Source of the DNA: Plumapathes pennacea
Taxonomy: Eukaryota > Cnidaria > Anthozoa > Antipatharia > Myriopathidae
Reading direction: 5' to 3'
DNA length: 64,000 nt
Assembly: GCA_964036295.1 (NCBI GenBank)
Contig: OZ038462.1
Span: 22,525,863-22,589,862 of the forward strand
Position numbers and translations under genes: made by a program. The notes beneath the pieces were generated by a model. The model did no database searches. It saw only the letters and a list, made by a program, of their open reading frames with translations, and was not told the origin of the DNA. Numbering within the stretch: the stretch's first letter is position 1; each line of letters begins with the position of its first letter. Positions 1-64,000 of this stretch are shown here, in pieces.

Positions 1-3000
1 CTCTCCAACGCATGCAGTTCTTCTCTCTTCTGCTGCAACTGCTCCTGCCGTTGTTGGCGCTCAGACTCCAGGTCCCGCATAGCTCTGAGAACAGGACAGA
101 AGTGTGCACGTTATTGGACAAAGTAAGGACCTTATTTATTATGGCATCAGTTGCTTGGTACATTGAAGCTGGTTATATAGTAGTCAAGGCATGAAGGTGC
201 TGCGACAGTTGACTAATGTTCAAGTTCTATATTTCTCAAAGTCCTTGTACGGATAGAAAGACGTCACAGAACCCTGACTGGTTTGGAAACAACTCATCTT
301 CTTCAGCGAAAAGGCAAAACGTCAAGTAGTTTAAAAGGATGCTTCAACAACAACAACAACAAATCCATAGTTAATCAAGGATGATTTCAGTCGCCAATAC
401 ATCATAAGGATCAGAGATCTCAAACACGACCGACTTTCGTGAAATCTGTGATTCAGGTTTCATTTACCATAATTCATTGCGTGCATCAAGCCAACAAGGC
501 CCATTGTGGATCGTTGGAAAACCGCAAAAAAAAAAAAAAAAAAAAAAAAATCCAAGTGTGTTGTGTACATATGTTTGTGATGACCTGCAAAATGAAAACG
601 GCTTCTTGTTCTCACTTGAAAATGAGACGACTTTGTCAAGTGAATTTTTTGTTGTGCAACACAAAACATATTTTGATGCAGCCAAGTTAACTAGATTGGA
701 ATCAAAAACAGTAACGCGCGCCCTTACGTCTGCTTAATCTCCTGAATCCTGTCCGTGAGTTGTTTTCTGTCGTTGACGGCTGACGATTTATCTTGTCTAA
801 GTTTCCTGCACTTCGACTGAAACAGGAAACACAACAAAAGTAAGCACCGCATAACTTAATTTGTAAATAATTAATATTATGGTTATACACTAGAACCCGG
901 CTATCCCGAACTCGGTTATCTCGACTCCCCGTTATCTCGAACAGAATCCGAACTTAGAGAACACCGCTACATAAATCTCGATTCCCCGCTATCTCGAACT
1001 ATTTTCTCGCTTCCCTTGAGTTTCACGGTAGTTTGTTTATTGATAATATCAAGGATGATGGTAATGGTAATAGTGATGGTGATGATGAGGTGGTAGCAGG
1101 GAAATGGTCAGTGGTGATGATGGTAATAGTGATGATGATGATTGTGACGTGATGGTAATATGGTGATGGTAATGATGGTGGTGGTGGTAATGATGGTAAT
1201 GATGAGGCCAAACAAAAAAATGTTGTGGTTCCGGTAACATTGACTAAAAAAATAGGGTCGGTAGGTCGGTATCAACTTTTTATTTTTGTAATTTTTTTTA
1301 TTATCAGTTTAATAAAGAAAGAAGACCGGCTGATCTGAACAATAACCTGAACACATGTAGATACTTATGCAAAGATCGAGCTTCACATTTTAAGGACAAA
1401 TCGATCAGCAAGTTCCAAATCACCGGCCCACTGGATCAAACGTGAACTTTTCAGTAACAATGGATAGTATAAATAAAAACACGACCAACACATTATACAG
1501 TTGAATCCCACTGTCTCGAACTCGGTTTTATCGAAGTTCCCACCATCCGAATTCTCCACTATCAGTCAAAATCAAACCCATTTCCCTTGGATTTGCCCTT
1601 TCAGTCATGCACTATCGGCTATCTCGAACCCCCTGTATCTCCAACTGTACTATTCTTCATCACTGTCCTCCGCGTTGTTACACTAATATAGTCCACGTTC
1701 CTTGATTCAAGGGTGCCTTTGCTTTGCTTCTCACATCGGAAGTTGATGTTATTCGCCCCTCTGAAGTTCGCATTTAAGTCTGCCAGTGTCAGATTCAGGT
1801 GTAGATCGTACGGCTGATTAGCTATTGTTGTTGATGTGCTTATCGCATACAGCTTATGATCGTAGCCTCCATGCTCTTCTTCAAACACTTGACTGATCAA
1901 AAATTTCATTGGAACGGCGCGAACTTTTCTGGGGAACGCAATCATGACTAAACATGTCAGCGTGCTCATAGCCGCCATATTTTATCACAACCTCGTGGGC
2001 CGGGAGATGACGGAGCCTGGGAATGAGGTTGGTTTTATCACACGTTCTCCCACGTGCTCGCGAGCGGAAGGAAGTAAAATGACCGGAAGTTCGTAGATCA
2101 ATTCGTGAAAAAAAGTTTTAGGGTCGGTCGGGTTACCGGAACCACAACATTTTTTTGTTTGGCCTGATAAGGATGACAAATATGACAAGGACATGGTAGT
2201 AATGTCAATGGTGATGATGATAACAGTGATGAGACGGCTGTGGTAATGATGATAGTTTTGACAAAAGGTGATGATGATGATTGTGACGTGATGGTGATGG
2301 TGGTGATGATGATAAGGATGACAATTCACAAATATGACAAAGACACGGTAGTAATATCAATAGTATGATGGTAATAGTGCAGATGAGACGGTTATGGTAA
2401 CGATGATGGTTTTGACAAAAGGGAATTGGCATGTCATTGAAAATCCTATGGTATACAATATACAGCACCTGTTTTTCTCTGAAGGCAGCTTTCTTCTGGC
2501 GCAGTTCAGTGTTAATCTGCTGTGTCTCATCTTGCAAACTCTTGGCCTCATCCGTCACACCATCTACCTGTTCCTGCACTGCTCCCCAGTCAGCCTCTAG
2601 CTTCACAACCTCCGCCTGTAGACAGACAGACAGACTTTTATTTACACCAAGAATGTGTTGGCTGGCATTTTTAGTGTTAGCCCCTTTAAGTCTTTCACTC
2701 CCAGGAGAGATCAACTTCGGCTTTCTCTTTTCAGTCTCTCGTCAGAGATCTATCATACAGTTGGGAGAACCTGCAATGATCTCCCTGACTTACGTGCACT
2801 GCAAACGCATGTCGCTTCTAAAATTGTGTATACAGTACTCAAAATCAAAGAAATGATTTCAAAAACGTGCAGCAGGAATCTTATAAAATAGGTTCCATTT
2901 CCGGCCATCTGCTATCTACACGAAAACTGTCAAATTTGTAAGCGGAAACGTACGACCGTGATTTCTGTTATCGTTATCTGTTATCGTTATCGTTATCTGT

Positions 3001-6000
3001 TATCGTTATCTGTTATCGTTATCTGTTATCGTTATCTGCTATCGTTATCTGTTATCGTTATCGTTATCGTTACGTTCTGTGAGGAGGCCATGTGCAAATT
3101 GTACCTCAAAACTCACTCAATTGCGTACGAGAAACACAGTCTTATCAAGCAACCGCGTAAGAGCTTTTCCGCGTAAGTGCGACCTCTGACATGGCTTTTG
3201 ATAGCTTGCTCAGGGTATAGATGATTGGACTATCAATTCTCACTATATCCTCTTCTTGAATGATTGGGAGAATTTGTGTTCTGAGCTCACGAGTAAAAAG
3301 GTTAAAAGGACTACATGTAGTTGGTCTGAAGAGGTCTTCCTCTGCTGTATAAAAGGCTGTCACTCACTTGGCACTTGTCAACCTTCTCATTGTACCGCGG
3401 TTCTCGCAGCTTCTGCTCTTCCACCCTCTGAGCAAGTGGATCAAGTTTCTACGATTCAAAACATATCGGATGATATTTAAGCTAATCATGATTGCTTTGG
3501 AGAATTAGACTGCAGGCATGCATTGCGCTGTGTAAATTGTCCCCTCAGCCCCTCCAACCACAACGGCAGTCAGAGGGGTCCCTTAGATGTCGGCACACTT
3601 TCAGGAAAAAAACCTGCCAGTACTTTGTGCGCAAGGATGATCTCATCATCGGGGTTCACTCCCTGAGAGCGATCAAATTCAAAGCTCTTTTCTCATTCTC
3701 TCACAGTACAACCAGAACAAGGATCAACCCGAAAGCGTAGCAAATACATTTAACAAAAGTAATTACATTGCTTTTGCTGTTATGTACTGTACGCACATCA
3801 ATAAAATTAAGTCTTGAGGTTTTAGGAGCGCTACATTTAACTACAAAATCTACACGGTTTTGTGCAATAACATCTGAACGGCCGAAAAACGTATTTCCAC
3901 GGTGTCCTGTACATCTACATGTATTCTTTCATTGCAGCCAGTGTAATAAACATTTTTGGACATGTACCTTTTCAAGTTCGATAACTTCAGCCCAGATTCG
4001 TTCTTTGATAAGCTCTTCCACCTGCTCCTTCATGCTCTTGAGCTGCGCCAGGTCTTTGTACTTCTCTTCTAATCGCAGAACTTGTCTCTGCATCTCTGGA
4101 AGGGTCTGAGAATTTTTATAGGGACAGCACTGATCAGTCAGAGCTTCAAATGGGTTCAGATACTGTCGCTAATACGACCAAAATATACAGAACTCTGGCA
4201 AATAAAATTTCTCCAGTAGTCTGCCAATTTGACAGCTAGGTTTAAACTAAACTCTTTCATTATTTACAGTAGTGCGGCCAACTGGCCAGTGGAAGCCAGC
4301 TCATTTTCTGAATGGAAGATATTTGTTGAGCCCCATCAGCTGTATAGTGGTACATGAACAACAAGTTATGCCACAACACAAAACAACATGAGTGCATGGT
4401 GAAATGTCATGATCATCACCTCTTGTTTCTTGTCCAGTGTATTCTTGATGATTGCTTGCTGTTCAATAATCAACTGGTAATCGGTGCTCATTTGTTCAAG
4501 TTGAGTGGCCTTCAGGAAGAACTGAAACAAACAAACAGGCTCATAAATAAATCATAGAATATGTTAAACAATCAAATAAACAAGAAGCGAGAAATACCTG
4601 AAGTAAAGACAAACAATCAAGAAAATATGCTACAGTGTTTTACATGAGAAAAGGTCCTGGACCCAGCTGTGCGAAGCTGGATGCTAATACCCAAGATTAA
4701 CCACATTTCTTGGCCAACAAACTTTGAAGTTTTGATAAAAGGCCACTTGAAAAGCTTGTTCTAGTTCTTAAAACACAAAAGTCGAGTTGTGAGTGAAAGC
4801 TTATTGCAGGCTTAAAAATGGCAGCAACTTTCCGACCTAATCCAGGATAAATTTACTCATGCTTGAAACAATTGACCCTTAGTCATTCTTACTTTGTACT
4901 TATCCTTTGGATCTGAGGAGTTCAGAAAATGTCTGCTGGTGTCTTGGTTTAGCACAGACACTGGATTATCAACCTGAAATAGGATGAGAACAAAAAAAAA
5001 AAAAAAAAAAGAAAAACACAATTTAGTATACAGTGAACTCTCTCTCTGATGGACATTCCCAGGACCTGGTCTAGGTGTCCAAATCTTACAGAGGAGTCTG
5101 GCTTATTGACTAACTGAAATATGAAGCTACAGATAAATATTTACCAAAAATACAGAGAAAAAAACTTATCAGACAAAACAATGCAGCTTCATCTGGTATT
5201 TATAGTACCTTCACATATGCACAGTACAGTATGTGTTGTTTTCCGCTGGCTGAGGAACGAAATAAGCGGAAAACCTATTTCTCACAGGGCTGGGAGCCTG
5301 GGCAATAATGTGCCAGGTGGTCAGGGGAAGTGCTGGGTTGGTAGTTTTTCTTGTTGTCATTGATGTGACCCGACCTACCCACCCACCCACCCATGTTAAG
5401 AGTTTGAAGTCTAGACATTCTATTTCACAAGATATATAGATATACATGTTTTTTGTTGTCTAGGTTTTGAGGAGAGTTAATGGGGGCGACTGGTCTGTTC
5501 TCAGGTCAATTTTTTTTTGCTTAGTTGTTGTGACTGGTTTCTTTACTGAATAAAGGCCAGGTGCACGCTTTGGCTGACATAGCTCCCAGCGGTGTGTGAG
5601 AACATACTTTATTAAATACAGATATTGATGCAATTACCAGGATTTCTTCAATTCTAAAAACTGACATTTTCATTGCACGCAATATATCTTCACATGTGAC
5701 GGATAAAAGTGATATGTTCACTGTGCGCACAATTTTTGAAGATAGCAAGTTCTGATAGGAAATAAAGGCTGTGAGACATCACAGTACCTTGTTCTGGATA
5801 TTTCATCGATATCTAGTATGCAATAAACAGAACACTACATGGCCGCTTGGAGATACAAATTTTACCTTCTCGTGCTGATGATCCCTCACTCCTTCGCTGT
5901 GCTCACTTGTGAGAGATATTATCAACACTCGAAGATAAAATTTGTATCTCCGCGTGGCCACGTAATATCTTCTGTATATACCTGGATGTTAAACTGGTCC

Positions 6001-9000
6001 AAGATATGGATGAGCTCATCTTTCTTAGTAGACACCACTTTTCCTGAAGGACAAATTGATACATGTGGCTCAGGTTGCTATAGAGGAAGGAAAAAGTACT
6101 GGAGAATCTTCAATAAGTTTGAATAACATTGGCAAATCAAAATCTTGTTTCTTCTATCATTCCCCAAATTCTTGTGTCCTTTCTGCTCCCTCCATGCAAG
6201 TTTACCTTACGACTTTAATAACTTTCACTAATACAGTACACCTTGTATTGAAGACAGATTTGATATTTAATATTCTGGCACCTGAAGTACCCCCACAGTA
6301 ACATAATTTGTGAAAACAAGGAAGGATGGGAAAGAGTAAAGAATTGGGACTCCGAGAGGAGATGAAACAGAAAGCTGAGAGGAAACACAGGAAAAACATA
6401 AATTAATGCTCTTGCAATAAAATATTTTTTTCCATTCAGTGCAAGTAAGTGATACCATTTTTTATGCCCTAAAACACTCAAAGAAGTACCAGTGATGGAA
6501 ATATGAAGAAAAAGAAAAAGCACATAAAGCTGTTTACCATCGTGTGATTTGATCTTGTATGAGGAACCTCCATCGGCATTAATTTTCCTCTCAACCAGAA
6601 TAGATGGACCATAATCATCTGGTCGGTAGGCATCCTGCCCTCTGTTCCTCAACTTGATAGTTATTTGACAGGAACTAACCAAATGAACAGCAGTGTTATT
6701 TATGCACTCACTCTCTCAGCCGTGATCTTAGAAATGATCAACTACAATCAAGTCACAATGATTAAAATAAAACACAATCCATTTTCTCTCAAGAGTGATC
6801 AACTTCAATTTTCCTATTCAGCCTCTCACTAGAGATATACAAAGAGGTTATTACACGGGAAGGAGTGCAATACGGCGGAGTATTTTTACGAGTCAGTTTA
6901 TTTTTTCGAGCCTGCTTCAGGTGAGAAAAAATAAAACTGACGAGTAAAAATACAGCCGTATTGCATGACTTTTCGCGTAATAAATTGTTTATTACACGAC
7001 AAACGAAGCAAGGCAAACATTCTCGCCGTGCGCAAAATGGAACAAAAAATGACGCGTTCGTAAACTTTGCTTGCGAAAACTGATCACGTAAGCTAATAAA
7101 CCAGTTGATCTGGTTCCTGACGAGTGCAATATGCTCCCATTTTTGCACTCGTTTTGGCCCGTATTTGCACTCGAAAATGTGAAGTCGTGTAATAAAGTAC
7201 AGTACCACACAGTATGGAGAATTTGGCTTTTGATAGAAGAAAGCTGATTGAACTATCAGTTCTCACTACATCACTCATATGCTTCTTTTTAAAAGCTTGA
7301 AAAAATCTGCAGTTTGAGCTTAGGAGTGGAAGGGTTAAATAACTTGCAGCAGACGGTAATAATAACTTTAAAATACATGTATGGCAGGGCTACAAGAACC
7401 TGCTAGTTCAATGCTGGTAAGGTAATCAAAATCTGACACAATTAAGTTTGGCAGCATTCTCAGGCCAATCGGAAACAAAAGCAAACCTGTATGACTACGA
7501 TCATTTCATGTGTAAGTAAATGGCAATGGCATTTCCATGCACTACTAATCCAAATGCAAACTGGCTTCTGATTGGTTGAAGTGTTTCTTATAGTGTCTGT
7601 GATTGGGCATTTAATTTCTTTGGTTTGGTTTTCAACAATCATCCAAAACTGCTCTAGTTGATTATTTCTTGTCCAGTTGCTTACTTGCACTTGTCCTTGA
7701 TAAAACCTTTAAGGGAGTTGCCTCTGCTGGTCATCGTTGCTTTTCCACCAAGCCCCACCACCAAGCCAGTCATGATTGCACTTTTGCCACCTGTCAAGAA
7801 AATCCAGCAAACAATAAAATTAAACCAAGGAATACTGTATGAACACTACTTTTGATGGAAATCAAAGTATCTCAAAGGATTTTAGGCTGGGCCTTTTACC
7901 TAGGTTCATAATGCATATTCTCCCAACAATTTTAAACAAATTGTATGAGTGATGTTGTGAAAATCAATAGTTCAATCAGCTGTCATCTAAGCAAGATAGC
8001 AACAGCCAATTTCTTCACACTGTATGATGTATCTCTGGTGACAGACTGAAAGAGAAAATTGAAGTTGATCTCTCTTTGGAGTGAAAATGATGTTCAACCA
8101 TTAAAGCTTAACCCTTTCATTCCTGAATGACTGACTTCAATTTTCTCTTTTCGCTCTCTCCCACCAGAGATGCACAGTACCATAGAGTGTGGAGAACTCA
8201 AGGTATTTGATACCCACAGTAGCTTGCTCTGATGGCCATTGAGAGTATAAAATAAAGGGATACCAGTATTTTGCACTGCACATGATGTACCACAAGATAA
8301 AGGAAGTCAGAAGGGAGTATCCGGGATACATCTACATCTACATGTATACTCACTTCCATTCTTTCCAATCACAAAATTGACATTTGGCCCAAATGGGACT
8401 TCCAGCATTGTGTGACACATGAAATTGACCAGGACAACTTTTTCAATGATGCCAACCTCTGCTTCATACTGCAAGCCAAGAATATTAGAGGATTTGCAGT
8501 ACTCTGTATAATGACATGAAAAACCTGGAACACTGGGAAGTGAATCATATTCTTGAAATTTGATATATTCTAATGATGCAAACACGTAAACAAAGATCCA
8601 CCAATATGATCAATGCATTATCCTCAGCAGAATCACACACTTGACCTGCTCCCATATGACTTCATATTATAGCTCAGTAGATAGAGCATCACACTGATGG
8701 GTTTGACTCCCATTGAAGCCTGGACTTTTTTTTTCCTGGGCTATCTGCAGTTCATATATACCATGTGTCATGAAATTTTCATGGGAGTTTAATTTCGTGG
8801 ATTGATGATTTTTTGCGTTTAACGGGAAGAAACTTTCACGAATTTTGATTTAAGATTTTACTGCTGGGAACAAATTTTTGCAGATCTCAGGCAAGTTTCT
8901 GTCTGGTATTTCACCTTTGGCACTGGTACATAACAACAAGGGATTTCACTTTTTCTTAAAATCTTGTTTATTAATCTCTAATTTACAAAATGTCACAAAA

Positions 9001-10024
9001 TGTCCATCACAACTCAAAGCTACAGTATACGGTAGGTGGTCGGCCTGGAAAACACGTAACATATATAGTGCTGGACAAATTTAATAAATACACAGAGTAC
9101 ATTTTTGCATTTTTTTTTTTTTATTCGCGGGAGTATATTTTCGCAGGATTTAATTTTCGCGAATCGTCGGAAAAAACGGCAAAATAAACTCCAGTGAAAA
9201 TTTATGCCACACGGTATGTGCTTTCTCATATATAAATTGTAGCAATATCCTCTGTTAGGCCATAAATGTTTGTTTCCCACACTATAATACATGTTCATAA
9301 ACCTCCATAAATTTTTGAAGATGCTGTCCACATCACACACTGCATAAAAAAAACATCAGTGTGAATAGAAGAGAATGCATAACTGAAGACACCAAATTCT
9401 AGGCCCCTCCATATTTTATCCAAATCTTTTTCGACAGTACAGGAGGCAATGGGACCCATCATTCACATCTTATCTGTGACTACAATAGGGGGATAATTGC
9501 GACCACTCCTCCAATTCTTTTATTCACTTTCTAGACGTTTTTAGAAGTCCTATTGCCAATTTGTTGTGGGTTCCTGCTAACCTGGTAATTATGCCGAGTA
9601 CTGTACCCACCAGTATAGTCTCGATCCTACGCACATGTTTCTTTGGACTCGATCTTCACTTTGTGCAGGAGCAAAAAAGCTACCACTAATATATTGCTGT
9701 GCATACACTGTGAAGTACACGCGCGATCTTCATTTATGCACCCTATTTTAAGGGTGTAAAGTGCTGCGCTGTGCTCGATTCGCAGCAGTAAAAAGTGAAA
9801 CACCACGTGGAAAATGATAAGCAACTCACCTTCGCCACAACTGGGAAATCCGGATTCTGTGAACAGTTTGGATCATCCGAATCAACTTCCATGTTTTCTT
9901 TATCACCTTCATCGTCAGACGAAACTTTCCTCCTTCGCTTGGTTTTCTTGACTGAGGAGATCGAGTCGTCCCCGCTGTCAACCTCGAGATCTTCGGTTTC
10001 TTCCCGCCGTCGTCTTCGCGCCAT
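1..10024 (-). CDS. SMC6: SMC6, structural maintenance of chromosomes protein 6 (first 12 exons; C-terminal part outside window)
   Basis: SMC6 pairs with SMC5 in the nuclear SMC5/6 complex, an ATP-dependent DNA-binding complex for homologous recombination, fork stability and restraint of foreign DNA (family knowledge). Exons read from the sequence, 5' to 3' on the minus strand: 9830-10024, 8354-8468, 7685-7790, 6538-6674, 5982-6043, 4893-4973, 4420-4521, 3968-4105, 3368-3448, 2469-2615, 728-816 and 1-84 (open). All junctions are GT/AG with matching phases, giving about 445 residues. The ATG at 10024 follows an in-frame TAA, so the start is well supported. Residues 1-65 are an acidic/basic tail. 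Then come the SMC6 head motif [19 protein letters not shown] and a Walker A (GKNGSGKS) split by intron 2. Exons from 4521 leftward are charged coiled-coil. The ABC signature and Walker B lie beyond position 1. Introns hold GAT repeats, MITEs and a SINE. Confidence 0.93.
526..549. repeat. poly-A microsatellite
   Basis: An uninterrupted run of about 24 A in the SMC6 intron between exons 728-816 and 1-84. Nothing else of note is seen between 85 and 727. Confidence 0.9.
893..1033. mobile_element. MITE-like relic with TCGAA-type repeats
   Basis: Repeated motifs of the type CTATCTCGAACT and GTTATCTCGAAC occupy this stretch of SMC6 intron. The same motif family forms clean TA-flanked elements at 1498-1647 and 24106-24174, so this is probably a decayed relative. 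Ends are approximate. Confidence 0.45.
1049..1205. repeat. GAT/GGT trinucleotide-rich microsatellite
   Basis: Imperfect GAT, GGT and GTAAT units. The same kind of array continues at 2165-2420, so it was probably one array split by the element at 1206-2164. Apparent Ser- or His-rich reading frames here are artefacts. Confidence 0.85.
1206..2164. mobile_element. DNA transposon with terminal inverted repeats in SMC6 intron
   Basis: The left end GGCCAAACAAAAAAATGTTG is exactly inverted at the right end (2132-2164), and the shared terminal match runs about 33 bases. Flanks are TGA on both sides, a possible 3-bp target duplication. The GGCC terminus and 3-bp duplication suggest a non-autonomous PIF/Harbinger-like element (inference). 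A 119-residue frame on the minus strand (1619-1978) starts [20 protein letters not shown]; no family was recognised. A TA-flanked MITE sits inside at 1498-1647. Confidence 0.7.
1498..1647. mobile_element. Nested TA-flanked MITE (CAGTTG ends)
   Basis: The element runs from CAGTTGAATCCC to the inverted CTCCAACTG, with TA on both sides, and carries internal CTATCTCGAAC motifs. The TA target and CAGT terminus fit a Tc1/mariner or pogo-related MITE. It is nested in the larger element at 1206-2164. Confidence 0.65.
2165..2420. repeat. GAT-rich microsatellite
   Basis: Imperfect GATGATGAT and GGTGAT units in the SMC6 intron upstream of exon 2469-2615; the right half of the array interrupted at 1206. 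Confidence 0.8.
2958..3075. repeat. Minisatellite of GTTATC/TGTTATC units
   Basis: About 110 bases of 6- and 7-bp units (CGTTAT, CTGTTAT) in alternating order within an SMC6 intron. Confidence 0.85.
3182..3312. repeat. Dispersed repeat copy (family R1)
   Basis: Shares with about ten other sites in the window a core of the type GGCTTTTGATAG, then AACTATCANTTCTCACTA, then TTGGGAGAAT and a terminal GTGAAAGGGTTAAA-like segment. No coding capacity or obvious terminal repeats are seen. A short interspersed or MITE-like family of unknown class. Confidence 0.7.
6848..7195. mobile_element. MITE with TTATTACACG inverted ends and internal hairpin
   Basis: Begins TTATTACACG and ends CGTGTAATAA. Inside, 6860-6975 forms a long hairpin around a GAGCCTGCTTC loop: the arms share GAGTAAAAATACNGCCGTAT-type sequence. 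A related hairpin copy lies at 55265-55435. It interrupts a copy of dispersed repeat R1. Confidence 0.65.
7198..7337. repeat. Dispersed repeat copy (family R1)
   Basis: Contains GGAGAATTTGGCTTTTGATA, a tract matching AACTATCAGTTCTCACTACA, and the terminal GGAGTGGAAGGGTTAAAT. Same family as 3182-3312 and 49060-49192. Confidence 0.7.
7918..8110. repeat. Dispersed repeat copy (family R1), opposite orientation
   Basis: Reverse-oriented R1: TCTCCCAAC-like start, GTGATGTNGTGA, AATAGTTCAATCAGCTGTCA, then a GAAGTTGATCTCTC-type tail. A further R1-related tract, 8110-8200, follows. Confidence 0.65.
8655..8735 (+). repeat. tRNA-derived SINE
   Basis: TAGCTCAGTAGATAGAGC matches a tRNA A-box region and GGTTTGACTCCC a degenerate B box 35 bases later, with a run of T after it. 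The cloverleaf is too degenerate for a functional tRNA. The paralogous site in the duplicated segment carries the same SINE at 42555-42650, so it predates the duplication. Confidence 0.65.
8761..9214. mobile_element. TA-flanked MITE with a paralogous empty site
   Basis: The left end CCATGTGTCATGAAATTTTC is matched by inverted CCGTGTGGCATAAATTTTC at the right end, with TA on both sides. The duplicated locus has an uninterrupted TA at 42729-42730 in matching flanks, so the element arrived after the duplication. Fits a Tc1/mariner-type non-autonomous element. Confidence 0.8.
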
Positions 10025-10892
10025 TTTTTACAATTTTTTTCGAAATCAAAAGCAAACCTTAGACTACCACTACAGTAAAAGCTAATACCTTGCGACGGTA
10101 ATAGCTAAGTAACTCAAAAAGTTAAAAAACAGGTATAATCAATGATAAAACAACAACTTTCCCTCGCGCCACAAATTCAAAATGGCGCCAAACAAAAGGA
10201 AATAGAAGTGCATTCCAAGAGAATGGGAACCAGTTATTTTTAGGACTTGTTCTCAGCCTCTTCAGATTTATGACAGAATGCGGCCCAGGCCCTCTCCATT
10301 TATCTCCAAAACGTAAGGATGTGGGATCAAGGCGCAAACCGCAAAGTTGATAGGGCCAAAGGTGTCTTTTATGATTCTGCTTCTCAGCTTTCGAGTTTTT
10401 GCTTTTCCCTACACTTGATGATATTTTATACAAGGTTTTCTCAGTTCTCTAATGCTGGCTAGGTGAAGTGTCTACGACCATCCGCATGAAAGACAGCTGA
10501 GCAGTTTTGGATCAGGTTCTGAGCAGAAGGTATTTTTGAGATCCGCACTGTAAGATTTGACGCAATCGAACCTGGAGTTGCCTCAGTCGAAAGTTTTACA
10601 CGTTCGGTTGCCCGCATGAACAAATTCAAGTGCGCAATGCACTGTGGTCTGCACGGCACAACTTTTGCACTACAAAGAAACTAATTCTTTATTTAAGAGA
10701 TAATTCCTTCTTATAGTACATAAGAGTAGGTTTAAAAGGGTGTCTGATCTTTTTAACTAACAATTAATAGAATGCGCCAGTCGCAAGTCCAAATGAGATA
10801 ACACAACGGAGGGCTTTCGAACTATTGCACTGTATAACTAAAACCTTGTATAGTACAAAACTAATTCCATATAAAAATACGTCTCAGTTTAA

Positions 10893-11472
10893 AGGCCCTG
10901 TTACACCTTGCAGTTTTCTCACCAACTTGTCTCGCAGCGCCGTTGTGTAGTATAAGGACTGCCTTGTAACCTCCCGCGACGCATGCGCAGAGGAGATTAA
11001 AACATGGCGTGTTGACCCGTTCCTGCTTGCTAACGAAAGCATACACAACACGTTACAAGGTAAGTTGCTGAAGAATTGCACAGTGTAACAGGCCTTGTGT
11101 CGCAATTTTTTTTGTTGCGCGCAACGTTGCACGAAGTAGAACTCAGTTCTAATTTTCGCAACGCGTTGCAGCAACTTGCAACGCCATTGCACAGTGTAAC
11201 ACCCCTCCAGCAACTTGTCTCGCAATTTTTGCCTTGGCGCGATCAAGAGCGCATGCGCACTTCTTTATAATTATTCAAAATCCGCCTTGTTGACGTCTGA
11301 AATTTACATAGCGCCAATCACAATTCCTTCCCAACTTTCCTCAACATAAATCGTTGCAAGTTGCTGAGATCGCGTTGCACAGTGTAACACCCCACCTCCG
11401 CAACTGCAACAATACTTTTTCAACCGTTGCGAGACAAGTTGCCTGAGAAAATTGCACAGTGTAACAGCGCCT
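10893..11472. mobile_element. PIF/Harbinger-like MITE upstream of SMC6
   Basis: The termini AGGCCCTGTTACACC and (inverted) AGGCGCTGTTACACTG are flanked by TAA on both sides, the TWA target typical of PIF/Harbinger. The inner arms are also inverted (CAACTTGTCTCGCA) and CACAGTGTAAC recurs internally. The duplicate locus holds an internally deleted remnant at 44703-44763. About 870 bp upstream of the SMC6 start. Confidence 0.75.
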
Positions 11473-11689
11473 TAACTAAATAATGTTCAATGTTCGCAGT
11501 GATATTATAGTCTTATTAACCGAGTGCATGCACGGAGGAATATTTTACCTGTCTTTGTCCGAGGCGCTTCCTATTCACGATGCGCGGCAATAATTTTGCC
11601 GGTTTGTATGGAATACGCATTACGTATCAACCGAGCATTTTAATTGGCTAAGGAGCCGGACCGACAGCGCGTATAAATGAACCGTCTTC

Positions 11690-12390
11690 GTTTATACGAG
11701 AATCACTTTGCTATTACGCATTTAGACAGGGGAGCGAGTTTTTGAAAATGGCTTATTCGATCTACTTCGATCAAGGTTTTGAAGGTTAATTCGTAGTCAA
11801 AATTGCACAGAAGGTACACATCAGGCGAAACGAGATTACCTGGCTCGTCGCTTCTGACATGCCGTTTTTTATTTCAGCATTTCTTCATGTAGAAGCTTGA
11901 GTTTCGGCTCCCTCCCCTGGAGAGGTGTAAAGTGCATATCACTAGAAAATGCGAGAACGTTAAGTGTGGATTTCACGAGCGATGCAAATTCTAAGGAAAA
12001 AAATTCTTATTTCGCAGTAAAAGCAGGCTCGTCTCAAACACCACTGGCGCAAAGCTGCAACGTCTTGATATGTAAATCTTCCACGTTCCGTTATATTTAT
12101 TACACACTGTCGCCCTGCCAGATACCGAACGTAGGACACTGAAGGCCGTTAGCCTGGAACCATCTTGTCTTATCCATTGCACACGTATACTTCGCATTGG
12201 AACCTGGGAATGTATATGCACTAGACAATTTATATTTAGGCCCGATTCCCTGCTTATTCCATTGCATACTAAACTAACAAAAAATTATGTGCCGTTCAAA
12301 AGACTTGGTTCAATCTATGCGCCAACAAATAGCAATTTTACCCGTAACCTCCATTATTTGCTGTTTTAGGAATTTATAAACGAATCCCGC
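11690..12390. other. Non-coding flank at left edge of the GPCR interval
   Basis: From 11690 the sequence has no counterpart in the duplicated locus, which jumps from the 11690 equivalent to the 20615 equivalent near 44975. The stretch 11870-12070 is similar to 15000-15145 and marks the start of the tandem GPCR unit. No gene is seen. Confidence 0.6.
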
Positions 12391-13266
12391 TTAAGATTGA
12401 TTAATTTGTACCAAATATTTCCTACAATACAACAGTCGTTTCAGTTCTTTTCTGATTTTTCTTTTAAAGAAAAAGTACGCAACAGGATTTACGGCAGAGT
12501 TCATGAGCCTCAGTAATTCGATGAGTACTTGAAGAATTTCATTTCGTGAGAATAATAACTCGTAAACACCATAAACAGCGTCCAGTAAATAACAAATCAC
12601 GAAGATTATCACTACGGCACCAACCATTTTCGCTGACGCAGTTTCTTGCGCCTTGAACGCCACCCGAGGTTGTATTCTGTGGTTAAAATTCAGCTGGGCA
12701 ACTACTGCAGCATTTTGTCTTGCAATGCATTGGACGATAAGAAATACCCGTGCTGTGGCGAATGACAACGTGAAACAAACGACAAGGTAAAGAACAGCAA
12801 CGCACAACCAAAAGATCGTTTGTATAGTCTTGGAAAAGATTGCAGATGTGTCCATCACTAAGACAGGAGAAAGAATCAAAAACGCCACGCTCCACGCCGC
12901 AAGTATGAGGAGAGCCACGCGCTTCTTCGTCATGAAGGTGACGTACCTCAGTGGTTTAACGATGGCGAGGTAACGGTCCAGTGTTAGTGCGCACAGGTTT
13001 GTCACTGAGGCGAATATGAAAAATACCCCGATTAAAGGGGGGATCACTTTAACGTACTCTTGTGTGAAACTTTCGGAAATTAGACGTAGAACTGGAAAAG
13101 AGATTGCTCCGACACCAAAATCGGCCACCGCAAGTGACAAGACAAACCAATTCGTTGTTGTTCTGAGGTTTCGTTTCGTTGTGACCAGAAAGATAACCAG
13201 ACCGTTACAAATGACTATGACAGCGGTCAAAATCCACCCGAGAATAAGGCCCCACAGGGGCAACAT
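12391..13266 (-). CDS. Rhodopsin-like (class A) G protein-coupled receptor, orphan, intronless
   Basis: A single uninterrupted frame of 291 residues predicts a seven-helix plasma-membrane receptor. Class A landmarks are in order: N21 in TM1 (CNGLVIFLV), D49 in TM2 (LSLAVADF), DRY at 97-99 (LTLDRYLAIVKPLRY), W125 in TM4 and NPVAY at 260-264 in TM7, followed by a basic helix 8 (FFFKRKIRKELKRLL). Oddities: only about five residues precede TM1, TM6 has FVICYLLDAVY instead of a CWxP motif, and no cysteine pair for the usual TM3-ECL2 disulfide is visible. The ligand cannot be inferred; it resembles the expanded, intronless orphan receptor families of cnidarians (inference). A broken paralogue lies at 16740-17604. 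The ATG at 13266 is chosen because it directly precedes TM1 and starts the frame. Confidence 0.88.
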   Translation of the reverse strand: MLPLWGLILGWILTAVIVICNGLVIFLVTTKRNLRTTTNWFVLSLAVADFGVGAISFPVLRLISESFTQEYVKVIPPLIGVFFIFASVTNLCALTLDRYLAIVKPLRYVTFMTKKRVALLILAAWSVAFLILSPVLVMDTSAIFSKTIQTIFWLCVAVLYLVVCFTLSFATARVFLIVQCIARQNAAVVAQLNFNHRIQPRVAFKAQETASAKMVGAVVIIFVICYLLDAVYGVYELLFSRNEILQVLIELLRLMNSAVNPVAYFFFKRKIRKELKRLLYCRKYLVQINQS

Positions 13267-13299
13267 TTCTCTTGTGTTTCAGAAGAAAAACACAAACGC

Positions 13300-14310
13300 C
13301 AATCCGAGTTGATCAGAAATGATATATCCTGAAGAATGACAAACAGAAGGTTAGTGCTGCTACACGGCGAGATGGCGTAAAAACTAAAACATGGATCAAG
13401 CTACGTTAAAAACTGACAGCGAATCAAGACAGCAACAAACTATCTTACGAGTACTGGAAAGTAATGAAAGCAGTAAACCATGAATCTTACTTACCTTGTT
13501 GTTTTTTTAAGCTGTTTCCTTTAGATTTTCCTTCCTGTAGCGTATTTGGTAGATGTTTATTACTTAACATACCTGTTGTAATTTATTCTTAGAGCGCTTG
13601 ACAAGTCTGATCAAATGATTTCTGATTGGTCTAATTCTTCATTTTATTTAACTGTTTGTGTGCTAGTATACTTGTCGCAGCTGAAACAGCGACCATGTGG
13701 TTTGCAGACATTGATGGGACATACATGTAAAATGAAATTGAAAAACAAAGCAGAAAGCTAAGCATTCAAGTTTTTTCTTGTTTTTTCTTGTGTTTTATAA
13801 AAACTTGCGGGCTGATTATTTTCTAGTTCCTCTTGCCCAAAAACATAAGGGGCATGTTTGCCTTCTGGCACTAACTTGACAGCGACTTAATCGTTTAACT
13901 CATTTGTTTATTACGGAACATGCATGCTTAATCCACTGTCTTGCCAAACGTTTTCTCGCAATTTTTTTTTCTTCAAATTATTCTCTGCTTAAGAAAGTTC
14001 TGTAGGTGCAAGATAGAAAATTTCCGCAGTCCGCGAAACGAACCATTAAGCGCTTGGAAGTGGCATATGATTATTTGCGCTTTACACCAAGCTGTTTTCT
14101 TTTTTATCTTATTGAGTGATAACTCCGAAAACCGCTCTGTAGGTTTTGTCAATTTGGACTGTCCGCACAGAAAGCATTGCACAATAAACAGAACTACCAA
14201 AGCAAACAACGAAAACTAATTCACCCCACTCCTGCTAACTTCTGTTATTTCCTGCGGTGTTCTTTACCAAATCAATTGTCTGTTATTTAACATATCCATA
14301 GCGTCGATAA

Positions 14311-14342
<32 letters not shown>

Positions 14343-15000
14343 CTGAGAATATGTTTTAATTGCTTCTCGTGTCAAATAAAATGTTGCAGGGTTGCAGCTA
14401 TAAACTACACTAAACGCTAAAAGGGAAAAAAAAGAAAATTGATTACTTTTGGCATTTTCTAATTATTTGAAAGTACAGCGTGACTTTTTATTTTTGGTCT
14501 CTAGATTTTGACTTTAATAAATAATCATATATTTTTGCTCTTTGACGCGGAAAATGTGTTGCACAAAACAGTATGCGTACGCCATATACTTACGATGCCG
14601 TAAGTAAAGCTTACGACCAATTTCTTTCATACGCCAGTTTTGTGAGTACAGCCCCTGCATGCTAATAAAATTTGCCTGACAAAGCGGTGATGCATTTCGC
14701 TAATGAATGGCTCACAATAATTAAAATATTAAAAAAGTAAATATTCAGGCTCGAAGTACTCAGTTTAGATAGTACATTAGATCATTCGCTTTCTGAATAA
14801 ACTGTCACTACTGCACAAAAACTCATAAAATGAACTATTTTGTTGTTCTAAAAACCATTTTCACTTTTGATGTCAGTTGTTGATGCTCAGATATTCTGGC
14901 GAGACTCGCGACGATCAATTTTATTGGGCAGAGTGGAGGACCACTGTATATTTACTTCACAGCCGCTTATTTATATGGGAATTAAAAAGTATTGTTAGAC
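13300..15000. other. Intergenic tail of GPCR unit 1
   Basis: No gene is seen. Much of 13500-14260 is repeated at 18080-18800, showing that the whole GPCR unit, not only the coding part, was duplicated in tandem. A (TA)n microsatellite lies at 14311-14341. Confidence 0.65.
14311..14341. repeat. (TA)n microsatellite
   Basis: About 15 uninterrupted TA dinucleotides downstream of the first GPCR unit. Confidence 0.9.
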
Positions 15001-15145
15001 TGAGAGTTTGAGCTGCATTCCCTGTAGAGGAAATGTAACGTTCAGCCTAATTTTCAAGAGCGATAAAAGCACAAGAGTCCTTATTTCGGAGTAAAAACAG
15101 GTTCGCCTGAAACGCAAGTATTGGCGCAAGCGCAAGGATCACTTA

Positions 15146-15811
15146 AGGCCGATTTTCACTAGTGAAGTAAGCGGAGACGGAGACGTAAGACAGTTGCGCG
15201 CGTGTGAAAATTAGCGAACGGAGACGAAAGCGGAGAAGGAAGGAGATGCTATTTTTGGCGTACGGTCGCGCGGTCAGTGGGCTGGGGACATGTTTTTATC
15301 GGCCTCAACATCTTTGTAAACATGGAGGACGACGCTGATAAACTACTCCTGTTTCTTTTCCTGTTCTTGAAGCGGCGGAGGAGGAGACGAGAACTGGCTT
15401 GTCAGAGACAACCAAAGAGATTTTGGGTCAGGGAGATGTTTCTGAAGAGGAAAACCCATGGGCAGTTCGAAAACCTGATAAAAGAAATCAGGTTAAATGA
15501 CATATTTGTTTCTGTTTGGTGGCAAGACGCGTTGGGCATGGGAACTATTAGTATTTTAGCCTCGGGAGACGCCTTCTGATTGGTTGATTCGTTCCGTCTC
15601 CGTCTCCGCTTCCGTTCAATCGATTTTCACAGGAACGTAACCGAAGTAAACGGAGACGGAGACGCAAGAAAAAGAAAGCCTTCCGTTCTGCTTCCTTCAC
15701 CGCTCCCTTCTCCGCTTCCGTCTCCGTTCGCTAATTTTCACACGCGCGCAAGTGTCTTACGTCCCCGTCTCCTTCTCCGTCTCCGCTTACTTCACTATTG
15801 AAAATCGGCCT
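15146..15811. mobile_element. PIF/Harbinger-type non-autonomous foldback element carrying a HARBI1-like N-terminal fragment
   Basis: The ends AGGCCGATTTTCAC and (inverted) AGGCCGATTTTCAATAG are flanked by TTA on both sides. Arms of about 95 bp rich in GGAGACGGAGACG are inverted (15160-15245 against 15710-15795), with a second inverted pair inside (15590-15660). The middle encodes 100 residues (15277-15579, plus strand) including FWVREMFLKRKTHGQFENL and LIKEIRLND, similar in style to the N-terminus of HARBI1-type transposases. The frame ends before any catalytic DDE region, so it is probably a transposase remnant or captured exon. Confidence 0.72.
15277..15579 (+). pseudogene. HARBI1-like transposase N-terminal fragment
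   Basis: A 100-residue frame inside the Harbinger element. It begins with a hydrophobic and Arg-rich segment (LKRRRRRRELACQRQ), then FWVREMFLKRKTHGQF and LIKEIRLND, which recall the start of PIF/Harbinger transposases. It stops shortly after, without the nuclease domain. Translation is not established; the assignment is from motif resemblance only. Confidence 0.45.
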
Positions 15812-15814
15812 TTA

Positions 15815-16739
15815 AGATTGTGCTTGCGTTTTTGTTTGAGTCGCTCGTTTTCTGTTGATTCATATTTATAGTGCTAACCTTAATACTTGCGTCAATTGTT
15901 TTAATTTGCTGCTTGTGTTTGCAGTTCATGAAAATGCATGCTGCTGTGCGCATCTTTGTATGTTGAAATCGACGTGAGAAGAACCCGTTGTGATCCCGAT
16001 GTTTTTCTTGTTCTTTGTGAGATTCGAGTTCCTTTCAAGTATTGCTATCGTTAATCCTTAGTAGCGATAATAACATTTTCTTCTCGTTGTCGTTTCTTTG
16101 TACGAACGCTTTTCTCTTTCTTTGAATTCAAGTCTGAACACTAAGACACAGAAAGTGCTTAACAACACGTTTTATTGAATTCTCAGAGTAGGGTGGTATA
16201 TTTTATAATACAGTCATTTGTTCTGTGATACTAAGAAACTAGAACACGATGGGAGCCTTCTTTAATCGCGGTTTAGCGTATGCACATGCTACAACTGTTA
16301 TCAGTCAATAGAAACCCTGAAATATAGATATTGCTGTGTTTATCATACAAGGCGGAATATTACGAGGATAATAATATACATTACAATACAATTTTCTCCA
16401 CAATACTTGAAGACACCCATGCGGTCCGAACATTTATCAAAACTAGATATAATGTCTGTGATAACCAGTGCAGCTGGAAAAATGCTGGATAGGCGCTTAA
16501 ACCACTTTGTATAAAGCTATAACTATATTGTAGTGTATAAGCTTGGTGATGGAATTGAATACTTCCTTCTTTATTGACAAAACATGTTATGAAGGAAATT
16601 TGTATTTACGCATCAGTCCCTAATTCAGAGTAAACTAAAATATAACGTTAGTAAAAGCGGTTTAAGTAAAAAGCCATTTGGTGCAAGTTCTACAATATAC
16701 AACAAAAATCCTGAAAAACAATTTGTCTCTTGTGTAATA
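15815..16739. other. Non-coding spacer between Harbinger element and GPCR pseudogene
   Basis: AT-rich sequence without convincing exons, RNA genes or repeats. Confidence 0.5.
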
Positions 16740-17604
16740 ACCTAATATTTTTTACAAGAAAGCAGTCGCTCCAGTTCTCTTCTGATTTCTCTTTTAAAGA
16801 AAGCGTACGCTACAGGATTGACGGCAGAGTTTAGCAGCTTCAGTAAAGTAAGAAGGATGAAGAGTTTCTGTTTGGAACTCTAAATATAAGAGAGTGTCAA
16901 CTAAGTCTAGTGAACTGCAAATGACGAAGATTGTCACCACAATACCAACCATTTTCGCTGACGCAGTTTCTCGTGCCTTGAACACCACCCTGTGTTGTAT
17001 TCTGTGGTTAAAGTTCAGCCGGGCAACCACTGCAGCGTTTTGTTTTGCGAATCGCCGGATGATGAGAAATATCCGCGCTGTAGCGAATAACAGAAAGACG
17101 CAGACTACAAGGCTGAGAAGAACAATGCACCACCAGACGATCGGTTCCATTATTTCAACCGTTTTTCGTGATACAGCCAACTTCATTACAAGAAGAAGAA
17201 TAACAGGTACAAACGCCACGCTCCACGCCGCAAATATGAGGAGAGCCACGCGCTTCTTTGTCATGTCAAGGCGACGTACCTCAGTGGTTTAACGATGGCA
17301 AGGTAACGGTCCAGTGTTAGTGCGCACAGGTTTGTCACTGAGGCAGAAAGGAAGAAAACCCCAATGGAGAATGCAATAACTATAACTTCATTGGCGCAGT
17401 TTTGATCGGTTACCCAGCATAGAGAAAAACGTGGATAATAAACACTCCGAAACCAAAATCGGCCACCGCAAGTGACAAGACAAACCAGTTCGTTGTTGTT
17501 CTGAGATGTTGCTTCGTTGTGATCAGATAGATAACCAGGCTGTGACCAGCGATGATGACAGCGGTCAAAAGCCATCCGAGAATCAGACTCTAAAGGGGCA
17601 ACAT
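16740..17604 (-). pseudogene. Tandem paralogue of the 12391-13266 GPCR, inactivated
   Basis: Homologous to the intact receptor along its length: LCALTLDRYLAIVKPLRYV, then MTKKRVALLIFAAWSVAF, then LNFNHRIQHRVVFKARETAS. Breaks seen in the sequence: a stop at codon 5 (MLPL then TAG), a 2-base length change at about 17264-17268 that separates the DRY half from the TM4-TM7 half, and a further frame change near TM7 that destroys the NPxxY region. The segment before TM3 is also out of frame. The surrounding unit (about 15000-18800) duplicates 11880-14260. Confidence 0.85.
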
Positions 17605-18820
17605 TTTGCTCGAGATTCAGAAAAAAACACGGACGCCAAGCTGAGCTGATGGAAAAATTATGTATCCTGTAGAACCTTTCGACAAGCAGAAGATTATTTA
17701 CTGTTACAAGGCAAGATGGTGTGAAAACTACAACAGCAAAACAAGATACGTCAAGCAGAAAAATAACCTGTGCGAGTACTGAATTATTAGAATCTAATGA
17801 ATTTACTGCCAAAAGATGATGTAGAAGTATCCCGGTTTTTGTAAGTAATATATTATTTTCCGAACTGAGAATTTTTGTATTGTAAGCAGCGCATAGGATA
17901 TCACAATTAAAATTATACTTGAAACAGGCATTCGGTTGTGGCACAAATGCTGTTTCTTCAAATTTTCTGTTTACAGCGAGTTTAATTTCTGCAGCTTGGC
18001 CAATTGTTTCATTTCATGCGCAAGTCGAGCGGCACTTTATTCTAATTAAACAACCAAGCCAATTAACCATGAATCTTACTTACCCTTTTGTTTTTTAAGT
18101 TGTTCTTTAGAGCTTCGTTCGTGTAGCGTATTTGGCTATCAGCAGGGACTGTTTATTACTTAACATACCTCTCGTCATATATTCGTAGAGCGCTTGACAA
18201 GTCTTATCAAATGATCAGTCGTGATGTTCATCCATTGGTCTCTTCATTTGTCGCAGCTGGAACAGCGACCATGTGGTTTGCAGGCATTGATGGAACATAC
18301 ATATCAAATTAAATATTTGAAAGAAGCGGAAATCTAAACAAGTCTTTTTCTTGTTTTTCTTGTTGTTTAATAAAAACTCGGCTAATAGTTTTCTAGTTCT
18401 TCTTGCCCAAAAACATAAGGGGCATGTTTGCTTTCTAGTGCCAACTTGACAGCGACTTAATCATTTAACTCATTTATCCGTTAAGGAACATGCACGCTTA
18501 ATTCACTTGTCAAACTTTTTGTCGCAGGTTTTTTCTAGTTCTGAAGGTGCAAGATAGAAGATTACCGCAGTCGAAACGAACCATCAAGCGCTTGGAAGTG
18601 GCAAATGAGTCGAAAAATTATTTGCGCTTTACACCAAGCTGTTTTTCCTTTTTATCTTATTGAATGACAGTTCCTAAAACCGCTCCAAAGGTTTTGGCAA
18701 TTTGGACACAGAAACTTTGCATAATAAACAGAACGACCAAAGCAAACAACGGAAACTTACTCATCCCACTCCTGTTCGTCTGTTATTTCCCGCGGTGTTC
18801 TTTATCAAATCATCTATTTA

Positions 18821-19664
18821 TCCCCCGAGCAAAGCGAGGGTTTACTAAACGTGACAGCATTTGATCGAGTGAATGTTCGTCTGTCATTCAGTCATTCAGT
18901 CAGTCAAGGCAGACAACACTTCATGTAAAGACTAACGGAAAACTATTCTACTCCTTATAAGTTCGTTCCTTTCGTAATTGCGTTCACAATATTTCAAATG
19001 AATTTGAAAACTGGAAAACTTAAAACAGAACGGTCTCGCGAAGCTCGTCTTCAAATAAGAAGGGAACAGGCACGGGCAAGGCGAAATCGTGAAACGATCG
19101 AACAGCGCCAAATCCGTCTAGAGAAAAGACGACAAACATGTTATAACCGACAGCATCATGAACAGAAACGTGCCGAAGAAACGGCTCCGTAAAGGGAATA
19201 GCGCTTGAAAGCAAATCGGGTGCTTCAGACGTCGTTTTGTGTTAAACTCAGATACTTATTCAGAAAGGACAAGCAACAAAGGTCAGTCAGTGGAAATCGA
19301 ACAATCACCGTGACAAATATATTCTATCCCGTATCTTGTAACAACAAGTTCCCGTACTACGGCGGTCGACTATTAAACTTCAAAATTCAAGTATTAAATT
19401 TTGAGAACGTTGCTTGGCAGACTGTATGAATTAATTTGACGCGCCGACCATGGGAAATACATACGGCGTCACGCAATCGACACATTTTTCAACGCAAAAG
19501 TATAACACACTATTCTCTCCTTCCTTTACGTGTAGCACTTGACTTCGAAGAAAAGATTGCGTCAACATTTCGGTAAAACAAAGGCTGCTCTTGCTGAGCA
19601 GTACGAAAGTAAAAGTCCAATCAATGGCAGAGCGAGGGGGTATCTGCGATTATCGTATTTCTAG
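18821..19664 (+). mobile_element. Helitron copy 1 (non-autonomous)
   Basis: Begins TCCCCCGAGCAAAGCGAGGG after A and ends with GATTATCGTATTTCTAG before T. These are Helitron-type ends (5'-TC, 3'-CTRR, insertion between A and T), shared with copies at 46015-47726 and 61033-63709. It encodes a shortened Lys/Arg/Glu-rich frame at 18998-19192. No Rep or helicase domain is present. Confidence 0.75.
18998..19192 (+). CDS. Helitron-borne Arg/Lys/Glu-rich short ORF (copy 1)
   Basis: 64 residues beginning MNLKTGKLKTERSREARLQ, continuing with RREQARARRNRETIEQRQ. It is shorter than its relatives at 46483-46959 and 61295-61639, having only one of the EETxPQRxQRL-type repeats before a stop. Strongly charged, predicted helical. 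Function unknown; probably a remnant of a longer element protein. Confidence 0.4.
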   Translation: MNLKTGKLKTERSREARLQIRREQARARRNRETIEQRQIRLEKRRQTCYNRQHHEQKRAEETAP

Positions 19665-20615
19665 TAAAAAGTATTATTAGAAGCCAAGATTTAAAAGGGT
19701 ACTGCCAAGGAAAATGTCCAACATCATATGGCGTTCATTAGAAAATGTTCTTAGAATTCTATAGCGTGCGCTATAAACAACTGCTAAACACAACATTATT
19801 TGCAGATGAAATTTTATCAACCTTCATTCATTCACACAAATTTTATTGCTTGTCACATGACTGGCTGTGCTGGAAAACAAAATGTGACACCAATTTTTTT
19901 TTTTTTTTTTTTTTGCCTGCACTTGTTGATACGATAAACATTCTACTCGTTTGCCGCCACATTAAGTTTTGGTACGTCGGCAATCACTGCGCATGCCCAG
20001 CGGTTCATTACCTCTGCCCTGTACGTGTATCTGGTTTGTTTGTCTGCAGAGAAGACGCAACGCAGCTCGCCGTAGCTGCGGTATTCTGAATGCGTAAATG
20101 ATGGGATTTACCATGGAATTGGCCAACATGAGAAGTGTTAAGGAGCACTTTGTGGGTAACTCCGCAGATTTTAGTTGCAGGGGAAACTCGCTTCGCTCAG
20201 CCACCGAAGGGACTACCAACTCCTTCTCTTGAACAGGTCGCGTTTATTGCCAGACGAAGTCTAAGCGTAAAAGACCTCGATGTACAAAAGTCGGTCCGTA
20301 TATATAAGAAAAAGGACGCTAAAACTTAATTAAAACCTAGCACACAATTTCTGGAGTTAATTACTCACTATTACGCATACAAAACTCTCGCTATTGTTGA
20401 AACCGAAGCCGCGAGAGCACGTACCATCTCTGATCTTATTTTAGGTGACTTTTCAGGATCCTGGACTGGTCACTACGAGCATCTTTGGTTCGCGAAGTGT
20501 TGGGACCAGGAAAGCTAAGCTAAACCCTTAGGGTCACAGGTGCATCTTCGAGGTCGAGTACTATATTAATTTTTCCAACAAAGGTTTTGTTGAACAAAGG
20601 AACCTAAGTTCGTCA
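19665..20615. other. Intergenic, right part of GPCR interval
   Basis: Holds a poly-T run of about 20 at 19894-19913 and a GPCR TM7 fragment on the minus strand (separate entry). Otherwise nothing recognised. Confidence 0.5.
19962..20160 (-). pseudogene. GPCR TM7/helix 8 fragment
   Basis: The frame reads SLTLLMLANSMVNPIIYAFR followed by IPQLRRAALRLLCRQ and a polar tail to a stop at 19962. NPIIY is the class A NPxxY motif and the basic stretch after it fits helix 8. No TM1-TM6 sequence is found upstream, so this is the 3' end of a receptor gene different from the two neighbours, or a last exon whose partners are lost. Confidence 0.6.
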
Positions 20616-21380
20616 TTTAAACGAGGGTCTAAGCAAACATTCGATATTCCCAAGCGCGCAATCTATAAAACTAAAACCTCACGCATTACTCTATCACTCA
20701 AACAAAGAGCACAGTATCGTCATCATACATTATTGAAAGTAGCCGAACACAAAAAGAAATTTAGTCAAACCAAACCTCACGAACTAAAAACATGTGTACG
20801 TCATACGTTACTTTATAATTAAACAGGTGGCTGGGCCAGAATATATGAAAATTTTACAATAGTTAAAAACTCTTTCAAAACAAGTGAATTACCCAATGGT
20901 ATCGAGCTTGACAGGTCACATCTTACAAGTGCGATTTGTTTTCATGGCGGACTGTCTTTGTCCTGATGTGGATACATTCATCGAGTTGGAATGGCTAACT
21001 TGACTTTTAAAGCTGTATTCTGCACTCGGGATGAAATGTCATAAAACTGTATGTCCATATTTGGCAATGCTCGCCAAATGTTAACAGCTGTGACCCGTCA
21101 AGCTTGCACGCACGCGCATTTGATGCACACTGCTCATTCGAGTCTTTGCTTTGATACTAACACTATTAAAATGCTTACAAATCTTTGTGATGAGTTTTGT
21201 GGCTACGTTCGGTGTTCCCATGGCTACGAACCTCTCATACGGTGTTTATGAGGCAACTGTGGCTGTTGTGGGGGCAACTGTGGCATTTATAAGAGCAGCT
21301 GCTTCGTATCTGCTGGGATCGTACAGTACACCTGAGAATTGGAACAGAACAAAAAACAGCGGACGATATTATATTTGAAT
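20615..21380. repeat. Duplicated non-coding block (left copy)
   Basis: Closely matches 44985-45690 in the same orientation. In the right copy the plus strand keeps a 167-residue frame (45045-45548) that is interrupted here. No known domain in either strand. Confidence 0.6.
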
Positions 21381-22058
21381 TTATAGGATTAAGTGAACAG
21401 TACGCGCGATCTGATTGGTCAACGCTGACAAATGCCGCGTGCATTATATAGAGGATATTACACGGCGGCACGAAGATATTAATTATATTTTCGAGCGGTA
21501 AAAATATTGTTTTTACGACGAGAAATATAATTCATATCTTTAAGACGCAGTGCAATTTTCTTTTTAATATATAGACAAGAGTGTTTTGCAAGAAAATGCA
21601 CAAGCAACCGTGCAAAAACTGGAAATGATGCCATCGATATCCTCACTAGTGGATATATGGAAATTATACCACTCGGGTCCCGGATGTAGTTTCGTATGGA
21701 TTTTACGCAGAGTGTATTTCTCAGTAAAACACTCGTATCTATATAATAAAATTCGTTATAAGATAAGATAGAGAGTAGTAAACGCTTACGAATCCGCGTG
21801 CATTATACTTCAACATAGCACACACGTGTTAATTTGAAGTCGACTTGCGTCAAACTCGATTATCTTTTTTCTCGTACTTGTAAAATAAGTTATCGTGAGC
21901 GTGCTATGTTAAGTCGATCAGAATCACTTGGGAATTTAAGACAACAAGAGTGTGGAGAAGCATTCCACGGAGTCGTCTTTCTCCACACTTCTCTCTTGTT
22001 CTTTCAAATCCCCGCACGTTTTCTATAGCTCAACACAGCATGCTGACAAGTGTTTTCC
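21380..22058. other. Flank downstream of the nucleoside transporter
   Basis: Parts (21380-21440 and 21755-22058) are repeated at 52965-53330 in the duplicated segment. No gene is seen. Confidence 0.5.
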
Positions 22059-25000
22059 TTAATTGGTCGTTTTATTTTGTGACATACCAGCGACGCACGC
22101 GGTCATAAAACACGCCATTGAGCCCGCGAGCAACGCTCGCAAAGCAACGGTCGCCATGTCACCACGCCTGCCCGGCGCCATGGGACCCAGTCCCCCTAGC
22201 TGAATGCCGATGGCGCTAAAGTTTGAGAAACCACACAGTGCGTAGGTGGCGATGATCTCAGAACGGATCTGTTGGACAAATCAGACGAAGATGAGTTGCA
22301 ATGACTTGCTCCACATTAAAAAAAATGACTACGCATGATCCTGCCCGCCCACCCCACTCAAATACGTTCATGACGTCACTTCCGTTGGTCAGCATTCGTC
22401 GCCATTACATTGTAACTCGGTCTGACTCGCTCGTGTACAAACCCCGTTTTTCTTGTGCACAAATTATGTTATAGAGGTTTTACGAGCTTCTAAACTGCAA
22501 AATCTGCAATTTGCAGTTTTTATGCAATGACCGCTGACTCCAGAATAAGGTGACCGCCTGGCCGAAGACTCCGGCGTATTTCCGCGATGTCGAGGAACAC
22601 GCTAAAAGAGCAGAAAAAGACAGACGCAAACGGACAGACACAGAGACCAACACAGAGGCCGAGATACTCAACAGACAAATAGCGACGACGTTTTCTCGCA
22701 CTGCTACTTGGAACCTTCTTCAATATGAAAACAATTGTAATAAATTTTAGATTCTGAGCTAACTTGAACGGGTTTTCTGGCGGATTCTGCGCCTGGCGCT
22801 GCGTGACTTAGGTTTTTGGTTTCACGAAAGACAATCAAAAACTGCTCTGTAGTTTTATAGTATCATTTTTCTAAGGCTCCGGTAGTTGAGTTCCACAACT
22901 TTTCAGTCAATCTTATGACGAAAACATACACAAGAGGCACAGACAGAAACATACACAGACGCTCGGAAAATGAACCACAGAGGGGTGGAGTGGGGACTAA
23001 CCGAAATCGTACGACCATCAAGAGATTCCCTCCTGTTCTTGATGTATCCTGACAGCTGGATGTAAGCCACGAACTCATTTAAAAACGTCTTGATGCCGAT
23101 CAGTTGTGCCACTATGTCACAATCCTCCCACTTGACGCCCATCATGAAGGCCAGGGGCCTCAGCACGTAGGAGCAGATATACTGGGAAGAGATAAAAGAG
23201 AGAATGTCAAGACAAAAGATGACTGGGAAACGTCCATAAGGAAGACCACACTGGCCTCAGCACATTGGAGCAGAAGAACTGGGAAGAGATTAAAGACTAA
23301 AGGACTGGGAAACGTCCATAAGGAAGGCCACAGGTCTCAGCACATTGGAACAGATGGACTGGGAAGAGATAAAGACTAAAGGACTGGGAAACGTCCACAA
23401 GGAAGGCCACAACGCGTGCACATTGGGACCTGGTGCCCACTTCAGTGCCTGAGCACAAGGTCACAGGCATTGTGCCCGAATCACAGTAGTGCCAAGTGAG
23501 AATCGTACTCCGGCACAATGATTAGGCACTAAATGTGAACGTAGCCATTTGACTTCGAAAAAAATGGCGGAACACCAGAAATAGCGGACACTGAAACAAA
23601 AGGAAAAACATGACAATTATGGCAGTCACTTGCACAAGCCCTACATCAAAGTAGGCATGGATTTCTTCTTACCTCGAAGGTGAACTCGGGATGCCCCACC
23701 ATGGATCCAAGCCAAGATAGCGTCGCATTGAAAAAAGCTAAGAAAGCCAAAAAGGCGATCAAATTGGCCGCGATATTTGCCACAAGCGCGATGGAAATGC
23801 TCGCTCCTTTGGCGGCTGCTTCAAGAACATTGCGTTCATCACTACAGGTGCAGAACAGAAAGCAAAGGAAAATTAAAACCTATTTGCGCACTGGAAGTAC
23901 ATATTTCTACCAATAAAGTGCATAACTTCTGAACGTTTGACAAACATAGAGTTAGGTTAAGGTTTCAGCCCCCCATCGCCCCCCTTTCCTAATGTTCGTA
24001 ATAACTACTTTCCAGCAATTTTTTTTATTAAAATGGCATCGATTGACGAAGCATAGGCATGTTTTATATCGCACTGTTTGTTATTAAACTGTCCAGTTGT
24101 CTCTACAGTAAAACCTCACTATCTCGAACTCTCAAGGGAACCGAGAAATAGTTCGAGATAGCGGGGTTTTACTATAATACTGTCTGTTATTGATAAAAAT
24201 AATTAATTGGCAAACATTACTGCGCCATCATTGACATCACAGGTGTTTTGATATTTTTGAACGAAACCAATTGATTACGAAACGGCCAACGGGGTCTCAA
24301 TTTCTTGAAATTTTGCTTCAAAATTTTGTTATGATCTTTCATATTTTACCACTTGATAAACTTACGGAGCATACATTAAAAAGTTTATAAAAGATTTTAA
24401 AGTAAAATTTCAAAATTATGAGAACTCTCTTGTAGGCCCCATATTGAGGGACATTAAGTTAAAATATATATAGTCTAGGGCGCCATTAATTGTTCCGATT
24501 CGGTTATTTAGTATTGCTTCAGCCTAATGTTTAAAAAAAAGGTGTCTCAACACTTGCAGTTGGTTCCCCGCCTCACCCTTCCCCATCCAGTGTATAGGCA
24601 ATCCCCTTAGTACCCCTCCACAGTATAAATTCGACCACTGACCTGTCGGGGAGCTCGATATCATCCTCGTGCAACGTCTCTGGTTCCTCGGTCTCCGGAT
24701 AAAGGAGTTTGGAAATTGCAAGAGCAGCAGGAGCCGACATCACTGAGGCGCTCAACAGATGCGAGGCGGACACGCCAAACCCAATGAACGCGGCCAACAC
24801 ACCACCGGCGATGGTCGCGAAACCTCCAGTCATGATTGCATGTATTTCAGACATTGTGCAATACTGCAGAAATGGGCGCACCAAAAGTGGGGCTTCCGTC
24901 TACAGACAGAGAGAGAGAGAGAGAGACGTAAGCAATGCCAAGGGTACCTTGCGATGAGTTTTAAAGCTTTATTACCATCTTTCCCAGACTGTGCAAGTCT

Positions 25001-27693
25001 CCGCTCAAGAACATCGTGACAACAATGTATATATTGAGTAGTCACACCTTTAGGTTTCACTGTATGGTCGAGGAATTGGAAGTGAGGGCAATGCTATTAG
25101 ATTGTGATCATTTCATTTGGTCATATGCACCTTCAGGTTTTAGGAATTTAAAGCATGGCCACTTAAGCAGAATCAAACTCAAACTAAAATAAAGCTCTCT
25201 CGAGCAAGGAATGTTTTCTCAAAATTCCGAGGGTTAAAGAAAAATATACATACACGGTAAGCGCGTTGTGCTGCTTTTAAAGAATAACCATGCCTCATTT
25301 TGTTTTGCCGTTCTCAGTTGTAAACATGTCTTTAACCAAGAACAGCACGCGTTATAAACATGGTTTTCAACCAATGAGAGGGTGCGTACTGTCCAAGTAT
25401 TTGTCCCACGTTACCTGTCCGATGAAGATGTTTCCAGCGGCGTTGAGGGACTCCACGGCAGACGTGCCCATGGTAACTTGCATCAGCCATGCGATTTTCT
25501 TGATGACAATTTGCATCAATCCAATGTAGTAACAAACGGAAATGAAGGAACTAAAGAACACAATGGTCGGAAGGACCTGCAAGAGAGCACTTGTTAATCC
25601 CTCGACTCTTGCTGAGCTCAGGATACAAATTCTCCGCACCACCCAATATGAAAATGTATGAGAAATAAAGTGAGAGTTTGGTGTTCGATCAGCTTACTTC
25701 AGCGAGCAAAGTGAAACTCTGAGAGAACGTTGAAGTCGATCTCAATAATCTCACTCGACCGCAATGCTTCGCGCGTTGTAATTGTTTTCATCCGGAGACT
25801 TGACATTCGACAAACAAATCAACGCCCAAATCATATAGAAACAAGACTTACTAGGTCTACTGCGTCAAAAAATTGTGATTGTGTAAGATTGTGATGTCAA
25901 GCGGAAGATCCCGCTAACGAAGTCGGAGCGCCCAAAGCATCATGGGAAACGCAAACACAAAGAGATCCCGGATGCGAACATAAACGGCAACCACGAACGA
26001 CGAACAGGATGTACAAAAACAGTACCAACGCGAAATTGAACGGCATCAGGACAATCTGGTCGTCATTAGAAACGAAAAAGCAAAAGGAAGAAAGGAAGTT
26101 TTATGGTTACCGTACCTTAAATGCGAAAAAGTGCACTTTGTAGTTTTCTCCGAATACAAACGCAGATCCCACATCGGTGTATTCCAGGAAAATTTGTACT
26201 TCATCACCGAGAGCCTTGAAGGCCTTGAAGCCAGCTTCTGTTCTTAGAATCAACAAACCAAAGATGAACTGAAGACCGAGGCCCCAGATAACCGGACGCC
26301 ATTTTACCTATTGGAAGGAAATACGTTGTATTGTAAAACTTGATGTAGACATTCAGGTTATGATGGTGATTGAGATGGTGATGACAATGTTATGGTGACT
26401 GGTGATGATGATAATCGTAATCATAATGGTGATATCATCATGATAATGATGCTCATTTGGTGATGATGGGTGATGATAACGGTTGCGATGAGGTGATGAT
26501 GGCGACAATGATGATGGTGATAGTTATGATAATGATACTAAGAATAATGATAATGGTGATGATTACGGCAGTGATAATGATAATGGTGATGGTAGTGCTA
26601 CAAGATAATAATTGAAAACATATTTCGTTTGTAAACATTGGTATGTAAACATTACCCTTCGGCGTCTCTTAGAGCAAATCCAACAGAACGCGACGCAAAG
26701 CAGCAATCCACCCACAGAAATAAATCGTTCTTTTTCTTTAGCTGTATCAAGTCCAAACAAGAGCCCCAGCAGAATCAAAAAGATCACAAGCAGTACCCTG
26801 CGAAAAACAAATTGTCAGTAATATGATATCAGCAAAATAAAATCGGTCCATAACTCAATACGATTATCGGCCGTGCGGTCACCCTATTTTTGATTCAGCG
26901 GTCATCCTACAAAACTGTGGATTCAAGCTGCACATTTTGTTGTCAGTGTAACGTTCGTAAAACGTCAAGACGTAGCCAAGAAACTCATTACTAGGACTTT
27001 ATACCCAATATAAGTTAGTTCGATGCATTTTCTATAACAAAATGCCGTGCATAAAGAAAAAAGAGGCTGGCATTAACACGATGTGAAATTTTACCTCGAT
27101 CTAGAAGAAGTTACTAGATAGCAATGGCGAGGGACACTGATCTTCGACACTTTACTTACCAGCGTAACCAATACCACTGCTCCTGAAGAACATCCACAAC
27201 AGGCTTGATAGCAGCATGGTAGATTTGCCTCCCAAACCGGTCCCGGATAATCATATACACCATGCAGAACCACAAGAACATAGTAAGAAAAAAGAGCCAC
27301 TTGACTTTGTCAAAGCCACTATATGCTATGGCCACGATGGAGTAAATGAACAGCATTATAGTGATGGGGATTACGACGAGAGAGAAAGAATGCTTCCTCC
27401 AGATTTCAGCAAACTTGGATCTCTCTGGAACATTGTCCCAGTTGCTTTGTGGCGATGGTGAGGCCATAGAGTCCTTTGATTGCTTGAAATCTTCGAGCTC
27501 GAGGGGATCTTGCTGCGTGTAGAAAAAGTGAGTGTCATGCAATACTAGTGGTAAAGTGTGACGGCACAAAATGATATTTTGTTCTGAATAAACAACAAAC
27601 AAATATCAGAACATAAATATCTGATAAAATAACAGTATCAGATAAAATAACAGTGATGATGATGATGATGATGATGTCGAGGATGATGACGAC

Positions 27694-27739
<46 letters not shown>

Positions 27740-29795
27740 TCGAGGATGATGATGATGATGATGATGATGATGTCGAGGATGATGACGATGATGATGAAAT
27801 AACCAAGCTAACATCAAATTACAAGTTTGTATTTGTATTGTTTATTTGAATAAGGGCTGATCTAAACTCTATGTAAGCATCTTAAGACAAACCTCTAAGC
27901 TTTCACAACGGGATATGAAGATACAAAAGATGGGACACTGCAAATTGTCAAGCAATATTATGTCATCGACTAATAAATCAGTACGAGCTCAATTAAAATT
28001 CGATATTTCCAGCTTATGCTCTGATGTGTTGTTTAATATTTGTCCATAGAAGTTGACACAGAGTTCGAAAAAACGGGAACAAATATCTGTTCGAAATAGC
28101 AGCGAGTTCGAAGTAGCCGATAGTAAATGACAGAAAACATGACGGTAAATCCAAGGGGATGCGGCTTGACTTCGAAATAACGGGGGATTCGAATTAACCG
28201 AGTTCGAAAAAGTGGGGTTCGACTGTACTCTTTCGTCAATCAAAAGAAAGGAATGAAATGCCGCTACAACGATTTGATTTGAACGGTTTGATAAGTTTTG
28301 ATGATTGAATCGAGTAATATGCTTCTTAAGCAGCCAAAGGGCCCCGCGGTAACTGGACTGTTTTGATAGTTGACAATTAACTAAGCATCCAGAGAAAAAC
28401 GACAGCTTCTTCGAAGTTTGATGACAGCTCACCGACATCTTCGGCGACAAAGCGCTTTTTTTTCACTTGACAAGTTGTCATCAGTCGACAAAAATCTCAA
28501 GTGGGACCATTGTGGCACGTTGCGTGACAACTGAAAGCAGTAAATGAAACAAGGCTCACGCTCGAAATGTCTCTCACAGTTACCATGGCATGTTGTGCTC
28601 CACGCCGACGAAGTCCAGTTCTAGTCGGCTCGTTCTAGTTCGCTTTCCAATGAGACAAAACATCCTTATATCACTCCTCGACGACAAACTCCAGGGAGAG
28701 GGAGGCATTTGCGAATATCGTATTTTTTGTATTTACATAACCTCGTAAAACTCCGGTCGCTTACGATTCGAGAACACGTCAGCAGCGGCGAGTCTTCCAT
28801 GTTTTCTTCGAATGTTTCTCATAAGTGAAATATTGCTTCGTTTGACTTCCAACATCTGACTTGCCGTATAAACTTCGAAGACTGGTGTGATGCCCGAAAG
28901 GGCATCTCACGCCAAAGATCAGTGTTGGGCTGACTTTGTTGTACCAGGTTTATCCGAGGTATTGGCCTGTATTATGCACGAACATAATACGACTGACGAA
29001 CTTTCATGAGCACTGGAGTGTATCCCTTAAACACACTTTAGTCCGTGGCAAAGCAGTACATACCTTGTGCGGGAAGAACAATTTCACCCGGGATATAACG
29101 GCATGTGTGTCTGTAGTAAATCGTATTGTGCGAATTGTACTCAAATCTTGAGTTTCTTTTAATGGTTTTGAATTATGCACTCTCTACCGACTTGTCACTG
29201 GGGGGTCTTTCAACCTTACTTCATTTATATAAATGGAATTTTACAGCTCGAGGAAGTGGTCAGTCGACATCAAGTAGAAATATTCTGGGCAGTTAGCCAG
29301 TTCAACAAAAGAAAAACCGAGTACGTTTTAGAAAGGTCCAGGGACTTTAAGATACACGACGTCAATAAAATTAGTTGCACTAGACAAAAGTAGAACGTGA
29401 GTATCTGAAGTTGACATGATCTCGGGATCGTCGTTCTCTTGCGTGCGACTTCAAATGCTTCCTTTTAGGTTGTTAACAGGACATGGACGACATTTCGAGA
29501 AATTGCGACAGTCGTTCTTCCTAGTAAGAGATACTAAAATAACCTCGGCAAGAACGGAACAAGTTGAGCAACCTAAGAATAAGGAAAGTTACAAAGACAA
29601 AAGAAATATTGAAACACTCTTTTCCTGATTCTTTCTTTGCCGTGGCCGTTGTAGCCCTCAATTAAACTCCAAAATGCCGGCGTAACCGAGCCGCAACGGA
29701 CCAGAACCTTCTGTCGTATTTTAAACATTAAACCGAAATCTTATATTCACTGAACTCGACAAGTAGCAATAAGGTCCGTAACTTACCGAGGCCAT
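22059..29795 (-). CDS. SLC28A3: Concentrative nucleoside transporter (SLC28/CNT family), nine exons
   Basis: Predicted Na+-coupled importer of nucleosides in the plasma membrane (family knowledge). Exons, 5' to 3': 29787-29795 (codes MAS), 27160-27512, 26656-26797, 26116-26307, 25415-25576, 24643-24899, 23673-23841, 23002-23181, 22059-22268. Phases match throughout; about 557 residues. Motifs in order: [38 protein letters not shown] joined to [75 protein letters not shown] and [16 protein letters not shown]. These are the CNT core and substrate/Na+ site regions. It ends [14 protein letters not shown] and TAA, although GTATGT in that stretch could act as a donor to a further exon. The member number is a guess; SLC28 is secure. 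The first exon is the least certain: ATG TCG before a GTGAGC donor at 28435-28440 is an alternative. Confidence 0.9.
23161..23406. repeat. Minisatellite copied from the 5' edge of an SLC28 exon
   Basis: Three units of about 80-100 bp, each holding CTCAGCAC, a GGAGCAGA-type stretch, ACTGGGAAGAGAT and GGGAAACGTCCA. On the coding (minus) strand each unit repeats the acceptor TCTCTTCCCAG and the first codons of exon 23002-23181, giving decoy acceptors upstream of the real one. The duplicate locus has its own version at 54412-54600. Confidence 0.7.
24106..24174. mobile_element. 69-bp palindromic TA-flanked MITE
   Basis: CAGTAAAACC...CTATCTCGAACT is mirrored by AGTTCGAGATAG...GGTTTTACTA, with TA on both sides. 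Nearly all of the element is inverted repeat, making it a minimal MITE of the TCGAA-motif family seen at 1498-1647. In an SLC28 intron. Confidence 0.75.
24903..24928. repeat. (GA)n microsatellite in SLC28 intron
   Basis: A short AG/GA run directly upstream, in the gene's sense, of the acceptor of exon 24643-24899, so it falls within the polypyrimidine region on the coding strand. Confidence 0.75.
26355..26600. repeat. GAT-type microsatellite in SLC28 intron
   Basis: Imperfect GATGATGAT, GGTGAT and GATAAT units between exons 26116-26307 and 26656-26797. Confidence 0.8.
27653..27800. repeat. (GAT)n microsatellite with CGAGGAT variants
   Basis: Nearly pure GAT array with three GATGTCGAGGAT interruptions at intervals, suggesting higher-order duplication. 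In SLC28 intron 1; the poly-Ser reading frame here is an artefact. Confidence 0.9.
28055..28230. mobile_element. TTCGAA-motif MITE relic
   Basis: Repeated GTTCGAA, ATTCGAA and CTTCGAAATA motifs, ending GGGGTTCGACTG before TA. Same general class as 24106-24174, with CAGTCGAACCCC-type ends. The left end is not resolved. Confidence 0.5.
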
Positions 29796-30584
29796 TTCAA
29801 TACGGGTCCGATTTTCTTTTCCTGATCACGAATGCCCAGTGAGAATCAACGGAATCAACAATGTGCCGCTTCGTTCGCACGCTATCAATCACAGTAAACA
29901 ACTTAAAATTTGGAGTGGAAAACTGGGAATGAGTCGAGAACAATGTTCAAACTGGCATGCATGGAATGTGTTACCTTTAAAGCACGGAATGAGATAAACA
30001 ATAACAAACCGATCGCGGCGATCAAAGAGTTATTAAAACTTTTGTGGAAGTCTTTCACCAGCGATACAATGTATTGCCGATATTAAGAACCTCCAAGGGA
30101 ATGAGTTATCGGAGGTAAAAATTATACAGGGAAGACAAATCAAAGGGAACTTTCGGGTTCGAGTTATCGGGATTCCATTGTATTTCAGAAAATCGCTGAA
30201 AATTTGTCCGGAAATCTGCATAGAGCTGGAGTTTCATGTGCTATAGTGGCCGTCACTGATTTACTAGTCGTCTTTGTTAATGTGCTGCAAAAACTTAGCT
30301 CGGCGATCATGTATCTTTCACAAATATGTCATGCATGGCTCAACTTCAGATTCAGGCCTGACCGAACTTCCATTCGATATCGCTGCGGTAGTATAATCGA
30401 TATAATTGCTGAAAAAAAAACGCTGTGAAATCGGAACAATTATTTAGAAATATAACATGCACAGACAGAAATGGAAAACCGGTCAGCTATCAATATTACA
30501 GTATCTTAACTTTCTTGGGGTGAGCTCATATGAAAACCAGGCTTGGATCTGAAGTGAAGTGAAGTGCGTGAAACACATACAGAA
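28441..30584. other. SLC28 intron 1 and region upstream
   Basis: Contains the short first exon at 29787-29795. A relic of TTCGAA/TTATCGG-type MITE lies near 30090-30180, ending GGATTCCATTGTA. The stretch 28690-28735 resembles the 3' end of the Helitron family (AGGGAGAGGG, then GCGAATATCGTATTTT) but has no CTAG end. No other exon is convincing. Confidence 0.5.
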
Positions 30585-30699
30585 CTAGACTGGCCTTGCC
30601 AGTGAGCTCGCGGCGTGAGTTGGGTCGAGACCAGAATATAAAATGAAAGTAGGGGTCTCAGAGCGGACTCCCAAGAGAGACTTCCATTTTCTCACCATA

Positions 30700-30800
30700 A
30701 AAATATCACACAGTATAGAGAACTTGGCTTTTGACACCTTGATTAAACTAAAAAATATTATTACAACACTCATACACTTGCTTCTTAAAGGTTGAGCGAC
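30700..30800. repeat. Dispersed repeat copy (family R1) inside Helitron-like copy A
   Basis: Contains CACAGTATAGAGAACTTGGC and TTTTGACA, then a TTAAAGGTTGAG-type tract. The equivalent stretch occurs in copy B (63300-63410), so R1 is carried along with the element. Confidence 0.6.
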
Positions 30801-31905
30801 CCTGCATCTTGAGAATGCGTGACATATCTTTTTATGTACAATCGATTATGACAGTTTGACCTTGACTCATATTTCTAATCAGAGGCCACGATTAATCCAG
30901 CCTTCGCTTCACTACTTATGTGTTTTCTTTTATTAACTCAATACGTTTCTTCTATCAGGCTTTCGAGTATTCGTGCTCTGTAACAAATATAAAATTGAAA
31001 GCGAGGAATGTCACACGAGAGATGTTTACAATATCATTGCGGTTTTGTTCACAGTGTGTTCAGTCAGTTTGTGACTGCAAACTCAATCCTCAGAATTATT
31101 TCGGTGTATTTTTTATTTCTGGTATTTAATGAACATTGCGAAACAAAGGCTACATGATCGAATGAAAGAAACACTTCAACAGGCAACGTACGATACGCAG
31201 AAGAATTTTATGAGGCAACAGATGTCATGTACAGAGTAAAGCATAAAGCGTCATTGTTTTACGGCTAAAGCTCACCGTAGCTTTGGTTTCTGTTTTCGCC
31301 CTGTTATCTTCCCAAAAGTATTTCGTGTCGCCACAGAAAGTTTCGTCGGGACTAAATACTTATCGGCGACAGAGATATTTGCAATACCCCAGCGGTATCC
31401 ATCAAACATTTGTTTACGGCTATTCTCAAAGCTTGTGCGGCGAACGCGAGCCAAAATCTTTTCCTAAAATCCAGTTTATCCGTGCTTATTCCACAGAGCC
31501 AAATGGCGTTGAGTTTGAATGGGATGCAGTTAACTTTTTCGCTTTACTACTTATGTGTTTTCTTTTATTAACTCAATAGGTTTTTCTATCAGGCTTTCGA
31601 GTATTCGTGCTCTGTAACAAATATAAAATTGAAAGCGAGGAATGTCACACGAGAGATGTTTACAATATCATTGCGGTTTTGTTCACAGTGTGTTCAGTCC
31701 ATTTGTGACTGCAAACTCAATCCTCAGAATTATTTCGGTTTATTTTTCATTTCTGGTATTCAATGACCATTGCGAAACAAAGGCTACATGATCGAATGAA
31801 AGAAACACTTCAACAGGCAATGTACGATACGCAGAAGAATTTTATGAGGCAACAGATGTCATGTACAGAGTAAAGCATAAAGCGTCATTGTTTTACGGCT
31901 AAAGC

Positions 31906-32160
31906 TCACCGTAGCTTTGGTTTCTGTTTTCGCCCTGTTATCTTCCCAAAAGTATTTCGTGTCGCCACAGAAAGTTTCGTCGGGACTAAATATTTATCGG
32001 CGACAGCGGTATCCATCAAATATTTGTTTACGGCTATTCTCAAAACTTCCGCGGCGAACGCGAGCCAAAATCGTTCCCGAAAATCCAGTTTATCCGTGCA
32101 TATTCCACAGAGCCAAATGGTGTTGAGTTTGGATGGAATGCAGTTAACTTTTACACACAA
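31906..32160 (-). CDS. 84-residue ORF of Helitron-like family (copy A)
   Basis: Begins MCVKVNCIPSKLNTIWLCGI and ends ATRNTFGKITGRKQKPKLR. The same frame, full length with about five substitutions, occurs at 62568-62822 in copy B, and a truncated partner at 31272-31454 in the first half of the internal duplication. No known domain. The substitutions are mostly amino-acid changing, so there is no sign of selection on the protein; coding status is doubtful. Confidence 0.3.
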   Translation of the reverse strand: MCVKVNCIPSKLNTIWLCGICTDKLDFRERFWLAFAAEVLRIAVNKYLMDTAVADKYLVPTKLSVATRNTFGKITGRKQKPKLR

Positions 32161-32336
32161 GTAACGAGCAATTCACTGGCCACATCTCGAGTTGTTTAGC
32201 GAAGTCAATTACGTCATCGCCCAGCACGTGATAATATGAACCAATCACCGTGTGCTGATTCTCGACTCACAAAAAGGAAAAAAATGAAAATAAAAATTTG
32301 CGTTTTTAAGCTCGCTTGGGCCCCAGGCCCCCGCGA

Positions 32337-33054
32337 TCAAAAAGGAGCAAAGGAGCTCTACAATTTAAAACTAACTTCAGATATATTGAGAAAAGAAAAT
32401 ATCCTTATCCTGGCTAAAGGATTCACAAAAACATGTTGAGGTGTTGTCTTAGTATGTAGTCACGATGTAAGGGAGTCAGTTGAGCGCCTATGCTTGGTAG
32501 CACAATACAGAGACTTTGACGATTGAATGCTAACTAAATCCTTTGAGCACAGGCGACGGAACAGTGAAAGTACACATTTCCCGGCTTTCTGAAAACTTGC
32601 CCACCTTGAAAACATTCCCATTTCTGTTCGAAACAACGACAAAATAAAAAATCAGCCGGTGGATCACTTATTACGCCACAGAGCTGCTTGAGTGCATGGA
32701 TTGAATCAAGAGACCATAAGGTCTCTCAAGTGAGTACAATTCGGTGCATTGCCGGCGAGAACGCGATAAGGACGTACCATATGTGGCTGTGGCTGTACAG
32801 CAGTAAAACTCGGATTTGTGGACTTGGATGGAGCAGCTGATAAACTTATGACTGTTGCTCTGAGTGTCGGGGCTGTGGCTTTCTAGGGTGTGAAGTAGGT
32901 AGGACTTGAGACACGTTTTCAGACCCGATTACGATTCTTTGCACAGTAGAAGAGGACTGCGGGGTACTGTGTATCCAAGTCAGCCATTGACCCTATATTT
33001 CAGACCGGTCCCCCAAACTCATAGCCAGGGATATTTGTCGTCTCGGCGCGAGGC
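32337..33054. other. Intergenic, nothing recognised
   Basis: Lies between the Helitron-like element and the kinesin gene's 3' end. No exon, repeat or RNA gene could be supported. Confidence 0.5.
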
Positions 33055-33711
33055 TTACTTGGGGACTTTTGATACGTTCTTGACAGCTTTCCCGAGCTGA
33101 ACTTGCTTGACAGCAGAGCCAAAGTGAAGCGTACTCAAAGTCTCAGCAACATTACTGAAAGAGGGACTGACATTCACAAAAACGCACGCTTTTCCGTCTC
33201 CACCAAGCGAACTCTGCAACAACTGTGTGAGCTTCGAATTTCTATATGGCACGTGCATAGCATTCGTCCTTAGCGCCATAAACACCTGTCCTAAAGCCGT
33301 TAGTGATTTGTTGATGGCGGCTGCTTCGACAAGTCTCTGTCCGGTGGCTTCGGTCTTGGAGATTCGTTCCGATCCGGCCAGGCCGACCAGAGTTAGCGTT
33401 CCGTGCGAGACGGCGTGCGAGATGTGATCCGAACCCTGAACGCGCAAAACGAGGAGAAGATGCGAACGGGAGCTGTTTGTGTTCATTTGGTGGAGCCCAC
33501 GGAACGATTGTCGTGGCCTGGCGTAAAAAGATACACAAACAAACAAACAAACAAATAAACACCAACTTTAAAATTTGCAAATTTGAGTCAAGCATCGTCA
33601 GTCAGCGTAAACCGCCGTTAGACAAGGAAAATAGTGAAGGACTTACAGATTTAAAGAGCTACAGTCCACGAATTCAAGCAAATTCGAAAACTAAGGGCAC
33701 GCGTTTGTTTG

Positions 33712-33950
33712 AGATGTTACTAAAACGAGGAATGGGGAATGGGGAATGCCATCAAAGAAGCCGACAGAGCTAGGGTTAGGTTTAGAGTTGGTTTTAGGGT
33801 TAGGTTATGGTTATGATTAGTTGTACCACAAACCACAAGTAGAACCACAAACCTAACCCTAAAACTAACCCTACGAAATTTAGCTCTGTCGGCTTCTTCG
33901 ATCTCATTCCCCATTCCCCATTCCACGTTTTAGTAACATCCGTTCGTTTG
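33712..33950. mobile_element. Foldback MITE with telomere-like interior, in kinesin intron
   Basis: The left arm GATGTTACTAAAACG...GGAATGGGGAATGGGGAATG is inverted at the right (CATTCCCCATTCCCCATTCC, then CGTTTTAGTAACATC). Between lie AAGAAGCCGACAGAGCTA and its inverse, and degenerate TTAGGG units on both strands (AGGGTTAGGTT, CCTAACCCTAAAAC). Confidence 0.7.
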
Positions 33951-34340
33951 CGGGACTATTCTGGAATAAGAATAGCCGGAATAACGCACACACGCGCGTT
34001 TGCCTGGGAGCTATTTCTATTCCGGAATATTGGATTATATTCCGCCTATTCTGCTCCAGGGGCATAATAGCTAGAATATTCTGGAATAATGATTTCATTT
34101 GTCATTTGTTCGTGAAAACAAAGATGGCGACGTTTTCGGACGCGAACGAAAACTCATTCAGCCGAACCAAGGGAAAAGATGACATTTTCTTGGAAGCACA
34201 GATGATAATCTGTACCTAATTGCAAATTTTAAGGAATACTGTGAGACTCTTTTGCGTCAAAAACCGCAAGCTCGTCAGAATAACCGTTCGTTTAGGAAAT
34301 GAGAATATGTATATTCCGGAATAGTGCCAAACAAACACGC
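33944..34340. mobile_element. MITE-like element with GGAATATTCC motifs in kinesin intron
   Basis: Outer ends CGTTCGTTTGCGGGACTATT and (inverted) GTTTGGCACTATTCCGGAAT are imperfect inverted repeats; internal motifs TATTCCGGAATA and TCTGGAATAA recur on both strands. Overlaps the end of the preceding foldback; exact boundary unresolved. Confidence 0.45.
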
Positions 34341-34867
34341 CCGACGTTGATGGCAACTCCACCCACCTTTGCTCATGATTTGCTTGATATCATCCGCTGA
34401 CATCACTGGAAGTTCTGTCAAGTTTGACACGACAACTTGCTTTCCCTTGGTCTGGACATTCAGCTGCTGTTGCGCCTTATCACTCAGCAAATCTCGCAAA
34501 GTCTCGTTGTACACTTCTACCATGGAGACTTTCATGGCATAGTCTATGTTCTCCCTGTCTTTGCAGATTTTTAACAGCTCCTTGATCGATCTAATATTTA
34601 CTCCCGGGTTCGATTCTGGACCCATCATGGTGTACGTCTTCCCTGAACCTGCGTGAGAAACCGAAACATTCTTGGCCAGTCAGGAACAAATACAAAACCT
34701 GATTGCGATCTACTCACGAAAGCCAGTCAGTGACAATGGATGACGGCGTTTCTTCGCACTGCCGATTGGTTAAACGCAATTTACTTTGGCTTCTGATTGG
34801 TTGAAAGTGTTTCCTGCAATCTCTCTGATTGTGGTCGGTACGTTGGTTTTAGGTTTCCACATTAATC

Positions 34868-34955
34868 TGAAAACCACTCAGCTGATATCTGATTGAACTA
34901 TTAATTCCCCGGACATCATTTTGTACAGTTTTCTACTCGAATAATTGGGAGAATT
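34868..34955. repeat. Dispersed repeat fragment (family R1)
   Basis: Contains CAGCTGATATCTGATTGAAC, then TATTAATTCC and TTGGGAGAATTAAC, in the kinesin intron next to exon 34966. Confidence 0.5.
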
Positions 34956-35641
34956 AACAGCATACCTGTTTGCCCATAGGCCATAATACAAACATTGTGT
35001 AGCCGTCAGCACAAGATGTGATAAGTGGAAGAGTGTCTTGGAATACTTCCTCTTGAGTACTTGAGGGCGCGAACACTCGATCAAAGTGGAACACCTTCTC
35101 CTCACCAACACTGGGCACTTGAATTTCCTGCTCAGACGGAAACTGAAATGCATCTTTACTGCTGGCATCAAACCGACATCTACAGAACACCCGGATGTTT
35201 CCACGTAGCTCCCGCAGTTTGTTGTACAACAGTCTACGCTGAAAGACCTCTTTGTGGTACAAGCTTCTAAGTTCCTCAATTTCACTTGAATGGTTGTTCT
35301 GCTGGGATTTGATCTCTCTAACCAAACCAACAGCCTGGTTTAAGACGAACTGGATCCCACTGACCCCTTTTGAGAGTGTTTCTCTGACACCAAGTAAATC
35401 TTCTGACAAGGATTTTGCAGCAACTATTCATAGCACTAAGAGTTGTTGGAGATACACGCTGCCTTTGTGGGATGGGCTGGGGAATAGGAACTGAAGTATT
35501 ATTTTGGGGGTGGGGGTGTGGCAGTTAACCGTTCCTCTGCTAGATTAAGATCACGGATCATTATCGCTTTCTGGGCACGGAGCCTTATATAAAAACAAAG
35601 AATAGCATAAGAAAAAGACCCTCTATGTAAGTGTACTGTTT

Positions 35642-35850
35642 TACATAGCCGTTCTAAGGATTCTTACAGAGCCGCTCTAAGGATTCTTACAGAGCCGTTC
35701 TAAGGATTCTTACAGAGCCACTCTAAGGATTCTTACAGAGCCGTTCTAAGGATTCTTACAGAGCCACTCTAAGGATTCTTACAGAGCCGTTCTAAGGATT
35801 CTTACAGAGCCACTCTAAGGATTCTTACAGAGCCGTTCTAATGATTCTTA
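35642..35850. repeat. Subterminal 23-bp tandem array (left arm)
   Basis: About nine units of ACAGAGCCGTTCTAAGGATT plus CTT. CCGTTCTAAGG and CCACTCTAAGG variants mostly alternate, implying a 46-bp higher-order unit. Confidence 0.9.
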
Positions 35851-36639
35851 GTTTGAATTGTGTAACGGGTATTTTGACCCCTGTGCTATTTTATTAAGAT
35901 TAATGGTGGATGAGTTATATGAGGTTAAGGGAGTGATCGAGTGGCGAAGTGAAGTATAAATTAAAATGATGTGCGTTAGTACGTGATTATATGCTGCAGC
36001 GCTAAAATGGGGTCCGTGTCAGGGCTTGTATTTGTGTAGGGAACATTTTCGGTAGGGAGACATGTAGTTGGGGTCGGTAGTTAACACGTGTGTTGGGTAA
36101 CAAAGGGGACGGGAGCGAAGAGCGAATAAAACCGAGAATACAATAAACAGAGAACTGAGAAACGAAGGGATTAGTGAAGAAGCTAACACAATAACAGTAA
36201 TTAATAGAAGTGGAAGTTAAACGGGTGGTGTAGGAAAGAGCGCTCTAAAAAGTGTGTCGAACTAATGAGCATCATTTGAGGTTTGTCCGTCGAAGCAACC
36301 GCGCTATTCTCATCAGGGGCATAGTAACGCGGTTGCTCTATGAAGGTGAAAGTTCCTTCAATAGTACGTGTTTCGAAATGGTAGGCGCGCGCCATCCATG
36401 CCCTACACGATCAACGGTTACAAACTTTTGGCCCTGGCCGAGTTGAGGGTGAAGGGAGAAAGGCGGGGAAGATAGTCAAGACTTCGACACAAGGAGGGGA
36501 GGGAAAAAAATTAGGTGGAAGGAATTGACTTACCTCGATAGATTTCCGAAGATCGATGCCGTAGGACTGCATCCAAACGCTAAGTAAAATACTGGGTTGC
36601 AATACGACAGGCAGTTGTAAACGAAGTCGAATCGTGGCC
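35849..36639. repeat. 791-bp direct repeat, left copy
   Basis: Matches 37947-38737 with a constant offset of 2098 and only about two differences noticed. Starts TAGTTTGAATTGTGTAACGG and ends GAAGTCGAATCGTGGCC. Contains a 64-residue minus-strand frame (36201-36395, starts MARAYHFETRTIEGTFTF) that is intact in both copies. No TG...CA ends, so it is not an ordinary LTR. A minus-strand exon-like segment ends at a GTAAGT donor near 36537. Confidence 0.85.
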
Positions 36640-37790
36640 ACGTGAAATGTAAAGTGACCTTTGGTTTGTGGGGGCGTACCTTTTGCTGGCCAATAGGAGG
36701 CGGGTATAGAGAATTATTAACAAGGAAAACGGCGACTGGGAGGGCGGGTCGAAGGGGAAATTGTTTGTAAAACACATTTGTTTTTGGAAACAGGAAAAGG
36801 AGTTTCGTCGTAGTTGTTTCTGTTGGGTGGGGGAGGGGGAGTTGTTTGTGAAACACATTTGTATTTGGAAACGGGAAAGGGAGTTTCGTAGTTGTTGTTT
36901 CTGTAGGGTGGGGGAGGGGGAATTGTTTGAGGCCTGGGGATCGGGGGGGGGGGAGTGTTGGTTGTAGAAAGTTGTTTGAGGGGAAAATTGTTTGTGAAAC
37001 ACATTTGTATTTGGAAACGGGAAAGGGAGTTTCGTAGTTGTTGTTTCTGTAGGTTGGGGGAGGGGGAATTGTTTGAGGCCTGGGGATCGGGGGGGCTGTA
37101 GAAAGTTGTTTCAGGGGGGAATTGTTTGTGAAACACATTTGTATTTGGAAACGGGAAAGGGAGTTTAGTAGTTGTTGTTTCTGTAGGGTGGGGGAGGGGG
37201 GAATTGTTTGAGGCCTGGGGATCGGGGGGGGGGGGGGGGGTTGTTGGTTGTAGAAAGTTGTTTGAAGGGGAAATTGTTTGTGAAACACATTTGTATTTGG
37301 AAACGGGAAAGGGAGTTTCGTAGTTGTTGTTTCTGTAGGGTGGGGGAGGAGGAAATTTGTTTGAGGCCTGGGGAGCGGGGTAGGGGAAATGGAAAGTTGT
37401 TAGGGAAAAAAAATTGTTTGTGAAACACATTTGTATTTGGAAACGGGAAAAGGAGTTTCGTAGTTGTTGTTTCTGTTGGGTGGGGGTAGGGGAATTGTTT
37501 GAGGCCTGGGGATCGGAGGGGGGGGGGGGGAGGTTGGTTGTAGAAAGTTGTTTGAGGGGGAAATTGTTTGTGAAACACCTTTGTATTTGGAAACGGGAAA
37601 GGGAGTTTCGTAGTTGTTGTTTCTGTAGGGTGGGGGAGGGGGGAATTGTTTGAGGCCTGGGGATCGGGGCGAGGGGGAATGAAAAGTAGTTGAAATGGAA
37701 ATTATTTGTAAAACACATTTGTATTTGGAAACGGGAAAAGGAGTTTAGTAGTTGTTGTTTCTGTTGGGTGGGTCGCTCGTGCTGCATAAA
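36640..37790. repeat. G-rich minisatellite, unit about 165 bp
   Basis: About 6-7 units, each with GGAAATTGTTTGTGAAACAC, then TTTGTATTTGGAAACGGG, GTAGTTGTTGTTTCTG and a G tract of 8-17 bases after GGGGATCGG. Plus-strand G runs could form G-quadruplexes. The long proline/asparagine-rich frame on the minus strand is a by-product of the repeat. Confidence 0.85.
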
Positions 37791-37946
37791 CTGTATAATT
37801 GGATTACAATGACGTTACGGTAAACATTAAGATGTAATTGGAACGGAAATGTGAATTAATAAGTAAGCGGGGACGGGGTGTTGTGAAATAATAAACACAA
37901 GGGGATCCTTGGTTAGGATCGCTCTTTTCCCCGGTAAATCAGAACA

Positions 37947-38737
37947 TAGTTTGAATTGTGTAACGGGTATTTTGACCCCTGTGCTATTTTATTAAGATTA
38001 ATGGTGGATGAGTTATATGAGGTTAAGGGAGTGATCGAGTGGCGAAGTGAAGTATAAATTAAAATGATGTGCGTTAGTACGTGATTATATGCTGCAGCGC
38101 TAAAATGGGGTCCGTGTCAGGGCTTGTATTTGTGTAGGGAACATTTTCGGTAGGGAGACATGTAGTTGGGGTCGGTAGTTAACACGTGTGTTGGGTAACA
38201 AAGGGGACGGGAGCGAAGAGCGAATAAAACTGAGAATACAATAAACAGAGAACTGAGAAACGAAGGGATTAGTGAAGAAGCTAACACAATAACAGTAATT
38301 AATAGAAGTGGAAGTTAAACGGGTGGTGTAGGAAAGAGCGCTCTAAAAAGTGTGTCGAACTAATGAGCATCATTTGAGGTTTGTCCGTCGAAGCAACCGC
38401 GCTATTCTCATCAGGGGCATAGTAACGCGGTTGCTCTATGAAGGTGAAAGTTCCTTCAATAGTACGTGTTTCGAAATGGTAGGCGCGCGCCATCCATGCC
38501 CTACACGATCAACGGTTACAAACTTTTGGCCCTGGCCGAGTTGAGGGTGAAGGGAGAAAGGCGGGGAAGATGGTCAAGACTTCGACACAAGGAGGGGAGG
38601 GAAAAAAATTAGGTGGAAGGAATTGACTTACCTCGATAGATTTCCGAAGATCGATGCCGTAGGACTGCATCCAAACGCTAAGTAAAATACTGGGTTGCAA
38701 TACGACAGGCAGTTGTAAACGAAGTCGAATCGTGGCC
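37947..38737. repeat. 791-bp direct repeat, right copy
   Basis: Near-identical to 35849-36639, including the 64-residue minus-strand frame (38299-38493). The unit of duplication could equally be 2098 bp (repeat plus minisatellite) with a truncated second copy. Confidence 0.85.
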
Positions 38738-39879
38738 TACTTGGGTTGTGTACTCCCCTCGATTTTTATTTCTGTTTCAGGTTTTTCTGATGGGATTTAT
38801 TAACTGCTGGCAAGAAGTGAATCAGGCAGCGATGGTAAGAGCTCTTTTCTCTACTTATTTGTTAATCATTGAACTTTGCTTTTCCTTCTTTCCTTTGTGG
38901 CTATATCTTACTGACAGTGATATGTTTCTTGGCATTATATGGGTGATGCAGAATTAGTACAAATTGCGTCCTTTGTATTGTTTATAGGAAAGTAGAGTGA
39001 CATCAGACGAAAGTTGAGAAAGACAGACATATGGGAGAACAAGAAGACTTAAAAATTACGGCCACAGATGCCCACAAAGAGGGAGTTGTTACATGAGTGG
39101 TTTTCAAATGCCATGGATAACACGATTGAAGACAGGGAATGAACATCAAAGTGGATGAAAATTCAAGCTACCATAGTTTATGCATTCATATATACCTGGT
39201 TGTACGAACAATATTGTTTAAGTCTTAATTTGATATGTATATTTCATTCTGGTTCAGCATTTCTTTTTTAAAGTGATTTACACTGTTTCTTTGTTTTTAG
39301 GTTTTAGACACTCCTATACAGAATTGTAAATGTAACTGTTTACATATTGTAATGCTATTATTATTGTTATTGTTATTAATATTAAATGTAATACTTCCAA
39401 CAGCAAAAAGGCTCCTGTTGTTTTTTGTTTTGATTGTTTATTTTTATTTTTTTATGGAGGTTCAAACAACGAATCAAAATTCAAAAAGGAAACGTTGTAC
39501 GTTTTTGTTAAACTGACTCATGGTTCATGGAAACCTCCATACCTATTTTGCGTTTCCTTTCTCCTAACTCATCTAATATTGGACATTTCGGTCGCAAACC
39601 TTCAGCAAATAAATAGCACAATAGCAAAACTAGACGTCCCCATGTGCTCCGTGCTACTGCTTTGTTGACCACCAAATAATGATCAGACAATATGACGATA
39701 TAAACTCGTATTTATATACCATAACGTATTTATAAGCTGATCGAACAACGACCCTGAGTTTTTGTGTTCTCACTACATCACTTTAATGCTCCACCCCTCC
39801 ACTCCTCCCCGGGTCTCCCGGCCGTCCCCTGCCCCTCTCCCAAAATTTGTTATATAAAGTTTAAAACGAGGTCTTTGAG
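38738..39879. other. Unique AT-rich interior of the foldback element
   Basis: No recognised gene. A plus-strand exon-like segment at 38779-38831 sits between TTTCTGTTTCAG and GTAAGAG (reading VFLMGFINCWQEVNQAAM) but no partner exons are evident. Contains ATT repeats near 39355. Confidence 0.45.
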
Positions 39880-40130
39880 CGGCGCTGTAAGAATCGTTAG
39901 AGTGGCTCTGTAAGAATCCTTAGAACGGCTCTGTAAGAGAATCGTTAGAGTGGCTCTGTAAGAATCCTTAGAACGGCTCTGTAAGAGAATCGTTAGAGTG
40001 GCTCTGTAAGAATCCTTAGGGTGGCTCTGTAAGAATCCTAAGAATGGCTCTGTAAGAGTCCTTAGAATGGCTCTGTAAGAATCCTTAAACGGCTCTGTAA
40101 GAATCCTTAGAACGGCTCTGTAAGAGAGGC
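39880..40130. repeat. Subterminal 23-bp tandem array (right arm, inverted)
   Basis: Units of TAAGAATCCTTAGAACGGCT plus CTG, the inverse of the left-arm array, with more variants (GAGAATCGTTAG insertions). Confidence 0.9.
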
Positions 40131-40229
40131 TTATGTAAAACAGTACACTTACATAGAGGGTCTTTTTCTTATGTTATTCTTTGTTTTTATATAAGGCTCC
40201 GTGCCCAGAAAGCGATAATGATCCCTCCA

Positions 40230-41702
40230 TCCACTACACAAATTGCTTGCTAAGGGAACACCATGGAGTTGGAAGCAGGAGCAGTCAAAAGCGTTCCAGA
40301 GATTTGAGGAACTATTGATCAAAGCAAACCTACTGGTGCATTTTGATAGCAGCAAAGAGATTGTACTATCGTGCGATGCCTTCCCCTATGTAATTGGCGC
40401 AGTGTTCGCCCACAAGATGGCAGATGGATCAGAACGACCCATCGCCTATGCCTCACGCACATTGGCGCCATCAGAAAGAAATTATACACAGGTTGAAAAG
40501 GAAGGACTAAGCGTCGTCTTTGGTGTCAGAAAGTTTCAACAATACCTGTATGGCAATTGCTTCACAGTTTACACCGACCACAAGCCTTTGTTGGGACTGT
40601 TCAATGAGAAGCAACCAGTGCCAACCATGGCTGCGGCCCGCATCCAACGATGGGCACTCACACTCTCAGCATATGAATACACCATCCAGTATCGCCCTGG
40701 GAAAGACCATGGAAATGCAGATGCTTTGAGCCGGCTTCAACTGCCAGAGTCAATCAGAGTACCCCAGTATGATTCTTTTAGTGGACCAACTGGAAACCAC
40801 ACCAGTGACAGCCCAGAAGATCAGCCAATGGACCAGAAGGGACCCCACCATGCCCAAAGTTATCGCATACATAACCCAGGGGTTGTCATCAGTACTGCCA
40901 GCACATGAAGAGGAACTGAGACCCTACTTCAATCGGGGGCTGACAACAGAGGTAGGTTGTCATATGTGGGGGCAGAGGGTTGTGATACCCCATCTAGGCC
41001 GTAATCTAATGATGGCAGAGTTGCATGTGGGACACCCAGGCATTTGTCGCATGAAAGCATTGGCCAGGTCAATAATGTGGTGGCCAAAGATGGACAATGA
41101 CCTGGAGTAGCGTGTCGAGAACTGTAGCCCCTGTCAAGAGAACAGGCAGAAGCAGGCCAAATTGTTCAAAGTACTGTTCCAGTACAGAATCACGCCACAG
41201 ACTACAACAGGGCAATCTCCAGCTAAACTGTTGATGAATCGCACATTGAGATCACGCCTTGATCTCATCAGACCCGACACAGGAAGGAGAGTGCGGGGGA
41301 AACAAGAAGACCACAAGAGTCAACATGACATGCACGCAAAGGAACACAGTTTCCAGAAGGGACAGCCGGTGTATGTCACCAACTACGGGCGTGGGCAGAA
41401 ATGCTTCCCTGGAACCATCGAATCCAAGACTGTCAGACTCAGAGCTAGTGAGGAGACACCAGGATCAAGTGGGAGAGAGACATTGGGAACCAGAACCAGT
41501 CAGTGGGAGTGAGGAACCTGACCTGACATCAGACTCAGCACCAACCCAAGCTGCGCCCACAATCACTGAGTCTACCCCACCCACAACTGTGGTGACATCA
41601 GCTACACCAGCAAATCCAGCCAGTTGCGAGTCCACCCAGAGGACATACCCTGTGCGTGACCGGAAGGCACCCAGCTATCTGAGAGACTTTGTGCGCAGCT
41701 GA
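40230..41702 (+). pseudogene. Ty3/Gypsy-type retrotransposon pol fragment
   Basis: 40243-40908 encodes the end of reverse transcriptase and RNase H: LSCDAFPYVIGAVFAHK, RPIAYASRTLAPSERNY, FTVYTDHKPLLGLF and IQYRPGKDHGNADALSRL. A frame change leads to 40769-41110, which has the integrase zinc-binding region (ELHVGHPGICRMKALAR). After a stop at 41108 the sequence jumps to the integrase C-terminal region (41162-41512), so the central DDE core is missing. Its 5' side is cut by the foldback at 40224. A purine tract (AGGAGGGG near 41825) may mark the 3' end. Non-functional. Confidence 0.85.
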
Positions 41703-42265
41703 AACATTTGCGATTAGGACTGTTTATTTTGTCTTGAGGCATTGAGTTTGTTTAAATAGAGCTTTAAGACTAAGGATGAAGGAATGTGGAAGCGTGACGC
41801 GTGACTATTACAATTGCCTTATTAGGAGGGGCAGTAAAACTACTCGAGGTCTGACCTGTATCATGCGGTGTTTTATCAAATGTAGTTGCGTTCCAAGAGT
41901 GTTTATTGGAGTAAGGATACTACAACAAGATACACCATACAGTGTGCAGAACTCAAGGTATTTGATACAGTAGCTTGTTCTGATGTAAGCTAATTAAACT
42001 ATCAAATATTATTATGGGAGAAATTTTGTGAGTACCAGAGTGAAAGAGTTAAATTTCCCGCTAAACAATAAACCGTCCACTAGATACCCTTTTAGAAAAT
42101 AAATAGTCATACACCACAAGATATACATTTGAATGGGTATCCTTTTGAGTAAATGTGATCTGATGGGCATTGAGGGTACAAAATAAAGAGATACAAGTAT
42201 TTTACCTTTACATACTGTACTACAAGTACTAAGCAAGTCAGAAAGCATCATACATCTGTACTCAC

Positions 42266-43545
42266 TTCCATTTTTTTCAATCACAAAATTGACATTTGGC
42301 CCAAATGGGACTTTCAGCATTGTGTGACACATGAAATTGACCAGGAAAACTTTTTCAATAATGATTACTTCTGCTTCCTACTGCAAGCCAACAATATCAG
42401 AGGATTAACACTCTACTATATATAATCACCTGACAACCTGGAACACTGGGAAGTAAACCATATTCTTGAAATTTGATATATTCTAATGATGCAAACAAGT
42501 AAACAAAGATCCACCAATAGAATTGATCAATGCGTTGTTCTCAGCAGAATCACACACTTGACCTGCACCCATGTAGTTAGAGCATCCACCGATATCTCGG
42601 AGGACATGGGTTTGATTCTCGTTGAAGCCCAGACTTTTTTGTCCCGAGCTATCTTTGCAACTGCTTAAGTTGCTTCTTCCAACTGCAAAGGTCACTTTCA
42701 CTGTTATTCTCCATCCGCAGTTCATATATATGAGCTTCCTCATATATAAATCATAGCATTATCCTCTGTTAGGCCATAAATATTTCCCACAATATAAATA
42801 CATGTTCCAAAATCTCCATAAATTTTTGAAGATACTGTCCACACTAAACACTGCTTAAAAAACATCAGTGCGGATAGAAGAAGAGAATGCGTAACTGAAG
42901 GTACCAAATTCCATGACCCTCCATATTTTAATCCAAATCTCTGTCGACAGTACAGGGGCAACGGGATCCGTCACAGTTCACATCTCATCTGTGACTACAA
43001 TAAGGGGATATCGCGACCCCTCCCTCAATTCTTTTATTCACTTTTTAGCCGTTCTTAGAAGTCCCATTGTCAATTTGTTGTGGGTTCCTGCTAACCTGGT
43101 AATTATGCCGAGTACTGTACTCACCAGTATAGTCTCGATCCTACGCACACGTTTCTTTGGACTCGATCTTCCACTTTGTGCAGGAGCAAAAAGGCTACCA
43201 CTAACATATTGCTGTGCATACACTGTGAAGTACACGCGCGATCTGCATTTTATACACTTTATTTAAAGCGTGTAAAGTGCTGCGCCCTGCTCCATTTGCG
43301 GCAATAAAAAGTGAAACACCACGTGGAAAATGATAACACCTGTGTAACTCACCTTCGCCACAACTGGGAAATCCGGATTTTGTGAACAGTTTGGATCATC
43401 CGAATCAACTTCCAAGGTTTTTTTATCACCTTCATCGTCAGACGAAACTTTCCTCCTTCGCTTGGTCTTCTTGACTGAGGAGATCGAGTCGTCCCCGTTG
43501 TCAACATCGAGATTTCGGTGTCTTCCCCCGTCGTCTTTGCGCCAT
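42266..43545 (-). pseudogene. SMC6: SMC6 duplicate, exons 1 and 2 only
   Basis: Exon 1 copy 43353-43545 and exon 2 copy 42266-42380 keep both splice boundaries. Exon 1 has two single-base deletions near its start. Exon 2 begins with a TAG in place of the TAT codon, and the Walker A first glycine is Glu (EKNGS for GKNGS). No later SMC6 exons follow to the left. The intron keeps the SINE but lacks the MITE found at 8761-9214. Confidence 0.88.
42555..42650 (+). repeat. tRNA-derived SINE in SMC6 duplicate
   Basis: TAGTTAGAGCATCCACCGAT and GGGTTTGATTCTCGTTG form degenerate A and B boxes. Same position as the SINE at 8655-8735, though the anticodon-region sequences differ. Confidence 0.55.
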
Positions 43546-43664
43546 TTTTTGCAATTTGTTTTAAATCAAAAGCAAACCTTAGACTACCACTACAGTAAAA
43601 GCTAATATTTTGCGACGGTAATAGCTAAGTAACTCAAAAAGTTAAAAAACAGGTTTAATCAATG

Positions 43665-43972
43665 TTAGTATATACCAAACAAGTGAATAGTGCTTTACGC
43701 GCGCTCTGATTGGCTCCTCAATCTCGGAATGTCAAGTACTATTCACTTCCCAGCGGCTTCCGGTAAAACAAAATGGCGCGCAAACCCAATTTTTGCCCAC
43801 TTTTGTCGGAAATAAACTAGCTATTTGGGAGTTGGCTATTAAACTTTTATGGTATATACTAAAACAATCATTCGCCTCAGTGTCGGTGAATATCGGTGGA
43901 TATTTTCCTCGCCGAAACGGCTCGGTAAATATCCACCGATATTCACCTCCACTTCGGCAAATAATTGTTAAA
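43665..43972. mobile_element. Insertion upstream of the SMC6 duplicate (TTAGTATATACC ends plus hairpin)
   Basis: Absent at the equivalent site near 10141. TTAGTATATACC (43665) is inverted at about 43850-43861 (GGTATATACTAA), followed by a long hairpin whose arms share GGTGAATATCGGTGGATATT and its inverse, with an inner CGAAACGGCTCG. Probably one MITE next to or inside another. Confidence 0.6.
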
Positions 43973-44702
43973 TAAAACAACAACTTTCCCTCGCGCCACA
44001 AATTTTAAATGGTACCAAACAAGGAAATTGGGGTGCACTCTAAGAGAATGGGAACCAGTTATTTTTAGGACTTGTTCCCAGCCTCTTCAGGTTCACGACA
44101 AGAATGCGGCCCAGGCCCTCTCCATTTATCTCTGAAACGTAAGGGATTGTGAGATCGTCAAGGCGCAAACCGCAAAGTTGATAAAACCAAAGGTGTCTTT
44201 TATGATTCTGTTTCTGAGATTTCTAGTTTTTGCTTTTCCCCACACTTGATAATAATATATTTTATACAAGGTTTTCTCAGTTCTCTGATGCTGGAGTGAA
44301 GAGTCTACGACCATCCCCATGGAATAAGACAACTGAGCAGTTTTGGATCAAGTTCTGAGCAGAAACTTTCAAGATGCGCACTGTCAAAATTTGACGCGAT
44401 CGAAACTAGTGGAGTTGCCTCAATCAAAAGTTTTACACATTCCCGGATGAACAAATACAAGTGCGCAACGCAGTGTGGTCTGCACGACACAACTTTTGCA
44501 CCACAAAGAAACTAATTCTTTATTTTCACTAAGAGATAATTCCTTCTTATAGTACATAAGAGTAGAATTAAAAGGATGTCTGATTTTTTAACTAACAACT
44601 AATAGAATGCGCCAGTCGCAAGTACAGATGAGATAACACAACGGAAGGCTTTCGACCTATTGTACTGTATAACTAAAACCTTCCATTATACGTCTCAGTT
44701 TA

Positions 44703-44763
44703 AAGGCCCTGTTACACCTTGCAATTTTCACAGTGTAACAGAATTGCACAGTGTAAAAGCGCC
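44703..44763. mobile_element. Deleted remnant of the Harbinger-like MITE
   Basis: Keeps both ends (AGGCCCTGTTACACC and the inverse of AGGCGC...) of the 580-bp element at 10893-11472 but only about 61 bases remain. Shows that the MITE predates the segmental duplication. Confidence 0.75.
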
Positions 44764-45044
44764 TTAGCTAAATAGTGTTCAATGTTCGCAGTGATATTAT
44801 AGTCTTAATATCTGAGTGCATACACGGATGAATATTTCACCCGTCTTTGACCGAGGTGCTTTCTATTCACGACGCGCGGCAATAAATTTGCCGGTTTGTA
44901 TGGAATATGCATTACGTAGCAACCGAGCATTTTGAATAGCTAAGACGCCGGTCCGACCGCGCGTATAAATGAACAGTCGTTTTAAACGAGGGTCTAAGCA
45001 AACATTCAATATTCCCAGCGCGCAATCTTTAAAACTAAAACCCC

Positions 45045-45548
45045 ATGCATTACTTTATCACATTATTCAAAGTAGCCGAGCACACAACGAAATTTGGTCA
45101 AACCAAACCTCACGAACTAAAACATGTGTACGTCATACGTTACTTTAGAATTGAACAGGTGGCTGGGCCAGAGTACGTATGTGAAAATTTTACAGTAGTT
45201 AGAACTCTTTCAAAACAAGAAAATTACCCAGTGGTATTGAGCTTGACAGGTCACATCTTACAAGTGCGAATTGTTTTCATGGCGGATTGTCTTTGTCCTG
45301 ACGTGGATACAAATAATCGAGTTGGAATGGCTAACTTGACTTTCAAAATTGTATTCTGCATTCGGAATGAAAATGTCATAAAACTGCATGTCCATATTTG
45401 GCAGTGCTCGCCAAATCTTAACAGCTGTGACCGCCAAGCTTGCACGCGCGCGCATTTGATGCGCACTGCTCATCCGAGTATTTGCTTTGATACTAACACT
45501 ACTAGAATGCTTACAAATCTTTGTGACAAGTTTTGTGGTTACGTTTAG
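45045..45548 (+). CDS. Uncharacterised 167-residue ORF in duplicated block
   Basis: An open frame starting MHYFITLFKVAEHTTKFGQ. It is broken by small length differences in the left copy (20690-21200). No domain, signal peptide or splice structure was recognised; the opposite strand also has a 99-residue frame (45258-45557). It may be chance in a repeat. Confidence 0.2.
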   Translation: MHYFITLFKVAEHTTKFGQTKPHELKHVYVIRYFRIEQVAGPEYVCENFTVVRTLSKQENYPVVLSLTGHILQVRIVFMADCLCPDVDTNNRVGMANLTFKIVFCIRNENVIKLHVHIWQCSPNLNSCDRQACTRAHLMRTAHPSICFDTNTTRMLTNLCDKFCGYV

Positions 45549-45690
45549 TGTTCCCATGGCTACGAACCTCTCGTACAGTGTTTATGGGGCAACTGTGGCG
45601 TTTACAGAGCAGCTGCTTCGTATCTGCTGGGATCGTACAGTACACCTGAGAAATGGAACAACAAAAAACAGCGGACGATGTTATATAAAC

Positions 45691-46014
45691 AATAAACTAC
45701 TTTTGGCTTTGGAAATATGCACGGATAATTGTCCGAGGATATTATCTGTTCCGAGAAGTAAACGGTTGTCCGAGAGCGAAGCTCGAGGGCAACTGTGAGC
45801 TTCGAGGAACAGATAATGTCCAAGGACAATTATCCGTGCATAATTCCGAAGCCAAAAATAGTTTATTGTCTTTATTATCCTTCAACTATTTCCTCTCGCA
45901 GCGGAAATAATGGCGCAAGGACTGAAGCTCTTTGGTGCTTTCTGCAACTGCTTTTTTGACAAATGAATTGATGTTCTCCGCGGTAGTCATCTCGTAATGG
46001 TTTTTTGTGATTAA
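45691..46014. other. Palindromic tract and flank before Helitron 2
   Basis: 45695-45870 is an inverted repeat: AATAAACTACTTTTGGCTTT and ATGCACGGATAATTGTCC on the left are mirrored by GGACAATTATCCGTGCAT and CCAAAAATAGTTTATT on the right. A MITE-like foldback, inferred. Confidence 0.55.
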
Positions 46015-47726
46015 TCCCCGAACGAAGTGAGGGAAATACTCACGACGCTAATGTAGTAGTATTATCGCCTTATCGGAGACTCCAAGCCTGTCGCCATCTC
46101 GAAATCTAATGTTCGTCTGTCAGTCTGTCAGTCTGTCGTGCGACCTCGTCCCCAGTTTCTATCGCGTCGCTGCAGAACCAATAACAAAGGCCGGATCGAT
46201 CACGTATGGCCCTGTAGTTTTACTGAGAAATTAGATTGAACGAAGCAACTACAGTATATCGTAGCTGTGTTCACGAAAATGGAAAACTTAAAAACCTGAA
46301 AACTTGAAACACAACAGTCTCGCGAAGTTCGTCTTCAAAACAGAAGGGAACAGGCCCGAGCAAGGCGGAATCGTGAAACGATCAAACAGCGCCAAGTTCG
46401 TCTCGACAAAAGACGGAACTATGACCGAGAGCATCATCAAAAGAAGCGTGCCGAAGAAACGACTCCGAAAAGAAAACAGCGCATGAATGCCGATCGAAAG
46501 CGACATGAAGAGAAGCGGGTAACACAGACAACTCCGCAAAGAGAACAGCGCTTGAAAGCGAATCGAGACTTTCAGGAGAAAAAGCGGGCCGAAGAGAAGA
46601 CTCCGCAAAGACAACAGCGCATGAATGCCGACCAAAAGCGACATGAAGAGAAGCGGGTAACACAGACAACTCCGCAAAAAGAACAGCGCTTGAAAGCGAA
46701 TCGGGACCTTCAGGAGAAAAAGCGGGCCGAAAAAAAGACTCCGCAAAGACAACAGCGCATGACTGCCGACCAAAAGCGACATGAACAGAAGCGGGTAACA
46801 CAGACTACTCCGCAAAGGGAACAGCGCTTGAAAGCAAATCGGGAGCTTCAGACGCCGTTTTGTGTTAAACTCAGATACTTATTTAGAAAGGACAAGCAGC
46901 AAAGGTTAGTCAGTGGAAATCGAACAATCACCGTGACAAATATATTCTATCCCGTATAGCTTGTAACTCGATCACTTCAGGCCGGAATGTATTAAAATCT
47001 GTATGCTGATCATTTTCCCTCGAAGTATTGTTTTACTACGCTTCTGTCGCCAGTTTCGGCTACGGTATTCGCTCAGAGCAATGGGAACTTGGAGTCTTGA
47101 ATGATTTAGTCAGATGTCTTATTTTTCTGTAATCTGACACGCGGTGATTGCAGCAAGAATCGTTCACAAGCCCTTAGAAGTATTACTGGGTCTGAAGCCC
47201 GTGTATAATTTGAAGTAAACTGTTCAAGTTTTGCTTTGATTCTGGGAAAAATCTTGCTGTTTTGAGTGGGTTCACATACAAAACAATTCGAGCCTATTAA
47301 ATATGCATGCCTGAGTCTGGAGCATGCCGCCCAGAGTAAAAACAAATCGCACAGGAAGCCTATTTAATTGTACTGCCTATGAATTCAAAATTGAAAAATC
47401 AGTGTTCCTTTTTTCCCGTACTACGACGGCCGACCAACTTCAAAATTTGAGTATTAAATTTTGAGAACGTGCTTGGCAGACTGTATGAATTAATTTGACG
47501 TGCCGACCGTGGGAAATACGTTCGTCACGCAATCGATTCTATTTTCAACGCAAAAGTATAACGCACACCATTCTTTTTCTTCGTCCTTTGCGTGTAGCAC
47601 TTGAGTTCGAAGAAAAGATTGAGTCAACATTTCGGTAAAACAAAGGCTACTCTTGTTGGAAGTTACCAAAGTAAAAGTCCCATCAATGGCAGAGTGAGGG
47701 GGTATCTGCGATTATCGTATTTCTAG
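46015..47726 (+). mobile_element. Helitron copy 2
   Basis: Begins TCCCCGAACGAAGTGAGGG after A and ends GCGATTATCGTATTTCTAG before T. Carries the longest Lys/Arg/Glu repeat frame of the family (46483-46959). Colinear with copies 1 and 3, with 500-700 bp of interior not present in copy 1. No Rep/helicase, so non-autonomous. Confidence 0.78.
46483..46959 (+). CDS. Helitron-borne repeat protein, Lys/Arg/Glu-rich (copy 2)
   Basis: 158 residues made of repeats of the type KTPQRQQRMNADQKRHEEKR and TTPQREQRLKANRDLQEKKR, alternating, followed by a conserved tail FCVKLRYLFRKDKQQRLVSG. An upstream piece in another frame (46304-46486) indicates a frame break at the start. Predicted long charged helix. 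Similar repeats are seen at the N-termini of long Helitron or other element proteins in animals (uncertain recall). Possibly translated; function unknown. Confidence 0.45.
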   Translation: MNADRKRHEEKRVTQTTPQREQRLKANRDFQEKKRAEEKTPQRQQRMNADQKRHEEKRVTQTTPQKEQRLKANRDLQEKKRAEKKTPQRQQRMTADQKRHEQKRVTQTTPQREQRLKANRELQTPFCVKLRYLFRKDKQQRLVSGNRTITVTNIFYPV

Positions 47727-47761
47727 TATATAAAACGTTCGCCAGGTGGGAGTTATTCAGG

Positions 47762-47845
47762 AGCAGGAGTGGCTCAGTTAGTTAGTGCGCGGCCTTCGGA
47801 GCGAGAGGTTCACGGTTCGATCCTCAGTAACTTCAACTTCTGTTT
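47762..47845 (+). repeat. tRNA-derived SINE or tRNA pseudogene
   Basis: GAGTGGCTCAGTTAGTTAGT looks like a D arm with A box, and GGTTCGATCC is a perfect B box 35 bases downstream. The anticodon stem is poorly paired, so a functional tRNA is unlikely. Confidence 0.6.
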
Positions 47846-48164
47846 CGACTCCTCTCTGTTCTGTGTAGCTTGAGCTTTAAATACCCTTAAAACGGAGCAC
47901 TTACAGAGAAAAGGGGGTAGAGGGCGCACCGTCTTCTTCCATTGACAACAGTTCTCAGAACTGATGGAACTACCCGACAACGTCTTCCAAAGAAGTTTGG
48001 GTTTTTCCAAAATAGGCTTTTTACGCAAAAAGTGACCTCTTTTCGCAGGGCATGAAATTAACAGTCAAATATCTGTTGTATTTTTCTGAAGATTTTAAAA
48101 TGACCCTTCAAATAGCTTTATACCACTGACAAAAAAAACGGCACAGTGTAATATGAAGAAACAG

Positions 48165-48565
48165 GTTATGCCACAGAAATTGGCCGCAAAATTCTGCTGC
48201 CGCCGCAAGCCCCAGACAGAAATTCTGTGGCCTCACAATTCGCCGCAAGCCACAGAAATTCTGTGGCCTCACAATTCGTCGCAAACCACAGAAATTCTGT
48301 GGCCTCACAATTCGCCACAAGGGACAGAAATTCTGTGGCCTCAAAATTCGCCGCAGGCCACAGAAATTTTGTGGCCTCAAAATTCGCTGCAAGGGACAGA
48401 AATTCTGTGGCCTCAAAATTTGCCGCAAGGGACAGAAATTCTGTGGCATCGAAATTCGCCGCAAGGGACAGAAATTCTGTGGCTTCGAAATTCGCCGCAA
48501 GGGACAGAAATTCTGTGGCCTCAAAAATTCGCCGCAAGGGACAGAAATTCTGTGGCGCAAAGTTC
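48165..48565. repeat. 36-bp tandem array, left arm
   Basis: About ten units built on GGGACAGAAATTCTGTGGCC then TCAAAATTCGCCGCAA. The unit core ACAGAAATTCTGT is a perfect palindrome. Because 36 is divisible by 3, several frames stay open on both strands and give repeats such as GTEILWPQNSPQ. Confidence 0.9.
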
Positions 48566-49059
48566 TGATAAATAACAAATGATACTCAAACTAAATCCCA
48601 AACTCTAGCATGTATTCAAATCAATAATATTCATAATATTATTTTGGTCAGGGTTCGTTCGTTATCATTTTCAAATTAAATTTCGAAATTTTCACTGTTC
48701 TGAAATTTACCTATTGGCTGAGAAATGAAGTTAGCCATGCATTATTTGAAAATTTTCAGTCAACTGTTACTTAGAAGTTCATGACTGCTGTCTAAATTCA
48801 AGGTCTTTCAAGCCATTATACACACTCAAGGACAAGATAAGCGGTCAATTTCATGAACCCTGTTGGTTATGACTGAGATTGGCTCTCTTCTTCCAATGTA
48901 CTGAGTGTGCTGAGCCACACAGCATTCCTTCTTGCTTTAGAGCAGCAACCAGGCATCCTTCTCCCCACTTTCTATGTCTCCTTCTCTTGACATGTATTTG
49001 ACCAACCAAGAGAAGGCTTCTTGTGACAGCTGACCTCTGACGAAATATATATTACAGTA

Positions 49060-49192
49060 AGGAGAACTTGGCTTTTAATAGATTGCTCAGATAGTAGCTG
49101 ATTAAACTGTGAACTGTCACTACATCACTTATATATTTTCTTCTTAGAAGGTTGGGAGAATCTGCATCTTGATCTTGGGAGTGAAAGGGTTA
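49060..49192. repeat. Dispersed repeat copy (family R1) in foldback left arm
   Basis: Full-looking R1: AGTAAGGAGAACTTGGCTTT, then GATTAAACTGTGAACTGTCA, CTACATCACTTATATATTTT and GGGAGTGAAAGGGTTAAA. Its inverted partner is at 51026-51160. Confidence 0.75.
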
Positions 49193-51025
49193 AACGGTTT
49201 AATTTGCTGGCTCACATAAAATCTGGTAGAACTGGCCAGTATTGCCGGTTAATACTCGCTTGAGTATTGTCAACATTTGAGCCATTTTCTTCTAGATTTC
49301 AAGGAGAATCTACATAGTATGCAAATTGAATATACTAGATGAAAGATTGTCGAATATAAACACTGGTATTTTGTGAACTCGTGAGTGAGGGTGTTTGCCA
49401 ACCTGATGATATTAATACAACACTCAGCACTGAAATTTCGGCAATTGGCTGAACTTGCTTGTTTAGCTTATGAGAAAAATGAAGACCCGGAGAGAAAATA
49501 ATAAAACGGCAGCATACCTCTGCTTTCCTTCTCCTCTGTTTCCGTTCGACGACAAACCCTTGTCTCTGTCCTTGCTCACAAATGTGGATTAAACGAGGTG
49601 CGGTATAGATGTAAACGGTCACACAGATGTGTTGTAGTGCAGCTTTTCTTAGGCTACAATTACCCGGCATCACGTTAAAGCCGGTCAGGGGTAAAGTTGT
49701 GAATGAATTTGAAAAGAAAAGACGTTTACTTTGTGGGTAACTGGTTTGTAATAACTGTCACAAGATGCTGCGGTATTCTTTTAGTGCTAATACTTGCTGC
49801 GGCTTCCGCTGTTATTGTTTTTTGTTGATCTTTTTTTCTTTTTTTTTTTTTTTTTTTTTATCTCTTTTCTTCTTCTCCAGCACTGAGGCAAGAAATCAAA
49901 TATGATTTTGCTGCAGTGCAGAAATAATGCTGAAGACCTTTTTCTTTTTTATCCATTTCTTTGTTTGACTAAAACTGTCACAAGATCTTGCGGTATTCTT
50001 TTAAGCCAGCGGCTTCCGGCCCTTTTGTTCTTTTCTTTTTTCTTTCCTCAGACGCTCCAAGATTTGCAGCAGTAAAGATCATTTTTGGCCCATTGTTTTC
50101 ACTCCTTTGATATTCGTTCATTTCGTTTTCTTGGAGACAACGCCTTATACCTAATTTTTGTGCAAAGGTTGACCCCACGCCGCCTCGACTAGCGGGCACT
50201 TCTGTCACTTTTGACCCCTCGCTGAGGCCGTCCGCTAATTTTAAAATAGTCAAACAAAGAAACAAACAAAGGTCTTCAGAAGTATTTCTGCACTGCAGCA
50301 AAATCATATTTGATTTCTCGCCTCAGTGCTGGAGAAGAAGAAAAGAGAAAAAAACAAAACAAAACAAAATAACAGATCAACAAAAAACAATAACACCGGA
50401 AGCCGCAGCAGGTATTAGCACTTGTGACAGTTATTACAAACCAGTTACCCACAAAGTAAACGTCTTTTCTTTTCAAATTCATTCACAACTTTACCCCTGA
50501 CCTGCTATAACGTGATGCTGGGTAATTGTAGCCTAAGAAAAGCTGCACTACAACACATCTGTGTGACCGTTTACATCTATACCGCACCTCGTTTAATCCG
50601 CATTTATGAGCAAGGACAGAGACAAAGGTTTGTCGTCGAACGGAAACATGTCAATTGCGACTGGTTTGTCGTCGAACGGAAACAGAGGAGAAGAAGGAAA
50701 GCAAAGGTATGCTGCCGTTTTATTATTTTCTCTCCGGGTCTTCATTTTTCTCATAAGCTAAACAAGCAAGTTCAGCCAATCGCCGAAATTTCAGTGCTGA
50801 GTGTTGTATTAATATCATCAGGTTGGCAAACACCGTCACTCACGAGTTCACAAAATACCTGTGTTTATATTCGACAATCTTTCATCTAGTAAATTCAATT
50901 TGCATACTATGTAGATTCTCCTTGAAATCTAGAAGAAAATGGCTCAAATGTTGACAATACTCGAGCGAGTATTAACCGGCAATACTGGCCAGTTGGAGCC
51001 AGCAAATTAAACCAAGTTCTCTGTT

Positions 51026-51160
51026 TAACCCTTTCACTCCCAAGCTCAAGATGTAGATTCTCCCAACCTTCTAAGAAGAAAATATATCAGTGATGTAGTG
51101 ACAGTTCACAGTTTAATCAGCTACTATCTGAGCAATCTATTAAAAGCCAAGTTCTCCTTA
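51026..51160. repeat. Dispersed repeat copy (family R1) in foldback right arm
   Basis: Inverse of 49060-49192, beginning TTAACCCTTTCACTCCCAAG. Confidence 0.75.
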
Positions 51161-51754
51161 CTGTAATATATATTTCGTCAGAGGTCAGCTGTCACAAGAA
51201 GCCTTCTCTTGGTTGGTCAGCTGTCATGTCAAGAGAAGGAGACATAGAAAGTGGGGAGAAGGATGCCTGGTTGCTGCTCTAAAGCAAGGAAGGAATGCTG
51301 TGTGGCTCAGCACAGCTAAGAAGGATGATAGGCCGCATATACTTAGAAGAGTTGCAGAACAGCTGCATGCAGATGTAGATGAAGAGAGTGTGGGTCAAGT
51401 TGAGAGTGCATTGGAAGAAGAGAGTCAATCTCAGTCATAACCAACAGGGTTCATGAAATTGACCGCTTATCTTGCAAAGTCCTTGAGTATGTATAATGGC
51501 TTGAAAGCCCTTGAATTTAGGCAGCAGTCATGAACTTCTAAGTAACAGTTGACTGAAAATTTTCAAATAATGCATGGCTAACTTCATTTCTCAGCCAATA
51601 GGTAAATTTCAGAACAGTGAAAATTTCGAAATTTAATTTGAAAATGATAACGAACGAACCCTGACCAAAATAATATTATGAATATTATTGATTTGAATAC
51701 ATGCTAGAGTTTGGGATTTAGTTTGAGTATCATTTGTTATTTATCAGAACTTTG

Positions 51755-52265
51755 CGCCACAGAAATTCTGTCCCTTGTTGCGAATTGTGAGGCCACAGAA
51801 TTTCTGTCCCTTGCGGCGAATTTTGAGGCCACAGAATTTCTGTCCCTTGCGGCGAATTTCGAGGCCACAGAATTTCTGTTCCTTGTGGCGAATTTCGAAA
51901 CCACAGAATTTCTGTCCCTTGCGGCGAATTGTGAGGCCACAGAATTTCTGTCCCTTGCGGCGAATTTCGAGGCCACAGAATTTCTGTGGCTTGCGGCGAA
52001 TTTCGAGGCCACAGAATTTCTGTGGTTTGCGACGAATTTTGAGGCCACTGAATTTCTGTGGCTTGCGGCGAATTGTGAGGCCACTGAATTTCTGTGGTTT
52101 GCGGCGAATTTTGAGGCCACTGAATTTCTGTGGCTTGCGGCGAATTTTGAGGCCACTGAATTTCTGTGGCTTGCGGCGAATTGTGAGACCACAGAATTTC
52201 CGTGGCTTGCGGCGAATTGTGAGGCCACAGAATTTATGTGGCTTGGCTTGTGGCGAGCTTTGAGG
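51755..52265. repeat. 36-bp tandem array, right arm (inverted)
   Basis: About 14 units of GAGGCCACAGAATTTCTGTC or TGTGGCTTGCGGCGAATTTC order; a subset of units has CACTGAATTT in place of CACAGAATTT, clustered in the distal half. Inverse of 48165-48565 but with more copies. Confidence 0.9.
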
Positions 52266-53327
52266 CCACGTAGCAAAATGTAATTTTTGAATGAGTGTAT
52301 TGATTTTGTGATGTTTGCATTAAACCTTTTCCTGAAGCCTTAAAATGTCACGCGTGTCTAGGGTTGTTTTAGAAGAATAAAGAGGGGATAAAGGAGATGT
52401 CAGCGAAACTTTGAACGTTTGAACGTTTTCAACAAACCTGAACTCAGTTTAGAATGATTTTGACAGAAAAAATATGTTCGTCCGTGAAAGTAGTTTGTTT
52501 GAACTTAGGAAATAATACATTGCTCGAACCTTCGGAGAAAAACGAGTGATAAGATACCTCAAGATTTTGAAGAAAATGTCATTCCTCAAAATGTTGCCTC
52601 ACCATAGTTTTCAAAAATATATTGGAATCCGCTAATCTCTTAACGTTTTGGTGAGAAACAATTTGTTTGTCCGTTTGATTATATGGTTTTATTTGAAGAT
52701 TTTTGTTTTGGCAACGAAAAGCAGTTGATTTTAGCAGAGTCGTGCTCAAAAATCTCCTAAAATCCATCGATATTTGCGGAAATAGCTATTTTGGAAAAAC
52801 CCAAACTTCTTTGGAAGACGTTCGACGTTAAATAAAATCACCTTAGCTTTTTTTTACCTTTATTCGCTGATAACGTCCGCTGGTGAGCAGACGTTATTCG
52901 GTCACGTGTCACGATTCAACCAATCACGTGCGGGAGAAAATATTTGATGGGTCATAAATTTGGATTTATAGGATAAAATGAATAGTACGCGCGATCTGAT
53001 TGGTCAACGCTGTGCATTATAGTTTGTTATAAAATACGATAGAGAATAGTAAACGCTTACGAATCCGTGTGCATTATACTTCAACATAGCACACACGTGT
53101 TAATTTGAAGTCGAACCGCGTCAAACTCGATTCCCTCTTTATGTCGTATTTGTAAATTAAGTTGTTGCGAGCTTGCTATGTTGAGTTTAGAATCACTTGG
53201 GAATTTAAAACAACAAGAGTGTGAAGAAGCATTCCACGGAGTCATCTTTCCCCACACTTCTCACTTATTCTTTCAAATTCCGCGTGCTTTCTATAACTCA
53301 ACACAGCAATCTGACAAGTGTTTTTCC

Positions 53328-55041
53328 TTAATTGGTTGTTTTGTTTTGTAACATACCAGCGACGCACGCGGTCATAAAACACGCCATTGAGCCCGCGAGA
53401 AACGCTCGCAAAGCGACGGTCGCCATGTCACCACGCCTGCTCGGCGCTATGAGGCCCAGTCCCCCTAGCTGAATGCCGATGGCGCTAAAGTTCGAGGAAC
53501 CACACAGGGCGTAGGTGGCGATGATCTCAGAACGGATCTGTTGGACAAATCAGACGAAGATGAGTTGCAATGACGTGGTCCTCATAAAAAATGACTACGC
53601 ATGTTCCTGCCCACCCACCCCACTCAAGTACGTTCATGACGTCACTTCCGTTGGTCAGCATTCGTCCCCATTACAATATAACTCGGTCTGACTCGCTCGT
53701 GTACAAATCCCGTTTTTTCTTGTGCACAAATTATGTTATAGAGGTTTTACGAGCTTACAATTGCAATTCGCAGTTTTGTGTAATAACCGCTGACTTCAGA
53801 ATAAGGTGACCGCCTGGCCGAAGACTCCGGCGTATTTCCGCGATGTCGAGGAACAGGCTAAAAGAGCAGAAAAAGACAGACACAAACGGACAGACACGGA
53901 GACCAATACAGAGGCCGAGATACTCCGCAGACAAATAGCAACGACGTTTTCTCGCACTCCTCATTGGAACCTTCAAAATGAAAACACTAAATAAATTTTA
54001 GATTCTGAGTAGCTGAAAGGTTTTCTGGCGGACTCTGTTCCAGGCGCTGTGTGACTTTGGTTTGGTTTCACGAAAGACAATCAAAAACTGCTCTACATTT
54101 TCATAGCATCATTTTTCTCAGGCTACGGTAGTTAAATTCCACAACTTTTCAGTCAATCTTATGACGAAAATACACACAAGAGGCACAGACAGAAACATAC
54201 ACAGACGCTCCGAAAATGAACCACAGAGGGGTGGAGTGGGGACTAACCGAAATCGTACGATCATCAAATTCTTCCCTCCTGTTCTTGATGTAACGTGACA
54301 GATGGAGGTAAGCCACGAACTCATTTAAAGACGTCTTAAAGCCGATCAGTTCTGCCACTACGTCACAATCCTCCCACTTGACGCCCATTATGAAGGCCAG
54401 GGGCCTCAGCACGTAAGAGCATATGAGCTGGAAAGAGATAAAAGAGAGAATGTCAAGACAAAAGACGACTGGGAAACGTCCATAAGGAATACCACACTGG
54501 CCTCAGCACACTGAAGCAGAGGAACTGGGAAGAGATGAAGACTAAAGGGGATTGGGAAACGTCCACAAGGAAGGCCACAGGCCTCAGCGTATAGGAGCAG
54601 ATGAACGCAAACGCGTGCACATTGGGACCTGGTGCCCACTTTAGTGCCTGAGCACAAGGCCACAGGCATTGTGCCCGAATCACAAATGTGGCAAGTGAGA
54701 ATCGTACTCCGGCACACTGATTAGGCACTAAGTGTGAACGTAGCCATTTGACTTCGAAAAAAAAATGGCGAAATACCAGAAATAGCGGACAAACAAAAAG
54801 AAAAACATGACAATTATGGTAGACACTACAAGCACAAGCCCTACATTAAAGTAGGCATGGATTTCTTCTTACCTCAAAGCTGAACTCGGGATGCCCCGCT
54901 ATGGATCCGAGCCCAGATAGCGTCGCATTAAAAATGGCCAAGAAAGCCAAAAAGGCGATCAAATTGGCCGCGATATTTGCCACAAGCGCAATGGAAATGC
55001 TCGCTCCTCTGGCGGCTGCATCGAGAATATTGCGATCATCA
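53328..55041 (-). pseudogene. SLC28A3: SLC28 duplicate, last three exons
   Basis: Exons 54873-55041, 54248-54427 and 53328-53537 match, with the same lengths and splice sites, exons 23673-23841, 23002-23181 and 22059-22268. All three frames are open: [49 protein letters not shown] and a stop at 53328. The next upstream exon is 8.8 kb away at 63846-64000, separated by Crypton, Gypsy, hAT and Helitron insertions. It may be a 3' remnant, or a gene with one very long intron if the upstream exons continue past the window. Confidence 0.75.
54412..54600. repeat. Exon-edge minisatellite in SLC28 duplicate
   Basis: About two to three units of the array described at 23161-23406, with a different internal arrangement. 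Confidence 0.6.
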
Positions 55042-55264
55042 CTACAGGTGTAGAACAGAAAGCAAAGGAAAAATCAAACCTATCTGTGCGCTGGAGGTAC
55101 ATATTTCTACCAATAAAGTACATAACTTCTGAACGTTTGACAAACATAGTGTTAGGTTAAGGTTTTACACCAGAAACCCGCCCCTTTCCTAATGCTCCTA
55201 ATGACCACTTTCCAGTAGACTTTCATTAAAATGGCATCGATTGGCTAAGTATAGGCATTATCTA

Positions 55265-55435
55265 GTTGCTTCTACTGTAATAAAAAGAGTGCAATACGGC
55301 GGAGTATTTTTACGAGTCGGTTTTATTTTTTGAGCCTGCTTCGATCAGGCTAGAAAAAATAAAACTGACGAGTAAAAATACAGCCGTATTGCACGACTTT
55401 TCGTGTAATAAATTGTTTATTACACGACTGAACAA
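55265..55435. mobile_element. Hairpin MITE copy related to 6848-7195
   Basis: GAGTGCAATACGGCGGAGTA ... CAGCCGTATTGCACGACTTT hairpin followed by AATTGTTTATTACACGAC, as in the SMC6 intron. Lies at the point where similarity with the left SLC28 intron stops. Confidence 0.6.
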
Positions 55436-55668
55436 ACAAGGTAAAGGCCCAACTTTTTATTTCCGGCGCAAATACAAGTTCGCAAACGGTGACGCCTGCC
55501 GGCATCTAATTGGCTGCCAGGCTTACTGAATCACTTCCTATTGGACCGCACGAACATAGCCTGTCAAACTTGAAATCGAAAGTCTCAAAAATCAAACCTG
55601 TCAAGTCAGTAAAAACTTTTCAGACAAAACAAACGTGGTCAAAATACTCTCAGAATGTGACTAGAAGT

Positions 55669-56445
55669 TCAGAAAACTGCGGCGACAAGCTCTCGCAGCG
55701 GCAGTTTAGTCCTCTTCGTCGCTTTCAGTGATGATCCTTCTTCGCTTGGCAGGCTTTCTCTCGTCAACTGCCGCATCTGCAGGATTGATGAAAGAAATTG
55801 TGCAGTTGTTGAAAACAAAACGGCACCTGACAGCATGGCAAACGCAGAGCTCGAGGCGTTGGACTCTCTCGACGAACTTTGCTGCATGTTCGGTGCTTTT
55901 TCTTGGAGAACTGGCTTCACGTGTCTTCCACCCCGGCCACTTATTGCCAAAGACATTCTTCGTTGTTGTTCTTCGCTCGCCTCTGAATATGTGTCAATTG
56001 ACTTTAAGTTCTTGTGGCCTGAGGGATGAGATATGTCGAGAGGGTTTACATTCTCGTGGCGAAGGGTAGTGATCACAGTGCGCCTCGCCTCGCCGAGTGG
56101 TTTGTGTGTTTGCCGGAAAGTTTGGCCACCGATGCCATGGATTTCATGAAAGTTCCCAAGGAATTCACGCCAAGTGGGGAAGCTTTAAACCAGGTCGAGC
56201 TCTTTGGATTTACGATGTGTGCCAAGTAAAATGGGCTTTCAGGCGTTTTCATGGCTTCTTGCTTTCTGTCGATGTATTCTTTGTACACCTTCACGGGACA
56301 TCTTTCTGTGCCCGTAGCATACATGCGAGGGTTGAAGTAGCGCTCTGGCATTAAATCCTTTTCTCTGGTTCTGGTTTTCGTTCCCCTCTCTGTCACCCAC
56401 ATTACGACATACTGTGATGATTCCATTTCTACGGTCTTGAGGCAC
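55669..56445 (-). pseudogene. Crypton-type tyrosine recombinase (DUF3504-like) remnant
   Basis: Minus-strand frames 56073-56426 and 55669-56076 together resemble the DUF3504 domain that animal ZMYM-type and KCTD1-type genes took from Cryptons. Visible: WVTERGTKTRTREKDLMPE, CPVKVYKEYIDRKQEAMKTP, NHSARRGAL (the HxxR of tyrosine recombinases) and SGHKNLKSIDTYSEASEEQQ (the second His and the nucleophile Tyr). The two pieces are in different frames, with the shift just after HSARRGAL. The N-terminal half is absent. Inactive in this form. Confidence 0.7.
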
Positions 56446-56582
56446 TCAACTTATACACAGATTGGTAACTCGGCACAACAAGCGGCCATGGTTTTAATCA
56501 CATCCACCCCCGCACCAAAGCGAGGCTGGGAGTCACAATTGGAATACCGACAGGGGTATAGCCGGGTTTGGCTTCCGCTACA
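56440..56582 (-). mobile_element. Partial 3' LTR of Gypsy element 2
   Basis: On the minus strand a purine tract AAGGGAGGGGCAG is directly followed by TGTAGCGGAAGCC, as expected for a polypurine tract and LTR start. The LTR is cut short where the Crypton-like frame begins. Confidence 0.5.
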
Positions 56583-57972
56583 CTGCCCCTCCCTTAAAGC
56601 ACAACACTGCCCTCAGTGTAATGATACCAAAACAAAACCTTAACATGAGTGAATAAACAACAATTGGACAACAATTAATCTGTGCAGTTCCTTATAAACA
56701 GCCAGCACGTGAAAACTCTTTGAAGATTCAGTTACTGTTCAATGTCCAAACTAATGAAGGGATTACCCCCCAATCACCGTAACGATTCGGTTCTCTCCGT
56801 TCTCTTCCATAACGGCTTCGTGCATTCTGTGGGAGGTTTCCGCCTAAATGGATCCTATGGTCCTTCTCCATCTCACTCCGTTGACTGACCGCTGGCGTTG
56901 CTGGCCGGGCACAAGAAGGTAACTCCACATCTGCCTCACTTCCCATGTCCACGTCAGCGTCACTATTCTCTACATCAGATTCACCTTCTCTGGACATTGT
57001 CATTGCCTCTTGTGGGTTGCTGCCACGAAGCGGATGTAGGGACTCCCCGGCGACGCTGCCGTCTGAATCACCTTCCCTTGTATCCGTTGAAACGGAGCCA
57101 CCAGAGATAGCAGGCTTGATTTCCTCGGCTCTCACAGCTTGGGATACAACAAGCGTAACAGTTTCTTCCCCCTCCTCAACCCAGCCCTTCAATGCAGGTC
57201 CGAGGTATGGCTTAAGACGCATGAATCCGCATGTATCACCTTAGACTTTGCCTTTCGGCTTGTTTGAATGCGGTATGTTACATTTAACAGCACAGACACC
57301 ACTAAGTAAGGGCCCTCCCAAGGGCAGTCCAGCTTGGGGTTCCTGCCTTTCTTCCGGCGAATGTTGTGCAGCCAGACGCTGTCTCCGACTTGGAAGGGCT
57401 TTCTAGACACTCGTTTGTCCTAATTTCTCTTCTGACGTTCTGTTACTTTTCCTAGATGTCGCCGAGCTACCTCATGTGCGCTAGCCAGCCTCCGTTGTAG
57501 AGCCAAGGCGTACTCGGTTTTTAAAGTTGGTGTGTCTGGAGTTGACTCAGTGATCACAACTAGTGGTACTTCAATTTCTCGCCTCAACATTAGCATGTTT
57601 GTGGTCTCTCCCATGGACTCGTGGACTGAGCTTCTGTAAGCCATCATACATGGTTGAACTGAGTTGTAAGTCCCAATCTTCTTAACTTTCTTTCAGTTTG
57701 CCTCGCAGCATTTCAACCAATGTTCGGTTATACCGCTCCACCTGACCGTCTGACAGTGGATGTAAGGGAGTGGTTCTGGTCTTCTGAATGTACAAGAGCT
57801 TACACACTTCAGCCATGACTTTAGACTCGAAATTAGTTCCTTGATCGCCATGTATCTCCTGGGGAACTCCGAAACGACACACAAATTCATTCACCAAATT
57901 CTCTGCCACTGTGGCAGCTTCTTGATTCGGGATGGCATAGCTTTCTGTCCACTTTGTAAAATAATCCGTTAT

Positions 57973-58958
57973 CAGGGGCGAATCCAGGAAATTGAGAAGA
58001 GGGGGCCCGAGCGCCGGTAGGCGCGAGCCGCTAGGGGGTCCGGGGGCATGGCCCCCCGGAAAATTTTGAAATTTAAACCTCCTAAAACAGCGATTTCCTG
58101 CATTTTTAGACCATTAAGCAGGTGCAACAAGCGGATTGAATTGATCACAAATATTAAGCTTTTGGAAGGAAATTTATCTTTCTGGTACTGCCGGTAAGTT
58201 CGGCACCGCATCGAACGCGTAATAAAACACTTTGCTGCCTAACGCACACCCCCAATTGGCCAAACGACAGATAAATCTGTTGCAGCGCGCTAATAGTATA
58301 GGAGCCAACAAACTAGGGTCATCCTATTGCAATCATCAATCCCATGCAGATGATATAAGTAAGAGTCACATCATGGGATTAATGAATGTCATCCTTCTCT
58401 GGTTACGCGTGGCATAGTCGTCAACAATTGCACTGTAATCCAAAGGTATGTCCTTGTGAACAAAGAGGAGCAACAGTGCATTCAGGCGTTCTTCTCCCAT
58501 GGTGCTGCGATAGACATTTTTTACAAAACGCAGTGAAGAGTTGCTGCGTTCCACAGTGGCACTTGTGACGGGGGTGATCAAGAGCAGTCGCAGAATTGTG
58601 TGGATGTTGGGGTAGAGGCTTGAGCTGCAGGCTTTCAAAGTCTCTTGCGGTTTTACAACACAATTACACAATTACACAAGTACGCCTGGGCCGGATGGGC
58701 GTCAGAGTGTTGCTCGCACGCAACACTCACACAAAGCACTGCAGTCATTCCACATTGCTGCTTATTTCTTAATTTTCTTTATAATAATTACTGGTAACGA
58801 AACTGAATAAAAGTTCTGAATTGATTGATATAAACAACAACAAAAGACGAAAAACAAAGCCCGTGTACCATTGTACAGGTCTACGTTGTCTGAAAAAATC
58901 CAAGACCCAGACAAAAGGGGGGACCGCGGCCCCCTCGGCCCTCCTAAATCCGCCACTG
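57973..58958. mobile_element. hAT-like DNA transposon inside Gypsy element 2
   Basis: The ends CAGGGGCGAATCCAGGA and (inverted) CAGTGGCGGATTTAGGA are flanked by GTTAT on both sides, a 5-bp target duplication. Removing it restores continuity of the Gypsy integrase reading frame. Holds a hAT transposase C-terminal fragment at 58366-58671. Confidence 0.8.
58366..58671 (-). pseudogene. hAT transposase C-terminal dimerisation domain fragment
   Basis: The 101-residue frame includes LLLITPVTSATVERSNSSLR, VKNVYRSTMGEERLNALLLL and HKDIPLDYSAIVDDYA, the typical hAT C-terminal dimerisation region. The catalytic parts are missing, so the element is internally deleted. Confidence 0.78.
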
Positions 58959-59821
58959 GTTATAACAAGGACAAATCTATTTCCACGAGGAGTCCGAGGA
59001 AGTGGTCCAAGTATGTCTATGGCGAGGCGTTCCATGGGGGCACAAACTACCTACTGCTTCAGTGGCAAACGTCGTTTCTTTCCCCAGTCCTTCTTAGTAC
59101 CACACTCATGGCAAACTCTGATCCACTTCTTGACGTGTTAAGTGAAACCTGGCCAATAGTATCAAGCTCTAAGCGATCCCAGTGTCTTGTTAACACCCTG
59201 ATGGATCGCGGTTGTGTGATTATAGTGAGCCGTACGTGCGGTTTCTTGCAGGTTCCTTGGAAGTATAATCTGGTACATGATTCTGGTGCCACTTCCCTCC
59301 TCCCATCTCCGACATAGTACTTGATCCCGGATTTCCAGCTGGTCCCACTGGGCCCAAAGTGCCTTGACTGTGCGATCATGGGGAGACACGTCTTCCCACT
59401 TCGGTCTGACAGTGCTTGCATCTTTGAACTGGATCATCATTTTGAGGCTGGGATCTGCTACTTGTTGGTCATGGAGGTACTCTCGAGTCCAGATTGGCTC
59501 CAATTTAATGGTGTTGCACCTAGAGACGGGCTGATTAGATGGGCAATGTTCAGTACTAGCTGACGACAATCCTGCTTCGCCTTGCTTATCTTGAAGGAGT
59601 TGTGTTTGCTCTACCACAAACTCGTCAATCTCGGCATGTGAAACGCACTCAGTTTGAACAGCAACACTAACCAATTGCTCGACCTTCTTCCACTCCTTGC
59701 ACCATTTACAGCCATTACTGCAGGGTCTTTGTGACATGGCGTCAGCATTTTGATGCTGCTTGCCTTCTCGATACTCCATTTCGTAACTAAACGAACTCAT
59801 GAATTCTATCCACCTTGCCAA

Positions 59822-60849
59822 ATTTGAGCATCAGCAAATACGCATGAAGAAACAAAGAGATAGGAAGCCGTTTTCTGGAGTTATTTTGATTGTTACCATT
59901 GTATTCCTGAATTGCCAGTAAGTCTGTTGCACTTCAGAACTATTATCACAGAGATTTTGGTAAATTCTCGGTTGTTTGACAAGCATAAGTCAAAGTTTAA
60001 AGACCTGTGACCACTGACATCCCCGGCTCCGGAGCGACTTCAGCTTGTCGAAATATTTCTATCGTTTGATTATATTATTTTCCTTTCCTTCGCATAATTT
60101 TCGCCAGCAATAAAAATTACTGTACAGAACTGGAAGAAGAAGAATTCAATCAAAGCAGGATGGCAGCTGTAAGCTCGCGAATTTGTAAAAAGGACTTTTT
60201 TTGCGGAAGTAGCTATTTAATAGAACTGGCTCAATTCACCACTTCGTGGTGAACGCGGGTTTAAAAAAAGTGTTTCATAATTCCCACGCCCTGCGTGGGT
60301 ACTAATCTGAACAACATGTTGTTTTTTAATGTTTTTCGTTCACGGGCGACCTCCCCACGCAGCGGGGTTTGTTGGGAAAAACATCGGAAGAGAAGGAAGG
60401 CGCTTTCTTTAAGCACGTATTTAGTTTGGATGCAGCCCAGGTTGGAGTATCATGGCCTTTGATGGATATGTAGATGTTGAAGATAAGCTGTGCATGACAT
60501 GTGTAATGAAGTCACGGATAGACATTTTTTTTAGTTCCTTTGCGACTCCGGCGGACGGTTTTGTTCCGGTTTAAAGATTTGGCACTCAGTGAAGAATTTT
60601 AAATTCTCCCATTTTGAGCGCCTAAGTTTTATAATTTCCACCCTCTGCCGCCTTGTAAATGAGGGTTTTCAAAACTGATACTAAATCGAATACGCGGTTC
60701 AACGAAAGTGGAGGCCCGCGGAAACAGATGCAAACTTTCACATACCTAAAATTTGGCAATTTTTTACGATGTGGCCTTGATCCAGTTCTATTAAATATCT
60801 ACAACCGCAAAAATACCTTTTACAAATTCGGGAGCTTACAACTGCCTTG
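59822..60849. other. Non-coding insertion-derived region with small hairpins
   Basis: No gene is seen. 60236-60375 has short perfect hairpins, TTCACCACTTCGTGGTGAA and CCCACGCCCTGCGTGGG, followed by CCCCACGCAGCGGGG. Similarity to the left SLC28 intron resumes at about 60850. Confidence 0.5.
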
Positions 60850-61294
60850 TTGCTTTGATTCATATTTGTACCACTTGATAAACTTACTCAGTATACATTA
60901 AAAAGTTTATAAAACATTTTGAAGTCAAATTTCAAAATTATAACTCTTTTGTAGGTCCCTACATTGATGGAATTGAGGGACATTAAGTCAAAACACATAT
61001 CTAGGACGTCATTGATTGTTCCGATTTGCTTATCCCCGAGCGAAGCGAGGGAAATAGTCACAACGTTAATGCAGTAGTTGTCGCATCATTCGGAGACTCC
61101 AAGCGTGTCGCCATCTCGAAATTTAATGTTCGTCTGTCAGTCTCTCAGTCTGTCAGTTTGGCGTACAACCTCGTCCCCAGTTCCCATCGCTGCATAACCA
61201 ATAACAAAGGCCGGATCGATCACGTGTGGCCCTGTAGTTTTACTCGCAATAAGAGAAATTAGATTGAACGAAGCAACTACAGTCCATCGTAGCT

Positions 61295-61639
61295 GTGTTC
61301 ACGAAAATGAATTTGAAAAATGGAAAACCTGAAACACAACAGTCTCGCGAAGCTCTTCTTCAAAAGAGAAGGGAACAGGCACGGGTAAGGCGGAATTGTG
61401 AAACGATCGAACAGCGCCAAATACGTCTAGAGAAAAGACGACAGCATGATAAACAGAAGCGTGCCGAAGAAACGACTCCGCAAAGAAAACAGCGCTTGAA
61501 TGCCAATCGAAAGCGGCATGGACACAAGCGAGCCGAAGAAAACACTCCACAAAGAGAACAGCGGCTGAAAGCAAAACGGGAACTTCAAGAGCTAAAGCGG
61601 GCCGAACGGAAAAGACTCCGCAGAGAAAACAGCGCATGA
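61295..61639 (+). CDS. Helitron-borne Lys/Arg/Glu-rich ORF (copy 3)
   Basis: 114 residues starting MFTKMNLKNGKPETQQSREA and with EETTPQRKQRLNANRKRHGH-type repeats. A one-base change near 61620 ends the frame early: the continuing repeat is readable in another frame (61630-61750). Homologous to 18998-19192 and 46483-46959. Function unknown. Confidence 0.42.
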   Translation: MFTKMNLKNGKPETQQSREALLQKRREQARVRRNCETIEQRQIRLEKRRQHDKQKRAEETTPQRKQRLNANRKRHGHKRAEENTPQREQRLKAKRELQELKRAERKRLRRENSA

Positions 61640-62567
61640 ATGCCGATCGAAAGCGGCATGAACACAAGCGAGTCGAAGAAAACACTCCACAAAGAGAAGA
61701 GCGCTTGAAAGCGAATAGGCAACTTCAGACGCCGTTTTGTATTAAACTCAGATAGTTATTCAGAAAGGACAAGCAACAAAGGTTAGTCAGTGGAAATGGA
61801 ACAATCACCGTGACAAATATTATTCTACCCGTATCTTGTAACTCGATCACTTCAAGAATGTATTAGAATCTGTATGGTGATCATTTTCCTTTGAAGTATT
61901 GCTTTAATACGCTTCTGTCGCCAGTTTGCTCAGAGCAATTGGAACTTGGAGTCTTGAATGATTTAGTCAGATGTCTTATTTTTCTTTCAAGACTAAAACT
62001 GTAACAGATGCTGTAATCTGACATGTGGTGATTGCAGCGAGAATCGTTCACAAGCCCTTAGAAGTATGACTAGGTCTAAAGCCTGTGTATAATTTGAAGT
62101 AAACCGTTCAAGTTTTGCTTTGATTCTGGGAGAAGTCATACTGTTTTGAGCGGGTTCACATACAAAACAATTCGAGCTCATTAAATATGCATGCCTGAGT
62201 CTGGTGCGTGCAGGCCAGAGTAAAAACAAATCGCACAGGATGCCTATTTAATTGTACTGCATGTGAATTCAAAATTGGAAAATCAGTGTTCTTTTTTTCC
62301 CGTACTACGACGGCCGACCAACTTCAAAATTTAAGTATTAAATTGGCAGACGCCGACCGTTGGAAATACGTACTTCGTCACGCAATCGACTCTTTTTGCT
62401 CGCGAGGGCCTAGGGCCCAAGCGAGCTTAAAAACGCAAATTTCTATTTAATTTTTTTCCTTTTTGTGGGTCAAGAATCAGTACACGTTGATTGGTTCATA
62501 TTATCACGTGCTGGGCGATGACGTAATTGACTTCGACTCGAGATGTGGCAAGTGAATTGCTCGTTAC

Positions 62568-62822
62568 TTGTGTGTAAAAGTTAACTGCATCCCATCCAAA
62601 CTCAACACCATTTGGCTCTGTGGAATATACACGGATAAACTGGATTTTCGGGAACGATTTTGGCTCGCGTTCACCGCGGAAGCTTTGAGAATAGCCGTAA
62701 ACAAATATTTGATGGATACCGCTGTCGCCGATAAATATTTAGTCCCGATGAAACTTTCTGTGGCGACTCGAAATGCTTTTGGGAAGATAACAGGGCGAAA
62801 ACAAAAACCAAAGCTGCGGTGA
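62568..62822 (+). CDS. 84-residue ORF of Helitron-like family (copy B)
   Basis: Full-length partner of 31906-32160; begins MCVKVNCIPSKLNTIWLCGI and ends ATRNAFGKITGRKQKPKLR. About five residues differ. No domain recognised. Confidence 0.3.
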   Translation: MCVKVNCIPSKLNTIWLCGIYTDKLDFRERFWLAFTAEALRIAVNKYLMDTAVADKYLVPMKLSVATRNAFGKITGRKQKPKLR

Positions 62823-63299
62823 CCTTTAGCCGTAGAACAATGACGCTTTATGCTTTACTCTGTACATGACATCTGTTGCCTCATAAAATTCTTCTGCGTA
62901 TCGTACATTGCCTGTTGAAGTGTTTCTTTCATTCGATCATGTAGCCTTTGTTTCGCAATTTTCATTAAATACCAGAAATGAAAAATACACCGAAATAATT
63001 CTGAGGATTGAGTTTGCAGTCACAAATGGACTGAACACACTGTGAACAAAAGCGCAATAATATTGTAAACATCTCTCGTGTGACATTCCTCGCTTTCAAT
63101 TTTATATTTGTTACAGAGTACGAATACTCGAAAGCCTGATAGAAGAAACGTATTGAGTTAATAAAAGAAAACACATAAGTAGTGAAGCGAAGGCTGGATT
63201 AATCGTGGCCTCTGCTTAGAAATAAGAATCAAGGTCAAACTGTCATAATCGATTGTGCATAAAAAGATATGTCACGCATTCTCAAGATGCAGGGTCGCT

Positions 63300-63410
63300 C
63301 AACCTTTAAGAAGCAAGTGTAGGAGTGTTGTAATAATAATTTTTAGTTTAATCAAGGTGTCAAAAGAGGAAGGTGTCAAAAGCCAAGTTCTCTATACTGT
63401 GTGATATTTT
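63300..63410. repeat. Dispersed repeat copy (family R1) in Helitron-like copy B
   Basis: Inverse of 30700-30800, with AAAAGCCAAGTTCTCTATAC. Confidence 0.6.
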
Positions 63411-63845
63411 TATGGTGAGAAATTGGAAGTCTCTCTTGGGAGTTCCGCTCTTGTCCCCTACTTTCCATTTTATATTCTGGTCTCGACCCAACTCACGCCG
63501 CGAGCTCACTGGCAAGGCCAGTCTGGTTTCAACGCAAAAGTATAACACACACCATTCTTTTTCTCCTTCCTTTGCGTGTAGCACTTGACTTCGAAGAAAA
63601 GATTGAGACAACATTTCTGTAAAACAAAGGCTACTCTTGTTGGGAGTACCAAAGTAAAAGTCCCGTCAATGGCAGAGCGAGGGAGTATCTGCGATTATCG
63701 TATTTCTAGTTTAGTATTGCTTCAGCCTAATGTTATAAAAAAATTTCTCTTAACATTCGCAGTTGGTTCCCCGCCTCACCCTTCCCCCGCCAGTGTATAG
63801 GCAATCCCCTTAGTACCCCTCCACAGTATAAATTTGGCCACTAAC

Positions 63846-64000
63846 CTGTCGGGGAGCTTGATATCATCCTCGTGCAACGTCTTGGGTTCCTCGGTCTCCG
63901 GATAAAGGAGTTTGGAAATTGCAAGAGCAGCAGGAGCCGACATCACTGAGGCGCTCAACAGATGCGACGCAGACACGCCAAACTCAATGTACGCTTTCAT
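63846..64000 (-). pseudogene. SLC28A3: SLC28 duplicate, upstream exon (cut by window end)
   Basis: Matches the 3' part of exon 24643-24899: [20 protein letters not shown], then [20 protein letters not shown] and a GTTAGT donor in place of GTCAGT. The frame is open to the window edge. With 53328-55041 it belongs to the second transporter copy. Whether that copy works depends on sequence beyond 64000 and on splicing across more than 8 kb of inserted DNA. Confidence 0.75.

Follow-up and report, generated by a model that had tools for sequence, protein, structure and literature searches.

The window, by which we mean the whole 64,000-nucleotide stretch of Plumapathes pennacea DNA analysed here, carries at 61033-63709 what is almost certainly a non-autonomous Helitron copy with Helitron1-type ends, presumably moved by a Rep/helicase of the type encoded by two long relatives elsewhere in the genome (A1 and B), its charged-repeat open reading frame being a relic of that protein. 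The reading is carried by shared ends, a target preference, two empty sites, the lack of any consistent target duplication and an open Rep/helicase/OTU frame in A1. Elements of this kind are already known, and we take the family as a probable new member. The features of the window to which the text refers are as follows.

61033..63709, plus strand: non-autonomous Helitron insertion, 2,677 bp, 5'-TC...CTAG-3', A and T flanking
24506..24507, plus strand: paralogous empty site, A and T at the junction
63527..63709, plus strand: 3' section of the window Helitron, whose final 35 bp match the 3' termini of A1 and B at 94% identity
62393..63526, plus strand: insertion of another, high-copy family nested in the Helitron; it ends about TGCTCGCG...CTAGT, with T runs obscuring the exact limits
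46015..47726, plus strand: second family copy, without the nested insertion; A, then TC...CTAG, then T
18821..19664, plus strand: third family copy, shorter and diverged, 5' end TCCCCCGAGCAAAGCGAGGG; A, then TC...CTAG, then T
61033..61056, plus strand: 5' terminus TCCCCGAGCGAAGCGAGGGAAATA, also present at the Rep-bearing loci A1, B and C; possible hairpin
61307..61639, plus strand: probable remnant of the 23-aa repeats at the Rep/helicase N-terminus, STPRs-like (PF21107, 23-aa period, ORF1 homology)

The boundaries of the window element follow from its paralogous empty site. With the element left out and the right flanks joined (60870-61032 to 63710-63994), the alignment to the left paralogue at 24330-24791 crosses the junction of TTA and TTTAGTATTG without a gap, at 93.0% identity over 285 bp downstream and 82.3% over 181 aligned columns upstream. 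The first-pass annotation had placed a Helitron insertion with 5'-TC and 3'-CTAG ends between A and T at exactly these bases, and the gap-free alignment bears this out for the window element, with the site between 24506 and 24507 empty and nothing lost or duplicated there. The alignment that it had proposed, beginning from 60990-61033, gives a false 1-bp gap, because a span ending at 61033 takes in the first T of the element. One junction base is ambiguous since a T is present on both sides; TC...CTAG followed by T is the reading that holds across copies. The paired stretches 24507-24791 and 63710-63994 are themselves a duplicated coding-like stretch of the window, which we take to resemble a nucleoside transporter (SLC28-like). 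For the copies at 46015 and 18821, no empty site was found inside the window.

The first reading had missed the stretch 62393-63526 as a separate nested insertion, together with the two further family copies, neither of which contains it. This 1.13-kb repeat recurs in at least 39 other places of the genome at 95-97% identity (40 best candidates scored), and in the 29 copies compared it ends about TGCTCGCG...CTAGT inside T runs, perhaps resembling a Helentron-type non-autonomous element that inserts between two Ts. Another copy lies at 30583-32344 on the minus strand, partly duplicated, and copies stand back to back in opposite orientation at C3:12222238-12224234 and C7:15605939-15607970. The window also holds a large inverted repeat at 48201-52269 that looks like a foldback element. 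Its arms of about 1.7 kb are mostly 90-95% identical, and each outer end bears an array of 36-bp tandem repeats (48215-48556 and 51756-52245). Two 791-bp direct repeats (35849-36639 and 37947-38737) are 99.7% identical and separated by a 1.3-kb spacer with tandem repeats; in the window they have no TG...CA ends and their flanks differ.

A search for the family ends in 290 Mb of the genome (24 contigs) gave 2,303 matches when the 5' 21-mer was allowed 1 mismatch and 2,699 when the 3' 33-mer was allowed 2, with reversed-pattern controls returning 0 in each case; the exact 21-bp 5' core occurs 1,615 times. T follows CTAG in 2,011 of 2,037 exact 3' ends, the other 26 having C (18), A (5) or G (3). 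On the 5' side, A or G precedes 1,450 of the 1,615 exact matches and T or C the other 165; among the matches listed, 100 purine-flanked ends divide into 78 A and 22 G, and 100 pyrimidine-flanked ends into 97 T and 3 C. These counts describe a target consisting of a base that is rarely C and mostly A, followed by T. Insertion between A and T therefore stands as a family rule for the T after the 3' end, but on the 5' side the order of preference is A>G>T and the base is not always A. The same picture is given by 16 distinct insertions with both ends matched at no more than 3 mismatches, where the 5' flank is A in 9, G in 6 and T in 1 and the 3' flank is T in every case. Flank identity of 2-3 bp occurs in 4 of these 16 and none in 12, so there is no consistent target-site duplication, and other copies stop at the same bases as the window element; a departure on either point had been named at the outset as evidence against a Helitron. 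On contig C4, between 21.98 and 26.32 Mb, six family copies (L044-L048 and L050) have a common 3' flank, TAGTTT(T/C)ATAACTA, so that the Helitron there seems to be carried along within a larger unit that is repeated or duplicated.

The first-pass annotation had also suggested searching for an autonomous Rep/helicase relative with the same ends, and two elements that share both termini were found. A1 (C1:12217897-12230439, minus strand) is 12,543 bp long, and B (C12:5940912-5953201, plus strand) is 12,290 bp long and lies between A and T. The genome was searched with the Pfam model Helitron_like_N, the best 150 of 209 candidates being scored, and A1 was picked by eye when the Rep places were set against the 100 exact 5' ends that come first (C1 to 15.5 Mb): it is a Rep place with a 1,603-aa open frame, and an exact 5' end lies about 2.8 kb upstream of it. 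A broken Rep fragment at C1:13855223 is 6.5 kb from another family 5' end. The 150 Rep places scored fall in several score groups, one of which comprises four places at E about 1e-56, an indication that the genome holds several Helitron lineages.

The A1 region contains two family 5' ends on the minus strand, and it is from the second that ORF1 (517 aa) and the 1,603-aa frame run. By their Pfam matches, ORF1 ends in DUF6570 and the 1,603-aa frame continues it; we infer that GTAAGA...TTTTTAG between the two is an intron. The longer frame matches Helitron_like_N (104 bits), PIF1 (94) and OTU (44) as well as Pif1_2B, and has the motifs IHAH at 359, RYMAKYIAKG at 552 and GTAGTGKS at 895; no endonuclease model is among the Pfam matches of the 1,603-aa frame at E up to 0.001. 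The Rep is presumably of the HUH, two-tyrosine kind, with a provisional assignment of its catalytic tyrosines. The helicase segment is like that of Helraiser (7lcc, E 1.4e-15), the OTU and STPR-like parts lying outside the aligned segment, and the first 431 residues (the Rep part) gave only a chance match among solved structures in a single-sequence search, leaving the Rep part of Helraiser unmatched there.

At its 3' end, 12,543 bp from the start, A1 reads GAGTGAGGGGGTATCTGCGATTATCGTATTTCTAG followed by T, a terminus that matches the final 35 bp of the window element at 94% identity. A1 was read throughout and B at its ends, the 1,603-aa frame of B being known from the genome-wide Helitron_like_N search only; A1 and B are 98.9% identical over 2,001 bp spanning the end of the frame and the tail, which argues for recent movement. 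A1 itself sits between G and T inside the tail of another family member, and its joined flanks (GGTTTTG to TTA) align without a gap to an uninterrupted tail, which thereby serves as a second empty site. A candidate 3' end, ACACAAGGTTTTG, was rejected as internal tail sequence that A1 interrupts in one family member. The 3' end of the window element is absent from the 2-3 kb that follow the Rep frames; A1 and B are longer and end with it further on. A third Rep place, locus C (C1:36404240), has the 5' end, after T; the 6.1 kb read there, starting close to where its Rep frame ends, contain no 3' end. Between the window element and A1 or B, convincing similarity is confined to the initial 700 bp or so, the final 35 bp and, further up, a stretch of 21 bp at 90%.

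The charged repeat, which had been regarded as the only visible protein of the family, does not appear to be a separate protein and is explained instead as a relic of the Rep/helicase N-terminus. The window frame opens at 61295, stops at 61639 and matches Pfam STPRs (PF21107) with an E of 3.3e-9 and 37.5 bits, over a cut-off of 27. Its peptide is also present in A1 ORF1 (SREARLQKRREQARARRNRETIEQRQIRLEK vs. SREALLQKRREQARVRRNCETIEQRQIRLEK). The strongest residue periodicity is 23 in the window ORF and 46 and 23 in A1 ORF1 (P0002), where 10 of the 12 lines printed show E and R five apart (E....R), with E4/R9 as our own reading of the register. A1 ORF1 has no STPRs match even at E 10, and we infer that composition filters are responsible. 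Among the genome matches listed, 16 places have STPRs over the cut-off; eight of these, at 7 loci, share their strand with a listed Rep domain and lie no more than 8 kb upstream of it (one at 7.2 kb), and at two of the 7 loci the open frames reported are equal in length, as if they were one frame. Short family elements account for two of the 16, namely the window's own and one at C1:27968007 adjacent to a 3' end, and the other six are unassigned, the STPRs and Rep lists each covering 150 scored candidates.

In silkworm FMBP-1, STPR is the repeat that binds DNA, and each repeat is described with an E4-R9 salt bridge (PMC4821344); the repeats of FMBP-1 and ZNF821 have the same 23-aa period, with E and R five apart like the E4-R9 of FMBP-1 (PMC4821344). 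Here, in contrast, the repeats stand at the start of a transposon Rep/helicase protein, any DNA binding by them is putative, and the likeness is one of Pfam match and period. It is conceivable, although we hold it doubtful, that some animal Helitron transposases regularly carry STPR-type 23-residue repeats at the N-terminus for DNA or end recognition, with FMBP-1 and ZNF821 derived from there or the transposon having taken the repeats from a host. Our literature search found no publication joining STPR with Helitron: among the matches listed, none joins an STPR protein (FMBP, ZNF821) with a Helitron or Helentron term, and those combining STPR with transposition and DNA binding use the letters in other senses, as judged from the listing.

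The 5' terminus may form a hairpin with a CCC/GGG stem and an R-C-GAA-G-Y tip. The R/Y pair of the tip is A-T in 88, G-C in 10, A-C in 1 and G-T in 1 of the 100 purine-flanked ends listed (Fisher p 7e-12), and A-T in 90, G-C in 8 and G-T in 2 of the 100 pyrimidine-flanked ends listed (Fisher p 2e-10), statistics that are weakened because the copies are related. Across 23 distinct 5' end sequences the pair is G-C in 14, A-T in 5, G-T in 4 and A-C in 0, and on a rough tree A-T is not confined to a single place; of the individual ends, L037 breaks the inner C-G pair and L060 alters the loop. The folding energy of this hairpin is no better than that of shuffled sequences (z -0.76 and 0.21), and the DNA folding model takes no special account of sheared G-A pairs or GAA loops. 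Covariation thus speaks for a 5' GAA-loop hairpin and folding energy against it, and we treat it as possible. Near the 3' end, stems of GCAGA/TCTGC or GCGA/TCGT are possible, with no clear advantage over shuffled sequences (z -0.73 over 39 nt and -1.94 over the last 20 nt). By eye, the motif AGYGAGGG is seen near each end of the element, in direct orientation.

The observations at the empty site and in the repeat frame could be read differently. If the left copy had once carried the element and lost it by precise excision, the site between 24506 and 24507 would not be the original empty site, and since the flanks are old duplicates at 82-93% identity, either order is possible in principle. Helitrons copy themselves, though, and are not known to leave cleanly, the site is without a footprint, and the joint is the same at the second empty site, that of A1, so that we regard excision as scarcely credible. 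Only slightly better placed, and still very improbable, is the notion that the repeat ORF of the short elements is itself a working protein of the non-autonomous family. It draws on a pN/pS of 0.52 over a 38-codon block in 12 distinct sequences and on a 219-aa frame in the copy at 46015; those 12 sequences, however, mix Rep-bearing and short copies, with 26 gapped or short matches left out, and the window frame stops at 61639. The longest frames of several short copies (first 1,200 bp scanned) start part way in or stop early, and for this reason we read the frame as a relic.

The subtype deserves separate consideration, as the protein could descend from Helentron or Helitron2 despite the Helitron1-type ends, as in the proto-Helentron of Phytophthora. 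OTU proteases are described for Helentrons (PMC4067079) and in some Helitrons (PMC9741609), and a 5' GAA-loop hairpin for the Helitron2-like FoHeli1/2 (PMC5148889). Against such a descent, CTAG is followed here by T, the 5' flank is mainly A or G and the Pfam matches of the A1 frame at E up to 0.001 include no endonuclease model; we find it unlikely. The window element, A1 and B have the TC...CTAG termini of Helitron1 (5'-TC, 3'-CTRR), and insertion between two Ts, as in Helentrons, is not the family pattern, T or C preceding only 165 of 1,615 5' ends. An OTU domain without an endonuclease leaves some room on the subtype, and it is by its ends that we call the family Helitron1-type.

The canonical animal Helitron1 is described with the same 5'-TC and 3'-CTRR ends, insertion before T without target duplication, and Rep plus PIF1-type helicase in the autonomous partner (PMC4067079, PMC5148889), whereas the present family has a 5' flank relaxed to A>G>T, a C-terminal OTU, N-terminal STPR-like 23-aa repeats and a weak 3' hairpin. 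FoHeli1/2 of Fusarium oxysporum have a T-initial 5' end, as here, and a GAA-loop hairpin like the possible one here, and insert between TNAT and T, but end in ATATTTT at the 3' side with asymmetric terminal inverted repeats, in place of CTAG (PMC5148889). As far as the account in PMC4067079 goes, the proto-Helentron of Phytophthora infestans shares the 3' CTAG, the insertion between A and T, a paralogous empty site and the absence of an endonuclease, and differs in having a 5' TT with SET and other proteins where this family has TC and OTU.

For the Helitron1-type reading, a mechanism can be proposed in which the Rep (HUH, two-tyrosine) and PIF1-type helicase of the 12.3-12.5 kb relatives would recognise the 5' TCCCCGA... 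and 3' ...TATCTGCGATTATCGTATTTCTAG ends and mobilise the short element in trans. The protein would nick and peel off one strand, which may then be joined, without target duplication, into a new site between a rarely-C, mostly A base and T. CTAG joined directly to TCCCCGA occurs 16 times in the genome at no more than 2 mismatches (7 exact; 0 in the control), where random insertion predicts about 0.01 (2,303 x 2,699 / 580 million). Such head-to-tail junctions fit rolling-circle concatemers, insertion of a circle, or preferred insertion at an existing 3' end.

The family is now defined to the base, with thousands of copies of its ends and an autonomous partner identified, so that both the ends and the target rule can be tested. 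The STPR-like N-terminus and the possible 5' GAA hairpin give starting points for studying end recognition by a Helitron protein, and the direct head-to-tail junctions give one for circular or tandem intermediates.
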